Source: Gordonibacter sp. Marseille-P4307
GTDB lineage: Bacteria > Actinomycetota > Coriobacteriia > Coriobacteriales > Eggerthellaceae
Reading direction: 5' to 3'
NCBI RefSeq assembly: GCF_900604965.1
Contig: NZ_UWPD01000001.1
Coordinates: 946,642-1,010,641, forward strand
DNA: 64,000 bases
Positions within the stretch are counted from its first letter, which is position 1. Each line of letters starts with the position of its first letter. Position numbers and translations under genes: made by a program. Of this stretch, positions 1-64,000 are shown piece by piece. The notes under the pieces were generated by a model. The model saw nothing but the letters and a program-made list of their open reading frames with translations, was not told the origin of the DNA and did not search any database.

Positions 1-1134
1 CCCGAGCCTTTCAAGCGCGAAGCGCTTTCGGCCGCCATCGAGAAGGCGAACAAGATCATAGCGAACGTGCCCGAGCTGGCGAAGCAGGGCAAGGGGTACG
101 AAACCAAGGCCTACGACGCGTTCTATGCAAGCTATCTGCGCGCTAAAGCGCTTATGGCAACCGAGGATCTGAAGTTCATCGTGGGATCCCACGAGGGCGG
201 TGCCCTCAGCACCCAGCGCGATTTCGATCGCACGGCAGCCGAGCTGGAGGATCTTTCCGGCAAGCTGCCTGTGATCGAGCGCAAGGCGGTGGACACCGGC
301 AAGCTGAAGGCGACGTTCTTCAAGGCCCTCGACCGCAAGCCGGCCGACGGAAAGGGATGGGAGGCCTCTTCGGGTCGTGCGTTCCGCGACGCTCTTACCA
401 ACGCCCAGGAGGTTCTGAACACGGCCTATCCTTCCGAGGAAGCGGTCGAAGGCGCGCTGAAGACGCTTGTCGAGGCGGGCGATGCGCTGAAGGAAGCGAA
501 CCTCGATCCGAAGTCCGCTTACACGATGAACATACGCTACCGCCACCATGCCGAAGACGCTCCGTCTCACCTGATCGACAAGTACTTCGAGGCTGATGGA
601 GCCCAGGTGAAGGTGGCGAAGGAGGGCATCGTTCCCGGGTCAGAGGTGCGAATTTATATGGACGACCTCGATCTGGTGAAGAAGTTCGACGGCTATAGGC
701 CCACCACGTTCTTCTATGCGTCGGATGACGGCACGCTTGGCAAGGTGCGCCTGTTCACAGGGGAGGACGGCCGCGCATTCGTGTCGTTTGTGGCCGAGGC
801 GAACGGAGATTTGGACATTAAATACGAGAAGGGCGCAGATTCCCGCCAGCCCGCTCCTGCTCCCGTGCCGACCCCCGAATTGCCCGACGATAAGAAGCCC
901 GAGCCCGGCAAGCCCTCCGATCAGGTGAAGCCCGAACCTGGGAAACCTGCCGACCGGATGGATCCTGCAGTAGACCAGCCCAAGCCCGCCGAAAGCCAGA
1001 AACCGGTCGAGGGCGACAAGAAGACCGCCATGCCGAAGACCGGTGACAGCGCGGGTCTCGCTGCGGTTGCATCGAGTGTGGCCGCCGCTCTCTCCGTTCT
1101 TGGGTTTGCGGCATTCAGGCGCCGTCGCGACTAG
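1..1134 (+). CDS. Sortase-anchored surface protein, 3' part (5' end outside window)
   Basis: The frame is open from base 1, so the protein is cut at its N-terminus; 377 residues are visible. The first third holds helical, Ala/Lys/Glu-rich segments that resemble FIVAR-type stalk repeats of Gram-positive surface proteins; this is a family-level impression. A Pro/Lys/Glu-rich wall-spanning stretch follows, with PEPGKP repeated (about bases 840-1020). The C-terminus is a cell wall sorting signal: MPKTGD (bases 1030-1047), a hydrophobic helix and a RRRRD tail. A sortase would cleave between T and G and attach the protein to the wall. The first motif residue is Met rather than Leu. No sortase gene lies in this window. 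Ligand or substrate is unknown. Confidence 0.85.
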   Translation, partial: PEPFKREALSAAIEKANKIIANVPELAKQGKGYETKAYDAFYASYLRAKALMATEDLKFIVGSHEGGALSTQRDFDRTAAELEDLSGKLPVIERKAVDTGKLKATFFKALDRKPADGKGWEASSGRAFRDALTNAQEVLNTAYPSEEAVEGALKTLVEAGDALKEANLDPKSAYTMNIRYRHHAEDAPSHLIDKYFEADGAQVKVAKEGIVPGSEVRIYMDDLDLVKKFDGYRPTTFFYASDDGTLGKVRLFTGEDGRAFVSFVAEANGDLDIKYEKGADSRQPAPAPVPTPELPDDKKPEPGKPSDQVKPEPGKPADRMDPAVDQPKPAESQKPVEGDKKTAMPKTGDSAGLAAVASSVAAALSVLGFAAFRRRRD

Positions 1135-1361
1135 CGCTTCTCGAAGCAAGAGGTACGGTGACCATCGGCGGCATCCGTACGAACGACCACCTGCAGGCGA
1201 TCGACAAAGAGGGTATGCCCATCGAGGGGCTGTTTGTGGCCGGTGCCGATAACGGTACGCTGATGAGCGCTCCATACTGCGACTATGAAGGCTACAGCCT
1301 CATGTGCGCGTACAGCGGGGGGCGCTTGGCCGGCAAATACGCCGCTGCAGCCATCCGATAG
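1131..1361 (+). pseudogene. C-terminal remnant of an FAD-dependent fumarate-reductase-type flavoprotein
   Basis: An open frame of about 75 codons (first possible start GTG at 1158) encodes only the C-terminal end of a flavoprotein of the FAD_binding_2 / fumarate reductase family. It includes TIGGIRTND, GLFVAGADNG and a final SGGRLAGKYAAAAI, which form the substrate-cap-to-FAD return segment of these enzymes. There is no N-terminal FAD Rossmann motif upstream; the frame runs directly into the stop of the surface-protein gene. It is therefore a relic, not a functional oxidoreductase. It keeps a strong terminator just downstream. Coriobacteriia usually carry many such flavoproteins, and an intact one lies at 42641-44437. 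Confidence 0.7.
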
Positions 1362-1384
1362 GGCGCGATTTTTGCGAAGCATTG

Positions 1385-1415
1385 GGCGGAGGGCCGATTG
1401 GCCCTCCGCCTTTTT
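1385..1415 (+). terminator. Rho-independent terminator after the flavoprotein remnant
   Basis: An 11-bp perfect GC-rich stem (1385-1395 with 1400-1410), a GATT loop and a run of five T. It probably belonged to the original flavoprotein gene and still insulates ettA. Confidence 0.85.
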
Positions 1416-1532
1416 CGTTTCTCGTCGCTATAGGTTCGCTCTGCTTCTGCGGGCCTCTTGCGGCACTCGCCGTTTCGGGTCATCTGTGGGACAATGAAGG
1501 GCGTTTATCGCATCGACATTCAGGAAGGTACC

Positions 1533-3212
<1,680 letters not shown>

Positions 3213-3219
3213 CCGCGAT

Positions 3220-3258
3220 GGCGCCCGATCGCTCAGGTTAGCCGGTCGGGCGCCTTTT
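3220..3258 (+). terminator. Rho-independent terminator of ettA
   Basis: Stem GGCGCCCGA (3220-3228) pairs with TCGGGCGCC (3246-3254), followed by TTTT. Confidence 0.8.
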
Positions 3259-3360
3259 CGAGGCGGAGTTCCACAGCCCTTCTCCCTATCCGCATTCAAT
3301 CGATTAGCCTCCAGACACACTTTTGTGTCTATACCCCGCCGGTTTTTCTCATGATGGCCG

Positions 3361-3394
3361 AGAGAAGAAAACGAGCCGCCCCGAAGGGCGGCTC
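3361..3394 (-). terminator. Rho-independent terminator of tRNA-Val
   Basis: On the minus strand, just past the tRNA 3' end, a 9-bp stem (3386-3394 with 3373-3381, CGAA-type loop) is followed by a T-rich tract (complement of 3361-3372). Confidence 0.8.
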
Positions 3395-3403
3395 GACGAT
3401 TCA

Positions 3404-3478
3404 TGGTGGTCGCTACAGGATTTGAACCTGTGACCCCCGCCGTGTGAAGGCGATGCTCTCCCGCTGAGCCAAGCGACC
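3404..3478 (-). tRNA. tRNA-Val (anticodon CAC), CCA encoded
   Basis: A 75-nt cloverleaf on the minus strand. The acceptor GGTCGCT pairs with AGCGACC, the anticodon loop is TTCACAC (CAC, reads GUG), the T-arm is ACAGG-TTCAAAT-CCTGT, and the CCA end is encoded. A consensus-like promoter lies 30 bp upstream and a terminator directly downstream, so it is a single-gene transcript. Confidence 0.95.
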
Positions 3479-3507
3479 GAAGTGCGTTACGGATAACGCG
3501 TTTGGAT

Positions 3508-3536
3508 ATTCTAGCCGCATCCTGTCGCCGATGCAA
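3508..3536 (-). promoter_or_regulatory. Promoter of tRNA-Val
   Basis: On the minus strand: TTGCAT (3531-3536), a 17-bp spacer and TAGAAT (3508-3513), about 30 bp before the tRNA 5' end. Confidence 0.75.
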
Positions 3537-3611
3537 GGTCTTTTCGCGAAAGTGTAGCGATCGTTCTGGGATACACTGCTTGCCGTGCATCGTATTCCAA
3601 AGGGGTGGGCT

Positions 3612-4841
3612 ATGTCGCTGCATATCATCGAAGAGGCGCGTCGCTGTTTGAATTGCAAAAAGCCTCTGTGTCAGAAGGGGTGTCCCGTAAGCACTCCGAT
3701 TCCCGAAGTGATCAAGCTGTTCAACGAGCGCCGTATGAACGAGGCGGGAGATATCCTGTTCTCGAACAACCCGATGAGTTCGGTGTGCTCGCTGGTGTGC
3801 AATCACGCTGCGCAGTGCGAGGGAAACTGCATACTCAACCGTACGGGCAAGGCCCCGGTCCATTTCAGTGCCATAGAAAGCTATCTTTCGGACATCTATC
3901 TCGATCGCGTGAAGGTCGCGTCCGCTCCGTTTTCCGGCAAGCGCGTTGCCGTTATCGGGGCAGGCCCGGCGGGCATTACCGTCGCGCTGAAGCTGGCCGA
4001 GGCGGGTTGCGAGGTCACCGTGTTCGAGATGGAATCCAGTATCGGCGGCGTGCTGGAATACGGCATCCCGTCGTTTCGCCTTCCGCGCAGTTACGTAGAT
4101 CGGTTCCGCAAGCTGCTGGATGCCGCGCGGGTAAGGGTGCGTCCCAACACGGCGGTGGGCGAGTCGCTGCATATCGGCGATCTGATGCGCGACGGGTACG
4201 ATACGGTGTTTGTCGGCACGGGCGCGGGTCGTGCGAAGAAGTTGGGAACCCCCGGCGAGGCGCGGGCCAACGTGTATTTCGGCGTGGACTATCTGAAGAT
4301 GCCCGAGGCGTGCCCGGTGGGCGAGCGGGTGGCCGTGATCGGTGCGGGCAACGTGGCCATGGACGTTGCGCGCACGGTTTTGCGCAACGGGGCCCGCGAG
4401 GCGCGCATCTACGCGCGCAGCCGCAACATCTCGGCCAGCATGGACGAGGTGGAGTACGCCAAGCTGGACGGAGCCCAGATCGTATGCGGAAAGCTGATCC
4501 AATCCATCGGAGAAGACGGCCCGCTGTTCAAAGACACCCTGTTCGACGATGAAGGGGCGCCGGTCGGTTACTCCGACGACCTGGTTCAGGAGTACGCCGA
4601 CACCACCATCATCTGCGTGTCCCAGACTCCTAAGAACAAGCTGGTGCTCACAACGCCGGGATTGAAGTCGGACGACCGGGGTCTGTTGGTTGTGGACGAC
4701 AGTTGCATGACCACGGTTCCCGGCGTGTTCGCGGCAGGCGACGTGGTGCTCGGGCCGCTTACCGTGGTGCATGCGGTTCAGAGTGCCAAACGCGCCGCCC
4801 GCTCGATGCTCGATTACATGGAGCGCACCGCGGCGTCCTGA
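3612..4841 (+). CDS. GltD-like NAD(P)-dependent FAD/Fe-S oxidoreductase
   Basis: A 409-residue protein of the glutamate synthase small-subunit (GltD) family. The N-terminal cysteine-rich region (RRCLNCKKPLCQKGCP, then CSLVCNHAAQCEGNC) matches the Fe-S binding domain of GltD and of dihydropyrimidine dehydrogenase. Two Rossmann folds follow: VAVIGAGPAGITVALKLAE (FAD) and VAVIGAGNVAMDVARTV (NAD(P)H). The end, VPGVFAAGDVVLGPLTVVHA, is the FAD-closing GD motif. Such subunits pass electrons from NAD(P)H to a partner. No glutamate synthase large subunit (GltB) or NfnA is adjacent, so the acceptor is unknown. It is slightly shorter than typical GltD (about 470). The start at 3612 follows AAAGGGGTGGG; an upstream GTG at 3585 is less likely. 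Confidence 0.85.
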   Translation: MSLHIIEEARRCLNCKKPLCQKGCPVSTPIPEVIKLFNERRMNEAGDILFSNNPMSSVCSLVCNHAAQCEGNCILNRTGKAPVHFSAIESYLSDIYLDRVKVASAPFSGKRVAVIGAGPAGITVALKLAEAGCEVTVFEMESSIGGVLEYGIPSFRLPRSYVDRFRKLLDAARVRVRPNTAVGESLHIGDLMRDGYDTVFVGTGAGRAKKLGTPGEARANVYFGVDYLKMPEACPVGERVAVIGAGNVAMDVARTVLRNGAREARIYARSRNISASMDEVEYAKLDGAQIVCGKLIQSIGEDGPLFKDTLFDDEGAPVGYSDDLVQEYADTTIICVSQTPKNKLVLTTPGLKSDDRGLLVVDDSCMTTVPGVFAAGDVVLGPLTVVHAVQSAKRAARSMLDYMERTAAS

Positions 4842-4959
4842 GCGCAGGGGTGTCCGCAGTCCGCTCCGAGGATCGCGCAAGATCGCCTGATTGCGGACTT
4901 TTGCGGGTATACTGGTGGGGTTTGACGGAACCGACACTTCGACGATGAAAGAGACATCT

Positions 4960-6003
4960 ATGAGCGATACTTTTGAAGCGAGCAGGAAGCGCTCTGACGA
5001 TATCCGTGCCGACTTGCCCGTTCATCCTGGAAAGTACACGATGCTCACCGGCGACCGCCCGACCGGCCGCTTGCATCTGGGGCATTACTTCGGCAGCATC
5101 ATGAATCGCGTGGCGTTGCAAAACCTCGGCATCACCACCTACGTCCTCATCGCCGACTACCAAGTCATTACCGATCGGGATACCACGGCCAACATCCAGG
5201 ACAACGTGTACAACATGGTGATGGACTACCTGGCCGCGGGCATCGACCCGGAAAAGACCCCCATCTTCGTTCATTCCGCGGTTCCCGCCGCCAACCAGCT
5301 GATGCTTCCGTTCCTCTCGCTGGTCAGCGAGTCCGAGCTGCAGCGCAATCCCACGGTGAAGGCCGAGATGGAGGCGTCGGGGCATGCGCTTACGGGTCTT
5401 TTGCTCACCTATCCGGTCCACCAGGCGTGCGACATTCTGTTCTGCAAGGGCAACATCGTGCCGGTGGGCAAAGATCAGCTGCCCCATATCGAACTCACGC
5501 GTCAGATCGCGCGCCGCTTCAACGAACGTTACGGCAGCGTATTCCCCGAACCCGAAGGCGTGCTGTCAGACGCCATCGAGATCCCCGGACTTGACGGCCG
5601 CAAGATGTCGAAGAGCTACGGCAACTCCATCATGCTGGGCGCCACCGAGGCCGAAACGGCGAAGCTCATCAAAAAATCCCAAACCGACTCGGATCGCCAC
5701 ATCACCTTCGACAAGGAAAGCCGTCCCGGCGTTTCGGCTCTGCTGACCACCGCGGCGCTGTGTACCGGCCGCAGCGAGATCGAGATCGCCGACGAGATCG
5801 GCGACGGGGGATCGGGTGCGCTGAAGAAGCTGGTTACCGAGAGTGTGAACGGTTTTCTGGCCCCGCATCGCGAGCGCCGCGCCGCATTCGAGGGCGATCT
5901 GGATTACGTGCGCGACGTGCTTCGCGAAGGCAATCGCCGCATGAACGAGATCGCCGAGACCACGCTTGCCGAGGTACGGGAAGCCATGGGAATGGTATAT
6001 TAA
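4960..6003 (+). CDS. trpS: Tryptophan--tRNA ligase
   Basis: A 347-residue class I aminoacyl-tRNA synthetase that charges tRNA-Trp. The HIGH-type motif is HLGH (about residues 39-42, within TGDRPTGRLHLGHYFG) and the KMSKS loop is GRKMSKSYGN (about 213-222). The start at 4960 is preferred because GAAAGAGA lies 6-8 bases upstream; in-frame ATG 4945 is an alternative. Length and motifs match standard bacterial TrpRS. The short leader (4842-4959) has a weak stem (4852-4858 with 4892-4898) and a possible -10 TATACT (4908-4913), but no T-box elements were recognised. The matching tRNA-Trp gene is at 32542. Confidence 0.95.
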   Translation: MSDTFEASRKRSDDIRADLPVHPGKYTMLTGDRPTGRLHLGHYFGSIMNRVALQNLGITTYVLIADYQVITDRDTTANIQDNVYNMVMDYLAAGIDPEKTPIFVHSAVPAANQLMLPFLSLVSESELQRNPTVKAEMEASGHALTGLLLTYPVHQACDILFCKGNIVPVGKDQLPHIELTRQIARRFNERYGSVFPEPEGVLSDAIEIPGLDGRKMSKSYGNSIMLGATEAETAKLIKKSQTDSDRHITFDKESRPGVSALLTTAALCTGRSEIEIADEIGDGGSGALKKLVTESVNGFLAPHRERRAAFEGDLDYVRDVLREGNRRMNEIAETTLAEVREAMGMVY

Positions 6004-6257
6004 CGATCGGCTCATCGATGCGATCGGCGTACGGACGCGTTCTGCGATGCGTTCCCTTTCTGCGTTGCGCCCTTCGAGGGCGGTTTCGCGCCGAACCGTT
6101 GGCCTTTCTGCATACCGTTCGCAATCACAGGGCGCCGAAGGGAAGCGCTTGCCGACCCGTCTGCGGGGTCGGAACCTGTATGCGGACGAAGCCGCCGATC
6201 GGGCAACTGCCGGTTGGCGCAATACCATCGGTTTTTGTAAAAAAGGGGACCGTACCT

Positions 6258-7322
6258 ATGAATTCACTTACCAAGGAGCGCTTGGTTCTCGCGGTGTGCG
6301 GCGTGATCGCGGCAGCTGTCGCCATCACTTTGGCGGCAGCGGGGAATCCGGGCAACATGGCCATCTGCGTCGCGTGCTTTATCCGCGACAGCGCCGGTGC
6401 GTTGAAGCTGCACACGGCTGCGCCCGTCCAGTATCTCAGGCCCGAGATCATCGGCATTGTGTTGGGCGCGTTCGTCATGTCCATCGCGGGGCGCGAGTTC
6501 AAGTCGACTGCGGGGTCGTCTCCGCTCACCCGCTTTTTCCTGGGCTTCGTCATGTCCATTGGAGCGCTGGTGTTTCTGGGCTGCCCGCTGCGCATGATCC
6601 TGCGCATGGCTGCCGGCGACCTTAACGCTTGGGTTGGGCTGGTAGGCTTTGCCGCCGGCATCATGGTCGGAGTTTTCGCGTTGAAGAAGGGCTTTTCCCT
6701 GGGTCGCGCCACGGCGACGCTTCATAAGTCGGAGGGCTACATCCTGCCCGCCGTGCTGCTGGTTCTGTTCGTGCTCAGCCTCGTCACCTCTCTGTTCGCC
6801 GTCTCGGCCGAGGGTCCCGGCAGCAAGCACGCCCCCGTGGCAATTTCTATCATCGGCGGTTTGGCCTTCGGCGCCCTTGCGCAGAAGTCCCGCCTGTGCT
6901 TCGCGGGCGGTATCCGCGACGTGGCCATCGCGCGCGATTTCAGCGGGCTGATCGTGATCGGCATCCTGTTTGCGGGCGTGCTGGTGTACAACCTGGCAAC
7001 CGGGCATTTCACCGTGGGTTTCGAGTCGCAGCCCATCGCTCACTCCGAAGCGCTGTGGAACATCCTCGGCCTGTTCGTGGTCGGTCTGTCCGCCACGCTT
7101 ATGGGCGGCTGCCCGCTGCGTCAGCTGGTGCTGGCTGGATCCGGATCGGCCGATTCCGCCGTCACCTTCCTGGGTCTTTTGATCGGTGCGGCGTTCTGCC
7201 ACAACTTCGGCATCGCGTCGAGCCCGACGGGAACCACGTTTGCCGGGCAGGTCATGACGGTGGTCAGCATCGTCGCGCTTGCGGTGCTTGCCGCGGTCAA
7301 CATCAAACGGGCCGACGCGTAG
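6258..7322 (+). CDS. yedE: YedE/YeeE-family membrane transporter (putative selenium or sulfur-compound transporter)
   Basis: A 354-residue polytopic membrane protein with about ten hydrophobic segments. It has two halves, each with the conserved GCPLR motif (FLGCPLRMILR and MGGCPLRQLVL). These are the hallmark cysteines of the Sulf_transp / YeeE-YedE family, which moves thiosulfate or, by gene-context inference, a selenium compound. Two further cysteines sit in CFAGGIRD and AICVACFIRD. The start at 6258 follows AAAAGGGGAC. It is followed by a TusA/YedF-like gene and a DUF3343 gene, a trio typical of selenium-using genomes. The long upstream region (6004-6257) holds a 7-bp stem (6152-6172) but no recognised riboswitch. 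Confidence 0.85.
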   Translation: MNSLTKERLVLAVCGVIAAAVAITLAAAGNPGNMAICVACFIRDSAGALKLHTAAPVQYLRPEIIGIVLGAFVMSIAGREFKSTAGSSPLTRFFLGFVMSIGALVFLGCPLRMILRMAAGDLNAWVGLVGFAAGIMVGVFALKKGFSLGRATATLHKSEGYILPAVLLVLFVLSLVTSLFAVSAEGPGSKHAPVAISIIGGLAFGALAQKSRLCFAGGIRDVAIARDFSGLIVIGILFAGVLVYNLATGHFTVGFESQPIAHSEALWNILGLFVVGLSATLMGGCPLRQLVLAGSGSADSAVTFLGLLIGAAFCHNFGIASSPTGTTFAGQVMTVVSIVALAVLAAVNIKRADA

Positions 7323-7413
7323 CGCGTCCGCCGGTTGCTTTTCGCCCGTCTTTGAAGATGCCTTCGACAATGCGGGCCTGAAAACGAAACGATATCGAGC
7401 GAGGAGGATTTCG

Positions 7414-7620
7414 ATGATCGAATTGGATGCGCGGGGCCTGTCGTGCCCCGAACCGATGCTCATGGCGAAAAAGGCGATGAAGGACGCGCCTTCCGAAGAG
7501 GTTTCCGTTTCCGTCGACAGCGCGTCGGCGCGCGACAACATCGCCCGCGCGGCGAAGATCGAGGGCCGCGACGTTACCGTAAGCGATACAGGCGATGGCT
7601 GGATTGTCCTCATCAAATAG
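7414..7620 (+). CDS. TusA/YedF-like sulfurtransferase domain protein
   Basis: A 68-residue single-domain protein of the TusA/SirA/YedF family. The N-terminus IELDARGLSCPEP carries the CPxP motif; Cys11 would hold a persulfide or perselenide. The family relays sulfur (TusA) or is genetically tied to selenium metabolism (YedF); full-length YedF has a second C-terminal domain that is absent here. GCGAGGAGG precedes the ATG. It lies 91 bp after the YedE-type transporter and overlaps the next gene by 26 bp, suggesting one transcript. The cargo is inferred from context only. Confidence 0.85.
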   Translation: MIELDARGLSCPEPMLMAKKAMKDAPSEEVSVSVDSASARDNIARAAKIEGRDVTVSDTGDGWIVLIK

Positions 7621-7876
7621 GAGCGGTCAAGCGAGAGGCTCCGAGAGCGCATCGAGAATCGCCATCGTCACGTTCCATACGAACACCGAGGCTATGAAGT
7701 GCGGCGATGTGTGCAAGCGGCACGGTATCGCCGGTAGGCTGGTATCGATTCCCCGCGACATCTCGGCGGGGTGCGGGTATGCATGGCGCACCGACGAGGG
7801 CGAACTCGATCGCTTCCTAGCCTTCCTCGATCGGCAGGCGATCGAACACGAGGCGGTTCACCTGCGAAACCCGTAG
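7595..7876 (+). CDS. DUF3343 family protein (putative Se/S carrier)
   Basis: Up to 93 residues. The core TFHTNTEAM, GRLVSIPRDISAGCGYAW is the DUF3343 (Se/S carrier-like) signature, with a conserved Cys in SAGCG. The domain starts only about 22 residues in, but no ATG, GTG or TTG occurs between base 7595 and the conserved core. The start therefore probably overlaps the TusA gene by 26 bp and is translationally coupled; no good ribosome binding site is visible. DUF3343 genes co-occur with yedE/yedF and selenium genes. The biochemical role is unproven. Confidence 0.75.
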   Translation: MAGLSSSNRSGQARGSESASRIAIVTFHTNTEAMKCGDVCKRHGIAGRLVSIPRDISAGCGYAWRTDEGELDRFLAFLDRQAIEHEAVHLRNP

Positions 7877-7892
7877 CTTTTTGAAAAAGCAC

Positions 7893-7920
7893 TTGCGCAA
7901 AGCGGCCATTCCGCTATAAT
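7893..7920 (+). promoter_or_regulatory. Promoter of tRNA-Asn
   Basis: TTGCGC (7893-7898), a 16-bp spacer and a perfect TATAAT (7915-7920), 30 bp before the tRNA. Confidence 0.75.
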
Positions 7921-7949
7921 TCTCTCTTGCGTTCTAAGAGAGCGCCTAT

Positions 7950-8024
<75 letters not shown>

Positions 8025-8121
8025 TGAATCAGTGAGCCAGGGAATATCCCTGGCTCGTTTTGTTTATCCCGCATCGACTTCGGCGATTGCGGGCGCAACG
8101 AAGGGCCGGTCCATCGTGATA

Positions 8122-10109
<1,988 letters not shown>

Positions 10110-10110
<1 letters not shown>

Positions 10111-10616
10111 TGGGTCTGATAGGAGCTGCGCAGCCGGAGGCGGTATCGCCCGGGCGCGTCAACGTCGTTCTGGTCGAGCCCGAGATACCGCAAAACGCCG
10201 GCAACGTCGTGCGCACCTGCGCCTGCACGGGTGCGCAGCTTCACCTGGTCGAACCTATGGGCTTCAACCTCTCGCAGAAAAACCTTCAGCGCGCGGGATG
10301 CGATTACTGGGACGATGCGGACATTGTGAAGTGGCCGTGCATCGAGGCGTTTCTAGAGGCGCATGGAGCCGATCGACTCCATCTGTTCACGGGCAGGTCC
10401 CGGCGGTTTCACACCGAGGTACGGTACGAGGCGGGGGATTTCCTTTTGTTCGGACGGGAGAGCCGGGGCTTGGACGCATCGCTGCTCGAGCGTTTCGCCG
10501 ATGGGTGCGTGCGCATACCGATGCGCGCCGAGCAGCGCAGCCTCAACCTGTCCAACGCGGTTGCCATCGCGGTGTATCAGGCATTGCTCCGGCAGGGTTT
10601 CCCCGGCTTGGCATAG
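10110..10616 (+). CDS. trmL: tRNA (cytidine(34)-2'-O)-methyltransferase
   Basis: A 168-residue SPOUT-class methyltransferase. It starts with VNVVLVEPEIPQNAGNVVRT, the family's N-terminal motif, and ends with the knot motifs LLFGRESRGL and RIPMRAEQRSLNLSNAVAIA. TrmL methylates the wobble ribose of tRNA-Leu isoacceptors using S-adenosylmethionine. Length fits (E. coli 157). The ATG overlaps the TGA of the upstream ABC-F gene by one base, with AGGAAGG upstream, so the two are translationally coupled. It converges on the DMT transporter gene. Confidence 0.92.
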
Positions 10617-10697
10617 GGGCACGTTGCGGGGATGCCGCGCCGTGCGACCGCAGCGGATCGGCGATGCGCGGCATCAAGTCCGAAAGGCGACCTGTGG

Positions 10698-11588
10698 TCA
10701 CGATGCCGCTTGCGCTGCCAGCCGCCGTCTTTTGTCCAGCCAGGCGGGCAGAACTTCTGCCACCAGTACGCTCGAGAACACCAGGGCGAACCCTACGAAT
10801 AGGCGCAACGTCAGCTCTTCGGCGCCCAGAAGGATGCTGAACGAGGCTCCGAACACCGATTCGAATGTGAGGATCAAAGAAGCGGTGGCGGGCGTCATAT
10901 GGGGTTGTGCGGTATTCTGCATGAGCAGGGCAAGCGCGGTTGCGAATACCGTGAGGTATCCCACTGCCAGCACGTCGCCGACATCGAACCGCGCAAGGTC
11001 GGGGATAGGTTCGGTGAGTCCCGCAACGGTTAGCCCGCATGCTCCCACGACGGCGAACTGCCAGATGGTGATCGCGAGCGCGTTCTTCTCGGATGTGAGC
11101 ATCGAGATCAGGGTGATGTGCAGGGCGAAGAAAAACGCGCAGCCCAAAGACAGCGCATCGCCGAACCTGACGGTGAAATCTCCGCTCAGGCTGATGAGGC
11201 CGATCCCGGTGAGCGCGATCGCGGCGCCGGCGATCGAGAAGCGCGTGGGTCGGCGCCGCATCAGCAGCCAGGCCGAAAACGGGACGATCACGCAGTAGGT
11301 CGCGGTGAGGAACGCGTTTTTCCCCGGTGTGGTGTCGGTGATTCCGACGGTTTGCACGTAGTATGCGGCGAATAGCACGAATCCGCATACGCAACCGTAC
11401 AGCGCGTTGCGCTTGTCGAGGTAGATGCTGCGCTCCTTGAAGAAGAACAGGGCCAGGATAACGGCGGCGAGGGCGAAGCGGGTGCCCACCAGCCAGGCGG
11501 GCCCCATCACCTCGGTAACGTCTTTGACGAGAACGAAGGTGCTGCCCCAGATTATGGTTGCGGTGATGATCATGGCGTAGTAACGCAT
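10698..11588 (-). CDS. DMT-superfamily transporter (EamA domains)
   Basis: A 296-residue integral membrane protein with ten predicted helices in two EamA repeats. The N-terminal repeat holds TATIIWGSTFVLVKD. The C-terminal repeat includes TPATASLILTFESVFGASFS, the motif region common to these drug/metabolite exporters. Likely roles are amino acid or metabolite export; the substrate is not predictable. The start at 11588 follows GGAGG 6 bases upstream; an upstream in-frame ATG at 11606 is less likely. It is divergent from adk, with about 180 bp between them. Confidence 0.85.
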   Translation of the reverse strand: MRYYAMIITATIIWGSTFVLVKDVTEVMGPAWLVGTRFALAAVILALFFFKERSIYLDKRNALYGCVCGFVLFAAYYVQTVGITDTTPGKNAFLTATYCVIVPFSAWLLMRRRPTRFSIAGAAIALTGIGLISLSGDFTVRFGDALSLGCAFFFALHITLISMLTSEKNALAITIWQFAVVGACGLTVAGLTEPIPDLARFDVGDVLAVGYLTVFATALALLMQNTAQPHMTPATASLILTFESVFGASFSILLGAEELTLRLFVGFALVFSSVLVAEVLPAWLDKRRRLAAQAAS

Positions 11589-11722
11589 GGCGGCCTCCTT
11601 CGTCAAAATCGCACTTGATCGCTATGCTGACGCGCCGTACGGCCAAAGTCAACCGTTTGCGAAGGAACGAGGGGTTTTCGCGCGGCGGCGACCCCTGGAT
11701 TCCGGGCGCTTGCGCTGTCGTT

Positions 11723-11731
11723 TGATACAAT
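11723..11731 (+). promoter_or_regulatory. Candidate extended -10 promoter of adk
   Basis: TG-A-TACAAT (TG at 11723-11724, TACAAT 11726-11731) lies 37 bp before the adk ATG. No clear -35 box was found, as is usual for extended -10 promoters. Confidence 0.5.
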
Positions 11732-11767
11732 GAGGACACCGATTGTTCGACGAAAGGACGGGCTGCT

Positions 11768-12394
11768 ATGAACATTGTCTTGTTGGGTGCTCCGGGTGCG
11801 GGCAAGGGAACTCAGGCTGCCAAGCTGGTTGAAGAGTTCGGGACGCCGCACATCTCGACGGGCGACATGCTGCGCGCCGCCGTTAAGGCCGGTACTCCGC
11901 TGGGCAAGAAGGCCAAGTCGTACATGGATGCCGGCGACCTGGTGCCCGACGAGGTCATCATCGGCTTGGTGACCGAGCGTTTGCAGGAGCCCGATACTGC
12001 GCGCGGCTTCATCCTCGACGGTTTCCCGCGCACATCCGCCCAGGCGGTCGCACTCGATGCCGAGCTGGGCAAGCTCGAGCGTCCGCTTGACGCCGCGCTG
12101 TTGGTGGACGTCGACTTCGAGGTCATCATCGGCCGTCTCACCTCGCGTCGCATGTGCCGCGATTGCGGTCATATCGGCTCGGCCGCCGATGCGGTGTGTC
12201 CGAAGTGCTCGGGAGAGATGTACCAGCGCGACGACGACAACGAGACCACGGTGCGCAATCGCCTCGATGTGTACGAGAAGTCCACGGCTCCGCTGATCGA
12301 CTACTACCGCGGATGCGATCTGCTGGTCTCCATCGACGGCGATCGCGACGTCGATGTGGTGTACGCCGACGTCAAGAAGGCGCTCGGTCTGTAA
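11768..12394 (+). CDS. adk: Adenylate kinase
   Basis: 208 residues; catalyses ATP + AMP = 2 ADP. The P-loop GAPGAGKGT is at residues 7-15 and the AMP site includes STGDMLR. DGFPRT marks the CORE, and the long LID carries a zinc site of four cysteines (C130, C133, C144, C147). GACGAAAGGACGG provides the ribosome binding site. In many bacteria adk lies in the secY-adk-map ribosomal operon. Here it heads a group with nagB and nagA, 43 bp upstream of nagB, so this may be a relocated or second copy. Confidence 0.95.
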
Positions 12395-12415
12395 CCCGTA
12401 GTCTGTAGCCCGTAG
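12395..12415 (+). repeat. Three 7-bp tandem repeats between adk and nagB
   Basis: CCCGTAG, TCTGTAG and CCCGTAG follow each other directly after the adk stop codon. No function is assigned. Confidence 0.5.
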
Positions 12416-12437
12416 CCCCCGATAAGGAGCTGATGTT

Positions 12438-13166
12438 TTGAACATCGTCATCACCGATGATTACGCGGCCATGAGCCGTGCCGCTGCCGACGTGATCGCG
12501 TCGCGCATCAAGGAGGATCCTCGCTGCGTGCTGGGTCTGGCCACCGGTTCGACCCCGATCGGCCTGTACGCCCAGCTGGTGAACGACTGCAACGCGGGCG
12601 AGATCAGCTTCAGGGAGGTTTCCACGTACAATTTGGACGAGTACCGCGGTCTTTCGGGCGACCACGGGCAGAGCTACCGCTACTTCATGCAGAAGCATCT
12701 GTTCGATCTGGTGGATATCGATCCCGCCGCCACGCATGTGCCCGATGGGGCGAACACCGATGCCGAAGCAGCCTGCTGGGATTACGAGCACAGCATCCTC
12801 GAGGCGGGCGGCATCGATCTGCAGCTTCTGGGCCTAGGTCATAACGGGCACATCGGCTTCAACGAGCCCAGCGACCAGTTTCCCGTGAACACGCACCTCG
12901 TGAAACTTCATCAGCGCACCATCGAGGCGAACAGCCGCCTGTTCGACCATATCGACGAGGTGCCGCGCGAGGCCTACACCATGGGCGTGGGAACCATCAT
13001 GCACGCTGCGGAGATCCTGGTGGTGGCAAGCGGCTCCGACAAGGCGCAGATCGTCTACGATGCTTTCTTCGGTCCCGTGACGCCTCAGGTTCCCGCTTCG
13101 GTGCTGCAGCTGCATCCCAACGTCACGGTTGTCGTCGACGAGGAAGCCGGGGCCCTATGCGTGTAG
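12438..13166 (+). CDS. nagB: Glucosamine-6-phosphate deaminase
   Basis: A 242-residue enzyme that converts glucosamine-6-phosphate to fructose-6-phosphate and ammonia. Family motifs are LGLATGSTPIGLY (phosphate binding), YNLDEYRGL and LGLGHNGHIGFNEP (active-site base and ring-opening histidine region). The start codon is TTG at 12438, supported by AAGGAG eight bases upstream; no other in-frame start precedes the N-terminal motif. It overlaps nagA by 10 bp. It supplies the last step for sialic acid and N-acetylglucosamine use. Its length is that of the short monomeric (Bacillus-type) form rather than the 266-residue allosteric E. coli form. Confidence 0.94.
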   Translation: MNIVITDDYAAMSRAAADVIASRIKEDPRCVLGLATGSTPIGLYAQLVNDCNAGEISFREVSTYNLDEYRGLSGDHGQSYRYFMQKHLFDLVDIDPAATHVPDGANTDAEAACWDYEHSILEAGGIDLQLLGLGHNGHIGFNEPSDQFPVNTHLVKLHQRTIEANSRLFDHIDEVPREAYTMGVGTIMHAAEILVVASGSDKAQIVYDAFFGPVTPQVPASVLQLHPNVTVVVDEEAGALCV

Positions 13167-14290
13167 TCAACGGCCGTGTTTTCTCCGAAGGTCGGTTCGT
13201 CGAAGCCGATATCGTGGTCGAGGGCGACCGCATTCAGGCGCTCGAGCCGCGCGTCGGCCTATCGACGGTAGGAGCGAACGACGTTGACGCGACGGGATGC
13301 ACCGTTGTTCCCGGCCTGATCGACGTGCATTTCCATGGCTGTGTGGGAAGGGACTTCTGCGAAGGGGTCGACGAGGCCACTCACGCGATCGCCGCGTACG
13401 AGGCTTCGCGCGGCGTGACGTCGATCTGCCCGACCACCATGACGTTTCCCGAAGAGATTCTGGGTCGGGTGATGGACGCTGCCCGTTCGTTTGCTTCCGG
13501 GGATGGCGAAGCCCAGCTGGTGGGCATCAACATGGAGGGGCCGTTCATATCCCACGGAAAGATAGGTGCGCAGAACCCCGCCTACGTGGTGAAGTGCGAC
13601 AGCGGATTCTTTCGTCGTTTGCAGGAGCGCTCGGGCGGGCTTATCAAGATCGTGGACATCGCTCCCGAAGAGGCGGGTGCGCTTGCGTTCACGCGCGAGG
13701 TGGCCGACGAGGTGCGCGTGTCGGTGGCTCACACTTGCGCAGACTACGATCAGGCGCTTGAAGCGTTTCGGGCGGGCGCGAACCATGTCACGCACCTGTG
13801 CAACGCCATGGCGCCCCTGCATCACCGCGACCCGGGTCCTATCGCCGCCGCAGCCGATTGCGATCATGTGATGGTCGAGATCATCACTGACGGGGTTCAT
13901 ATCCACCCTGCAATGGTGCGCGCGATGTTCAAGCTGTTCGGCGACCGGCGCATGATGATCATCTCGGACACGATGGAAGCCGCGGGCCTCGATGACGGCG
14001 AATACACGCTGGGTGGGCAGAAGGTCCACGTCGAAGGCAACAAGGCGCGCCTTGAAAACGGTACGTTGGCGGGTAGCGTGACCGATCAGATGGGATGCTT
14101 CCGCGTTGCCGTGCGCGACATGGGCATCCCCCTGGAAAGCGCCGTGCGCGCGGCGTCCGAGAACCCGGCACGCGCGCTGGGCATCGATGGGGAACGCGGT
14201 TTCATCAGGCCGGGTTATGTCGCCGATCTCGTGGTGCTCGACGACGAAGTGAACCTCGAACGCGTCATCGTGCGCGGTCGGGCCATTTAA
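13157..14290 (+). CDS. nagA: N-acetylglucosamine-6-phosphate deacetylase
   Basis: A 377-residue amidohydrolase that removes acetate from GlcNAc-6-phosphate, giving the NagB substrate. Metal and catalytic motifs are in order: DVHFHG (HxH), NMEGPFIS (Glu ligand), VAHTCAD and THLCNAM (His ligands), and ISDTMEAAG (catalytic Asp). The ATG lies inside the nagB 3' end, so translation is coupled. It is convergent with nanE, 39 bp apart, with no clear terminator between. Its product links directly to the NanE product. Confidence 0.95.
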   Translation: MRVVNGRVFSEGRFVEADIVVEGDRIQALEPRVGLSTVGANDVDATGCTVVPGLIDVHFHGCVGRDFCEGVDEATHAIAAYEASRGVTSICPTTMTFPEEILGRVMDAARSFASGDGEAQLVGINMEGPFISHGKIGAQNPAYVVKCDSGFFRRLQERSGGLIKIVDIAPEEAGALAFTREVADEVRVSVAHTCADYDQALEAFRAGANHVTHLCNAMAPLHHRDPGPIAAAADCDHVMVEIITDGVHIHPAMVRAMFKLFGDRRMMIISDTMEAAGLDDGEYTLGGQKVHVEGNKARLENGTLAGSVTDQMGCFRVAVRDMGIPLESAVRAASENPARALGIDGERGFIRPGYVADLVVLDDEVNLERVIVRGRAI

Positions 14291-14329
14291 TCGCATTCCA
14301 GTTCCTTCAGGCGAGGCGGGCTTTCCCGG

Positions 14330-15013
14330 TTAATTCAGCGCATCTGCGAACCACGACGTGATGGACGTCGGGTGCGTTATCGCGGTGCCCACCACGACGG
14401 CCCAGGCGCCCGCCTCAAGAGCGCAGGCGGCATCGTGGGGCGTGTGCACGCGCCCCTCGCATACGACGGGATACCCCGGGAACTCCTCGCATGCTTGACG
14501 CAAGAGATCGAGGTCGGGGCCATCGGCGGCCGTGCAGTCGATGGCTGCCACCCCGTGGGAAAGCGTGGTGGAAACCAGGTCGCACCCAACGGCGACGGCG
14601 CCGCGGATGTCCTCGATGGTGGCGCAGTCGGCCATGATGAGGGTTTCGCACTGCGCGCGCAGGTCCTGCACGGTTTGCGCGAAGGTGCGCCCGTCGGGGC
14701 GGGGTCGATCGGTCGCATCGATGGCGACGATGTCGGCTCCGGCATTCACGCAGGCGACGGCGTGGCGCAGGGTGGGGGTGATGTAGACGCCTTCATGTCC
14801 CTCTTTCCACAGGCCGATCACCGGCACTTCGACACGTCCTTTGATGGCTGCGATGTCGGAAAGCCCCTGGCAGCGGATAGCTTTGGCACCGCCCAGCTCG
14901 GCTGCGCGGGCCATCTGGGCCATGGTCTCGGGATGGCGCAGCGGCTCTCCCACATAGGCCTGGCAGCTGACGATCAGCCCGCCTTTCAGGTTCTCTACGA
15001 GCGGTGAAGTCAT
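14330..15013 (-). CDS. nanE: N-acetylmannosamine-6-phosphate 2-epimerase
   Basis: 227 residues of the NanE TIM-barrel family, converting ManNAc-6-phosphate to GlcNAc-6-phosphate. Motifs include KGGLIVSCQA at the N-terminus, PVIGLWKEG (catalytic lysine region), VAIDATDRPRPDG and the C-terminal phosphate-binding GAWAVVVGTAITHP. The start at 15013 has AAAGGAG just upstream; a longer in-frame extension lies inside nanK and is rejected. Only 4 bp separate it from the nanK stop, so they form one operon. Confidence 0.94.
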   Translation of the reverse strand: MTSPLVENLKGGLIVSCQAYVGEPLRHPETMAQMARAAELGGAKAIRCQGLSDIAAIKGRVEVPVIGLWKEGHEGVYITPTLRHAVACVNAGADIVAIDATDRPRPDGRTFAQTVQDLRAQCETLIMADCATIEDIRGAVAVGCDLVSTTLSHGVAAIDCTAADGPDLDLLRQACEEFPGYPVVCEGRVHTPHDAACALEAGAWAVVVGTAITHPTSITSWFADALN

Positions 15014-15017
15014 AACG

Positions 15018-16004
15018 TTACTCCTTTGCGGTTGAGGCGATCGAGTCGAGCAGGTTCTCGGCGGCCCCGATGAGGGGCGCACGGGAACCCAGCGCGCCTT
15101 CGATGATGCGCGTATCGGACAAGGGGGTGAGAGCTTGGCTCTGGAAACCCTGTTCAAGGGCGTAGCGCCAACGCGGTCCCGCGTTCACCACCGATCCGGA
15201 CAGCACCACGGCCTCGGGGTCGAGGATATTGCACCACGATCCGACAGCCTGGCCAAGCGCGTTGCCGGCGAACTCGATGGCCTCGATGGCCCGCTGGTCC
15301 CCGGTTTCCGCTCGACGTGCGATCTCGGCTCCCATACAGGAGGGATCCAGTTCGTCGCCGAACCGCCTGCCCTGGTAGCGAGCGCACAGAGCGGTGCCCG
15401 AAGTTACCGTTTCGGCATGGGAGGACCCTCCGCAGGCACAGGGAAGATCGTTTGCAAGGTGGTGAAGGGTGTGTCCGATATGTCCGGCCGCCCCTCGAAA
15501 GCCGCGCACAACCTTGCCGTCCAGGATGAAGGCGCCTCCCAAACCGGTGCCGATGCCCACCATAAGGCAGCTGTGAAGCCCGACCGCCGCTCCCCAGCGG
15601 GCCTCCCCCAGCGCATGGGCGTGCACATCGCCCATATTGGAGGCGGGCAGGTCGAGCTCGTCTGTAAGACGACGTGCGACGGGGCGCCCCGTCCAGCCGG
15701 GCATGATCTGGTTGGCATACGCGATCGAGCCCGTTTCGGGATCGACGACCCCCGCCGTGTCGGCTCCGATGCCGATGACGGGATGGGTTGCCTGCGCGAT
15801 AAGGCCGTGCGCCACCTCCACCATATCGTCGAGCACGGCTGCGCCGCCGCGAGCCGCATCGGTGGGAACGGATGCAAGGTGCGACACGTCGGGGTGGGCG
15901 CCCTTTCGAGGATACGTTACCAGGGCGCCTGCGATTTTCGTTCCGCCTACGTCAAGTGCAACCACGCTGAACGGGTGCGATGGCGGCTGGGTGGGTGAGG
16001 GCAT
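15018..16004 (-). CDS. nanK: N-acetylmannosamine kinase (ROK family)
   Basis: 328 residues. The N-terminal VVALDVGGTKIAGALV is the ATP phosphate-1 motif of ROK kinases. GIGTGLGGAFILDGK and GAAGHIGH follow, then the zinc-type motif CACGGSSHAE with two Cys and His in place of the third Cys, a variant also known in the family. Operon position between a NanA-like lyase and nanE supports ManNAc as substrate, phosphorylated to ManNAc-6-phosphate; glucokinase activity cannot be excluded by sequence alone. The start at 16004 follows AGGAGG. A terminator-like hairpin separates it from the upstream lyase gene. Confidence 0.88.
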   Translation of the reverse strand: MPSPTQPPSHPFSVVALDVGGTKIAGALVTYPRKGAHPDVSHLASVPTDAARGGAAVLDDMVEVAHGLIAQATHPVIGIGADTAGVVDPETGSIAYANQIMPGWTGRPVARRLTDELDLPASNMGDVHAHALGEARWGAAVGLHSCLMVGIGTGLGGAFILDGKVVRGFRGAAGHIGHTLHHLANDLPCACGGSSHAETVTSGTALCARYQGRRFGDELDPSCMGAEIARRAETGDQRAIEAIEFAGNALGQAVGSWCNILDPEAVVLSGSVVNAGPRWRYALEQGFQSQALTPLSDTRIIEGALGSRAPLIGAAENLLDSIASTAKE

Positions 16005-16020
16005 GGGCCTCCTATCGAAG

Positions 16021-16059
16021 AAAAGGCCGGGTGCGGGCGGCGAGCCTGCACCCGGCCTT
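16021..16059 (-). terminator. Intra-operon terminator between the NanA-like gene and nanK
   Basis: On the minus strand a perfect 12-bp stem (16048-16059 with 16023-16034) is followed by TTTT. It sits between the lyase stop and the nanK ribosome binding site, so read-through would limit nanK-nanE expression. Confidence 0.75.
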
Positions 16060-16067
16060 CGGGGAAT

Positions 16068-17012
16068 CTAGGCGCGGACGGGGGCTTCCGGATCCATGAG
16101 ACCGTTGCTCTTGAGGACGGACACAATGGTTTCGACGTCCTTGCCGACAAGCGGCTGAACGGGTTCGCGCATCTGATTCGTGTTGAACACGCCCATCTGC
16201 CACAGCGCTGTCTTGAACGCACCCACGCCGGCGCCGAACCCGACCGTCGCGTCGACGTTGCGAACGATGTACATGAGGTGGGCCAGGTGATCTTGGATCT
16301 GACGGACGCGCTCCCAGTCGCCTGCCTGGTAGGCGCGCCACTGCTCGACGTAGCTGGCGGGGTCGAGGTTGGCCAGACCGGGGACCGATCCGTCGGCGCC
16401 GCTGAGGTACGCGCCGTCAACAACCACTTCGTGGCCGGTGAACAGCTGCAAGGGGTGGCCTGCGTCCTTGTTCTGCAGGCACAGCCAGCGGAATGCCACG
16501 TCGTCTCCCGAGGAGTCCTTGACGCCCTGCAGCACGCCTTCGGTGCCCAGCTTGACCAGCATGGTGGGATCGAGCTTGGTATGAACGCATACGGGCAGGT
16601 CGTAGGCGAACAAGGGCAGGTTGCTATTTTCGCGGATGACGCGGAAATGGCGTTCGACCTCGCGCGGGCCGCCCAGCGCGTAGAACGGAGCGGTGGCCAC
16701 CAAGCCGTCTACACCGAAACCTTCGGCGCGTTTCGCCTGGTCGATGACGCGCAGCGTTTCCATGTCGATGATGCCGGCAAGAACGGGCACGCGGCCGCCC
16801 ACGATGGCGACGGCTTCCTGCAGCACGTGATAGCGCTGCGCATCGGTGAGGAAGGCCACCTCGCCGCTGGAACCGAGGAAAAACAGGCCGTCGACGCCCG
16901 CCTCGATCATGCGGTTGATGGTGCGCTCGAATGACACCAGATCGATCTGGCGGTTCCCGTCAAGCGGGATGACCACCGGGGGAATGACGCCTTTGAATTG
17001 CGCATCGGACAT
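16068..17012 (-). CDS. nanA: N-acetylneuraminate lyase / DHDPS-family aldolase
   Basis: A 314-residue class I aldolase of the DapA/NanA family. Schiff-base lysine is K165 (GVKDSSGD), the catalytic tyrosine Y137 (FAYDLPV), and the carboxylate-binding GSSGE loop is at residues 47-51. In NanA the numbering of Lys165 and Tyr137 is the same. The segment after the tyrosine is YDLPVCVH instead of the usual YNIP, so sequence alone does not prove sialic acid as substrate. The adjacent nanK and nanE and the oligopeptide-type transporter make cleavage of N-acetylneuraminate to ManNAc and pyruvate the likely reaction. GAAAGAGGAG precedes the start. Confidence 0.8.
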   Translation of the reverse strand: MSDAQFKGVIPPVVIPLDGNRQIDLVSFERTINRMIEAGVDGLFFLGSSGEVAFLTDAQRYHVLQEAVAIVGGRVPVLAGIIDMETLRVIDQAKRAEGFGVDGLVATAPFYALGGPREVERHFRVIRENSNLPLFAYDLPVCVHTKLDPTMLVKLGTEGVLQGVKDSSGDDVAFRWLCLQNKDAGHPLQLFTGHEVVVDGAYLSGADGSVPGLANLDPASYVEQWRAYQAGDWERVRQIQDHLAHLMYIVRNVDATVGFGAGVGAFKTALWQMGVFNTNQMREPVQPLVGKDVETIVSVLKSNGLMDPEAPVRA

Positions 17013-17039
17013 AAGGGTTTGCTCCTCTTTCTATGAATA

Positions 17040-17074
17040 CGGTCCCGTTGCGCCAACAGCATACAACGGGACCG
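17040..17074 (-). other. Intra-operon hairpin between dppF and the NanA-like gene
   Basis: A perfect 11-bp inverted repeat (17040-17050 with 17064-17074, 13-nt loop) lies in the 98-bp gap. No T-run follows, so it may be a processing or mRNA-stability hairpin, or a protein-binding site, rather than a full terminator. Confidence 0.6.
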
Positions 17075-17110
17075 AGGGAAAAGCGCGCGGGCGCGTGCTT
17101 GTTCAGCGAA

Positions 17111-17979
<869 letters not shown>

Positions 17980-17983
<4 letters not shown>

Positions 17984-20004
17984 CGGTTCGCACCTCCTTC
18001 GATGTACGGTTCGATTCCCAGACGGGCAAGCTCGCTGTCGGGAAGCTCGGCATAGTAGTGATCGGTTCCCGCAACCTGTTTGATCATGGGGCGGATGGGG
18101 GAGACCTTGTCGGGATGGCTCGAGCGCGGTGTGAAGCGATCGCCTTCGGGGAAGTCCTTGGGCGAGGGAACCGAGCCCGGTACCTGATGCAGACGATCTC
18201 CGCCGGCCTCGATGGACAGCACCGATCCCAAAAGGCCGCGGGTGTACTCGTGCACGGGGTGGCACAGGATGTCGCTTACCGGGCCCTGCTCGACAACCTG
18301 GCCGGCGTACATGACCGTGATGGAGTTCGCCACTTCGGCCACCAGCGCAAGGTCGTGGCTGACAAACACCATGGCGAATCCCAGTTCCTTCTGAAGCTTG
18401 TTGAGAAGGTCGATAACCTGCTTTTGCACCGTCACGTCAAGCGCGGTGGTGGGCTCGTCGGCGATGATGATCTTTGGGTCGCGCGTGAGGGCCATGGCGA
18501 TCAGAACGCGCTGGCGCTGGCCGCCTGAAAGCTCGTGGGGGTACGAGTCCAGCGTGCGCTTCGGGTCGAGGCCCACCAGCTCGAGCAGTTCCTCGGCGCT
18601 GCGGGTGCCGCCACGGCTGGTGAGCTGCTTCATCTGGGCGCGGATGAGCATCGAGGGGTTCAGCGAAGACAGGGCGTCCTGGTAGATCATGGCGATCTCG
18701 CGTCCGCGCAGCTGGTTGTAGTGCTTGTTGTCGAGGCCCACCAGGTTCTGGCCGTTGTAGATGATCTCGCCGGTTACCTCGGCACGCGGATCGAGCAGCC
18801 CCATGATGGTGAGCGAGGTAATGGATTTGCCGCAGCCGGACTCGCCCACAAGGCCCATGGTCTGGCGTGGACGGACTACGAAACTCACGTGGTCGACCAC
18901 GTTCACGTTTCCGTGGCGCGGGAAGCGGATGCAAAGGTCTTTGACTTCCAGTACGGGGGGTACGTCGGTGCGAGCCGGGAAGCGGTCGGAGCGCTTCTTT
19001 TCGATCGCACGCAGCTGCGAGAGGCGCTGCTCAAGAGATTCGGCCTGGGCGGCGTAGGCGAGGCGCGGATCGGAGACCAGCTTGTCGGCTTCGCGATTGG
19101 CGACGAGGTTGTCGTCGGAAGCCTTGACGGGAGCTTTGGGCGCGGCCGCCATGGCGTCGGTGATGCCCTCGGACAGGATGTTCAGGCACAGAACCGTGAT
19201 CATGATGGCCAGGCCCGGGAACAGTGCCTGCCACCAGCGGCCCGAAAGGACGCCGCCACGGGCGTCTGCAAGAATATTACCCCAGGTGGGAGTTGGTTCG
19301 GGAATACCGGCGCTGATGAAGGACAGCGAGGCTTCGAACACGATGGCGTCGGCTACGAGCACGATGGTGAACACCACGATGGGCGCGATGCAGTTCCTCA
19401 CGACGTGCTTGACGAGGATGTGGGGCGCTCGGGCGCCGGACACGACGACGGCGCGGACGTAGTCCTGGTTGTACTCGCTCATCACGTTCGCGCGCACGAT
19501 GCGGGCGATCTGCGGGATGTAGAGGAAACCGATGGCGAAGATGAGCGAGGGCACGCTGGTGCCGAACACGATGACGAAGGTCGCGGCCAGCGCGATGCCG
19601 GGGAAGGACATGATCACATCGAGGACGCGCATGATCACTTCGGAGATCCACTTGCGGCTGACGGCTGCCACGGCGCCGATGATCGATCCGCAGACGAAGG
19701 CGAACAGCGTCGCGCCCAATCCGATGGTCAGCGAGTAGCGGGCGCCGTACATCATGCGGGACAGCACGTCGCGGCCCTTGTCGTCGGTTCCGAAAAGGTA
19801 GCTGGAATCGGGCGCGAGGCGCGCGTCGAAGATGACCAGGGGATCGAACGGCGCGAGCGCCTGGGCCAGAAGCGCCACGATCACGACCGCTGCCAGCACG
19901 ACGAGGGAGATGCGGGATCCGATCGACATGGCCTTCCACCGGCGCAGGCGGAAGGCCCCCGGGTTCTGTTCGAATTTCTGAGTGAGGTTTTCACGCAAGG
20001 CCAT
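17980..20004 (-). CDS. Fused permease-ATPase of oligopeptide-type ABC importer (DppC-DppD)
   Basis: A 674-residue single chain. Residues 1-285 are a DppC permease: OppC_N-like start, membrane segments from about residue 31, LFGTDDKGRDVLSR, and an EAA-type loop SGARAPHILVKHVVRN (189-204). A charged linker (286-348) leads to a complete DppD ATPase: Walker A GESGCGKS (387-394), Q-loop YQDALSSLNP, signature LSGGQRQR (492-499), Walker B IIIADEPT (512-519), then SHD. These subunits are normally separate genes; no frameshift is needed, so this is a true fusion. It is 2 bp after dppB and overlaps dppF by 4 bp. Confidence 0.92.
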
Positions 20005-20006
20005 GC

Positions 20007-20963
20007 TTACACCGTCCTAATTCGGGGGTCGATCAGGATGTAGAGCATGTCAACGATGATGTTGATGATGATGAACGTGATGGCGACCACCAAGACGACG
20101 CCCTGCACCAGCATGACGTAGTTGGACTGGATGCCGGACACGATCGCCATGCCCATACCGGGAAGGTTGAAGATGACCTCGATGACCACTGCTCCTCCGA
20201 TGAGGTAGCCGATGCGCATACCCAGAACGGTGACGGGGGTGATAAGGGCGTTGCGCAAAACGTTGCGGGCGATGACCACGTTTTTGGGGATCCCCGCCCC
20301 CAGTGCGGTGCGGACGTAGTCCTTGTCAAGCTCTTCGACCATAGACGTGCGGATGACGCGCGTCAGCTGGCCGGCCAGGGGAACGCCCAGAGCGAAGGAG
20401 GGAAGCGACATGCGCGTGATCCAGCCCGCGGGGTTATCGGCGAATGCGGGAAGGGGGCCCGATGCCGGGAACATGCCGAGGTTCACCGAGAACAGCAGGA
20501 TAAGCAGGACGGCCAACCAAAACGACGGCGTGGCGATGCAGGCGACCGAGAAGACGCGGATGGCGTGATCGGGCCACTTATCCCGGTATAGGGCCGAGAT
20601 GACGCCGAGAACGACCGCGATGACGACCGCGATGACGAGGCCCGCGAACGTGAGCTGCATGGTGATGGGCAAAGCCTGCGAGATCCGCTCGGCAACCGAG
20701 GCGTTGTTGGCGCCGTATGTGCCCAGGTCTCCGTGAACGAGACCGGTCATGAAGCTGCCGTACTGAACGACGACGGGATCGTTCAGCCCGTGCTCGGCGC
20801 GGTATTGCTGAACCTGCGCTTCCGATGCGCCCTCACCCAGAACCGAATAGGCCTGGTCGATAGGGGAAAGCGACATGAGGAAGAATACGAGGATAGTGAC
20901 GCCTATTATCATAATGGGCAAAGCGATCAAGCGCCTGCCTATGAGACGCAATAGGTTGTTCAC
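20007..20963 (-). CDS. dppB: Oligopeptide-type ABC transporter permease (DppB)
   Basis: A 318-residue inner-membrane permease with six predicted helices. The N-terminus LLRLIGRRLIALPIMIIGV and the EAA-type loop TALGAGIPKNVVIARNVLRN are typical of DppB/OppB. The start is GTG 20963, just after AGGGGGGAA; an upstream ATG at 21047 would add 28 non-homologous residues. It pairs with the DppC half of the next gene to form the channel. The gap to the binding-protein gene is 241 bp and contains a hairpin. Confidence 0.92.
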   Translation of the reverse strand: MNNLLRLIGRRLIALPIMIIGVTILVFFLMSLSPIDQAYSVLGEGASEAQVQQYRAEHGLNDPVVVQYGSFMTGLVHGDLGTYGANNASVAERISQALPITMQLTFAGLVIAVVIAVVLGVISALYRDKWPDHAIRVFSVACIATPSFWLAVLLILLFSVNLGMFPASGPLPAFADNPAGWITRMSLPSFALGVPLAGQLTRVIRTSMVEELDKDYVRTALGAGIPKNVVIARNVLRNALITPVTVLGMRIGYLIGGAVVIEVIFNLPGMGMAIVSGIQSNYVMLVQGVVLVVAITFIIINIIVDMLYILIDPRIRTV

Positions 20964-21145
20964 CGGTTCCCCCCTTTCCAAGACAGGAGCGCATGCGCCC
21001 CTTTTGCTACATCGGCTCGAATGCGCCGCTCGACCGTTTTTTGGCACGACAAAACAAGCGGCGGATCAAGCCAGAAGCCATTCTATATGAAAGCGCCCTG
21101 GATGACGCCCTGAAGACGATTCCGACAAGCTATTCACTATTACGA

Positions 21146-21180
21146 GAAGGGGCCCGCAGCTAGTTGCTGCGAGCCCCTTC
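21146..21180 (-). other. Hairpin after the binding-protein gene
   Basis: A long GC-rich inverted repeat (GAAGGGGC...GCAGC with GCTGC...GCCCCTTC) with G-U mismatches, 25 bp past the binding-protein stop. The 3' side is only weakly T-rich. It likely causes partial termination or protects the upstream mRNA, giving more binding protein than permease. Confidence 0.6.
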
Positions 21181-21204
21181 GAACGGCTGCGTGCAAGAAG
21201 ATGC

Positions 21205-22803
21205 TTACTTGCGCACCTTTGCGCCCAGGAACACCAGGCCGGTGGTGGCGATGGGCTCGAAGCCCTCGATCATCTTGGGCTGGTAGCCGGTCGCGAGCTT
21301 GCGGTGGAACAGCGGATACAGCGGCGCCTCGTCGGCGATGATGTCGAAGCACTGGTTCCACAGGGACTGCTGAGCGCCTTCGGAGGCTTCGCGCGCCTGC
21401 TGCATGAGGCCCTGAAGCTCGGCCCAGCGGCTGCCTTCCTGCTTCTTCCAGCAAGAACGGCCGCGCGTCCATACGTTGTCGCCGTACCACCAGGTCATAA
21501 GCAGGTCGGGATCATTTCCGAAGCAGGTCGGGTCGCCCGGGGTGAGCATGACATCGTAGGGCAGCTCGCTGTCGGATTCCGCCAGCTTGCTCCAGTCGAT
21601 CTTCTCCTCCTGGATGGTGCAGCTGATGCCTGCAGCGTCCAGATCGTTCTTGATCTGGGCGGCAAGGCCCTTCACCCAGTTGTTGTTGGTGAGCAGGGTG
21701 AAGCTCAGACCGGTTGCGCCGGCCTCGGCCAGCAGCGCCTTGGCCTTCTCGGGGTCGTAGGTGTAGACCGTCGAAGCCTCATGATAGTTCGCATGGGTCT
21801 TGGGCAGGAAGCCGGTAACGGCGGTGGCATTGCCGTTCATCTGGTTCTTGATGAGCTTATCCACGTCGATGGCATAGAAGAACGCCTGACGGACGCGCTT
21901 GTCGTTGAAGGGCGCCTTCAGGGTGTTGAACATCAGGAAGGCCTGGTTGAAGCCCTGGACGTATTCGACGGAGGCGCCGGCGGCGGTCAGCTGGTCGGCG
22001 TTGGCGTCGGGCACGTTCTCCATAACCTGGACGGAGGCTTCCTGAAGCGCCGTGGTGCGGGAGGTTTCGTCCAGAAGGACGTTCCACTCCATGGAGGCGG
22101 CGCCTGCGGGGTACTCGCCGGTGTAGTGCTTGTTGGGCTCGAACACCATGGTGCCGCCGTCGTCGCCGTTCACCGTGGCGTAAGCCCAGGGACCCGAGCC
22201 GATGGGCATGGTCTTGAGCTGGTCTTCGGTAAGCGATGCGGGGAAGACCTTCACTACGGACAGACGGGCCTGCAGAAGGCTGCCGAACGCGTACTTCAGC
22301 TTGAAGGCGACGGTCGCATCGTCTTTGGCGGAAACGGACTCGATGAAGGAGAGGAAGGCGCCGTAGGTGCCGTCGGCCATGTTCTTCTCGAAGGAGTTCA
22401 CCACGTCGGCCGCGGTGACCTTGCTGCCGTCGGAGAACAGGGCGCCGTCGCGCAGGGTGACTTCGTACTCGGTGTCGGAGACCTTCGTGGGCTCGCCCTT
22501 GGCCAGCGAGGGATGGGTCTTGTACGTGTGCAGGTCGAGGTCGTAGAGGCCCTCGAAGACGTGCCAGGTGGCCGCCAGCATCAAAGCGGAGCTGTTGCCG
22601 ATGGGGTTGACGTTGGTGCTGGTGTAGGCAACCGCACCGGTCAGCTTGTCGGCGACGGTTCCGGTGGAGCCGTTCGAGCTTGAAGAACCGCTGGTGGAAG
22701 ATCCGCAGCCGGTAAGGCTGAGACCGGTCGTAGCTGCGACCGCGGCCAGCGCGCTGCCTGCGATGAACGTGCGGCGCGACAGCTGTGACTTCTGCATCTG
22801 CAT
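21205..22803 (-). CDS. Extracellular solute-binding lipoprotein (family 5, DppA/OppA-like)
   Basis: 532 residues. The signal peptide has twin arginines (SRRTFIAG, R10-R11), a hydrophobic helix and lipobox LTGC (Cys33), so it is exported (possibly by Tat) and lipidated. A Ser/Gly-rich spacer follows. The mature part is an SBP_bac_5 domain: [45 protein letters not shown] and [14 protein letters not shown] are family landmarks. These proteins usually bind peptides, but the operon with nanA, nanK and nanE points to sialic acid or a sialo-conjugate. AGGAGG lies upstream of the start. An operator-like palindrome is 100 bp upstream. Confidence 0.92.
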
Positions 22804-22902
22804 TAATGCCTCCTGATTGGTTTTGACAGCTTTTTCGGCGCCGCCATAGGCGGCGCACTATCAGCCGTATTATCTCCCAATCCAACTGTGAAGGAAAGAT
22901 GA

Positions 22903-22918
22903 AATTGTACCGACAATT
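22903..22918. promoter_or_regulatory. Operator-like palindrome upstream of the transporter/sialic-acid operon
   Basis: AATTGT-N4-ACAATT, a perfect 6+6 inverted repeat in an AT-rich island 100 bp upstream of the binding-protein start and between divergent genes. A possible minus-strand -10 (TAATAC, complement of 22867-22872) lies downstream. The binding protein is unknown; a sugar-responsive repressor is inferred. Confidence 0.45.
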
Positions 22919-23071
22919 ATTTTGATCTGGTGCGGTGCTATTAATAGGTTGCATTTGCTTTTGGCGGGGCCGGGTACCATCCTCGCGTTGCGGGCGGTTG
23001 TTTTGACGAGGCTCAAGGCGCTCTTCGCGCGAACGGAGAGCCGTGGGCTTGCGAAGAAAGGGGAACGGGCG

Positions 23072-23518
23072 GTGGGTGAAGGCGCTCCCAAGGCGGCAAA
23101 CGAGCACGTTCGCAAGTCGATGCAGGGCAATAAGCGAGCGAACACCAAACCCGAGCTGGTGGTTCGCGAACGTCTGCGCGCGGCGGGACTGACCGGCTAC
23201 CGCCTCCAATGGAAGGTGCCGGGGCGGCCCGACATCGCCTGGCCGGGTAAGAAGGTGGCGCTGTTCGTAAACGGGTGCTTCTGGCATCGCTGCCCCCGCT
23301 GCAACCCCTCGGTTCCCAAGTCCCACGTCGAATACTGGTCGGTTAAATTCGAGCGCAACGTCGAGCGCGACAGAGCCAACCTCGCAAAGCTCGAAGAGGA
23401 CGGCTGGAGCGTCCATGTGGTGTGGGAATGCCAGCTGAAGAAGAAGGTCATCGACGATACGATGGCCGAGCTGCTGCCGGTTCTGGCCCAACAGCTCGGT
23501 AAGCCGCTTGCCGACTAG
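23072..23518 (+). CDS. vsr: Very short patch repair endonuclease (Vsr)
   Basis: 148 residues of the Vsr family, which nicks 5' of the T in T:G mismatches arising from deaminated 5-methylcytosine. Landmarks are KSMQGNKRANTKPE at the N-terminus, PGRPDIAWPGKKVALFVNGC (metal-binding Asp and strand), FWHRC (catalytic His region), VPKSHVEYW and GWSVHVVWEC. The start is GTG 23072, seven bases after AAGGGGAA; the longer frame from 22922 has no homology. No cytosine-C5 methyltransferase gene is adjacent, so the repair partner lies elsewhere or is lost. It is divergent from the sialic-acid operon. Confidence 0.9.
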   Translation: MGEGAPKAANEHVRKSMQGNKRANTKPELVVRERLRAAGLTGYRLQWKVPGRPDIAWPGKKVALFVNGCFWHRCPRCNPSVPKSHVEYWSVKFERNVERDRANLAKLEEDGWSVHVVWECQLKKKVIDDTMAELLPVLAQQLGKPLAD

Positions 23519-23734
23519 CTGCGCCCCAAACAGGGACAAGGCGCCTTGTACGGCATCGCCCTTCCCGTGCGCTCGGTATCATGAGCTCGCATCGCTTCGG
23601 CAGGGGAGTGGGAATCGTACGGCCCGCCGAAGCCGCTGGCTTTTCCCCGACGAGCACAGACGGCGCCGCTGCAGGACGTTTGAGGCCTGCGCTGTGGCGT
23701 TCGGGGGCGTGGGGTACTCAAAAAGGAGTTGTTT

Positions 23735-27289
<3,555 letters not shown>

Positions 27290-27306
27290 ACGGCAGACAC
27301 AAGATG

Positions 27307-27344
27307 AAAGCGGCGGCCGCGTACGAGCGGCCGCCGCTTTTTTT
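27307..27344 (+). terminator. Rho-independent terminator of nifJ
   Basis: A perfect 14-bp stem (27307-27320 with 27327-27340), a 6-nt loop, and a run of seven T that starts inside the stem. Confidence 0.92.
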
Positions 27345-27411
27345 CGGTTCGCGCCGTTTGGTGCGCGGCGTGAAAAGCCGCCCGCTTCGCGAGGAACCGA
27401 GGACCGCCGCG

Positions 27412-28701
27412 CTAGCTTCGGCTTGCCAGCAGTTTTTGCGCGTAGGCCAGCTTCACGCAGCAGACGAACACGTCCAGCGCCTCGTCAAGTTCGTCCAGAG
27501 GGGGCAGGGTGGGGGCTATCCTGATGTTGGAGTTTCGAGGGTCGCATCCGTAGGGCCAGGTTGCGCCTGCTGCGGTCATGGTTACGCCCGCCTCGGCCGC
27601 AAGCTCCACGATGCGCGAAGCGCACCCTTCCGGAGCATCGAAGGATACGAAATAGCCTCCCTTCGGGTTGCTCCAGCGGCAGTCTCCCACATCGAAGAGC
27701 GATTCATCCAGTTTGCGCGCGACCAGTTGGAACTTGGGGCGCAGGATGGAGGCGTGGCGGGACATGTGCCGGGCGATTCCGCGCGCATCTCCGAGGAAGC
27801 GTACGTGGCGAAGCTGGTTGAGCTTGTCGTATCCGATCGTCGCTACGCCCATATGCCGTCTTATCTCGTCGAGGTTATCGGGAGAGGCGGCCAGCGCGGC
27901 AAGGCCGGCTCCCGGAAATGTCACCTTCGAGGTGGACGCGAACTTCAGATAGCGCCGGGGGGTGCCCGCCTCTCGGCAGGCGGCGGCGATGTCGAGCACG
28001 TGGTCCTGTCGTTCGACGTCGTCGAACAGATGGTGCACGCCGTATGCGTTGTCCCATATGATTCGGAAGTCTGGCGCGGCGCACTCCATGTTCGCCAGAC
28101 GACGCACCGCGGTATCGGCGTAGGTGGCGCCGCTGGGATTGGCGTACTGGGGCACGCACCATATTCCCTTGATGGAGTCGTCGTCGCGCACGAGGTGTTC
28201 GACCAGATCCATGTCGGGCCCCTCGTCGGTCAGCGGCACGGGGATCATCTGGAATCCCAGCGCTTCGGTGATGGCGAAATGCCGATCGTATCCCGGAACC
28301 GGACAGAGCCATTTCACCTGAGCAAGAGAGTTCCAGGGAGCGCACCCGTCCGTTCCGAACAGGCAGCAGCGTACCAGGGCGTCGTACATAAGGGTGAGGC
28401 TCGACGTCCCTCCGACGACGACGTGTTCGGGGGTGTCGTCAAGAAACACCGCCATGAGGCGCTTCGCCTCGGGCAGGCCGTCCAGCACTCCGTAGTTGCG
28501 GCAGTCCAGGCCGCTATCTGCGGTGCACGATGCCGGATCGGTTACCGACGAGAGCATGGGCATGCTGAGATCAAGCTGATCGGAAGCGGGTTTTCCGCGC
28601 GCCATGTTCAGCGAGAGCCCGCGCGCCTTCATGGCGTTGAAATCACCTTCGAGCCGTGCCGCCAGCGCTTCGAGCGCATCCGTTTCCAAATCCGCGTACA
28701 T
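27412..28701 (-). CDS. Aspartate aminotransferase, Corynebacterium type (class I subgroup Ic)
   Basis: A 429-residue PLP enzyme of the Aminotran_MocR/AspT group, which interconverts aspartate and 2-oxoglutarate with oxaloacetate and glutamate. The PLP lysine is K259 in FASTSKVTFPGAGLAAL. Other landmarks are LNMARGKPA near the N-terminus, VGGTSSLTLM (cofactor phosphate), PQYANPSG and the PLP-pyridine Asp217 in IIWDNAYGVHHL. The exact amino acid preference is inferred from the group. GGAAGGATCG precedes the start. It is convergent with nifJ and divergent from putP. Confidence 0.88.
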   Translation of the reverse strand: MYADLETDALEALAARLEGDFNAMKARGLSLNMARGKPASDQLDLSMPMLSSVTDPASCTADSGLDCRNYGVLDGLPEAKRLMAVFLDDTPEHVVVGGTSSLTLMYDALVRCCLFGTDGCAPWNSLAQVKWLCPVPGYDRHFAITEALGFQMIPVPLTDEGPDMDLVEHLVRDDDSIKGIWCVPQYANPSGATYADTAVRRLANMECAAPDFRIIWDNAYGVHHLFDDVERQDHVLDIAAACREAGTPRRYLKFASTSKVTFPGAGLAALAASPDNLDEIRRHMGVATIGYDKLNQLRHVRFLGDARGIARHMSRHASILRPKFQLVARKLDESLFDVGDCRWSNPKGGYFVSFDAPEGCASRIVELAAEAGVTMTAAGATWPYGCDPRNSNIRIAPTLPPLDELDEALDVFVCCVKLAYAQKLLASRS

Positions 28702-28870
28702 AAGACGATCCTTCCGCTTGTCGTCGCTTTGCCGTTGCCGCGCTAACCCGACATTCTAGCGTTTCGAGCGAAGCGCAAGGGAAAGATTAAGTCAAGCCCG
28801 CGCAACGATTCCGTTGGCGGCACGATGGATCCGACGGGCGCTTTACCACAGAAGAGCACAGCGTTAGCGG

Positions 28871-28876
28871 TATAAT
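28871..28876 (+). promoter_or_regulatory. Candidate -10 box upstream of putP
   Basis: A perfect TATAAT 39 bp before the putP ATG; no convincing -35 box at 16-18 bp. Confidence 0.4.
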
Positions 28877-28914
28877 CCTGTTCCATTCGTCTATTGAGGG
28901 GAGTTTGAGCGTCG

Positions 28915-30480
28915 ATGGTTGAAAACGACTTCTTCGTGCTGCTCGCAATGCTTCTGTACTTCATCGTGGTGCTCACGATCGGGTTCGTGTATGCGAAGCG
29001 GTCGAACTCTTCGGCCTCCGAGTACTTCATCGGCGGGCGAGGGGTGGGGCCGTGGCTCACCGCCCTTTCCGCCGAGGCGTCCGATATGTCGGGCTGGCTG
29101 CTCATGGGCCTTCCCGGCGTCGCGTATTTCACCGGTGCCTCCGATGCGATGTGGACCGGTTTGGGGCTTGCGATCGGCACGTATCTGAACTGGAAGTTCG
29201 TTGCCAAGCGGCTTCGCCTGTATTCCGAGCGCACCGATTCCATCACGCTGCCCGATTTCTACTCCAAGCGCTTCGGCGACCGGAAGAACATCATATCGAC
29301 CGTCGCCGCGGTCATCATCGTGTTGTTTTTCAGCGTGTACGTCGGCAGCTGTTTCGTAACGGTGGGCAAGCTGTTCGCCACGCTGTTCGGCCTCGATTAC
29401 GCCACCATGATGATTCTCGGCGCCATCATCGTGTTCCTCTATACCCTGGTGGGCGGGTATCTTTCGGTGGTGGTCACCGACTTCGTCCAGGGCATGCTCA
29501 TGTTCTTCGCCCTCTCCGTGGTCGTGGTCGGCTCCATCGCGTGGGCGGGCGGAATCGACAATACCGTCGCCTTCATGCGGGCCATCCCCGGATTCCTCAG
29601 CGGATCGCAGATTGCGGTGCCCGCTCTCAATGAAGCGGGTCGTCAGCTGGTCGCCGACGGGCGCCCGGTGTTCGCCCAGCCCGCCGAATACGGCCTCATC
29701 ACCATGGTTTCGATGATGGCCTGGGGTCTGGGTTATTTCGGTATGCCCCAGGTTCTTGTGCGTTTCATGTCCATCCGTGATGCCGAGGAGGTGAAGAAGT
29801 CGCGTATCATCGCCACTACCTGGGTCGTTATCTCCATGACCAGCGCGGTGGTCATCGGTTTGGTGTCGCGTGTGATCCTCCCCACGTACTTCGGCACCCA
29901 GGCCGAAGCCGAGAACGCCTTTATCGTTCTCGCCCAGATGATGCTCCCCTCGTTCATTTGCGGCGTGGTGGTGTCGGGCATCTTCGCGGCATCGATGTCC
30001 TCGTCGTCTTCGTATTTGCTTATCGCCAGCTCGTCGGTTGCCGAGAACATGTTCCGCGGCATCTTCAAGCGCGACGCCAACGATCGCCAGGTCCTCATCG
30101 TGGCGCGTCTCACGCTGATCGTGGTGTTCCTGTTCGGCATCTTGGTCGCCTATGACGAGAACTCGTCCATCTTCGCGGTCGTTTCCTATGCGTGGGCCGG
30201 TCTGGGCGCTTCGTTCGGTCCGCTTACGCTCACGTGTCTTTATTGGCGTCGCGCGACCATGCAGGGAGCCCTGAGCGGCATGGTGGCCGGTACGGTTTCC
30301 GTCCTCGTGTGGCACAACCTCGTCAAGCCGCTTGGCGGAGTGTTCGGAATCTACGAGCTGCTTCCCGCGTTCATCATCGCCCTGGCGGTGAACGTGGTGG
30401 TCTCGTTGCTCACGAAGCCTCCTACCGCCGAGGTTCAAAACGAGTTCGATACGTATCTTCAGGCGGGGGAGGAAAGATAG
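28915..30480 (+). CDS. putP: Sodium/proline symporter
   Basis: A 521-residue solute:sodium symporter with about 13 hydrophobic segments. PutP landmarks are SEYFIGGRGVGPWLTALSAE (helix 2 sodium/proline site), SDMSGWLLMGLPG, YTLVGGYLSVVVTDFVQG and GLGYFGMPQVLVRFM. ISAASMSS-type sodium-site serines appear as FAASMSSSSSYLL. It imports proline with sodium across the cytoplasmic membrane. GAGGGGAG lies about 13 bases before the ATG. It appears monocistronic and has no proline dehydrogenase gene nearby, so use as nutrient or osmoprotectant is open. Confidence 0.92.
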   Translation: MVENDFFVLLAMLLYFIVVLTIGFVYAKRSNSSASEYFIGGRGVGPWLTALSAEASDMSGWLLMGLPGVAYFTGASDAMWTGLGLAIGTYLNWKFVAKRLRLYSERTDSITLPDFYSKRFGDRKNIISTVAAVIIVLFFSVYVGSCFVTVGKLFATLFGLDYATMMILGAIIVFLYTLVGGYLSVVVTDFVQGMLMFFALSVVVVGSIAWAGGIDNTVAFMRAIPGFLSGSQIAVPALNEAGRQLVADGRPVFAQPAEYGLITMVSMMAWGLGYFGMPQVLVRFMSIRDAEEVKKSRIIATTWVVISMTSAVVIGLVSRVILPTYFGTQAEAENAFIVLAQMMLPSFICGVVVSGIFAASMSSSSSYLLIASSSVAENMFRGIFKRDANDRQVLIVARLTLIVVFLFGILVAYDENSSIFAVVSYAWAGLGASFGPLTLTCLYWRRATMQGALSGMVAGTVSVLVWHNLVKPLGGVFGIYELLPAFIIALAVNVVVSLLTKPPTAEVQNEFDTYLQAGEER

Positions 30481-30609
30481 CGTCTTTTCTCGCCGCTTCG
30501 GAAAGTTTTCGGGCTTTTCGCGAACGAGTTTCTTCGGATGCATCGAAACATCCATGTCAACAGGGGAAACTTTGTTCTAAAAAAGACACGCCCGGTAGCG
30601 TGTAAACTG

Positions 30610-30638
30610 TTGACACGCTGAAATCCATAGCGTATTAT
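30610..30638 (+). promoter_or_regulatory. Strong sigma-70 promoter of the tRNA-tuf cluster
   Basis: A perfect TTGACA (30610-30615), a 17-bp spacer and TATTAT (30633-30638), about 82 bp upstream of tRNA-Tyr. It is the closest match to consensus in the window. Confidence 0.88.
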
Positions 30639-30720
30639 TCATCTGCTCATGCGCGAGAAACACCTTCTCAAGCATGGCAGGCAGCTTGAAAAGTACACAT
30701 GAATTTGAGCGAGTCCTTAT

Positions 30721-30805
30721 GGGAGTGTGCCCGAGTGGTTAAAGGGGACGGGCTGTAAACCCGTTAGCTATGCTTACCAAGGTTCGAATCCTTGCGCTCC
30801 CACCA
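30721..30805 (+). tRNA. tRNA-Tyr (anticodon GTA), CCA encoded
   Basis: An 85-nt class II tRNA with a long variable arm. Acceptor GGGAGTG pairs with CGCTCCC, the anticodon loop is CTGTAAA (GTA), and CCA is encoded. First gene of the tRNA-tuf transcript. Confidence 0.95.
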
Positions 30806-30809
30806 TCTT

Positions 30810-30885
30810 GCCCGTGTAGCTCAGTCGGTAGAGCACTTCGTTGGTAACGAAGAGGTCACCGGTTCAAGTCCGGTCGCGGGCTCCA
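30810..30885 (+). tRNA. tRNA-Thr (anticodon GGT), CCA encoded
   Basis: A 76-nt cloverleaf: acceptor GCCCGTG with CGCGGGC, anticodon loop TTGGTAA (GGT), T-arm ACCGG-TTCAAGT-CCGGT. 4 bp after tRNA-Tyr. Confidence 0.95.
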
Positions 30886-30888
30886 TGC

Positions 30889-30965
30889 GGCGGTGTAGCT
30901 CAGTTGGTTAGAGCACACGGTTCATACCCGTGGCGTCACTGGTTCGAATCCAGTCACCGCTACCA
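30889..30965 (+). tRNA. tRNA-Met (anticodon CAT), CCA encoded
   Basis: A 77-nt cloverleaf: acceptor GGCGGTG with CACCGCT, anticodon loop TTCATAC (CAT). The paired first acceptor base (G-U) and lack of the initiator three-GC anticodon stem fit an elongator Met; a lysidine-modified Ile tRNA is less likely. Confidence 0.9.
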
Positions 30966-30975
30966 TTTCTAAATC

Positions 30976-30998
30976 AAGCATCCTCGTCGAGGGTGCTT
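30976..30998 (+). terminator. Hairpin between tRNA-Met and tuf
   Basis: A 10-bp stem with one G-U pair (30976-30985 with 30989-30998), followed by CTTGTATATAT. The T-run is weak, so it may be a leaky terminator or an RNase processing site separating tRNAs from tuf mRNA. Confidence 0.5.
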
Positions 30999-31058
30999 CT
31001 TGTATATATCGGTTAATAATCGCTGAGAGCGATGGAAATAACTAGGAGGATGATTTTC

Positions 31059-32261
<1,203 letters not shown>

Positions 32262-32284
32262 TTCTCGTTCCTACTCGCTTGTTT

Positions 32285-32311
32285 CGGAGCCCGCTTTCAA
32301 CGCGGGCTCCG
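32285..32311 (+). terminator. Hairpin after tuf
   Basis: A 10-bp perfect stem (32285-32294 with 32302-32311), 7-nt loop, followed by TTATG only. Probably a partial terminator between tuf and rpmG. Confidence 0.6.
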
Positions 32312-32374
32312 TTATGAGATTCATGTGATACCCAAGCATTGCAATCGATGTAGAAAAACATAGAGGAGAATTCT

Positions 32375-32524
32375 ATGCGTACCTTGGTCACCCTGGCATG
32401 CACGGAGTGCAAGCGCCGCAACTACACGACCAACAAGAACAAGCAGACCACTCCTGATCGTCTCGAGATGAAGAAATACTGCAAGTGGTGCGGCAAGCAC
32501 ACGTTGCATCGCGAGACTCGATAG
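32375..32524 (+). CDS. rpmG: 50S ribosomal protein L33
   Basis: A 49-residue protein, [17 protein letters not shown] at the start and [15 protein letters not shown] at the end. Four cysteines (C9, C12, C36, C39) form two CxxC pairs, the zinc-binding (C+) form of L33. AGAGGAGAA precedes the ATG. Position between tuf and tRNA-Trp/secE is the standard synteny. It is too short for a typical ORF cut-off but unambiguous. Confidence 0.96.
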
Positions 32525-32541
32525 TTTAGGATGACAAGCAT

Positions 32542-32618
32542 AGGCCAGTAGCTCCAATTGGTAGAGCGGCGGTCTCCAAAACCGCATGTTGGGGGTTCGA
32601 GTCCCTCCTGGCCTGCCA
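32542..32618 (+). tRNA. tRNA-Trp (anticodon CCA), CCA encoded
   Basis: A 77-nt cloverleaf: acceptor AGGCCAG with CTGGCCT, anticodon loop CTCCAAA (CCA), encoded CCA end. Between rpmG and secE, as in many Gram-positive genomes. Confidence 0.95.
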
Positions 32619-32626
32619 GCTTGTAT

Positions 32627-32690
32627 AAGCAGCTTGCTTTCAGGTTACTTGCTTTATATAGCAACTTGAAGCCAGGCTGCTTGTTTGGTG
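32627..32690 (+). terminator. Complex hairpin downstream of tRNA-Trp
   Basis: AAGCAGC (32627-32633) pairs with GCTGCTT (32676-32682), enclosing a smaller TTGCT/AGCAA stem, then TGTTTGGTGTTT. It may trim or terminate the tRNA transcript ahead of secE. Confidence 0.45.
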
Positions 32691-32730
32691 TTTAATGGCA
32701 TGTGTTTCCGTCTTTAGAATTAGGTAGTGT

Positions 32731-33150
32731 ATGGCGCATAAATCGAAGACTCAGCGAGCGAAGGCATCCGCCGCCCGATCGGCCAAAAAGGTAGAGAGGG
32801 CCGAGCAGAAAGCCGTTGCCTCTTCCGAACCCATGGCTGCGGTAGAGGGCACCGAGACACCCAAAAAAGGTCTTTTTGCAAAGTCCGAAAAGAAAGAGAC
32901 CGCTGCCGCGCAGGATAAGCAGCAGAAGGCCAAAAAGGTCGAGAAGGAGACTCCTAAGAAGTCTCGTTTTGCGTTTTTCAAGGACGTTAAAGCCGAATTG
33001 AAGCGCGTCACGTGGCCTTCGCGCCAAGACGTTGTGCAGTGGAGTTTGGTCGTTGTGGCCGCACTGCTGTTCTTCGGCCTGTACGTCGGCCTTCTCGACA
33101 ACGTGATCATCACGCCGCTTCTGGTGGCTATTTCCGGGTTGGGGGCTTAG
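32731..33150 (+). CDS. secE: Preprotein translocase subunit SecE
   Basis: 139 residues. The N-terminal 85 residues are Lys/Ala/Glu-rich and probably disordered or helical. The conserved SecE core, FFKDVKAELKRVTWPSRQDV, precedes a single membrane helix (about 105-128). SecE clamps SecY in the translocon. The N-terminal extension is longer than the minimal about 60-residue Gram-positive SecE, as is common in Actinobacteria. Only a weak ribosome binding site (TTAGGTAG) is seen. nusG follows after 2 bp. Confidence 0.93.
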   Translation: MAHKSKTQRAKASAARSAKKVERAEQKAVASSEPMAAVEGTETPKKGLFAKSEKKETAAAQDKQQKAKKVEKETPKKSRFAFFKDVKAELKRVTWPSRQDVVQWSLVVVAALLFFGLYVGLLDNVIITPLLVAISGLGA

Positions 33151-33152
33151 TC

Positions 33153-33692
33153 GTGGCTAAGAAATGGTACGTGCTCCACACGTATTCGGGGTACGAGAAC
33201 AAGGTCAAGCGGACGCTCCTTCAGCGTGTCGAACTCATGGGGCTCGAGAACAACGTGTTCGCCATCGAGATTCCCACCGAGATGGTCACCGAGATCAAAG
33301 AGGGCGGCCGCCGCGTCGAAACCGAGCGCAAGATCTTCCCGGGCTACGTTTTGGTTCGCATGGAGCTCGACTCCCGTAGCTGGGCTGCCGTGCGCAACAC
33401 TCCCGGCGTCACCGGTTTCGTGGGAAGCCAGGGAAACCCCGAGCCGCTTACCCGTGCCGAGTACAACAAGATCATGGGCATCGGCCGCAACGTCCCCGGC
33501 GCTCCGAAAAAAACTTCGACGGATATCGAAGAGGGGCAGGCGATCAAGGTGGTTTCCGGCCCCCTCGCCGAATTCGACGGCGTGGTTTCGGAGGTTCATC
33601 CCGATGCCGGCAAGGTCAAGGTTATGGTTTCCATCTTTGGTCGCGAGACTCCGGTGGAGCTTTCCTTCGACCAGGTTGCTAAACTGGACTAA
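33153..33692 (+). CDS. nusG: Transcription termination/antitermination protein NusG
   Basis: 179 residues: NGN domain (KKWYVLHTYSGYENKVKRTL, GYVLVRMELDSRSW, VTGFVG) and a C-terminal KOW domain (KVVSGPLAEFDGVVSEV). NusG binds RNA polymerase and links it to Rho or ribosomes. The start is GTG 33153, two bases after the secE stop, with GGGGG upstream; a longer in-frame extension overlapping secE is rejected. It lacks the long N-terminal extension seen in some actinobacterial NusG proteins. Confidence 0.96.
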   Translation: MAKKWYVLHTYSGYENKVKRTLLQRVELMGLENNVFAIEIPTEMVTEIKEGGRRVETERKIFPGYVLVRMELDSRSWAAVRNTPGVTGFVGSQGNPEPLTRAEYNKIMGIGRNVPGAPKKTSTDIEEGQAIKVVSGPLAEFDGVVSEVHPDAGKVKVMVSIFGRETPVELSFDQVAKLD

Positions 33693-33789
33693 GCGTTTTC
33701 GGCTGGGCGTGCCCGCGTGGACCGGGGCTTCTCACGCACGGCGTTTCGATAGAGTTATTCAGCACTGAAGCATTTGAAAGGAATCGATC

Positions 33790-34290
33790 ATGGCTCCTAA
33801 AGCTAAGAAGGTTACCGGTTTCGTGAAGCTGCAGATTCCTGCAGGCGCCGCTAACCCCGCTCCTCCGGTTGGTCCCGCGCTGGGCGCGCAGGGCGTCAAC
33901 ATCATGCAGTTCTGCCAGGCGTTCAACGCCCAGACGCAGGAGCAGTCCGGCACCATCATCCCCGTCGAGATCACGGTGTACGAGGACAAGTCCTTCACCT
34001 TCATATGCAAGACCCCCCCTGCGGCGGTTCTCATCAAGGAGAAGCTGGGTCTGAAGTCCGGCGCCGCCATTCCGCAGCTCCAGACCGTCGGCACGCTTTC
34101 CGAGGCCCAGCTGCGCGAGATCGCCGAGATCAAGATGCCCGACCTCAACGCCAATACCATCGAGGCCGCCATGGAGGTCATCGCGGGAACCGCCCGTTCG
34201 ATGGGCGTGCGCATCGAGGGTCGCGAGATGAAGAAGAAGTACATTCCCTCCAAGAAGCTTGCCGAAGTCCTCAAGCAGATGGGCAACTAG
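33790..34290 (+). CDS. rplK: 50S ribosomal protein L11 with C-terminal extension
   Basis: 166 residues. The standard L11 fold is clear: [49 protein letters not shown], and [15 protein letters not shown] to [12 protein letters not shown]. Usual L11 proteins end about there (141-145 residues). This one continues for about 22 more residues with a basic helix-like tail ([20 protein letters not shown]). L11 forms the GTPase-associated center with 23S rRNA. AAAGGAA precedes the ATG. Confidence 0.96.
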
Positions 34291-34395
34291 CCCGTCGGAG
34301 AACACTCCGCTCGCTGAGGTTTTTGCGGCGTTAGCCGTGAAGATACAAGGTGGAAGAGCCGTCGAGGCTCGCTACGTACCACGAAAGGAAACAGG

Positions 34396-35109
34396 ATGGC
34401 TAAAACTACCAAGAAGTACCGCGCAGCGGTCGAGAAGATCGACAAGGATCTCTACGCTCCCATCGAGGCCTTCACGCTGCTGAAAGAGCTTGCAAGCGCC
34501 AACTTCGACGAGACCGTCGAAGTTCACTTCCGCTTGGGCATCGATACCCGTAAGGCCGACCAGCAGCTGCGCGGCACCGTGTCGCTGCCGAACGGCTCGG
34601 GCAAGACCGTTCGCGTTGCCGTCTTCGCCGAGGGCGACGCCGCTCGCGCCGCCGTTGAGGCCGGCGCCGATATCGTCGGTTCCGACGATCTGGTTGCCGA
34701 CATCCTCGCCGGCAAGATCGAGTTCGACGCCGCTGTGTCCACGCCCGACCAGATGGCCAAGGTCGGCCGTTTGGGCAAGGTGCTCGGCCCCCGCGGCCTT
34801 ATGCCCAACCCCAAGCTGGGTACGGTCACCCCGGATGTCGCGAAGGCCATCACCGAGCTCAAGGGAGGCCGCGTCGAGTATCGCGCCGACCGCTACGGCA
34901 TCGCGCATGTCATTCTGGGCAAGGCGAGCTTTACCGCCGAGCAGCTGGCCGAGAACTATGGTGTCGTGTACGACGAGGTTCTGCGCATGAAGCCTTCCAG
35001 CGCTAAGGGCCGCTACGTGAAAAGCATCACCGTCGCTTCCACGATGAGCCCGGGTTTGAGCGTCGATCCTTCCGTTCAGAAGGGCTATACTCAGCCTGTT
35101 GCTGAATAA
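34396..35109 (+). CDS. rplA: 50S ribosomal protein L1
   Basis: 237 residues with the L1 signature region [19 protein letters not shown] and the N-terminal [14 protein letters not shown]1 forms the mobile stalk at the E site and often represses its own operon. The gap after rplK is 105 bp and has AAAGGAAACAGG before the ATG. A strong terminator follows, and rplJ-rplL are not next. Confidence 0.97.
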
Positions 35110-35128
35110 GCGTTCACTCTATCGAATG

Positions 35129-35164
35129 AAGGGGCCCCGCTTGCTGAAGCGGGGCCCCTTTTCT
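35129..35164 (+). terminator. Rho-independent terminator of the rplK-rplA transcript
   Basis: A perfect 14-bp stem (35129-35142 with 35147-35160), GCTG loop, and TTTTCT overlapping the stem end. Confidence 0.92.
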
Positions 35165-35228
35165 ATCTGATCGGATTGGCCCCATCGGCTGTCCGTGCTC
35201 GTTCCGATCGGTCGGGAAAGGAGCCGCT

Positions 35229-35975
35229 GTGATCATCAAGAAGTCGCCTGCCGAAATCGAAGCCATGAAAAGATCGGGCGCCCTGTCAGCGCGCGTGCTG
35301 AGGGAAATCGGGAAGCGGTGCAAGCCGGGAGTTACCACCTGGGATCTCGATGCGTTTGCCGAGGAGTTCATACGCGACAACGGGGGCGTCCCCACGTTCA
35401 AGGGCTATTGCGGTTATCCGTGTTCGATCTGCGCTTCGATAAACGACGAGATCGTTCACGGCATTCCCAGCAAGCGCCGCGTTTTGCGCGAGGGCGATAT
35501 CATCTCCATCGACACGGGAGCCACCGTTAACGGATGGGCGGGCGATAACGCGTGGACGTTCGCGGTGGGAGAGGTGTCGCCTGCAGCGAAGCGCCTTTTG
35601 GAGGTTACCGAGGCGTGCATGTGGGCGGGCATCGAGGCGGCCGTCGTAGGCGGTAGGGTGGGCGACATCGGATATGCGGTGTCGAAGGTGGCGCGTGCGG
35701 CGGGCATGGGCGTTGTGCGCGAATACACCGGACACGGCATCGGCAGGAATATGCACGAGGATCCCGATGTTCCCAACTTCGGCTTGCGGCGCACTGGCCC
35801 TCGTCTCGAAGCGGGGATGGTCCTGGCTATAGAGCCGATGATCACCCTCGGATCCCACAAGACGCGCGAGGGGGGCGATGGTTGGCTGGTTTCAACGCGC
35901 GACGGAAGCCTGGCGGCTCATTTCGAGAAAACGGTGGCTATCTTGAATGACGGCCCCGTGTTGGTTTCCGACTGA
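35229..35975 (+). CDS. map: Methionine aminopeptidase, type I
   Basis: 248 residues; removes the initiator Met from nascent proteins. All five metal ligands are present: D95, D106, H169 (YTGHGIG), E202 (AIEPM) and E233 (HFEKT), plus the substrate histidine H77 (VHGIP). Start is GTG 35229 after AAAGGAG. map usually lies beside adk in the ribosomal spc operon; here both are elsewhere. Its 3' end overlaps that of convergent murJ by 38 bp. Confidence 0.95.
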   Translation: MIIKKSPAEIEAMKRSGALSARVLREIGKRCKPGVTTWDLDAFAEEFIRDNGGVPTFKGYCGYPCSICASINDEIVHGIPSKRRVLREGDIISIDTGATVNGWAGDNAWTFAVGEVSPAAKRLLEVTEACMWAGIEAAVVGGRVGDIGYAVSKVARAAGMGVVREYTGHGIGRNMHEDPDVPNFGLRRTGPRLEAGMVLAIEPMITLGSHKTREGGDGWLVSTRDGSLAAHFEKTVAILNDGPVLVSD

Positions 35976-37566
35976 TCCTGCGTATCGCGTTGGCCAAAAC
36001 GGGCTCGAGTCGGTTCATCTCGGGCACGCGAAACGCAAACGCGAGGCCGAACGATACCAGCAGGTCCGCAAGGCCGCACAGCACCAGTTTCGCGAATCCG
36101 TCCAGCATCGAGCCTTCTTGCGCCAAACCGGGCATGACCGTGCTGAGCGCATAGGCCGCAACCGATCCGATCAGCGCGGCGGGGACGATGCGCAGTGTGG
36201 AGGAGATGACGGGCCGGATGCCGAACGACCCCATGTAACGGCGCAGTAGCAGTGTGAGCACGATACTGGTGATACCGTAATACACCAGGTCGGCTACGGG
36301 TACTCCGTAGAGTCCGAATGCGGCGGGAGAGCACAGAAGGGCGTACATGCCGCACTGCACCGCCACCATCGCCGTGCAGATCAGCGCGAAGTGCAAGAAC
36401 TTGCGCAGGCTGGCGTATACGTTGTACATAAGCATGGTCACCGAGTAGAAGGGCAGGCTGACCACCCACAGCGCCAGGATGGAGGCGACGTAGGCAACGT
36501 CTTGCGCGCTGAACGCTCCCGCGCGAAACAAGCTGATAAGCGGGGTGGAAAGGCCGCAGATAAGCCCGGTGAAGGGCACGGCCATCACTACGGTCACAGC
36601 GATTCCGGTGCGGGTGAGGCGGCGCATGGCCATCCAATCGTGCTTGGCTACGGCGGCGGACATCTCGGTGAACAGAGGGCGCGAAAACGATACGATGAGC
36701 ACGCCGTAGGGAAGCTGGTACCACGTCCATGCGTACAGAAGCGTCGCGGGTCCCTCGTCGCCTGCTTGGAGGGAGAAGGCGTTTCTGCACGAAAACGCGA
36801 TCATGGTTCCGATGACGTAGATAAGCGTGGGGATGGCGATTCGCACGGCTTCGCGCAGGGCGGGGTCTTTCAGGTCGATGGAGGGCCGCCACCTGAATCC
36901 CTGCTTGATCAGAGCGGGGATCTGAATGAGGAACTGCAGCGCCACGCCGATCGACGTTCCGAACGCCAATACGGCGATCGCGAGATGCGGATCGGCGCTG
37001 GAAAGCGGAACGTAGGCCAGAAACGCGATGATGACGGCCACGTTGTTCAGTGCCGGAGCGATCGCCGTGATGAAGTACACGCGGTTGGCGTTCAGGATGC
37101 CGGTGATCACGCCTCCGATTCCGTAGAACAGAATCTGGATGGAAAACACGCGGAAGAACTCGACGGCCAGCTCCGTAACTTCGGCCGATTCTCCCACCGT
37201 GAACGTTTGGGTGGCGATCACCTGGGGTGCGAACACGGCTGCGAGCATCGAAATGGCGCCCAGTACCACGACAGCCAGATTCAGCAGGTTATTGGCGAAG
37301 CGGTTGCCCGCCGCCTCTCCGCGGCGCTCTTTTTCGGAAAGATAGGTGGGCAGAAACGCTGCAGCCAAAAGCCCCCCGGCCACCAGTTCGAAGATGACGT
37401 TGGGCATGTTGTTTGCAACCTGGTACGACGAGGTGATGAACGTGTTGCCCAGGGCGAAGGCCATCACCCAGGTGCGAACGAGGCCCGTTGCGCGCGATCC
37501 CAGGGTTGCAACCGTCATCAAAGCCGTGGAGCGCGCGATCGAGCCGCTCGATGTTCCTTCGCTCAA
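35938..37566 (-). CDS. murJ: Lipid II flippase MurJ
   Basis: About 542 residues with 14 predicted membrane helices (MVF/MviN family, MOP superfamily). The N-terminus ARSTALMTVATLGSRATGLV and FELVAGGLLAAAFLPTYLSE are the MurJ landmarks with conserved Arg and Glu. It flips undecaprenyl-linked lipid II to the outer face for peptidoglycan assembly. The start is uncertain: TTG 37566 has AAAGGAAA upstream and lies close to the domain start; ATG 37647 would add 27 residues. It is divergent from nadK and overlaps map tail-to-tail. Confidence 0.88.
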   Translation of the reverse strand: MSEGTSSGSIARSTALMTVATLGSRATGLVRTWVMAFALGNTFITSSYQVANNMPNVIFELVAGGLLAAAFLPTYLSEKERRGEAAGNRFANNLLNLAVVVLGAISMLAAVFAPQVIATQTFTVGESAEVTELAVEFFRVFSIQILFYGIGGVITGILNANRVYFITAIAPALNNVAVIIAFLAYVPLSSADPHLAIAVLAFGTSIGVALQFLIQIPALIKQGFRWRPSIDLKDPALREAVRIAIPTLIYVIGTMIAFSCRNAFSLQAGDEGPATLLYAWTWYQLPYGVLIVSFSRPLFTEMSAAVAKHDWMAMRRLTRTGIAVTVVMAVPFTGLICGLSTPLISLFRAGAFSAQDVAYVASILALWVVSLPFYSVTMLMYNVYASLRKFLHFALICTAMVAVQCGMYALLCSPAAFGLYGVPVADLVYYGITSIVLTLLLRRYMGSFGIRPVISSTLRIVPAALIGSVAAYALSTVMPGLAQEGSMLDGFAKLVLCGLADLLVSFGLAFAFRVPEMNRLEPVLANAIRRISRKPTRGRHSR

Positions 37567-37735
37567 AGCGTTTCCTTTGTTCTTGAAGATAGGCGCGCTC
37601 GACGCCGTCTCGGGGGCTGAAAACGTACAATGCTTATAATGAACCATGCGGGCTGGGCCCCGGCTATTTTCATTAGATGAACCAAGTGGATTCGCGCTCG
37701 GAATCGGTGGGCGCGCTTGAAGGGATGCGGACCTC

Positions 37736-38635
37736 ATGAGAATTCTGCTTGTCGGAAGCAAGAGCAACTCCCAGGCGGTTGACGCTCGATTTCAGCTGAT
37801 GGCATATTTCCAGTCTCAAGGAATAGAGTTCGAAAGCGTGGATATCGACGATCTGCCCGATAGCACGTTCGTCTATTCGGGCTGCAGCCTCGATCGACTT
37901 GATCCTCGCTTTGCGGGGGAGTTCCATATGGTGATCGCCCTGGGGGGAGACGGCACTATATTGCGCACGTCTCGGGTCACGGCGATGCTTGACTGCCCGC
38001 TTCTGGGTTTGAACTTCGGTCACCTCGGCTTTTTGTGCAACACGGTGGAGGGCAACCTCATTGCCACGGTATCAGAAGCCTTGGCGGGCGAGATCGCGGA
38101 GGAGAAGCGCGAGAACCTGCGCATTTCGGTGGTGTGCGCAGGCGATGAGGAGGATTACGCCATTGAAGGTCCCCGCACGCTGTACGCCCTCAACGAGATC
38201 ACCATCGCGCGCGGCGCGTCCGGGCGCATCTTCAACTTCGATATCGATATTTCGGGCGATCGCGTGGCTCGGATGCGCGGCGACGGCGTAGTGGTGGCGT
38301 CGGCAACGGGATCGACAGCCTATGCGCTTTCCGCGGGAGGCCCTTTGGTGGCTTCGGGATACCGCGGCATGGTAGTGGTTCCGGTTGCGCCCCATACGCT
38401 CAATTCGCGCGCCATTGTCACGGCTCACAGCGATGTGGTCGAGATATCCATCGCAGACGACCAAGCCAACGGACACGACATCTCGTTTTTCGTGGATGGG
38501 GACGTGGTCGAGTTCGAGCGGCCGGTGAGAAGCGTTGTCGTCAGCGCGAGTGATCGTCCCACGCGGCTTTTGAAGTACCGCCGGGAGGGGTTCTACAAAC
38601 TCATCGCAAAAACGTTCTTCAACATGAACGATTAA
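37736..38635 (+). CDS. nadK: NAD kinase
   Basis: 299 residues; phosphorylates NAD to NADP. GGDGT is at residues 70-74 (catalytic Asp72), with LGLNFGHLGFL, YALNEITIARG, ATGSTAYALSAGGP and VAPHTLNSR following in family order. A start at 37736 follows GAAGGGATG at a long spacing. A TATAAT at 37635-37640 may be its promoter, sharing the intergenic region with murJ. Confidence 0.94.
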   Translation: MRILLVGSKSNSQAVDARFQLMAYFQSQGIEFESVDIDDLPDSTFVYSGCSLDRLDPRFAGEFHMVIALGGDGTILRTSRVTAMLDCPLLGLNFGHLGFLCNTVEGNLIATVSEALAGEIAEEKRENLRISVVCAGDEEDYAIEGPRTLYALNEITIARGASGRIFNFDIDISGDRVARMRGDGVVVASATGSTAYALSAGGPLVASGYRGMVVVPVAPHTLNSRAIVTAHSDVVEISIADDQANGHDISFFVDGDVVEFERPVRSVVVSASDRPTRLLKYRREGFYKLIAKTFFNMND

Positions 38636-38689
38636 TCTACCTGGTTTTATGAGGTTCCCTTTACAAACATCGCGGAAAAGGGCGGCGCT

Positions 38690-38702
38690 GTGCTAGCATA
38701 GG
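38690..38702 (+). promoter_or_regulatory. Extended -10 promoter of the first NlpC/P60 gene
   Basis: GTGCTAGCATAGG with TG-C-TAGCAT (extended -10), 61 bp before the ATG. A near-identical element lies at the same distance before the paralogous gene at 40231. Confidence 0.55.
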
Positions 38703-38750
38703 TGACCGTAGCGCTTGTATAAAGGCGATGTTCGCTCAGGAGGGATCTGG

Positions 38751-39821
38751 ATGGATTTCTCATCACCGATGCTCACTCGACGCGCATTCGCGGGTTCGGC
38801 CGTGCTGTTCGGCGCGGCGCTGGCCTTGGCGCCCTCTCGCGCTTTCGCGGTTTCCGCAGCGGAAAAGCAGGCTGAAGCCGATGCGGTGCGTGCGCAGCTC
38901 GTGTCGCTCCAGGCCGATTTGGAGCAGGCCGAAGCTCATTACCATCGCGCCATAGAAGAGCGCGACGCAGCGCGCGCGGCTATGGACGAGCAACAGGTTC
39001 TCATCGACGCTTCAACCCGTCGCATCTCCGATCTGCAGCAACGTTTGGGAGATCGTGCGGTTAGCATGTACCGCACCGGCCCCACGGGCTTTCTCGACTT
39101 CATGCTGGGTGCGAAATCGTTTGACGAGCTCGCCCAGAACTGGGACCTGCTGAACCGCATCAACGACGAGGACGCGCGTCTGATCGAGGAGACCAAGCAG
39201 GAAGAGGCGCGGCTGGAGGCGGCGCAGGAGGAATTCGCGCACCAGGAGCGGATTGCGGCCGATAGGGCGGCTGAAGCCGAACACATCAGCGCCGATGCCA
39301 ATGAACGGGTGGAAAAGGCCACGGTGCTGCTGAACACACTGGATGCAGAAGCGCGCGAACTACTGGAGCAAGAGCAGGCGGCTGCTGCGGCCGAAGAGGC
39401 GGAGCGCCGTCAAACGATTAAGGAGAAGACTCCTGCCCCCGTTGCCGGCCCGATCGATCGGGGAGGGCAGACGTCCGATAATTCCGCAGCGGCCGACTGG
39501 GCGCTGACGAAGATCGGATGTCCGTATATCTTGGGTACCGCAGGGCCCGATACGTTCGATTGCTCCGGTTTGGTGGTGTGGGCCTACGCGCAGATAGGCA
39601 TTCACCTTCCGCATTTCACCGAATCGCTTTACGCAGCAGCAAAGCGCGTGGTTCCCATCTCGCAGGCGCGCCGCGGCGATGTGCTGTACCGTTACTGGCA
39701 CTGCGGCATCGCGCTCGTTCCCGGCGGATCGAAGTACGTTCATGCCCCCACGCGCAACGCCAGGGTGCGCGATACCGACCCCCTCTCGTGGTCGGGGTTC
39801 ACCTGCGCGCTCCAGTTCTAA
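38751..39821 (+). CDS. Tat-exported NlpC/P60 cell-wall hydrolase (paralog 1)
   Basis: 356 residues. The N-terminal signal LTRRAFAGSAVLFGAALALA has twin Arg plus Phe, and AFA-V is a likely cleavage site. Residues about 35-215 form a long coiled coil as in PcsB/RipA-type hydrolases, including VSMYRTGPTGFLDFMLGA. A short linker leads to the NlpC/P60 domain: C271 (FDCSGLVVWAY), H317 (WHCGIAL) and H331 (YVHAP), a Cys-His-His triad. It likely cuts peptidoglycan stem peptides outside the membrane, in daughter-cell separation. TCAGGAGGGA precedes ATG 38751. Confidence 0.92.
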   Translation: MDFSSPMLTRRAFAGSAVLFGAALALAPSRAFAVSAAEKQAEADAVRAQLVSLQADLEQAEAHYHRAIEERDAARAAMDEQQVLIDASTRRISDLQQRLGDRAVSMYRTGPTGFLDFMLGAKSFDELAQNWDLLNRINDEDARLIEETKQEEARLEAAQEEFAHQERIAADRAAEAEHISADANERVEKATVLLNTLDAEARELLEQEQAAAAAEEAERRQTIKEKTPAPVAGPIDRGGQTSDNSAAADWALTKIGCPYILGTAGPDTFDCSGLVVWAYAQIGIHLPHFTESLYAAAKRVVPISQARRGDVLYRYWHCGIALVPGGSKYVHAPTRNARVRDTDPLSWSGFTCALQF

Positions 39822-39917
39822 GGGGCTTCGGGTTTTCAACGCGCCGGCTCTTTCGTCGAAGCGTTCGCGCATGCGCGGTCTGCCGGCTGCTTTTTCTGCA
39901 CTATGCATAGCTCGAGA

Positions 39918-39950
39918 CGAGACGCACCCCGTATCTTGGGGTGCGTCTCG
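39918..39950 (+). terminator. Terminator after NlpC/P60 paralog 1
   Basis: A perfect 13-bp stem (39918-39930 with 39938-39950), 7-nt loop, followed by CGTTTGC. Confidence 0.75.
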
Positions 39951-40168
39951 CGTTTGCACTCAATGTATGGTGGTTTTGCTTGATATTGCGGATATTTTTT
40001 GCTTCCGATCTGCGGAAACAGTATCCTGAATTGTGAAATTCACAGCTCTGTCAACCCAAAATGGGAAAAACGTCCGAAATTGGCCTCCGTTGACGAAATA
40101 CCGCAAATTCAATCGATCTACCAGGTGATATGAAGTGAAGAACAAAACACAAACCTGAAAAAGCACGC

Positions 40169-40182
40169 GTGTTAGTATAAGG
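40169..40182 (+). promoter_or_regulatory. Extended -10 promoter of the second NlpC/P60 gene
   Basis: GTGTTAGTATAAGG with TG-T-TAGTAT, 62 bp before the ATG; matches the element at 38690 in sequence and distance. Confidence 0.55.
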
Positions 40183-40230
40183 CTTGCAACGTCTCGAATA
40201 TGTACCCCATTGTTCGATCAGGAGGTTTCT

Positions 40231-41385
40231 ATGAGCGAACAAGTAACGAATCTGAGTAGACGCGTGTTCATCGGTGGCGCGGCGCTGTTCGGCACCGCTC
40301 TCGTCATGAATCCGAATCGCGCCTTCGCGGTCTCCGCCGCCGAGAAGCAGGCCGAGGCCGACGAGGTGCGCAACCAGCTCGTTTCCCTTCAGGCCGACCT
40401 CGAGAAGGCGTCGAACGATTACTATGCCGCTCTCGAACAGCAGCAGGCTGCGCAGTCTTCCATGGAAGAGCAGCAGGCCCTTATCGATCAGGCATCTTCC
40501 CGCATCGATGAGCTGCAGACGCGCGTTGATTCTCGTGCCGTCAGCATGTACCGCACCGGTCCCACGGGCTTCCTCGACTTCATCCTCGGAGCCTCTTCGT
40601 TCTCCCAGCTTACCCAGAATTGGGACATTCTCAACCAGATGAACGAAGACGATGCTCGCTTGGTGGAGGAAACCAAGACCCAGAAAGAGGCTCTCCAGGC
40701 TGCAAAAGACGAGTATGCTCGCCAGGAGCAGATCGCTGCCGACAAGGCTGCCGAGGCCGAGCGCGTTCAGAGTACGGTTTCTTCGCGCATTGCCGAGGCA
40801 TCGGTTCTTTTGGAGTCTCTTGATGCGGAGACGCGCGAGCTTCTCGAGCAAGAGCAGGCCGCAGCTGCGGCCGCGGCTGCGCTTGAGGCTGCGGCTGCTC
40901 ATCAGCAGTCGGGGGGGTCCAGTGCTTCGTCGGATACAGGTTTTGGCGATAATGGTGGAAGCTGGTCGGCTCCGAATAGCCCGGCTACCCCTTCTGCACC
41001 CGCTCCGAGGCCTACGTATTCAACGGGGGGATCTGCTGGAGATAACTCGGCAGTTGTTGGTTATGCGACGTCTCGTATTGGTTGTCCTTATGTCTGGGGT
41101 GCTGAGGGTCCCGATGCGTTTGACTGTTCTGGTCTAGTGGTCTGGGCATACCGCCAGATTGGAATGAACCTTCCGCATTATACCGAGTCACTTTATGCTT
41201 GTGCTAAGAACGTCGTTCCGGTTTCCCAAGCACGGCCTGGAGATGTTTTGTATCGCAACCAGCATGTCGGTATCGCCATCGGTTACGGCGGCGTTCCGTA
41301 CGTGCATGCGCCTACTTTCGGAGCAAGGGTGCGCGATACCGATGCCTTGTCTTGGTCGGGATTTACAGCGGCGCTGCAGTTCTAG
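40231..41385 (+). CDS. Tat-exported NlpC/P60 cell-wall hydrolase (paralog 2)
   Basis: 384 residues, same architecture as the upstream gene and clearly a duplicate. Tat signal is LSRRVFIGGAALFGTALVMN with cleavage near AFA-V. A coiled coil follows (SMYRTGPTGFLDFILGASSF again), then a Ser/Gly/Pro-rich linker longer than in paralog 1. The NlpC/P60 domain carries C299 (FDCSGLVVWAYRQIG), H345 (QHVGIAI) and H359 (YVHAP). ATCAGGAGGTTT gives a near-perfect ribosome binding site. Codon use shifts at about 40915: the linker and catalytic domain use many T-ending codons, unlike the first half and unlike neighbouring genes. Confidence 0.92.
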   Translation: MSEQVTNLSRRVFIGGAALFGTALVMNPNRAFAVSAAEKQAEADEVRNQLVSLQADLEKASNDYYAALEQQQAAQSSMEEQQALIDQASSRIDELQTRVDSRAVSMYRTGPTGFLDFILGASSFSQLTQNWDILNQMNEDDARLVEETKTQKEALQAAKDEYARQEQIAADKAAEAERVQSTVSSRIAEASVLLESLDAETRELLEQEQAAAAAAAALEAAAAHQQSGGSSASSDTGFGDNGGSWSAPNSPATPSAPAPRPTYSTGGSAGDNSAVVGYATSRIGCPYVWGAEGPDAFDCSGLVVWAYRQIGMNLPHYTESLYACAKNVVPVSQARPGDVLYRNQHVGIAIGYGGVPYVHAPTFGARVRDTDALSWSGFTAALQF

Positions 41386-41404
41386 AGTCTCCGTCGCTAC
41401 TGAA

Positions 41405-41442
41405 GAAGTGCCGGGTACGAATCAATTCGTACCCGGCACTTC
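41405..41442. terminator. Bidirectional hairpin between convergent NlpC/P60 and LysR genes
   Basis: An 18-bp perfect inverted repeat (41405-41422 with 41425-41442). The T-run is short on both strands; convergent genes make a shared terminator likely. Confidence 0.75.
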
Positions 41443-41446
41443 GTAT

Positions 41447-42403
41447 TCAGCAGGTGCTTTGCTCGTCGCTTTCGTGTGCGGCCCTTCTCAGTTCGTCTAT
41501 CAGCATCCGCGCGGTTTCGTCAGCTAGGAAATCCTTTCGGTACAGCACATAAAAGTCGGTCTCGAACGGGAAATCCACAAGATCGAACGATCGGCATTCG
41601 CTTCGGTTGTCGATTCCGAATCGGGGAACCAGGGTTTCGGGCACGATCCCCGCACCCTGGTCGAAGTTTCGTCCGAAGTAGTCGAAGTGGTTTTCGATGG
41701 GCACCGACTTCAACTGCACGCGAGCCCCCAGTTCGGCGAATTGTGCGACCACGCCATCTCGGATGTACCCATCGTAGATGTCGGGAGGTGCGATTATGGT
41801 CTTCCCGTCCAGATCGGCGGCTCGCACAGAATCCTTTTTGAACAGATCGTTTCCCTCGGTGACGTAGAAATGGATGGGTTCCCGGCGCACGAAGAACCCT
41901 GCAAGCCCTCTTTCTTCGAGCGTATGTTCGGCTTCCGATTTCGGCATCCAGGATTTGATGCCGGCAACCACCAGGTCGTTCGATCCATCCTCGAGCGCAT
42001 GGATATTACTGGCTGCGCTGGGAACGGTGGCTATTTCGACAACCTTTCGATTGGCTGAAGCGTCGAGGCTTCGGCATGCTCGATGGAGCAGGCTTTCGAT
42101 CCAGGGAAGATTCGTGGCCGAAATCTTCACCATCAGAAAGTTTCCTTCGAGCGCCCGATACTCGCTCACGGTTTTTCGGGCACGTTGAACGAGGTCGTCT
42201 GCGTCGCCTACGAATCTTTTGCCCAAAGGGGTGAGTACAAGGTTTCTCCCCTCCTTTTTGAACAGGCGACAGCCGAGTTCGGATTCGAGATCGGCTATGT
42301 GCTCGGTAAGCGTCGCCCGTGCGACAAAGGTTCTCTGGGCAGCGGACGACCAGTTCAGATCGTGTGCCAATGCAAGAAACTCTTCCAGATGTCGGGTATC
42401 CAT
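41447..42403 (-). CDS. LysR-family transcriptional regulator
   Basis: 318 residues. An N-terminal winged helix-turn-helix (MDTRHLEEFLALAHDLNWSS, FVARATLTEHIADLESELG, LFKKEGRNLVLTPLG) is followed by a linker helix and a LysR substrate-binding domain. It is divergently transcribed from the Tat flavoprotein gene, with 237 bp between. In Eggerthellaceae such pairs are common, and the regulator usually controls the neighbouring reductase; the inducer is unknown. A T-N11-A palindrome lies 25 bp upstream of its start, suggesting autoregulation. Confidence 0.92.
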   Translation of the reverse strand: MDTRHLEEFLALAHDLNWSSAAQRTFVARATLTEHIADLESELGCRLFKKEGRNLVLTPLGKRFVGDADDLVQRARKTVSEYRALEGNFLMVKISATNLPWIESLLHRACRSLDASANRKVVEIATVPSAASNIHALEDGSNDLVVAGIKSWMPKSEAEHTLEERGLAGFFVRREPIHFYVTEGNDLFKKDSVRAADLDGKTIIAPPDIYDGYIRDGVVAQFAELGARVQLKSVPIENHFDYFGRNFDQGAGIVPETLVPRFGIDNRSECRSFDLVDFPFETDFYVLYRKDFLADETARMLIDELRRAAHESDEQSTC

Positions 42404-42427
42404 GGCGTCCCTTCCGCAGTCGTTCTT

Positions 42428-42442
42428 ATCAGGATATCTGAT
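42428..42442. promoter_or_regulatory. Candidate LysR-type operator
   Basis: ATCAG-GATAT-CTGAT, an interrupted palindrome containing T-N11-A, in the LysR/flavoprotein intergenic region near the LysR start. Confidence 0.5.
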
Positions 42443-42521
42443 TTGGCCCCATTGCGCTGCTGTGCGTAAAAGCGCATCGGGTGTCGGCGTTCCAACAGAG
42501 CTGTCGGTTTTCCTGCATCGA

Positions 42522-42536
42522 GGTCGAACTTCGACC
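42522..42536. promoter_or_regulatory. Second palindrome in the LysR/flavoprotein intergenic region
   Basis: GGTCGAA-C-TTCGACC, a perfect 7+7 inverted repeat 104 bp upstream of the flavoprotein ATG. Operator or short RNA hairpin. Confidence 0.4.
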
Positions 42537-42640
42537 GTGCGTTTTCGGCTTCACGTTCATACCATGGAACCGAAGAGGTCGCTTGGGCGCGAAGGGGGCG
42601 TCCAAGCGGCGAGGGATGGAAACGAGAAGGAGGGTTTCAT

Positions 42641-44437
42641 ATGGCTATGGATCGCAGAAGCTTCTTGAAGGGTGCTGCGCTGGCCACGGGAGCGGGCGCT
42701 TTGGCTGGTCTGACCGGCTGCGCTCAGCCCAAGGCGAAAGACGGGCAGAAGATGGATGCCGCGTCGAAGGAGAAGGATGCTTTCGAGGAGGCCGCCGCTC
42801 CCATCGAACCCGTCTCCGAGCCCAGCTCGTGGGATGAGGAGTTCGAGGTCGTGGTGGTCGGATCGGGCGCTGGCGGTACCAATGCGTCGATCCGCCTGGC
42901 CCAGGCGGGCTACAAGGTCGTTATGCTCGAGCGCAACGAAGACCTGGGCGGAAACTCCAAGCATTCGTCGGTGTTTTCCAATTTCGGCGGTCACAAGCAG
43001 GCCGAAGACCGCAAATGGGCGTATCCCAGCTACCCGTACGACGTCGACAACATCGTCGAGTTCATGCTTGATTGCCAGCAGATGACGGGGGATCCCGAGC
43101 TCATGCGCGCCATGGCGCTCGAAGGGCCCAAGTGCATCGACTGGATGAACGAGAAGGCAGGTGCGAAGTGGGTTCCCATGAACCCCTCTCCTGCGGGCGC
43201 GGGGCTGCTTGAATGGGAGGGCATGTCGACGCCCACCAACGGCATCAACGTGAACCTCATCCCGTTTAAGCAGCTGGCCGCGACTGCGGAGGGCGCCGGG
43301 GTCGACATTCGCACCAGCAGCCCGGTGACGGCCCTGGTGTTCGACGGCACCCGCGTCACGGGTGTGCGCATCTCGTCGGGCGGCCGCGACAGGTTCATCC
43401 GGGCGACGCGTGCGGTGGTGCTCACGGCCGGCGGCATGGAAGTGAACCGGGCCATGATGGCCAAGTACAGCGCGACCTGCCTCGAGGGAATCGCCAACAT
43501 CGCCACGCCTCCGAACGGCACGGGCGAGTGCATCCGCATGGGCCAGGGGGTCGGTGCGGCCTTAAGCGGTTTCGATTCGACGGGGGCGTTCGACGGCGGC
43601 GTGTGGTGGCGCGACTACAACGAGTTCGACACCGAGATGGACTGCCACATCAACAAGGACGGCAATCAGGCGCTGCGTCAGCCCTGGCTCCGCATCAACA
43701 GCCTGGGGCAGCGCGTTCCGTACATCTCGACGTCGGCGCGCAGTTTCCCGTACACCACCGAGGCTTCCCCCTCGTCCGCCGGTTTGTGCGACACGGCCGG
43801 TATCGAGATGGCGCAGCCCGGGGGAAAGACCTTCGTGTGCTTCGATTCCAAGTTCGACGAGCTGGTGACGAAGAACTTCTTCGGTCAGGTGATCTGCCGC
43901 AAGGCCAAGATCGTGGCTGCCGACGATCCCTACATCGATCGCGTTCCCGAGTGGCTGCGCGACTGGCATACCGGGTTCCAGCAGATGATCGACGGAGGAG
44001 CCATCAAGAAGTGCGACACCGTCGAAGAACTCGAAGAGGCCTTGGGATTGGAGACGGGCACGCTGGTTGAGGCGGTGCGCGTATGGAACGGCGCATGCGA
44101 GGCGGGAGAGGATCACGTCGCTTCTTACAAGTATCCAAAAGAATGGCTGATCAAGATAGACGAACCCCCGTTTTACGGAGCGAAGCTGGGCGGGCATGTG
44201 TTCGGGTCGAAGTGCGGCCTTCTGGTGAACTCCCGCATGCAGGTAATCTCCACGTCGGGGGCCGCTATTCCCGGACTGTATGCCGGATGGCATACAGCTG
44301 GCGGATCGGCGGGCGACGGCAACGCTGCCGGTAAGCCCCTGACCGGCATGTACGCCGACCTGGGCCTCTCCTTCGTCGGCGGTTATATGGCCGCGGGTGG
44401 CATCATGGCCGAGGACGGGAAGAGCGACCCGCAGTAA
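42641..44437 (+). CDS. Tat-exported FAD-dependent reductase (fumarate/urocanate reductase-like)
   Basis: 598 residues. The signal MAMDRRSFLKG has twin Arg, a hydrophobic stretch and LTGC (Cys27), so it may be a lipoprotein on the outer membrane face. An acidic spacer precedes the FAD_binding_2 domain: VVVVGSGAGGTNASIRLAQA (GSGAGG at 74-79), ERNEDLGGNSKHSS, and the C-terminal GLYAGWHTAGGSAGDG. No FMN-binding or multiheme domain is fused, so electrons must come from a separate donor. Family members reduce alkenes such as fumarate, urocanate or host and dietary compounds as terminal acceptors. The substrate is unknown. AGAAGGAGGG precedes the ATG. Confidence 0.9.
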   Translation: MAMDRRSFLKGAALATGAGALAGLTGCAQPKAKDGQKMDAASKEKDAFEEAAAPIEPVSEPSSWDEEFEVVVVGSGAGGTNASIRLAQAGYKVVMLERNEDLGGNSKHSSVFSNFGGHKQAEDRKWAYPSYPYDVDNIVEFMLDCQQMTGDPELMRAMALEGPKCIDWMNEKAGAKWVPMNPSPAGAGLLEWEGMSTPTNGINVNLIPFKQLAATAEGAGVDIRTSSPVTALVFDGTRVTGVRISSGGRDRFIRATRAVVLTAGGMEVNRAMMAKYSATCLEGIANIATPPNGTGECIRMGQGVGAALSGFDSTGAFDGGVWWRDYNEFDTEMDCHINKDGNQALRQPWLRINSLGQRVPYISTSARSFPYTTEASPSSAGLCDTAGIEMAQPGGKTFVCFDSKFDELVTKNFFGQVICRKAKIVAADDPYIDRVPEWLRDWHTGFQQMIDGGAIKKCDTVEELEEALGLETGTLVEAVRVWNGACEAGEDHVASYKYPKEWLIKIDEPPFYGAKLGGHVFGSKCGLLVNSRMQVISTSGAAIPGLYAGWHTAGGSAGDGNAAGKPLTGMYADLGLSFVGGYMAAGGIMAEDGKSDPQ

Positions 44438-44455
44438 AGGTCTGGTTTGGATTCG

Positions 44456-44490
44456 GGCGGCTGCTTGGTTTTGCAGCCGCCTATTCTTTC
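44456..44490 (+). terminator. Terminator after the flavoprotein gene
   Basis: A 9-bp GC-rich stem (44456-44464 with 44473-44481), a T-rich loop, then TATTCTTTC. It overlaps the 3' end of the convergent ATP-grasp gene. Confidence 0.7.
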
Positions 44491-45773
44491 AGCTGCTTGC
44501 CGTCGGTGTCCCAATAGAAGCGTTTGAATTTGCGGATCTGGTTGAGGTGCATGATGCTCGACCAGATCCCGTGCATTACGGAGTCGGGCCGATAGCGAAG
44601 CGGGTAGGCGTCGCGGGTGCGCCTCAGGGTGTCGAGGGCGCGCTTCAGAAGAACTTCGTCGCGGATGCTGCGCTTCAGCACGTAGGCGGGCACGCAGCAG
44701 TACAGGAAGGGATCGTAGGCCTCCCGATAGGGAATCTCCTCGCCCAAAACGAACTCGCGCACGATAAGGCTCGCGAAGTTCACGCCGCCCAGGCTCATAT
44801 AGTAGGTGTTGCGCCCGCAGCGGGTGTTCACCTCGAAGAAGCGGAACGACCCGTCGCGGCTGTCGTATTTGATGTCGAAGTTCGCCATACCGCGATAACC
44901 GGTGCGTTTGAGGAACCGGGCGGCGGCGTCGATGATGTCTTGCTGGCGCTCTCCTAGAATGGCCAGGGGGTTTCCAAGCGCGGTGGGGTCGTGGTCTTGC
45001 AGACACACCTGCCCGCCTGATACGACGCGAATGGTTCCGTCGGCATCGGAGAACGTGGTGAGCGTGCGGATGGCGTCGTCGCCTCCGGGAACGAAGTCCT
45101 GAAGCACCAGTTCGGCATCGTAGTCCGAGGTGCGGATGTCATGCCATACCTGCTGCATCTCCTGGGGCGATTCGATCTCGTAGATCTTGCGTTTGCGCGG
45201 GATGGAGGCATCCTGGAACTGGGCGGAGTTCGAGGGTTTGGCGATGAGCGGATAGCTGAACGTGTCGACCGGCAGATCGGCGGGGCCGGTCGCGCAGTCG
45301 AAGTACCGGGTTTCGGGGTAGGGGATATCCAGCTCTTCGCACAGTTCGTAGAAGCGTCGCTTCTGCGTGATCTCGTCCAGTAGGGAGAAATCGATGTAGG
45401 GCACCGCGAATCCGGCGGCCTCCAGGCGCTCTTTCCCCGATGACAGCAGACGCGCGTGCACGTCGTCGCAGCCAAGGACCAGCAGCTGCGCCCGGGGATC
45501 GGTCGCAAGCGCCTCGTGCGCGATCGATTCGAGGGCGGGGTACAGGACGCTTTCCTGCGTGGTGACGCCTTCGATGAGGCGGTAGTCGGTGAATCTGCTG
45601 CTTGACAGCATCTTGATATCTTGGCTGGCCAGTACGATGGTGCGCGAGATTCGATAGGCACGGTGGAGTTCGCGCACGTAGCTGTAGGCAAGGATGTCGC
45701 CTCCCACGACAACGGGAACGAGGTGTTTCGAGATATCGTTTTGTTGCAGGTTAACGTTCGCGTCTGCGCTCAT
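44481..45773 (-). CDS. ATP-grasp carboxylate-amine ligase
   Basis: 430 residues. The N-terminal Rossmann-like part (VPVVVGGDILAYSYVRELHR, LLVLGCDDVHARLL) precedes an ATP-grasp domain: PLIAKPSNSAQF (ATP-binding Lys), LVLQDFVPGGDDAI, and FFEVNTRCGRNTYYMSLGG with Glu/Asn metal ligands. It resembles the carboligase group that includes D-aspartate ligases, which join an amino acid to a carboxylate on a precursor. It is divergent from an asnB-type gene (169 bp apart), suggesting a shared pathway in cell-wall or surface-polymer amidation. Substrates cannot be read from the sequence. The start at 45773 follows GAGGAGC; ATG 45824 is less likely. Confidence 0.85.
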   Translation of the reverse strand: MSADANVNLQQNDISKHLVPVVVGGDILAYSYVRELHRAYRISRTIVLASQDIKMLSSSRFTDYRLIEGVTTQESVLYPALESIAHEALATDPRAQLLVLGCDDVHARLLSSGKERLEAAGFAVPYIDFSLLDEITQKRRFYELCEELDIPYPETRYFDCATGPADLPVDTFSYPLIAKPSNSAQFQDASIPRKRKIYEIESPQEMQQVWHDIRTSDYDAELVLQDFVPGGDDAIRTLTTFSDADGTIRVVSGGQVCLQDHDPTALGNPLAILGERQQDIIDAAARFLKRTGYRGMANFDIKYDSRDGSFRFFEVNTRCGRNTYYMSLGGVNFASLIVREFVLGEEIPYREAYDPFLYCCVPAYVLKRSIRDEVLLKRALDTLRRTRDAYPLRYRPDSVMHGIWSSIMHLNQIRKFKRFYWDTDGKQLKE

Positions 45774-45942
45774 GGTAGACTTTGCTCCTCGACGTGGGTA
45801 CTGCGTGCTTCGTGACGCAGCCATTATTTCATACCGGGGGCTTTTAGGCTCTAACGTGCCGGCGGAGATGCGCGAAACAACGTAAGCGCCTCAAAACGCC
45901 GGGTTTCGTGCCCGACTATCGCAAAGAGGAAGGTATATCCGC

Positions 45943-47907
45943 ATGTGTGGATTCGTAGGCTTCACCGCAGTCGACTTCGACCAGCGGGTCAACCGCGACA
46001 TCGTCAAGGACATGGCGGACCGCATCATTCATCGTGGTCCCGACGACGAGGGCTATTTCGTGAACGACGACATCGCGATGGGGTTCAGGCGCCTGTCGAT
46101 CATCGATCTTGAAGGAAGCCGTCAGCCCATGCAGAACGCCGATGCTACGGTGACGGTTACCTTCAACGGCGAGATCTACAATTTCCAGGAGCTGCGCGCC
46201 GAGCTTCAGGATCTAGGTTATACCTTCGTCACCAATGGCGATACCGAAACCATCGTTCACGGCTACGAGGCGTGGGGCACCGATGTGTTCGAGCGGCTTC
46301 GCGGCATGTTCGCCATCGCCATCTGGGACGATGCTAAAAAGCGCTTGATCTGCGCGCGTGATATCTTCGGTATCAAGCCGTTTTACTATCAGCACGATGG
46401 CGGGCGGCTTATCTACGGATCCGAGATCAAGGCGTTTCTCGCGCACCCGAAGTTCCGCAAGGCCGTGAACCGGGCGATGCTGCCTCAGTACCTGTGCTTC
46501 GAGTACATGAACGATTCCCAAACCATGTTCGAGGGCGTTCACAAGCTTTTGCCCGGTCACTTTATGGTGTTCGAGCAGGGTCGTCTTGACATCGAGTGCT
46601 TCTATCGCATCACGTACAACATCGACGAGTCCAAGAGCCTTGACGAATGGGCCGATATCGTGCGCGACACGTTCGACGAGTCTGTGCGCGCCCACGAGAT
46701 CGCCGATGTAGAAGTGGGCAGCTTCCTGTCCGGAGGCATCGACTCGTCGCTTGCCGCTTACGCGATGGGCCGGCATCACGCCGAGGGCGTCAAGACGTTT
46801 TCGGTGGGTTACGAGATCGGCTGCGAGGAGAAGCTGGCCGAGATTGCCGAACAGTCCGATTTCGAGATCAAGCTCGACGAGCTGGCCGACTCCAGCAGTT
46901 TCGCCGCGTGGGCGGGCTTGCCCAACTTCGAGACGCGCGTGTCGGCCAAAGAGTTCCTGGATATCGTTCCCACCGAGCAGTACCACATGGACGAGCCTTT
47001 GGGCGCACCGAGCGCGATCCCCCTGTATTTCGTGTCGCAGCTGGCGCGCAAACAGGTGAAGGTGGTGCAGTCTGGAGAGGGCGCCGACGAGCTGTTCGGC
47101 GGGTACTGGATCTACCACGATCAGTACGAGTTCTCGAAGTACCTGGCCGTCCCGCGTCCCTTGCGCGCCCTGGCTGGCGCGGTGGCCGAGAAGCTGCCCG
47201 CCTTCCACGGTCGACGCTTCCTCATGCGCGGTTCGGGCGGCCCCGAGAAATCGTATCAGCGCACGTCGATGAACTACATGTGGGACGAGATTCCCAGCGT
47301 TTTGAAGGGCTATGCCGGTCCGTGCAAACCGTGGGAATGGGCGCGTCCCCATTTCGAGGAAGCGGCCAAGCAGAACACCGACATAATCACGCAGACGCAG
47401 TACGTCGATATGGTGAGCTACATGCCCTTCGACATCTGCCTCAAGGCCGACAAGATGTCCATGGCGCATTCCATTGAGCTGCGCGTTCCCTTCCTTGACA
47501 AGAAGGTGCTCGACGTGGCGCTGCAGCTGCCCACCGCGTGTCGTGTGGACGATACGCATTCCAAATATGCTTTGCGCGTGGCTGCGAGCAAACTGGGTTT
47601 CCAGAAGAAGGTTGCCAACATGCCCAAGCAGCCCTTCATCACGCCTCTGACGGTGTGGCTGCAGACCGATTTGTTCTACAACCGCATCAAAGAGGCGTTC
47701 ACGAGCGCTGCGGCGCACGAGTTCTTCAATGTGGACTACTTGATGCGGATGCTGGACGATCACAAAAGCGCCAGCTTCGCGACCACCGAAGGCCGCGGCA
47801 AGCTGAAGATGATGCGCATCTGGAACATCTACTGCTTCCTGTGTTGGTACGAGGTGTTCTTCGGTGCCTCGTCGGAGAAGTGGGCGCCTAAAACCCAGGT
47901 AGCATAG
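45943..47907 (+). CDS. asnB: Asparagine synthase-type glutamine amidotransferase (AsnB/LtsA-like)
   Basis: 654 residues. Cys2 is the class II glutaminase nucleophile (MCGFVGF), followed by RGPDDEGYF and NGEIYN. The synthetase half has the pyrophosphate loop SFLSGGIDSS (about 261-270), GEGADELFGGY and KADKMSMAHSIELRVPFLD. It transfers ammonia from glutamine to an adenylated carboxylate. The standard substrate is aspartate. Relatives such as C. glutamicum LtsA and B. subtilis AsnB amidate meso-DAP in peptidoglycan, and length and neighbours make that a fair alternative here. AGAGGAAGG precedes the ATG. Confidence 0.9.
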   Translation: MCGFVGFTAVDFDQRVNRDIVKDMADRIIHRGPDDEGYFVNDDIAMGFRRLSIIDLEGSRQPMQNADATVTVTFNGEIYNFQELRAELQDLGYTFVTNGDTETIVHGYEAWGTDVFERLRGMFAIAIWDDAKKRLICARDIFGIKPFYYQHDGGRLIYGSEIKAFLAHPKFRKAVNRAMLPQYLCFEYMNDSQTMFEGVHKLLPGHFMVFEQGRLDIECFYRITYNIDESKSLDEWADIVRDTFDESVRAHEIADVEVGSFLSGGIDSSLAAYAMGRHHAEGVKTFSVGYEIGCEEKLAEIAEQSDFEIKLDELADSSSFAAWAGLPNFETRVSAKEFLDIVPTEQYHMDEPLGAPSAIPLYFVSQLARKQVKVVQSGEGADELFGGYWIYHDQYEFSKYLAVPRPLRALAGAVAEKLPAFHGRRFLMRGSGGPEKSYQRTSMNYMWDEIPSVLKGYAGPCKPWEWARPHFEEAAKQNTDIITQTQYVDMVSYMPFDICLKADKMSMAHSIELRVPFLDKKVLDVALQLPTACRVDDTHSKYALRVAASKLGFQKKVANMPKQPFITPLTVWLQTDLFYNRIKEAFTSAAAHEFFNVDYLMRMLDDHKSASFATTEGRGKLKMMRIWNIYCFLCWYEVFFGASSEKWAPKTQVA

Positions 47908-47955
47908 GGTTTACTTCGCTATAAGGATTCTTTCGATAACTCGCTCTCGTCTGGG

Positions 47956-47980
47956 AGGCCGGCTGTTGCCGGCCTTTCCT
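47956..47980 (+). terminator. Rho-independent terminator of asnB
   Basis: An 8-bp stem (47956-47963 with 47968-47975), TGTT loop, followed by TTCCTT. Confidence 0.75.
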
Positions 47981-47996
47981 TGAGAAGGTGACCGTG

Positions 47997-48092
47997 ATGC
48001 CTCAGACGGGGGACGGTGCCCTTGCGGTGTGTGCAGGAGCTTTCGTGATCCTGATCGTCTCTGCACTGCGTCGCACCCGCAGCGATTCGTAG
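47997..48092 (+). CDS. 31-residue micro-ORF consisting of a sortase sorting signal
   Basis: MPQTGDG, then a hydrophobic helix of about 17 residues and RRTRSDS. This is the exact architecture of a cell wall sorting signal (LPxTG-like motif, membrane span, basic tail) with no protein body in front. AGAAGG lies about 10 bases upstream of the ATG, and GTG 47988 and 47994 are other possible starts. The frame is open back only to a stop at 47937, and the asnB terminator lies within that stretch. The motif matches MPKTGD at the end of the surface protein at 1-1134. It may be a relic of a deleted surface protein or a real micropeptide. Confidence 0.5.
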   Translation: MPQTGDGALAVCAGAFVILIVSALRRTRSDS

Positions 48093-48163
48093 CGACGACG
48101 ACGCCCGAGCCAAGGTGCATCGGTCAAAGAGAATGCGCGGTTTAAGGTAACCTAAGCACGCCA

Positions 48164-48193
48164 ACGGGCCCTCTCGATATCGAGAGGGCCCGT
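48164..48193. terminator. 30-bp perfect palindrome, likely bidirectional terminator
   Basis: Complete dyad symmetry (13-bp stem with tetraloop) followed by TTCGATTG on the plus strand. It lies between the micro-ORF and the 3' end of the DUF1846 gene. Confidence 0.7.
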
Positions 48194-48255
48194 TTCGATT
48201 GACAAGACAGTCGATTTGCGGAACGGTTTCGCGCCCGTACTGCTCGGTTCGCTCT

Positions 48256-49737
48256 TTAGGCGTGGTAGTAGCGACCTTGTTCGAACTGGGGTTCACAGCA
48301 TACGTTGATGCCCAGCGTGCGCAGCAGCTGCTCGTCTTCCTCGTGCAGGATGAACGAGAAGTGCGCATCGCATCCGCGCAGCTCTTTCAGATGCGAGATG
48401 GCCTTTTCGGCATCGGGCGAGTCGATGGAGCTGGTGGAAAGCGCAATCAGCATCTCGAGAGGATGCAGCTGGGGGGTGCGCTGGTTCAGCTGGTTCTCGC
48501 GCAGGCTGCAGATGGGTTCCAGAGCGCGATTCGAGATCACCCAGGTCTCATCGGCGATGCCCGCCTGCGCCTTCATCGCGTTGATCAGCACCGAGGCGGC
48601 CGCCCCCAAAAGCTCCGAGGACTTCCCGGTGATCACGCGCCCGTCATGCAGCTCGATTGCCCCGGCTGCGCGCTCGGTTTCGGCGGCGCGGGTCAGCGCG
48701 GCGGCGCGCGAGGGGATGAGGTCGATATCGATGTGCGCTTTCTTCATCAGAAGCTTGACCTTGGCCGCATCGACGGCTTCGGTCCCCATCCGGCGCGCGG
48801 TCTCGGCGGCCTTGAAATAACGGCGCACGATCTCGCGGTTGGCGGCCGCGCGCACGGTCTCGTCATCGACGATGGCCTTGCCCGCCATATTGACCCCCAT
48901 GTCGGTAGGCGACTGGTAGGGGCTTTCGCCCTGAATGCCGTCGAGCATGGCTTTCAGCACGGGGAAGATCTCGATGTCGCGGTTGTAGTTCACGGTGGTT
49001 TGCCCGTAGGCCTCCAGATGGAACGGGTCGATGGCGTTCACATCGTCCAGATCGACCGTGGCGGCTTCGTAGGCGATGTTGACGGGATGATCCAGGGGAA
49101 TATTCCAGATAGGGAAGGTCTCGAACTTCGCGTACCCGGCGGTGATGCCGCGACGATGCTCGTTGAACAGCTGGGAGAGGCAGGTGGCCATTTTGCCCGA
49201 ACCCGGTCCGGGTGCGGTGACGACCACCAACGGCCGCGAGGTCTCGATGAAGTCGTTTTTCCCGTAACCCTCATCGCTTACGATGTGATCGATGTCGTAG
49301 GGGTAACCGGCGATGGGATAGTGCAGGTAAGTGCGCAGCCCCAGGGCGCTCAGGCGCTCGCGGAACTGGTCTGCGTTAGGCTGGTTGCGATACTGCGTGA
49401 TGACGATGCTGCCCACGAAAAACCCTCGATCGTTGAATGCGTCTACCAGGCGCAGGACGTCCTCATCGTAGGTGATGCCCAAATCGCCCCTGATCTTGTT
49501 GCGTTCGATGTCGTTTGCGTTTATGGCGATCACGATTTCGGCTTCGTCAGCCAAAGCCTGGAGCATGCGCAGCTTGGTGTCGGGCTCGAAGCCGGGGAGC
49601 ACGCGCGCGGCATGGTAGTCGTCGAACAGCTTGCCGCCGAATTCGAGGTAGAGCTTTCCGCCGAACTGATTGATGCGCTCCCTGATGTGGGCCGCTTGCA
49701 GCTCGATGTACTTCTCGTTATCGAATCCTTGTCGCAT
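48256..49737 (-). CDS. DUF1846 domain-containing protein
   Basis: 493 residues of the DUF1846 family, common in anaerobic Firmicutes and Coriobacteriia. The start (MRQGFDNEKYIELQAAHIRE, FGGKLYLEFGGKL) and the nucleotide-binding-like VVVTAPGPGSGKMATCLSQL are conserved. The glycine-rich GPGSGKMAT resembles a P-loop, so ATP binding is plausible. No pathway is firmly assigned. AGGAGGGATGGA precedes the start. It is divergent from pyrG over 334 bp and probably monocistronic. Confidence 0.9.
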   Translation of the reverse strand: MRQGFDNEKYIELQAAHIRERINQFGGKLYLEFGGKLFDDYHAARVLPGFEPDTKLRMLQALADEAEIVIAINANDIERNKIRGDLGITYDEDVLRLVDAFNDRGFFVGSIVITQYRNQPNADQFRERLSALGLRTYLHYPIAGYPYDIDHIVSDEGYGKNDFIETSRPLVVVTAPGPGSGKMATCLSQLFNEHRRGITAGYAKFETFPIWNIPLDHPVNIAYEAATVDLDDVNAIDPFHLEAYGQTTVNYNRDIEIFPVLKAMLDGIQGESPYQSPTDMGVNMAGKAIVDDETVRAAANREIVRRYFKAAETARRMGTEAVDAAKVKLLMKKAHIDIDLIPSRAAALTRAAETERAAGAIELHDGRVITGKSSELLGAAASVLINAMKAQAGIADETWVISNRALEPICSLRENQLNQRTPQLHPLEMLIALSTSSIDSPDAEKAISHLKELRGCDAHFSFILHEEDEQLLRTLGINVCCEPQFEQGRYYHA

Positions 49738-50071
49738 TCCATCCCTCCTGGTAAATAAGGTATTTCAGTAGTTTTCCGAAAACATCCGACGGCTTTCGGG
49801 CGGTTTTCGGCAATAGGGAACAGTATAGATCACCCGCGGTATCCCGCTTGGCGGGAAACGCGTCCGTCTATGGAAAACGACGAGGTTTGCCGAGCATCGC
49901 TCGCGTTGAAACACGTTGGAAATCTGGGCGTGTGCTCATTGCGAATTATCGGGCTACGGGGTGCGGGCTGTTAGAATCGAAAGACGTTTGCGAGGCCGTT
50001 TCGGCGTTGCAGGCGTTTTTTATTTTGAAGATGCAACCATTCAAACCGAGGGTTCGGGAGGCAGGAGCGCG
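49738..50071. other. 334-bp divergent region between DUF1846 and pyrG
   Basis: No gene is supported. It contains the ribosome binding site of the DUF1846 gene, a possible -10 TAGAAT (49972-49977) toward pyrG, and an attenuator-like hairpin just before pyrG. Confidence 0.6.
49985..50021 (+). promoter_or_regulatory. Candidate transcription attenuator in the pyrG leader
   Basis: CGTTTGC (49985-49991) pairs with GCAGGCG (50009-50015) with two G-U pairs, around an inner GCCG/CGGC stem, followed at once by TTTTTTATTTT. It lies 50 bp before the pyrG start and directly after a possible -10 box, so it would stop most transcripts unless bypassed. Confidence 0.5.
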
Positions 50072-51673
50072 ATGGCAAAGTACATTTTCGTGACGGGGGG
50101 CGTGGTGTCGTCTTTGGGCAAGGGCATTACGGCGGCTTCCTTGGGGCATCTCCTCAAAGCGCGCGGATACAGGGTGACCATGCAGAAGATGGATCCGTAT
50201 CTGAACGTCGATCCCGGAACGATGTCGCCGTTTCAGCACGGCGAGGTGTTCGTGACTGAGGACGGCCATGAGGGCGATCTCGATCTGGGCCATTACGAGC
50301 GCTTCATCGACGAGAACCTTTCGCGCGCGTCGAACTTCACCCAGGGCTCGATCTACCAGACGCTTATCGCCCGCGAGCGCCGAGGAGATTTTTTGGGTGG
50401 AACGATGCAGGTCATCCCTCATGTAACCGACGCTATCAAGCAGCGCATCCGCCAGGCGGCCGAACAGTCCGGCGCCGACTTCGTGATCTCGGAGATCGGC
50501 GGCACGATCGGAGACATCGAAAGCCAACCGTTCATCGAAGCCGCGCGCCAGTTCAAAAAAGAGCTTCCCTCAGGAGACGCGGTATTCGTCCATGTGACGC
50601 TCGTTCCCTACATCGCCGCCGCTCACGAATTGAAAACCAAGCCCACCCAGCATTCGGTGAAAGAGATGCGCTCTTTGGGCGTGCAGCCCGACTTCATCGT
50701 GTGCCGTTCGGATCGCGAGGTCGATGCCGCCGTGCGCGAGAAAATCGCGCTGTTCTGCGACGTCGATGCCGACGCGGTATTCGGTTGCGAAGATTCCCCC
50801 TCGATCTACGAGGTTCCCTTCAAACTGTTCGAACAGGGCTTCGACGTCAAGGTGTGCAAGCGGATGGGTATCGAGGCGCGCGAGATCGATCTGAGTCCGC
50901 TTTCCAGGTTCGTGAAAGCGGCGCGCGCATGCGAGGGGTCGTGCGAGATCGCGGTGGTGGGCAAGTACGTGAGTTTGCCCGACGCCTATCTGTCGGTTAC
51001 CGAGGCGCTGCACCATGCCGGGGTTGCGCTGGGGGTGAACGTACGCGCCCATCTGATCGACGGGGGCGAGTTGTCAGACGGCAACGCTGCGGAGCTTCTG
51101 GGGTCGATGGACGGCATTTTGGTTCCAGGCGGATTCGGACAGCGGGCCTTCGAGGGCAAGATCGCCGCCGCCCGCTATGCGCGCGAGAGCGGGACGCCCT
51201 ATTTCGGTATCTGCCTCGGCCTTCAGGCGGCGGTATGCGAATTTGCCCGCAACGTCGCGCGTTTGCAGGGAGCATCTTCGGCCGAGTTCGACCAAGATCT
51301 GGCGCATCCCGTGATCGACCTCATGCCCGAGCAGGAAGGCGTCGAAGAGAAGGGCGGCACGATGCGCCTCGGATCGTATCCGTGCAAGGTGGATCCGAAC
51401 AGCAGGGCCTTCGAAGCGTACGGGGAAGAGACGATTCACGAGCGCCATCGTCATCGCTTCGAGGTGAGCAACACCTATCGCGACCAGCTGGTTGACGCCG
51501 GGCTGTCCATTTCGGGCACATCACCCAGCGGTCGGTTGGTCGAGATGGTGGAAATCCCCGATCATCCGTGGTACGTTGCCAGCCAGGCGCATCCAGAGTT
51601 CAAAAGTCGTCCGACGCGCCCGCATCCGCTGTTCATCGGTTTCGTGAAAGCGGCTTGCGCGAAACGCGGTTAA
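50072..51673 (+). CDS. pyrG: CTP synthase
   Basis: 533 residues; converts UTP, ATP and glutamine to CTP. The N-terminal synthase domain begins MAKYIFVTGGVVSSLGKGIT, with MQKMDPYLNVDPGTMSPFQHGEV in two conserved stretches. The C-terminal class I glutaminase has GFGQRAFEGK, the nucleophile elbow GICLGLQ, and the catalytic HPEF. Start at 50072 after GGCAGGAG; a longer in-frame extension to 49916 lacks homology. xerD follows after 18 bp, so they may be cotranscribed. A leader hairpin suggests control by pyrimidine supply. Confidence 0.97.
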   Translation: MAKYIFVTGGVVSSLGKGITAASLGHLLKARGYRVTMQKMDPYLNVDPGTMSPFQHGEVFVTEDGHEGDLDLGHYERFIDENLSRASNFTQGSIYQTLIARERRGDFLGGTMQVIPHVTDAIKQRIRQAAEQSGADFVISEIGGTIGDIESQPFIEAARQFKKELPSGDAVFVHVTLVPYIAAAHELKTKPTQHSVKEMRSLGVQPDFIVCRSDREVDAAVREKIALFCDVDADAVFGCEDSPSIYEVPFKLFEQGFDVKVCKRMGIEAREIDLSPLSRFVKAARACEGSCEIAVVGKYVSLPDAYLSVTEALHHAGVALGVNVRAHLIDGGELSDGNAAELLGSMDGILVPGGFGQRAFEGKIAAARYARESGTPYFGICLGLQAAVCEFARNVARLQGASSAEFDQDLAHPVIDLMPEQEGVEEKGGTMRLGSYPCKVDPNSRAFEAYGEETIHERHRHRFEVSNTYRDQLVDAGLSISGTSPSGRLVEMVEIPDHPWYVASQAHPEFKSRPTRPHPLFIGFVKAACAKRG

Positions 51674-51691
51674 CCGGGGAAGGGAAGAGTC

Positions 51692-52600
51692 GTGGCGTTT
51701 GAATCGGCCCGCAGCGAGTACCTGGCGTACCTGCGCGTCGAGCGAGGAGCGTCTTCCCTCACCGTGCGCGCATACGAGTCCGACCTGGCGGACTATGCGC
51801 GGTTTCTCGTTCATCGGGGGACGCTCGAGCTCTCGTCGGTGAAACGGGGCGACATCGTTGGCTACGAAACGCATCTTCTCGACCAGGGTTACGCGGTTTC
51901 CAGCATCGATCGGCATCTTTCGGTTGTCAAAGGCTTCCATCGCTTTCTGGTGCGCGAAGGCAGGCTCGAGTCGAACCCCGCTTCGACGGTGAAGCTGCCC
52001 AAGCCTCCCGCACGATTGCCGGATGTCGTATCTATCGAGCGTATTGCGTCCATGCTCGATTTCATGGGGGGATCCGACGCGGCCTCGTTGCGCAACCGGG
52101 CGCTTCTCGAAGTTCTGTACGGATGCGGTTTGCGCGTGAGCGAGGCGGTGGGACTCGACCTCGACCGGATCGGCTTTGACGAGGGGTTCGTGCGAATCGT
52201 GGGCAAAGGCGGCAAAGAGCGGGTCGCGCCCCTGTCGGGGTGCGCCGCCCTGGCGCTTTCAAGCTATCTCGAGCAGGGTCGTTCGCAGCTGATGAAACCC
52301 TCGTCATCGTCTGCCTCGGCAGTGTTTCTGAATGCGCGCGGGTCGCGTCTGTCTCGGCAGAGCGCTCACAGAATCGTTTCGGACGCGGGGGCTCTGGTGG
52401 GTATCGAGAACCTCCATCCCCACACTTTGCGTCATTCGTTTGCGACCCATATGCTGGAAGGCGGTGCCGATCTGCGGGTTATTCAGGAGATTCTGGGCCA
52501 TGCGGACATCTCCACCACGCAGATCTACACGCATGTGAACAGATCCCACATCAGGGAGGAATACCTTGCCGCCCACCCGCGTGCCCGCGCGTCATCGTAG
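51692..52600 (+). CDS. xerD: Tyrosine recombinase XerD/XerC
   Basis: 302 residues with an N-terminal SAM-like core-binding domain and a C-terminal catalytic domain. All active-site residues are present: R148 (CGLRVSE), K172, H244 and R247 (HTLRHSFATH), H270 (LGHADI) and the nucleophile Y279 (TTQIYTH). It resolves chromosome dimers at dif sites. Length and the absence of flanking att-like repeats argue for a housekeeping Xer rather than a phage integrase. Start is GTG 51692 after GGGGAAGGG. Confidence 0.93.
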   Translation: MAFESARSEYLAYLRVERGASSLTVRAYESDLADYARFLVHRGTLELSSVKRGDIVGYETHLLDQGYAVSSIDRHLSVVKGFHRFLVREGRLESNPASTVKLPKPPARLPDVVSIERIASMLDFMGGSDAASLRNRALLEVLYGCGLRVSEAVGLDLDRIGFDEGFVRIVGKGGKERVAPLSGCAALALSSYLEQGRSQLMKPSSSSASAVFLNARGSRLSRQSAHRIVSDAGALVGIENLHPHTLRHSFATHMLEGGADLRVIQEILGHADISTTQIYTHVNRSHIREEYLAAHPRARASS

Positions 52601-53007
52601 AACCGCAGCGGCGCAGGTTGTTCGGTTCGATCCCCCCGTTTGCGCTCGAGGGTAGCTCAGAAGCGCCTTCGCGCGAAGCGTATGGCGAAATTGTGGCTGC
52701 ATTCGGTCGGCATCGAGTCATGTTCGCGGGTCTGCGCGCCGCTCCCACTTTCTCCCACCGCTTCGATCGAAGGTCCATTCGTTTCTTCTGCACTCATATG
52801 TTGTGCTCTATTTACAGCAACAACACCATATGGTGGGTATCTCTGATGTTATAACGTGCATCGTTCGGTCTCGTTGCCGTCCGAGCTAATCATGAACGCT
52901 TTTTCTATCAGCGATCATTTCCTCAAACTGCATGATTATGTTGAGAAGTGGGGCAAAGTGGGGTAGTATGTGACACGTCGGCAGCAACAAGTGGAACGGA
53001 GCGGGAG
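52601..53007. other. 407-bp intergenic region between xerD and mraZ
   Basis: No supported gene; short frames here have no recognisable protein features. The last 70 bp contain the dcw promoter with MraZ boxes. The sequence becomes AT-rich toward the promoter. Confidence 0.6.
52941..52969 (+). promoter_or_regulatory. dcw promoter with two MraZ boxes in the spacer
   Basis: TTGAGA (52941-52946), a 17-bp spacer and TAGTAT (52964-52969). The spacer contains two GTGGGG boxes (52948-52953 and 52958-52963) spaced exactly 10 bp apart, matching the TGGGN direct repeats that MraZ binds. Bound MraZ would cover the promoter. Confidence 0.8.
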
Positions 53008-53460
53008 ATGGTGGAAGAGGTGGCAGACGTCGTTGATCTGAACGGCGAATATCGCTTCAAAGCCGACTCCAAGGGCCGCGTGTCTTTGCCCGCCAAGTTT
53101 CGCAAGGTGCTGTCGAGCGATCTCGTGGTAACCAAAAGCCTCGACGACCAGTGCATCTATGCCTTCGAGGTTCCGGCCTTCAACAGCTGGGTGGCTCAGC
53201 TGTTCGAGGATCGGTTCGGTGGTTATTCGGCTTCCAACCGGGAGCATAGCCGCTTGAGGACCGCCCTCAAGGCCCGGGCCTTCGACGTTCAGGTCGATAA
53301 CGCCGGCCGCATCATGATCCCCGCGGATCAACGTGTAACGGCGGGCATCGACAAGGACGTGGTCATCGTCGGCAACACCGGTTACTTCGAGATTTGGGAC
53401 GCCGAGCGCTACGACGCCATGAATTCCGAGATTGATCTCGGCGTTCTGTTCAGCTCGTAG
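53008..53460 (+). CDS. mraZ: Transcriptional regulator MraZ
   Basis: 150 residues with two AbrB-like SpoVT domains: DSKGRVSLPAKFRKVL and DNAGRIMIPADQR are the paired DxxGRxxxPxxxR motifs. MraZ forms rings and represses the dcw operon by binding TGGGN repeats, which are present in the promoter just upstream. The start at 53008 is chosen from GGAGCGGGAG and domain position. About ten extra residues precede the usual domain start. rsmH follows after 9 bp. Confidence 0.95.
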   Translation: MVEEVADVVDLNGEYRFKADSKGRVSLPAKFRKVLSSDLVVTKSLDDQCIYAFEVPAFNSWVAQLFEDRFGGYSASNREHSRLRTALKARAFDVQVDNAGRIMIPADQRVTAGIDKDVVIVGNTGYFEIWDAERYDAMNSEIDLGVLFSS

Positions 53461-53469
53461 GGTGAGGCG

Positions 53470-54426
53470 ATGACAAGCGAATATCGGCATATCCCGGTCA
53501 TGCTCGCCGAGTGCCTCGAGCACTTGAAACTCGAACCGCAGCACACGTTCGTGGACGCAACGCTCGGCGGGGCTGGCCATTCTTTCGAAGCTGCTCGGCG
53601 CTTAGGCTCTGAGGGCACGCTCATCGGTATCGATCAGGACGAAGTCGCCCTCGCGGCGGCCCGCCTCAAACTCGAAACGATACCGGAGGATCATCGTCCT
53701 CGTCTCGAGCTTCTGCGCGGCAACTTCGGCAACATGGATGAATTGCTCGTTTCAGCCGAGGTTCCGGGAATCGACGCGGTCTTGTTCGACCTCGGGGTTT
53801 CCTCGGTGCAGATCGACACACCGTCTCGCGGCTTCTCCTTTAAGGAAGACGGCCCCCTTGATATGCGGATGGATCCGGGTAAACAAACCCTAACCGCAGA
53901 AGAGATCGTCAACACTTACAACGCATCTGATCTCACTCGGATCATCCGTGCCTATTCGGACGAGAGGTGGGCGAGCCGTATCGCGGACTTCATCGTGAAA
54001 CGCCGCGAAAGCGCGCCCCTTTCCACCAGTGCGGAGTTGGTCGAGGTTGTGAAAGCGGCCATACCGGCTTCGGCTCGTCGCGCGGGGGGACATCCCGCGA
54101 AGCGGACGTTTCAGGCTCTTCGGATCGAAGTCAACTCGGAGCTCACCGTGCTGAAGTCCGGTTTGGACGCAGCGGTGCGCTGGCTGAATCCCGGAGGGCG
54201 GATCGTCGTGATTTCGTATCACTCGCTGGAAGACCGCATCGTCAAAGAGACGTTCAATTCGTTTTCCCATCGCTGCACGTGCCCTCCGGATCTTCCGGTG
54301 TGCGTGTGCGGGAAACAGCCGATACTCGATATCGTCACCCGCAAGCCCGTCCTTCCTTCCGCAGAAGAGGTCGAGCGCAACGCACGGGCACGCAGTGCCA
54401 AGGTGCGCGTGGCAACCAAGCTTTAG
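53470..54426 (+). CDS. rsmH: 16S rRNA (cytosine(1402)-N4)-methyltransferase
   Basis: 318 residues; S-adenosylmethionine-dependent methylation of C1402 in the 16S decoding center. Landmarks are HIPVMLAECLEHL, VDATLGGAGHSFEA (SAM loop), LFDLGVSSVQIDTPSRGFSF, GPLDMRMD, RTFQALRIEVNSEL and ISYHSLEDRIVK. Second gene of the dcw cluster, 9 bp after mraZ. Confidence 0.96.
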   Translation: MTSEYRHIPVMLAECLEHLKLEPQHTFVDATLGGAGHSFEAARRLGSEGTLIGIDQDEVALAAARLKLETIPEDHRPRLELLRGNFGNMDELLVSAEVPGIDAVLFDLGVSSVQIDTPSRGFSFKEDGPLDMRMDPGKQTLTAEEIVNTYNASDLTRIIRAYSDERWASRIADFIVKRRESAPLSTSAELVEVVKAAIPASARRAGGHPAKRTFQALRIEVNSELTVLKSGLDAAVRWLNPGGRIVVISYHSLEDRIVKETFNSFSHRCTCPPDLPVCVCGKQPILDIVTRKPVLPSAEEVERNARARSAKVRVATKL

Positions 54427-54504
54427 CCGTCTTCGGAAACGAAGGCGGCCGACACCGCAAACGAGAACTAAACGAACCGAAAACGAACCAGAGGGCAAAC
54501 GTAC

Positions 54505-54969
54505 ATGGCTAGCGCGCAGACCGCATATCGTCTCAACGACTTCGAATACGCGCCCCAGCGTGCGCTGCGCCCCGACGTGCACGTCGTTGCCGGGACGCGC
54601 ACGGATGCCGGCTCGCTTTCCCCTTCCGTCTTCCTCGCTGCGAAGGTGATCGCGGTTGTGATGGTTGCGTTTGCCCTGATCGCAATGGCTCGCATCTGCC
54701 TTCAGTCGGCCGCCGTTTCCAGCGCGGTCGAAGGCCAGCAGCTATCTTCGCAGATCAAGGATGCACGTTCGTACGGCAACGACCTGGAGATCACCCAAAC
54801 CTCCCTCACCAACAACTCGACGCTCAGATCGGTCGCCGCCGGTATGGGCATGGAGGCTCCCGAAAGCGCGTCTTCGATCGTGCTGGAAAAAGACGTGGTG
54901 GCCACCGACGAGGCCGGCAACCTCTCCCTTTCCCGAAGCGTGCGCAACTCCGTGGATGTTCGAGGGTAG
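54505..54969 (+). CDS. ftsL: FtsL-like divisome protein
   Basis: 154 residues; called mainly by position and topology. A cytoplasmic N-terminus of about 42 residues, one membrane helix (about 43-66, KVIAVVMVAFALIAMARICL), then an extracytoplasmic region with heptad-like spacing (VEGQQLSSQIKDARSYGNDL) and VAAGMGMEAP. FtsL sits between rsmH and ftsI in most dcw clusters and joins DivIC/FtsB to activate FtsWI. Sequence conservation in this family is poor. It is 3 bp upstream of ftsI. Confidence 0.82.
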   Translation: MASAQTAYRLNDFEYAPQRALRPDVHVVAGTRTDAGSLSPSVFLAAKVIAVVMVAFALIAMARICLQSAAVSSAVEGQQLSSQIKDARSYGNDLEITQTSLTNNSTLRSVAAGMGMEAPESASSIVLEKDVVATDEAGNLSLSRSVRNSVDVRG

Positions 54970-54972
54970 ATC

Positions 54973-56739
54973 ATGGCGCGCAAACCAACCCGATCAGGGC
55001 AGGAAAGCGAAACGGTTTCCGACAGGTCCCCCCAGGGGGGCCGTCTTGTTGTTCGGGGTTCGTCGCGCACCTACTGGGCCATCGTCCCGTTCCTCATCGT
55101 AGCTGCGGTGTTGTTCCTGCGGCTGTTCTACCTCGATGTGATCGTGGCCGACGAGTACTCCAAGCAGGCTCAGGAGGCGCGCACGTCGAAGATCGTCGTC
55201 GAGGCCCCGCGGGGCACCATCTATGATCGGAACCATAACGTGCTTGCCATCAGCGTCGATGCTACGACGATCTACGCGAATCCCTCCGAGGTCGAAGACG
55301 TTCAGGCGACGGCTGCCCAGCTGGCTACGGTGTTGGGGGGTCAGGCCGATGACTATGCTCCGAAGATGGGCAACCGCAATCTCAAGTTCTCCTATATCAA
55401 GCAGAAGGCCGACGTTCCGGTGGCCGACAAGGTGAGGGAGCTGGGGCTGAAAGGCATCTACTTCCTTGCCGATTCCAAGCGCTCGTATCCGTACGGCCAG
55501 GTGGGCGGGCAGTTGGTGGGCGCGTGCAACACCGAGGTGGACGAAGACACCAAAGAGGAGTACCTTACCGGCATTTCGGGTCTCGAGTATTACTACAACG
55601 ACGCGCTGTCGGGAAAGCCGGGGTACTACGAGGCGGAATACGCTCAGAACGGCTCTCCTATTCCCGGGGCGGTTCATCAGTCGGTGGCCGCCGAGGAGGG
55701 TCAGGATATCGTCACGTCCATCGATATCGAGATGCAGCGCACGCTCGAACTGAAGCTCGCGCTGGGGCTGCATCAGGTCGGCACTGAATCCGGTACGTCG
55801 GTGATCATGGACGCAGGTACGGGGGAGATCTACGCTGCAGCGTCGTACCCGCTGTTCAATCCTGCGGATCGCTCTACGGTGGCCGAAGGCTCGATGCAGC
55901 TCAAGGCGGTTTCGCACCTCATCGAGCCGGGATCGGTGTTCAAAACCGCTACTGCTATGGCGCTTCTGGAGACCGGAACCATGAAACCCGACGACACGGT
56001 GTATGCGCCCGCCACCATCTCGGCTGACGGATACGTGATATCCGACGCTCACGAGCGAGGTGACACGGTGTACACCTTGCGCCAGGTCATGCAGTATTCA
56101 TCGAACGTCGGCATCTCGCTTTCGGCCGAGAGGATGGGCTTCGACAAGCTGTACGATCACATCAAAAAGTACAATCTGAACTCTCCGTCGGGTGTGGACT
56201 ATCCTGGCGAGCAGACGGGCTATCTGGTTGACTTCGCGAACTGGAGCCGCGTGGTGGGTTACAACGTCAGCTTCGGCCAGGGCGTCTCGCTTACCCCGTT
56301 GCAGATCACGCGATTCTACGGCGCTTTGGTCAACGACGGTGTGGAGTGCACGCCGCATTTTCTCATCGGCATGTCGAATGCCGAAGACATGCCCGATTGG
56401 GATAGTCGAAGGCAGCGGGTGATCGACGACACCGGCAAGATTGCCGATATGACGAGCATGCTGAAGACCGTCGTCACGGACGGAACAGGCAAGCGCGCCG
56501 CCATCGAGGGCTACAACGTGGCCGGCAAGACTTCGACCGCAGAGATCTACGACGAAGTGAACGGCGGGTACCTCAAGGGGATGTACAACCTGTGTTTTGC
56601 AGGCTATCTAGCCGACTCGTCCAGCCAGTTGGTATGTTTTGTGGGAGCTGACAACGTGCCTTCCGACAGCGCCGTTACCTTCATCTTTCACGATATAATG
56701 ACCGAGGCTATCAATCGCTACAACATCGTATCCCAGTGA
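54973..56739 (+). CDS. ftsI: Division-specific penicillin-binding protein (FtsI/PBP3-type transpeptidase)
   Basis: 588 residues: short cytoplasmic tail, one membrane helix (about 35-52), PBP dimer domain (APRGTIYDRNHNVLA) and transpeptidase domain. Active-site motifs are SxxK (S321-K324, PGSVFK), SxN (S376-S377-N378, QYSSNVG), and a third box that reads KTS (K519-T520-S521, AGKTSTAE) rather than KTG/KSG. It cross-links septal peptidoglycan together with FtsW, encoded downstream. No PASTA domain is present, unlike SpoVD or PBP2x. Confidence 0.94.
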   Translation: MARKPTRSGQESETVSDRSPQGGRLVVRGSSRTYWAIVPFLIVAAVLFLRLFYLDVIVADEYSKQAQEARTSKIVVEAPRGTIYDRNHNVLAISVDATTIYANPSEVEDVQATAAQLATVLGGQADDYAPKMGNRNLKFSYIKQKADVPVADKVRELGLKGIYFLADSKRSYPYGQVGGQLVGACNTEVDEDTKEEYLTGISGLEYYYNDALSGKPGYYEAEYAQNGSPIPGAVHQSVAAEEGQDIVTSIDIEMQRTLELKLALGLHQVGTESGTSVIMDAGTGEIYAAASYPLFNPADRSTVAEGSMQLKAVSHLIEPGSVFKTATAMALLETGTMKPDDTVYAPATISADGYVISDAHERGDTVYTLRQVMQYSSNVGISLSAERMGFDKLYDHIKKYNLNSPSGVDYPGEQTGYLVDFANWSRVVGYNVSFGQGVSLTPLQITRFYGALVNDGVECTPHFLIGMSNAEDMPDWDSRRQRVIDDTGKIADMTSMLKTVVTDGTGKRAAIEGYNVAGKTSTAEIYDEVNGGYLKGMYNLCFAGYLADSSSQLVCFVGADNVPSDSAVTFIFHDIMTEAINRYNIVSQ

Positions 56740-56753
56740 GGCGGCGCAACATC

Positions 56754-58250
56754 ATGACCAAAACGTGTTCCCAGTTGTTCGATGGTTTCGAGCATACCGT
56801 TCTAGGAAACGCAGGCGAAGAGGTCGCGGGACTCGCCTACAGCAGCGGCGAGGTTCGGCCGGGAGATGCGTTTTTCTGCATCGTAGGCCTGAACGTGGAC
56901 GGCCATTCGTTTGCGCAAGATGCCATCGATCACGGCGCTAAGGTCATCGTGTGCGAGCGCAAGGTGTATCTGGCCGATGCGACCGACGTCACCGAGATCA
57001 TCGTATCGGACACCCGTAAGGCTATGGCGCATGCGGCGGCCCGATTCTACGACGATCCCTCGCGCAGCTTCTCGCTGGTGGGCATTACGGGAACCAACGG
57101 AAAGACCACGACCACCTATCTGGTCGAGCAGATCGCCAAGAGCGCGGGCAAGCGCACGGGCGTCATCGGCACGGTGGGGGTTCGCGTGGGCTCTGACAGC
57201 TTCAAGGCCCAGCGCACCACGCCCGAATCGTCCGACTTGCAAAAGACGTTCGCTCAGATGCGCGATGCGCGCGCCGACGTCGTGGCGATGGAGGTGAGCT
57301 CGCATGCGCTTGACTTGCTGCGCACCTGGGAGACGCGGTTCGCCGTCACGGCGTTCTCCAACCTCACCCAGGATCATCTGGACTACCATCACACATTCGA
57401 GGCTTATTTCGAGGCGAAGGCGCTTCTGTTCTCGAAAGATTACCCGGCAAAGCGCGTGGTGTGCATCGATGACAAATGGGGCAAAGAGCTCTTGCGCCGC
57501 TGCAACGCCAACGACGACAACGTGGTGTCTACGGGCTTCGATTCGTCGGCCCAGATCCATCCGGTCGAAGTGAGCTACGAGTCTACCTGCACCAAGCTTG
57601 CGCTTGACGTGCGCGGACAGCGGCTCGAGTTCACCTATCCGCTTGTGGGCAAGTTCAACGTGAGTAATGTGATGCTGGCGTTCGGCATCGCGCTTCAGCT
57701 GGGTATCCCGGCGGACAGCATCGCGCGCGCATTGGAAGACGCACCGCAGGTTCCGGGGCGCCTCGAGCGCGTCAGCGTTCCTTGCGACGGGGGCGTTTCG
57801 GTGTTCGTCGATTACGCGCATACCCCCGACGCGCTTGAGAAGGCCATGCGCTCCATCGCCGACATCACCGAAGGCCGCACCATCGTGGTGTTCGGCTGCG
57901 GCGGCAATCGCGATTCAGCGAAGCGCTCCATCATGGGCAAAGAGGCTCTGCAGGCCGATTTTGCCGTGGTGACGTCAGATAATCCGCGCAACGAGGATCC
58001 TTTGGCCATCATCGAGGATATCGTGCAGGGGATGGGATCGGATCCGTCCGCCTACGCGGTCGAACCCGACCGCCGCGCGGCCATCGCGCTGGCTATCGCG
58101 CAAGCGAGGCCGGGCGACTCCATTCTCGTGGCCGGGAAGGGCCACGAGGATTATCAGCTGGTGGGCGATCGGGTGCTTTCGTTCGACGATCGCGTTGTGG
58201 CCGCTGAAGAGTTGAAGCGCGCATTCGGTGCGGAACAGGGCGAGGCGTAA
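56754..58250 (+). CDS. murE: UDP-MurNAc-L-Ala-D-Glu--meso-diaminopimelate ligase
   Basis: 498 residues, Mur ligase fold. ATP loop GITGTNGKTTTTY, ExSSHAL motif MEVSSHALDL, carbamylated-Lys region and FVDYAHTPDAL are all present. The specificity loop reads DNPRNEDP (D409-R412); DNPR is the signature of meso-DAP-adding MurE, so the peptidoglycan is predicted to be DAP-type. The start at 56754 is preferred over GTG 56736, which overlaps ftsI. murF follows after 7 bp. Confidence 0.95.
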   Translation: MTKTCSQLFDGFEHTVLGNAGEEVAGLAYSSGEVRPGDAFFCIVGLNVDGHSFAQDAIDHGAKVIVCERKVYLADATDVTEIIVSDTRKAMAHAAARFYDDPSRSFSLVGITGTNGKTTTTYLVEQIAKSAGKRTGVIGTVGVRVGSDSFKAQRTTPESSDLQKTFAQMRDARADVVAMEVSSHALDLLRTWETRFAVTAFSNLTQDHLDYHHTFEAYFEAKALLFSKDYPAKRVVCIDDKWGKELLRRCNANDDNVVSTGFDSSAQIHPVEVSYESTCTKLALDVRGQRLEFTYPLVGKFNVSNVMLAFGIALQLGIPADSIARALEDAPQVPGRLERVSVPCDGGVSVFVDYAHTPDALEKAMRSIADITEGRTIVVFGCGGNRDSAKRSIMGKEALQADFAVVTSDNPRNEDPLAIIEDIVQGMGSDPSAYAVEPDRRAAIALAIAQARPGDSILVAGKGHEDYQLVGDRVLSFDDRVVAAEELKRAFGAEQGEA

Positions 58251-58257
58251 GAACGCC

Positions 58258-59721
58258 ATGCGGTGCAGTATCGAGCGCATAGCAAGCGCAACCTCGGGGA
58301 GGTTCGTCGAGGGTTCGTCGCTGTCTGCTTCCGAAGTCTTCGGGATCACCTGGGACTCGCGCGCTGTCGCCGAGGGCTCGGTGTTCGTGGCCTTGGTGGG
58401 ACGGCGCGTTGACGGGCACGACTTTCTTCCGCAGGCATTTGCAGACGGGGCGGCCTGCGCCCTGGTGACGAAAGCTCCCAGTGACGAGGCCCGCGTGGCG
58501 GCCCGTCGTGCGGGTGCGGCCATCGTCTTGGTCGACGATGCGCTTCGAGCCCTTTCGGATCTGGCCTCGTGGTGGCGCACCCAGCTGTCTGGTCTCGTGA
58601 TCGGCATCACCGGATCGACGGGCAAGACCTCTACCAAGAACATGGTCGCCGCCGTCTGCGGAGCATGCGGCACGACCGTCGCCACGCAGGGCAATCAAAA
58701 TAACGAACTGGGGGTTCCCAATACCCTGTTGTCCGCTAAGTCCGACACGCGCTTCGTCATCGTCGAGATGGGCATGCGCGGGCCGGGTCAGATAACCGAA
58801 CTGTGCTCCATCGCGCGTCCCGATTGGGCGCTTGTCAGCAATGTGGGGGAAAGCCACATCGAGCTCCTCGGTTCGCGCGATGCCATCGCGCGCGCGAAGG
58901 CCGAGGTCTTCCAGGGTCTTTCCCAGGGCGCGCGCGCGTTTGTGAACGCGGCCGACGAATACGCCGATCGGCTGATCGAGGTCGGGGGTCACGAGATGCG
59001 CGGCGGCGAAACCGTTTTCTTCGACGGATCGATCGACGCTGCGGCGCGGCGTGCGCGCGTGCGCGCGGACGCTCCCTATGCGTGGGCCGAAAACATCTCG
59101 CTTGACGAATGCGGGTGCGCTCGTTTCGACCTGTGCGCGACGGGGTTCGCCCACGGCGGTCGCGTAGCGTGCACCTTGTCTGTCCCCGGGCTTCATAACG
59201 TGAGCAACGCCTGTTCGGCGGCGGCCGTCGGCCTCGCAGCCGGTATGACGCCGGCTGACGTTGCGCAGGCGCTATCCCGCGTCGAAGCCGAAAGCGGTCG
59301 TCAGGAGATGCTGCGGACATCCCAGGGCGCGCTTGTGGTCAACGATGCGTACAACGCCAACCCCGATTCGATGCGCTCATCGCTTGATATGTTTGCGGCC
59401 CTCGACGTCGAAGGCCGGCGCATCGCCGTTCTGGGAGACATGGGAGAGCTCGGGTCGTTCGCGGCCGAATGCCATCGGCGGGTTGGCGCGCATGCGGCGT
59501 CATGCGGGCTCGATCGGCTTGTCTGCGTGGGCACGCTCGCCCGTTTCATCGCCGAAGGGGCGCTCGATGCGGGCTTTCCCGAAGGGCGGGCGCTCTGTCT
59601 CGACTCGGTGGACGAGGCGTCGTCGCTTGTCGAGGGGCTTCTTTCGCCCTCCGACGCGGTTCTGATTAAGGCATCTCATTTCATGGATCTCGAGCGTATG
59701 GCTCGAAGATTGGCTGGCTAG
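58258..59721 (+). CDS. murF: UDP-MurNAc-tripeptide--D-alanyl-D-alanine ligase
   Basis: 487 residues; adds D-Ala-D-Ala to complete the pentapeptide. Landmarks: FVALVGRRVDGHDF, ATP loop GITGSTGKTSTKNM, TQGNQNNELGVP, VEMGMRGPGQI, and VNDAYNANPDSM. The start at 58258 fits the domain start; an in-frame extension into murE is rejected. mraY begins 1 bp after the stop. Confidence 0.95.
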   Translation: MRCSIERIASATSGRFVEGSSLSASEVFGITWDSRAVAEGSVFVALVGRRVDGHDFLPQAFADGAACALVTKAPSDEARVAARRAGAAIVLVDDALRALSDLASWWRTQLSGLVIGITGSTGKTSTKNMVAAVCGACGTTVATQGNQNNELGVPNTLLSAKSDTRFVIVEMGMRGPGQITELCSIARPDWALVSNVGESHIELLGSRDAIARAKAEVFQGLSQGARAFVNAADEYADRLIEVGGHEMRGGETVFFDGSIDAAARRARVRADAPYAWAENISLDECGCARFDLCATGFAHGGRVACTLSVPGLHNVSNACSAAAVGLAAGMTPADVAQALSRVEAESGRQEMLRTSQGALVVNDAYNANPDSMRSSLDMFAALDVEGRRIAVLGDMGELGSFAAECHRRVGAHAASCGLDRLVCVGTLARFIAEGALDAGFPEGRALCLDSVDEASSLVEGLLSPSDAVLIKASHFMDLERMARRLAG

Positions 59722-59722
59722 C

Positions 59723-60769
59723 ATGTTATCGGCTCTTTTCTCGCATTACCCTACGTTTCTCGTGTTCTTGGCGGTGTTCGTCTCCATGGTGCTCACCATG
59801 GTGCTCATGCCCCCTTGGATCCGTTTCCTGCAAGGTCGGAATATCGGTCAGCAGGTACGCGACGACGGCCCTCAAACTCATCTGATCAAACAGGGAACGC
59901 CTACCATGGGCGGCGTCGTCATGCTTGTCGCGGTAATCGTGACCATTTTGTTGGTGGGGTACCCGGCGGTCGAGACCTACGGGCTTTTGGTCGCCATCAT
60001 CCTGACGGGATTTCTGGGGCTTTTCGACGATGCTTCGAAGGTTATGCACGAGCGTTCGCTGGGGTTGACGCCCAAGGCCAAGCTGGTGGGCCAGTTCGCG
60101 ATCGCTACGGCGTTCACTCTTCTGGCCGTGAATCTTTTCGGCATCGCCCCGACGGTCGAGATTCCCTTCGTCGTCACCATCGATCTGGGCGTTTTGACCA
60201 CGGTCCTTCCGATCGCGGGAGGGGTTTGCATTCCGTGGCTCTATGTGGTCTACGTCGGTATCTTGCTGGTGGGTCTGTGCAACGCGGTGAATCTCACCGA
60301 CGGCCTCGACGGTTTGGCTTCGGGAACCGTCATGATCGTCATGATCGTCATGGCGGCCATCGCCTACCGCACCGATCTGCTCGAGCCCGCCATACTTGCA
60401 GCGGCCCTCGCGGGAGTTTGCGTCGGATTTCTATGGTTCAACTCGTTTCCGGCCGATATCTTCATGGGCGACACCGGTTCGCTTGCGCTGGGTATGGGCT
60501 TGGGATGCCTTGCGGTCGTCACCAAAACCGAATTCGTCGCCATCATCATCGGCGGGCTGTTTGTGGCAGAGGCTCTGTCGGTCATGCTCCAGGTAGCGTG
60601 GTTTAAGAAGACGCGCCGCCGCATCTTCCTCATGGCTCCTCTCCACCATCATTTCGAGAAGAAGGGATGGAGCGAGACGAAGGTGGTTATCCGCTTCTGG
60701 ATCATCTCGGGCGTGTTCGCGGCCATCGGATTTTCGTTGTACTTTGCCGAATCGGTGATGGTGGGGTAG
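59723..60769 (+). CDS. mraY: Phospho-N-acetylmuramoyl-pentapeptide transferase
   Basis: A 348-residue polytopic membrane enzyme with ten predicted helices; makes lipid I from UDP-MurNAc-pentapeptide and undecaprenyl phosphate. Conserved catalytic and metal motifs: TPTMGG, LGLFDDASK, NLTDGLDGLASG, FMGDTGSLALG and PLHHHFEKKGWSE (HHH motif). Directly follows murF. Confidence 0.97.
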   Translation: MLSALFSHYPTFLVFLAVFVSMVLTMVLMPPWIRFLQGRNIGQQVRDDGPQTHLIKQGTPTMGGVVMLVAVIVTILLVGYPAVETYGLLVAIILTGFLGLFDDASKVMHERSLGLTPKAKLVGQFAIATAFTLLAVNLFGIAPTVEIPFVVTIDLGVLTTVLPIAGGVCIPWLYVVYVGILLVGLCNAVNLTDGLDGLASGTVMIVMIVMAAIAYRTDLLEPAILAAALAGVCVGFLWFNSFPADIFMGDTGSLALGMGLGCLAVVTKTEFVAIIIGGLFVAEALSVMLQVAWFKKTRRRIFLMAPLHHHFEKKGWSETKVVIRFWIISGVFAAIGFSLYFAESVMVG

Positions 60770-60772
60770 CGC

Positions 60773-62284
60773 ATGGAAAAGGTCGAATTCATCGAGGGGC
60801 GCAAAAGCGCCCCCGTTCATCTGGGACGCATTTTGGTCTTGGGTTTGGGGAAGTCGGGAATGTCTGTCGTGCGCTACTGCGCCGGTCTTCTGGGCGAGCG
60901 CGTCGAGGGACTCTATGTCGCGGCGGGGAGAAAAACCGAGGCGTCGAATCGCTTTCTAGCCGAGGCGGGCATCGAGCCGTCGTGCGTTGCATACGGCGAT
61001 GACGGCGTGTCCCGGTTGGTGGAGTCGAATTCAATCGAGCGCTTCGACCTTTGCATCGCCAGTCCGGGCATCCCGTACTTCGAGCGGCTCTACATGGAGG
61101 GTGCGGCCAGCAGCGTCGAACTTGTAAGCGAGGTCGAGTTCTCGTGGCGCGAGAGTCGGACCGAAAGCCGGTGGGTTGCGATCACGGGCACGAACGGCAA
61201 GACCACCACGACCGCATGCTGCGCCGAGCTTCTCTCCAAAGCCGGTCTGAGGGCGTCGGCCGTGGGGAACATCGGCACGGTGTGCCTCGATGCGGTGTCT
61301 GCCGACCAGACGGACGTGTACGTGGCCGAAGTCTCGTCGTATCAGCTTGCTTCGACGGTGCGCTTTGCGCCCAACGTCGCCGTTGTTCTGAACATCACGC
61401 CCGATCACCTTCACTGGCACCGCACCTTCGAGGCGTACCGCGATGCGAAGTTCAAGCTGCTCGACAACCTCGCCGCCTCGGCTGGCTCGGTGGCGGTGCT
61501 CGATGCCTCCAACGACGTGGTGCGGGAAAAGGTGCGCGCGCTTGCGGCCCGCTCCGACGCCGAACGTGGATTCTCCTACATTCCCCTGGGCACGTCGGAG
61601 GGTATGCGGGGCGATATGCGCGTTCGCTGCGGTTCGCGCAATGCCGCTTTCGTCGCCGAGGACGGCATGCTCACGGTCGTCTTCGGGGGGGAGGTGCCGA
61701 TCTGTCGGGTTGACGAGCTGCTTGTCAAAGGCGAGCACAACGTGGGCAATGCGCTTGCGGCTGCCAGTGCGGCCGTGGCGCTGGGATGCGAAGGGCGGGC
61801 CGTCGGTGCAGCCTTGCGGTCGTTTCCCCCCCTTGAGCACCGCATCGAGCCGTGCGGAACGGTGGCGGGCGCTGTTTGCTACAACGATTCCAAGGCAACG
61901 AACGTCGATGCTGCGGTCAAAGCGGTCGCGTCGTTTGCCCCTGTGCGCCCCATCGTGCTTTTGGGCGGCGACGACAAGGGAACCGATCTTTCGGAGCTCG
62001 TGTCGGCCGTTCACGCCCATGCGCGCTGCGCGGTTCTGTTCGGCGATGCCGGAGAGCGGTTCGAGCGGGCGTTTGCCGAAGCGGCCGATAAGGCTCCGGC
62101 GCAGTTCGAAGCGAAGCGTGTTCGGGGGTTGGAGTCGGCGCTGGACGCGGCGCTTTGCGCGGCGGGCGAGGGCGATGTGATCCTCTTGTCGCCGGCCTGC
62201 GCTTCCTTCGACGAGTTCGCTTCGTTCGAAGAGCGCGGAAATGCGTTCAAAAAGATGGTGGCCGCGCGGGCTGCAGGGGCGTAA
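60773..62284 (+). CDS. murD: UDP-MurNAc-L-alanine--D-glutamate ligase
   Basis: 503 residues. N-terminal Rossmann fold (ILVLGLGKSGMSVVRYC), ASPGIP, ATP loop ITGTNGKTTTTACC, EVSSYQL, NITPDHLHWH, and C-terminal NDSKATN and LSPACASFDEF. Slightly longer than E. coli MurD (438), mainly from inserts in the N-terminal and central domains. Order murE-murF-mraY-murD-ftsW-murG is the classic dcw arrangement. Confidence 0.95.
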   Translation: MEKVEFIEGRKSAPVHLGRILVLGLGKSGMSVVRYCAGLLGERVEGLYVAAGRKTEASNRFLAEAGIEPSCVAYGDDGVSRLVESNSIERFDLCIASPGIPYFERLYMEGAASSVELVSEVEFSWRESRTESRWVAITGTNGKTTTTACCAELLSKAGLRASAVGNIGTVCLDAVSADQTDVYVAEVSSYQLASTVRFAPNVAVVLNITPDHLHWHRTFEAYRDAKFKLLDNLAASAGSVAVLDASNDVVREKVRALAARSDAERGFSYIPLGTSEGMRGDMRVRCGSRNAAFVAEDGMLTVVFGGEVPICRVDELLVKGEHNVGNALAAASAAVALGCEGRAVGAALRSFPPLEHRIEPCGTVAGAVCYNDSKATNVDAAVKAVASFAPVRPIVLLGGDDKGTDLSELVSAVHAHARCAVLFGDAGERFERAFAEAADKAPAQFEAKRVRGLESALDAALCAAGEGDVILLSPACASFDEFASFEERGNAFKKMVAARAAGA

Positions 62285-62296
62285 GGGCTGATAACC

Positions 62297-63670
62297 ATGG
62301 CGCTTTTTAGCTCTCCCCACGATACATCCGCCCATATCGCGGGCCCTCGTCTGGCTATTCTCATGCTGACCCTCGCCCTGACCCTCGTCGGGTTGGTGAT
62401 GGTGTACTCGGCTTCGGCCCCCTCGGCCATCAGCGAGCAGGCCTCTGCGGCATCGTATCTGAAAGACCAGCTGGTCTTTGCGGGGCTGGGCCTCGCCGCC
62501 GGTTTCGTGTTCTGGCGCTTCGTTCCCTACGAACTGTGGCGCTCGCCGCTGTTCTATGCGGTGTGGGGCGCTGCCGTGCTGATGCTGGTCGCGGTGGCGG
62601 TTTCGGGAACGGTCAGCCTGGGGGCCAAGCGCTGGCTCTATATCGGATCCCACAGCATCCAGCCTTCCGAGTTCGTTAAATTCGTCCTGGTCATCGGCAT
62701 GGCACGTCTGCTGAGCCGCCTGCGTTCAGGCGATATCGGCATGAGGGATTTCGCGATCCGCCTTGCCCTGGGCGTGATCGTTCCGCTGCTGTTCCTGTAC
62801 AGAACCCAGTCTGACCTGGGAACCACCGCCATTATCGCCGCCGGTGTCATCGGGGTTCTGTGGTTGGGCGAGGTCCCGTGGAGGGTGATCGCGGCGATCG
62901 TGGTCGTTGCGGCTCTTCTGGTGATCGCGTCCATCGCTACAACGCAGTACCGCTCGGGCCGTATGCTGTACCTTGATCCGTGGAACGACGGAGAAGGAGG
63001 GCGCGGTGCGGGATATCAGATCATTCATTCGTACTACGCGTTCTCCCAAGGGGGTCTGTTCGGCTCGGGGCTGGGGAACTCGCGTGAGAAGTTCCTCTAC
63101 CTTCCCGAATCGGAGACCGACTTCATCTTCGCGGTGATCGGAGAGGAATTCGGTCTGCTGGGGTGCCTGGTGGTTATCGGCTTGTTTCTGGGCCTGCTCT
63201 GGGCGGGCTTGCAGGTCGCGCGGCACGCTCCGGACGATTTCGCCTCCATGATCGCGGGCAGCCTTACCATGATGCTGGTGGCTCAGGCCTTTCTGAACAT
63301 CGGATGCGTCATCGGGGTGTTTCCGACGACGGGAAAGCCGCTTCCGTTCATATCTTCGGGGGGGTCGTCTCTCGTCAGCTCGTTCATCATGGTGGGGATC
63401 ATCCTGTCTATCTCGCGCGCATCGGGTGAAAGCGTGTATTTCAAGCGTCGCGATAATCTGCGCATTCTGAAAACGGGCGGTTCCGCTGAGTCTGCCGGTC
63501 CCCGCGAAACCGATCCGTCGCGGGTTTCGCCTGCGCGCTCGGCTGATCGGCCTGCCCGACCCGGCGGCCGCACCGCCCCTCCGTTGGCGCTTGGCGGCTT
63601 GGGCGCGCGCACGGATGCGAAGGGTCGTTTGCGGCGCTTGTCTGGATGGTCGGATCGAAGGGATCGTTAA
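62297..63670 (+). CDS. ftsW: Peptidoglycan glycosyltransferase FtsW
   Basis: A 457-residue SEDS-family polymerase with ten predicted helices. Landmarks: LVMVYSASAPSAISE, RWLYIGSHSIQPSEFVK, LYRTQSDLGTT, GSGLGNSREKFLYLPESETD, FIFAVIGEEFGLLG and FPTTGKPLPFISSGGSSL. It polymerises septal glycan with FtsI. The C-terminal 75 residues are a Pro/Arg/Gly-rich cytoplasmic tail, longer than in E. coli FtsW. Confidence 0.96.
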   Translation: MALFSSPHDTSAHIAGPRLAILMLTLALTLVGLVMVYSASAPSAISEQASAASYLKDQLVFAGLGLAAGFVFWRFVPYELWRSPLFYAVWGAAVLMLVAVAVSGTVSLGAKRWLYIGSHSIQPSEFVKFVLVIGMARLLSRLRSGDIGMRDFAIRLALGVIVPLLFLYRTQSDLGTTAIIAAGVIGVLWLGEVPWRVIAAIVVVAALLVIASIATTQYRSGRMLYLDPWNDGEGGRGAGYQIIHSYYAFSQGGLFGSGLGNSREKFLYLPESETDFIFAVIGEEFGLLGCLVVIGLFLGLLWAGLQVARHAPDDFASMIAGSLTMMLVAQAFLNIGCVIGVFPTTGKPLPFISSGGSSLVSSFIMVGIILSISRASGESVYFKRRDNLRILKTGGSAESAGPRETDPSRVSPARSADRPARPGGRTAPPLALGGLGARTDAKGRLRRLSGWSDRRDR

Positions 63671-64000
63671 ATGCGCATCGTTTTATCGGGCGGCGGAACG
63701 GCGGGCCACATCAACCCCGCCCTTGCGCTTGCCGAAGCATTGAAGGAACGCGGGCACGAGGTCTTCTTTGCGGGAACCCCCCGTGGGATCGAAGCCCGCC
63801 TGGCAGTCGAGGCGGGTCTTGCCTACGAAGCGTTCGAGGCGAGCGGATTCGATCGGGCGCATCCCGTCTCGCTTCCCAAGGGCATGTCGCGCATAGCGCG
63901 CAGCACCAGGCGAGCCGTAACGTGGTTCGATCGGATCGAGCCCGACGCGGTAGCGGTGTTCGGCGGGTACGTGTGTATTCCCGTGGGCCGCGCTGCGCTC
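63671..64000 (+). CDS. murG: UDP-GlcNAc:lipid I N-acetylglucosaminyltransferase MurG, 5' part (cut by window end)
   Basis: The first 110 codons are present. MRIVLSGGGTAGHINPALAL contains the GGTAGHxxPA glycine-rich loop diagnostic of MurG, and VFGGYVCIPVG matches the second conserved GGY motif. It adds GlcNAc to lipid I to give lipid II at the inner membrane face. The ATG follows the ftsW stop immediately. The C-terminal UDP-GlcNAc domain lies beyond the window. Confidence 0.95.
   Translation, partial: MRIVLSGGGTAGHINPALALAEALKERGHEVFFAGTPRGIEARLAVEAGLAYEAFEASGFDRAHPVSLPKGMSRIARSTRRAVTWFDRIEPDAVAVFGGYVCIPVGRAAL

Follow-up and report, generated by a model that had tools for sequence, protein, structure and literature searches.

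A headless cell-wall sorting signal beside asnB in Gordonibacter sp. Marseille-P4307, probably the 3' stump of a lost surface-protein gene

A sorting-signal frame without a protein

The closest described systems are the LPXTG-type sorting signals (Pfam PF00746, NCBIfam TIGR01167), and the orphan frame studied here shares with surface proteins of its own genome the xPxTGD motif, the hydrophobic span and the basic end of such signals. It differs from them in that it has no protein body or signal peptide, is unmatched by both models and has the shortest hydrophobic span. A second comparison is offered by Streptococcus gordonii, where C-terminal peptides left over by sortase signal via a histidine kinase (according to PMC11502775, citing Hall 2019). 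As described there, these peptides comprise the equivalent part of a surface protein (the post-motif residues and the membrane span), but they are cut by sortase from full-length adhesins, whereas the putative product of the orphan frame would be the tail translated alone. A narrow literature search for a stand-alone sorting-signal micropeptide found none, which does not mean that none has been published.

The window (the whole stretch of 64,000 nucleotides that was analysed, from a genome of 1.8 Mb) holds the orphan frame between two intact genes. The relevant features are as follows.

45943-47907, + strand: intact asnB-type asparagine synthase gene, 654 aa, left neighbour (name from the preliminary description, in keeping with our reading of the sequence)
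47953-47979, + strand: 11-pair hairpin with a broken T run, probable asnB terminator
47979-47996, + strand: in-frame codons LEKVTV, including GAGAAGG, probable parent-protein remnant before MPxTG (matched to LAKVTV in the nearest relative)
47997-48092, + strand: orphan cell-wall sorting signal MPQTGDGALAVCAGAFVILIVSALRRTRSDS, 31 codons plus stop
48163-48194, no strand assigned: perfect 16+16 palindrome, probable two-way terminator common to the DUF1846 gene
48256-49737, - strand: intact DUF1846 gene, 493 aa, convergent right neighbour (DUF name from the preliminary description)

The frame runs from the ATG at 47997 to the TAG at 48090-48092 and measures 50 codons from stop to stop; an in-frame GTG at 47988, upstream of the ATG, would give a 34-aa version. 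Its product begins with MPQTGDG, continues as a hydrophobic stretch and closes on basic residues, so that the order of a cell-wall sorting signal ([LM]PxTG, hydrophobic span, basic C-terminal end) is present, while within the 50 codons, with a hairpin directly upstream, we found no signal peptide or exported body. The peptide has no match to PF00746 or TIGR01167 at E ≤ 10, and its weak NCBIfam matches fall below cut-off, with E 0.029 for a KdpF model and E 0.044 for a model of an NPXTG anchor. From TG to the first basic residue it spans 19 residues, the shortest among the genus tails compared (others 21–28, with one nested false match of 15 set aside), and its three basic residues are the joint lowest number among these tails. 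The orphan tail is thus itself marginal as a sorting signal. Of the sortases in the genome, two score above the Pfam cut-off and a third falls short of it.

The asnB stop codon lies at 47905-47907, and the hairpin arms, GGGAGGCCGGC-TGTT-GCCGGCCTTTCC, stand between it and the orphan ATG. Readthrough from asnB into the orphan frame was ruled out by the different reading frame and intervening stops. Scanning 47600-48400 for promoters of the sigma-70 type (other promoter types being outside its scope) gave no such site, a search of the orphan region against Rfam gave no match, and no flanking repeats were found around the tail.

We assessed how often such a signal arises by chance using 20 simulated genomes of 1.8 Mb each, drawn from an order-2 Markov model of the window. 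The pattern [LMAS]PxTG followed by a hydrophobic span and a basic end, which was set post hoc with the orphan sequence already known, occurred 3 times (0.15 per genome, equivalent to about 0.005 in 64 kb); the looser form with any xPxTG occurred 8 times and [LM]PxTGD 0 times. The window itself holds just two such signals, one in the orphan frame and one in the surface protein with which the window opens. A sorting signal like this one rarely arises by chance, and the preliminary description was right to single out the 31-codon frame as a sorting signal and nothing else. In codon usage the 31 codons score 0.15, inside the in-frame range (5–95%: 0.09–0.47, from 78 gene pieces of the same length), and this exceeds the 95th percentile in each of the two off-frames (0.06 and -0.06). 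As this is coding-like, the piece probably derives from a gene. With the frame open, all parts of the signal intact and codon usage still coding-like, decay of the frame was not observed.

Relatives and the asnB/DUF1846 junction

The orphan frame has no counterpart in relatives. At E ≤ 0.1, none of 137 other family genomes holds a short-frame version; ten of them give a match, nine in frames of 519–3860 codons; the tenth match, in G002 (L014), falls in a frame of 113 codons that is not a sorting signal. At E ≤ 0.01, the peptide matches none of 395 other phylum genomes (a set that overlaps the family set), and within the genus there is no short frame even at E ≤ 10. Overall, no orthologous copy was seen in any genome searched.

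The neighbouring genes are well preserved in the nearest relative, G024, whose AsnB and DUF1846 protein are 97% and 99% identical to the window's; AsnB of the same-genus genome G026 is 84% identical. Another genome, G025, was unusable for synteny because DUF1846 has no match in it and its AsnB relative is only 42% identical. In G024 the junction between the two genes is 105 bp long, carries a similar two-way hairpin and has no similarity to the window's; in G026 it holds a 411-aa gene whose product, on our reading of the sequence, looks like a membrane acyltransferase. The content of this junction (47908-48255 in the window) therefore differs in each same-genus genome in which both genes were found, being a stub in the window, a short terminator in G024 and the 411-aa gene in G026. 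In related genera the distance from asnB to the DUF1846 gene ranges from several kb to about 20 kb.

The preliminary description had proposed looking between these two genes in relatives for a full-length surface-protein gene or a conserved micro-ORF, and neither was found. A full-length surface gene is absent from the junction in G024 and G026, and a regex scan of L071–L081 and L098 gave none either. Outside the genus, the comparison covered nine stretches between asnB and DUF1846, taken from eight genomes in six genera (the G020 stretch ends about 1.2 kb before DUF1846). Searched against its own genome, the 306-bp junction DNA returned, among the matches listed, only the reverse of the palindrome itself and a match of 21 bp (E 0.48); in family genomes, plasmids and phages there was nothing but short chance-level pieces. 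As other intergenic gaps often fail to align between the window and G024 too, the loss of DNA similarity at the junction says little, and the missing peptide is the stronger evidence.

Homology across the start and a second headless signal

Directly 5' of the orphan ATG, the in-frame codons read LEKVTV, and G024 has LAKVTV before the MPKTG of a 1181-codon surface-protein frame. Using LEKVTV plus the tail as query, tblastn against 146 of 149 loci (three with the same stretch were excluded) gave the tail of this 1181-codon frame as best match (LEKVTVMPQTGD / LAKVTVMPKTGE, 50% over 42 columns, E 1.3e-4), an E value that is favourable by choice because the loci had been gathered for being tails. 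The tail without LEKVTV scores E 0.95 per genome against the same G024 tail, in a search of different size and settings, so that the two values compare only loosely. Other full-length proteins of the genus have similar residues before the motif (KKVFV, KKVKV, KKTV). Homology to a longer gene thus continues past the apparent start, over a short upstream stretch of six residues only, and on this comparison the reading frame predates its own ATG.

This bears on the ribosome binding site reported in the preliminary description. The string is there, GAGAAGG at 47982-47988, 8 nt 5' of the ATG, but it is unremarkable, as anti-SD pairing is equal or better at 14% of 2000 random window positions. About equally strong strings occur 5' of the internal Met in full-length tails (L123, -5.9; L137, -5.5; L135, -5.2; L118, -4.9 kcal/mol; orphan, -5.9). 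Because the homology crosses the ATG, the "ribosome binding site" can be read as the place where the lost protein had its Glu-Lys codons, with an internal Met posing as the "start". The preliminary description had also tied the frame to the surface protein at the start of the window (67-1134) through an "unusual" MPxTGD form. That link did not hold up: MPxT[GA] is found on 11 genus tails besides the orphan among the tails listed, so the form is common and the likeness uninformative, and the two tails are 39% similar.

A comparable case exists elsewhere in the same genome (G000). At about C2:500826-501037 (L144, G000:C2:486000-505000), a 101-codon frame (C2:500835) ending in LPITGD (LPITGDAFVIAAVVAGLALVSSGTLAFALRKRRAAK) abuts a gene that we read as an ABC transporter ATPase. 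At this site G024 has the orthologous ATPase followed by an intact 778-aa gene ending in LPVTGD (LPVTGDAFVIAAVVAGVALASSGALAFVLRKRRAEK), and the aligned blocks are 65 bp apart in G000 versus 2328 bp in G024, so that some 2.3 kb has been lost from G000 or exchanged there. The most natural reading is a deletion of the body that would have left the sorting signal behind. Both stubs are headless sorting signals beside an intact conserved gene; for the LPITGD stub, in contrast to the orphan, an intact orthologue is known from the corresponding site of G024. When 25 genomes were scanned for further orphan tails with TIGR01167, 6 of the 60 matches listed lay in frames of ≤ 107 codons, four of them in the fragmented genome G143, where three were near a contig start.

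Origin of the orphan frame

We consider the orphan frame very probably what is left, at the 3' end, of a gene for a sortase-anchored surface protein that formerly lay between asnB and the DUF1846 gene and whose body was deleted. The deletion relic, one of two options in the preliminary description, is favoured because the frame is not conserved, homology reaches 5' of the supposed start and the same genome carries a second stub. Counting against it are the absence of a full-length surface gene from the junction in every genome compared, the shortness of the upstream homology and a frame that is still open and coding-like. The deletion would have taken the signal peptide and the body, with one break just past the asnB terminator and a few codons from the anchor motif. 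The stump would then consist of about six linker codons (LEKVTV) and the MPxTG motif, followed by a hydrophobic span that is slightly reduced in length, the basic residues and, beyond them, the terminator. With the Met of the motif encoded by ATG and the Glu-Lys codons resembling a Shine-Dalgarno sequence (SD), the stump would mimic a small gene. We infer the deletion event itself, its occurrence in the lineage of the window and the stump's want of function; most likely this is an ordinary relic made by deletion, and we give a small probability to its being translated and active.

A relic could also be the tail of a surface gene brought in by insertion or recombination instead of being left by deletion on site. 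That the junction differs in every same-genus genome examined, with no relative carrying a surface gene there, would fit such an import, which we nevertheless hold to be unlikely: among the matches listed the 306-bp stretch has no good DNA copy elsewhere in the genome, the tail lacks flanking repeats, and no plasmid or phage matched. The other option of the preliminary description, a translated micropeptide specific to this lineage, would have the sorting signal alone insert into the membrane and occupy sortase or mimic a post-sortase C-terminal fragment. An open frame with a well-spaced SD-like site, the intact order of motif, hydrophobic span and basic end, coding-like codons and the presence of sortases all suit it, and so does the signalling by leftover fragments in S. 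gordonii, as PMC11502775 describes it. No positive evidence supports the micropeptide itself, however, and the preliminary description itself held that a frame missing from close relatives would be a relic. Moreover, the 137 family and 395 phylum genomes do not conserve the frame, the sigma-70 scan gave no promoter-like site, a probable terminator lies 17 nt upstream, the motif must cross the membrane unaided by a signal peptide, and the SD is accounted for by parent codons. Taken together, this makes a micropeptide very unlikely.

We regard a chance frame with no surface-protein ancestry as highly improbable. The Pfam and TIGR01167 models do not recognise the peptide, and the preliminary reader had many frames to choose among; against this stand the 0.15 occurrences per simulated genome, the absence of [LM]PxTGD from all 20, the coding-like codon usage and a similarity that reaches upstream to KVTV. 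Barely plausible is a broader proposal in which deletions of surface-protein genes across the genus leave translated stubs (the orphan and the LPITGD frame), which would act as free C-terminal peptides, titrating sortase or providing input to a membrane sensor.

If the frame is such a stump, a truncated surface-protein gene can pass for a small gene complete with start codon and ribosome binding site, since the linker before MPxTG is rich in lysine, its codons can resemble an SD, and Met is the first residue of the motif. This calls for caution in small-ORF catalogues. Turnover of surface-protein genes between close species of the genus is also indicated.

Two further differences were seen outside the junction. 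Opposite window 44442-44471, G024 (L140) has about 5.6 kb of extra DNA that is absent from the window and includes two frames, one of 415 aa and one of 847 aa whose sequence we read as resembling a Tat-exported molybdopterin oxidoreductase. In addition, window 38804-41384 also matches neighbouring stretches of G024 secondarily, at about 69%, which suggests tandem paralogous genes.
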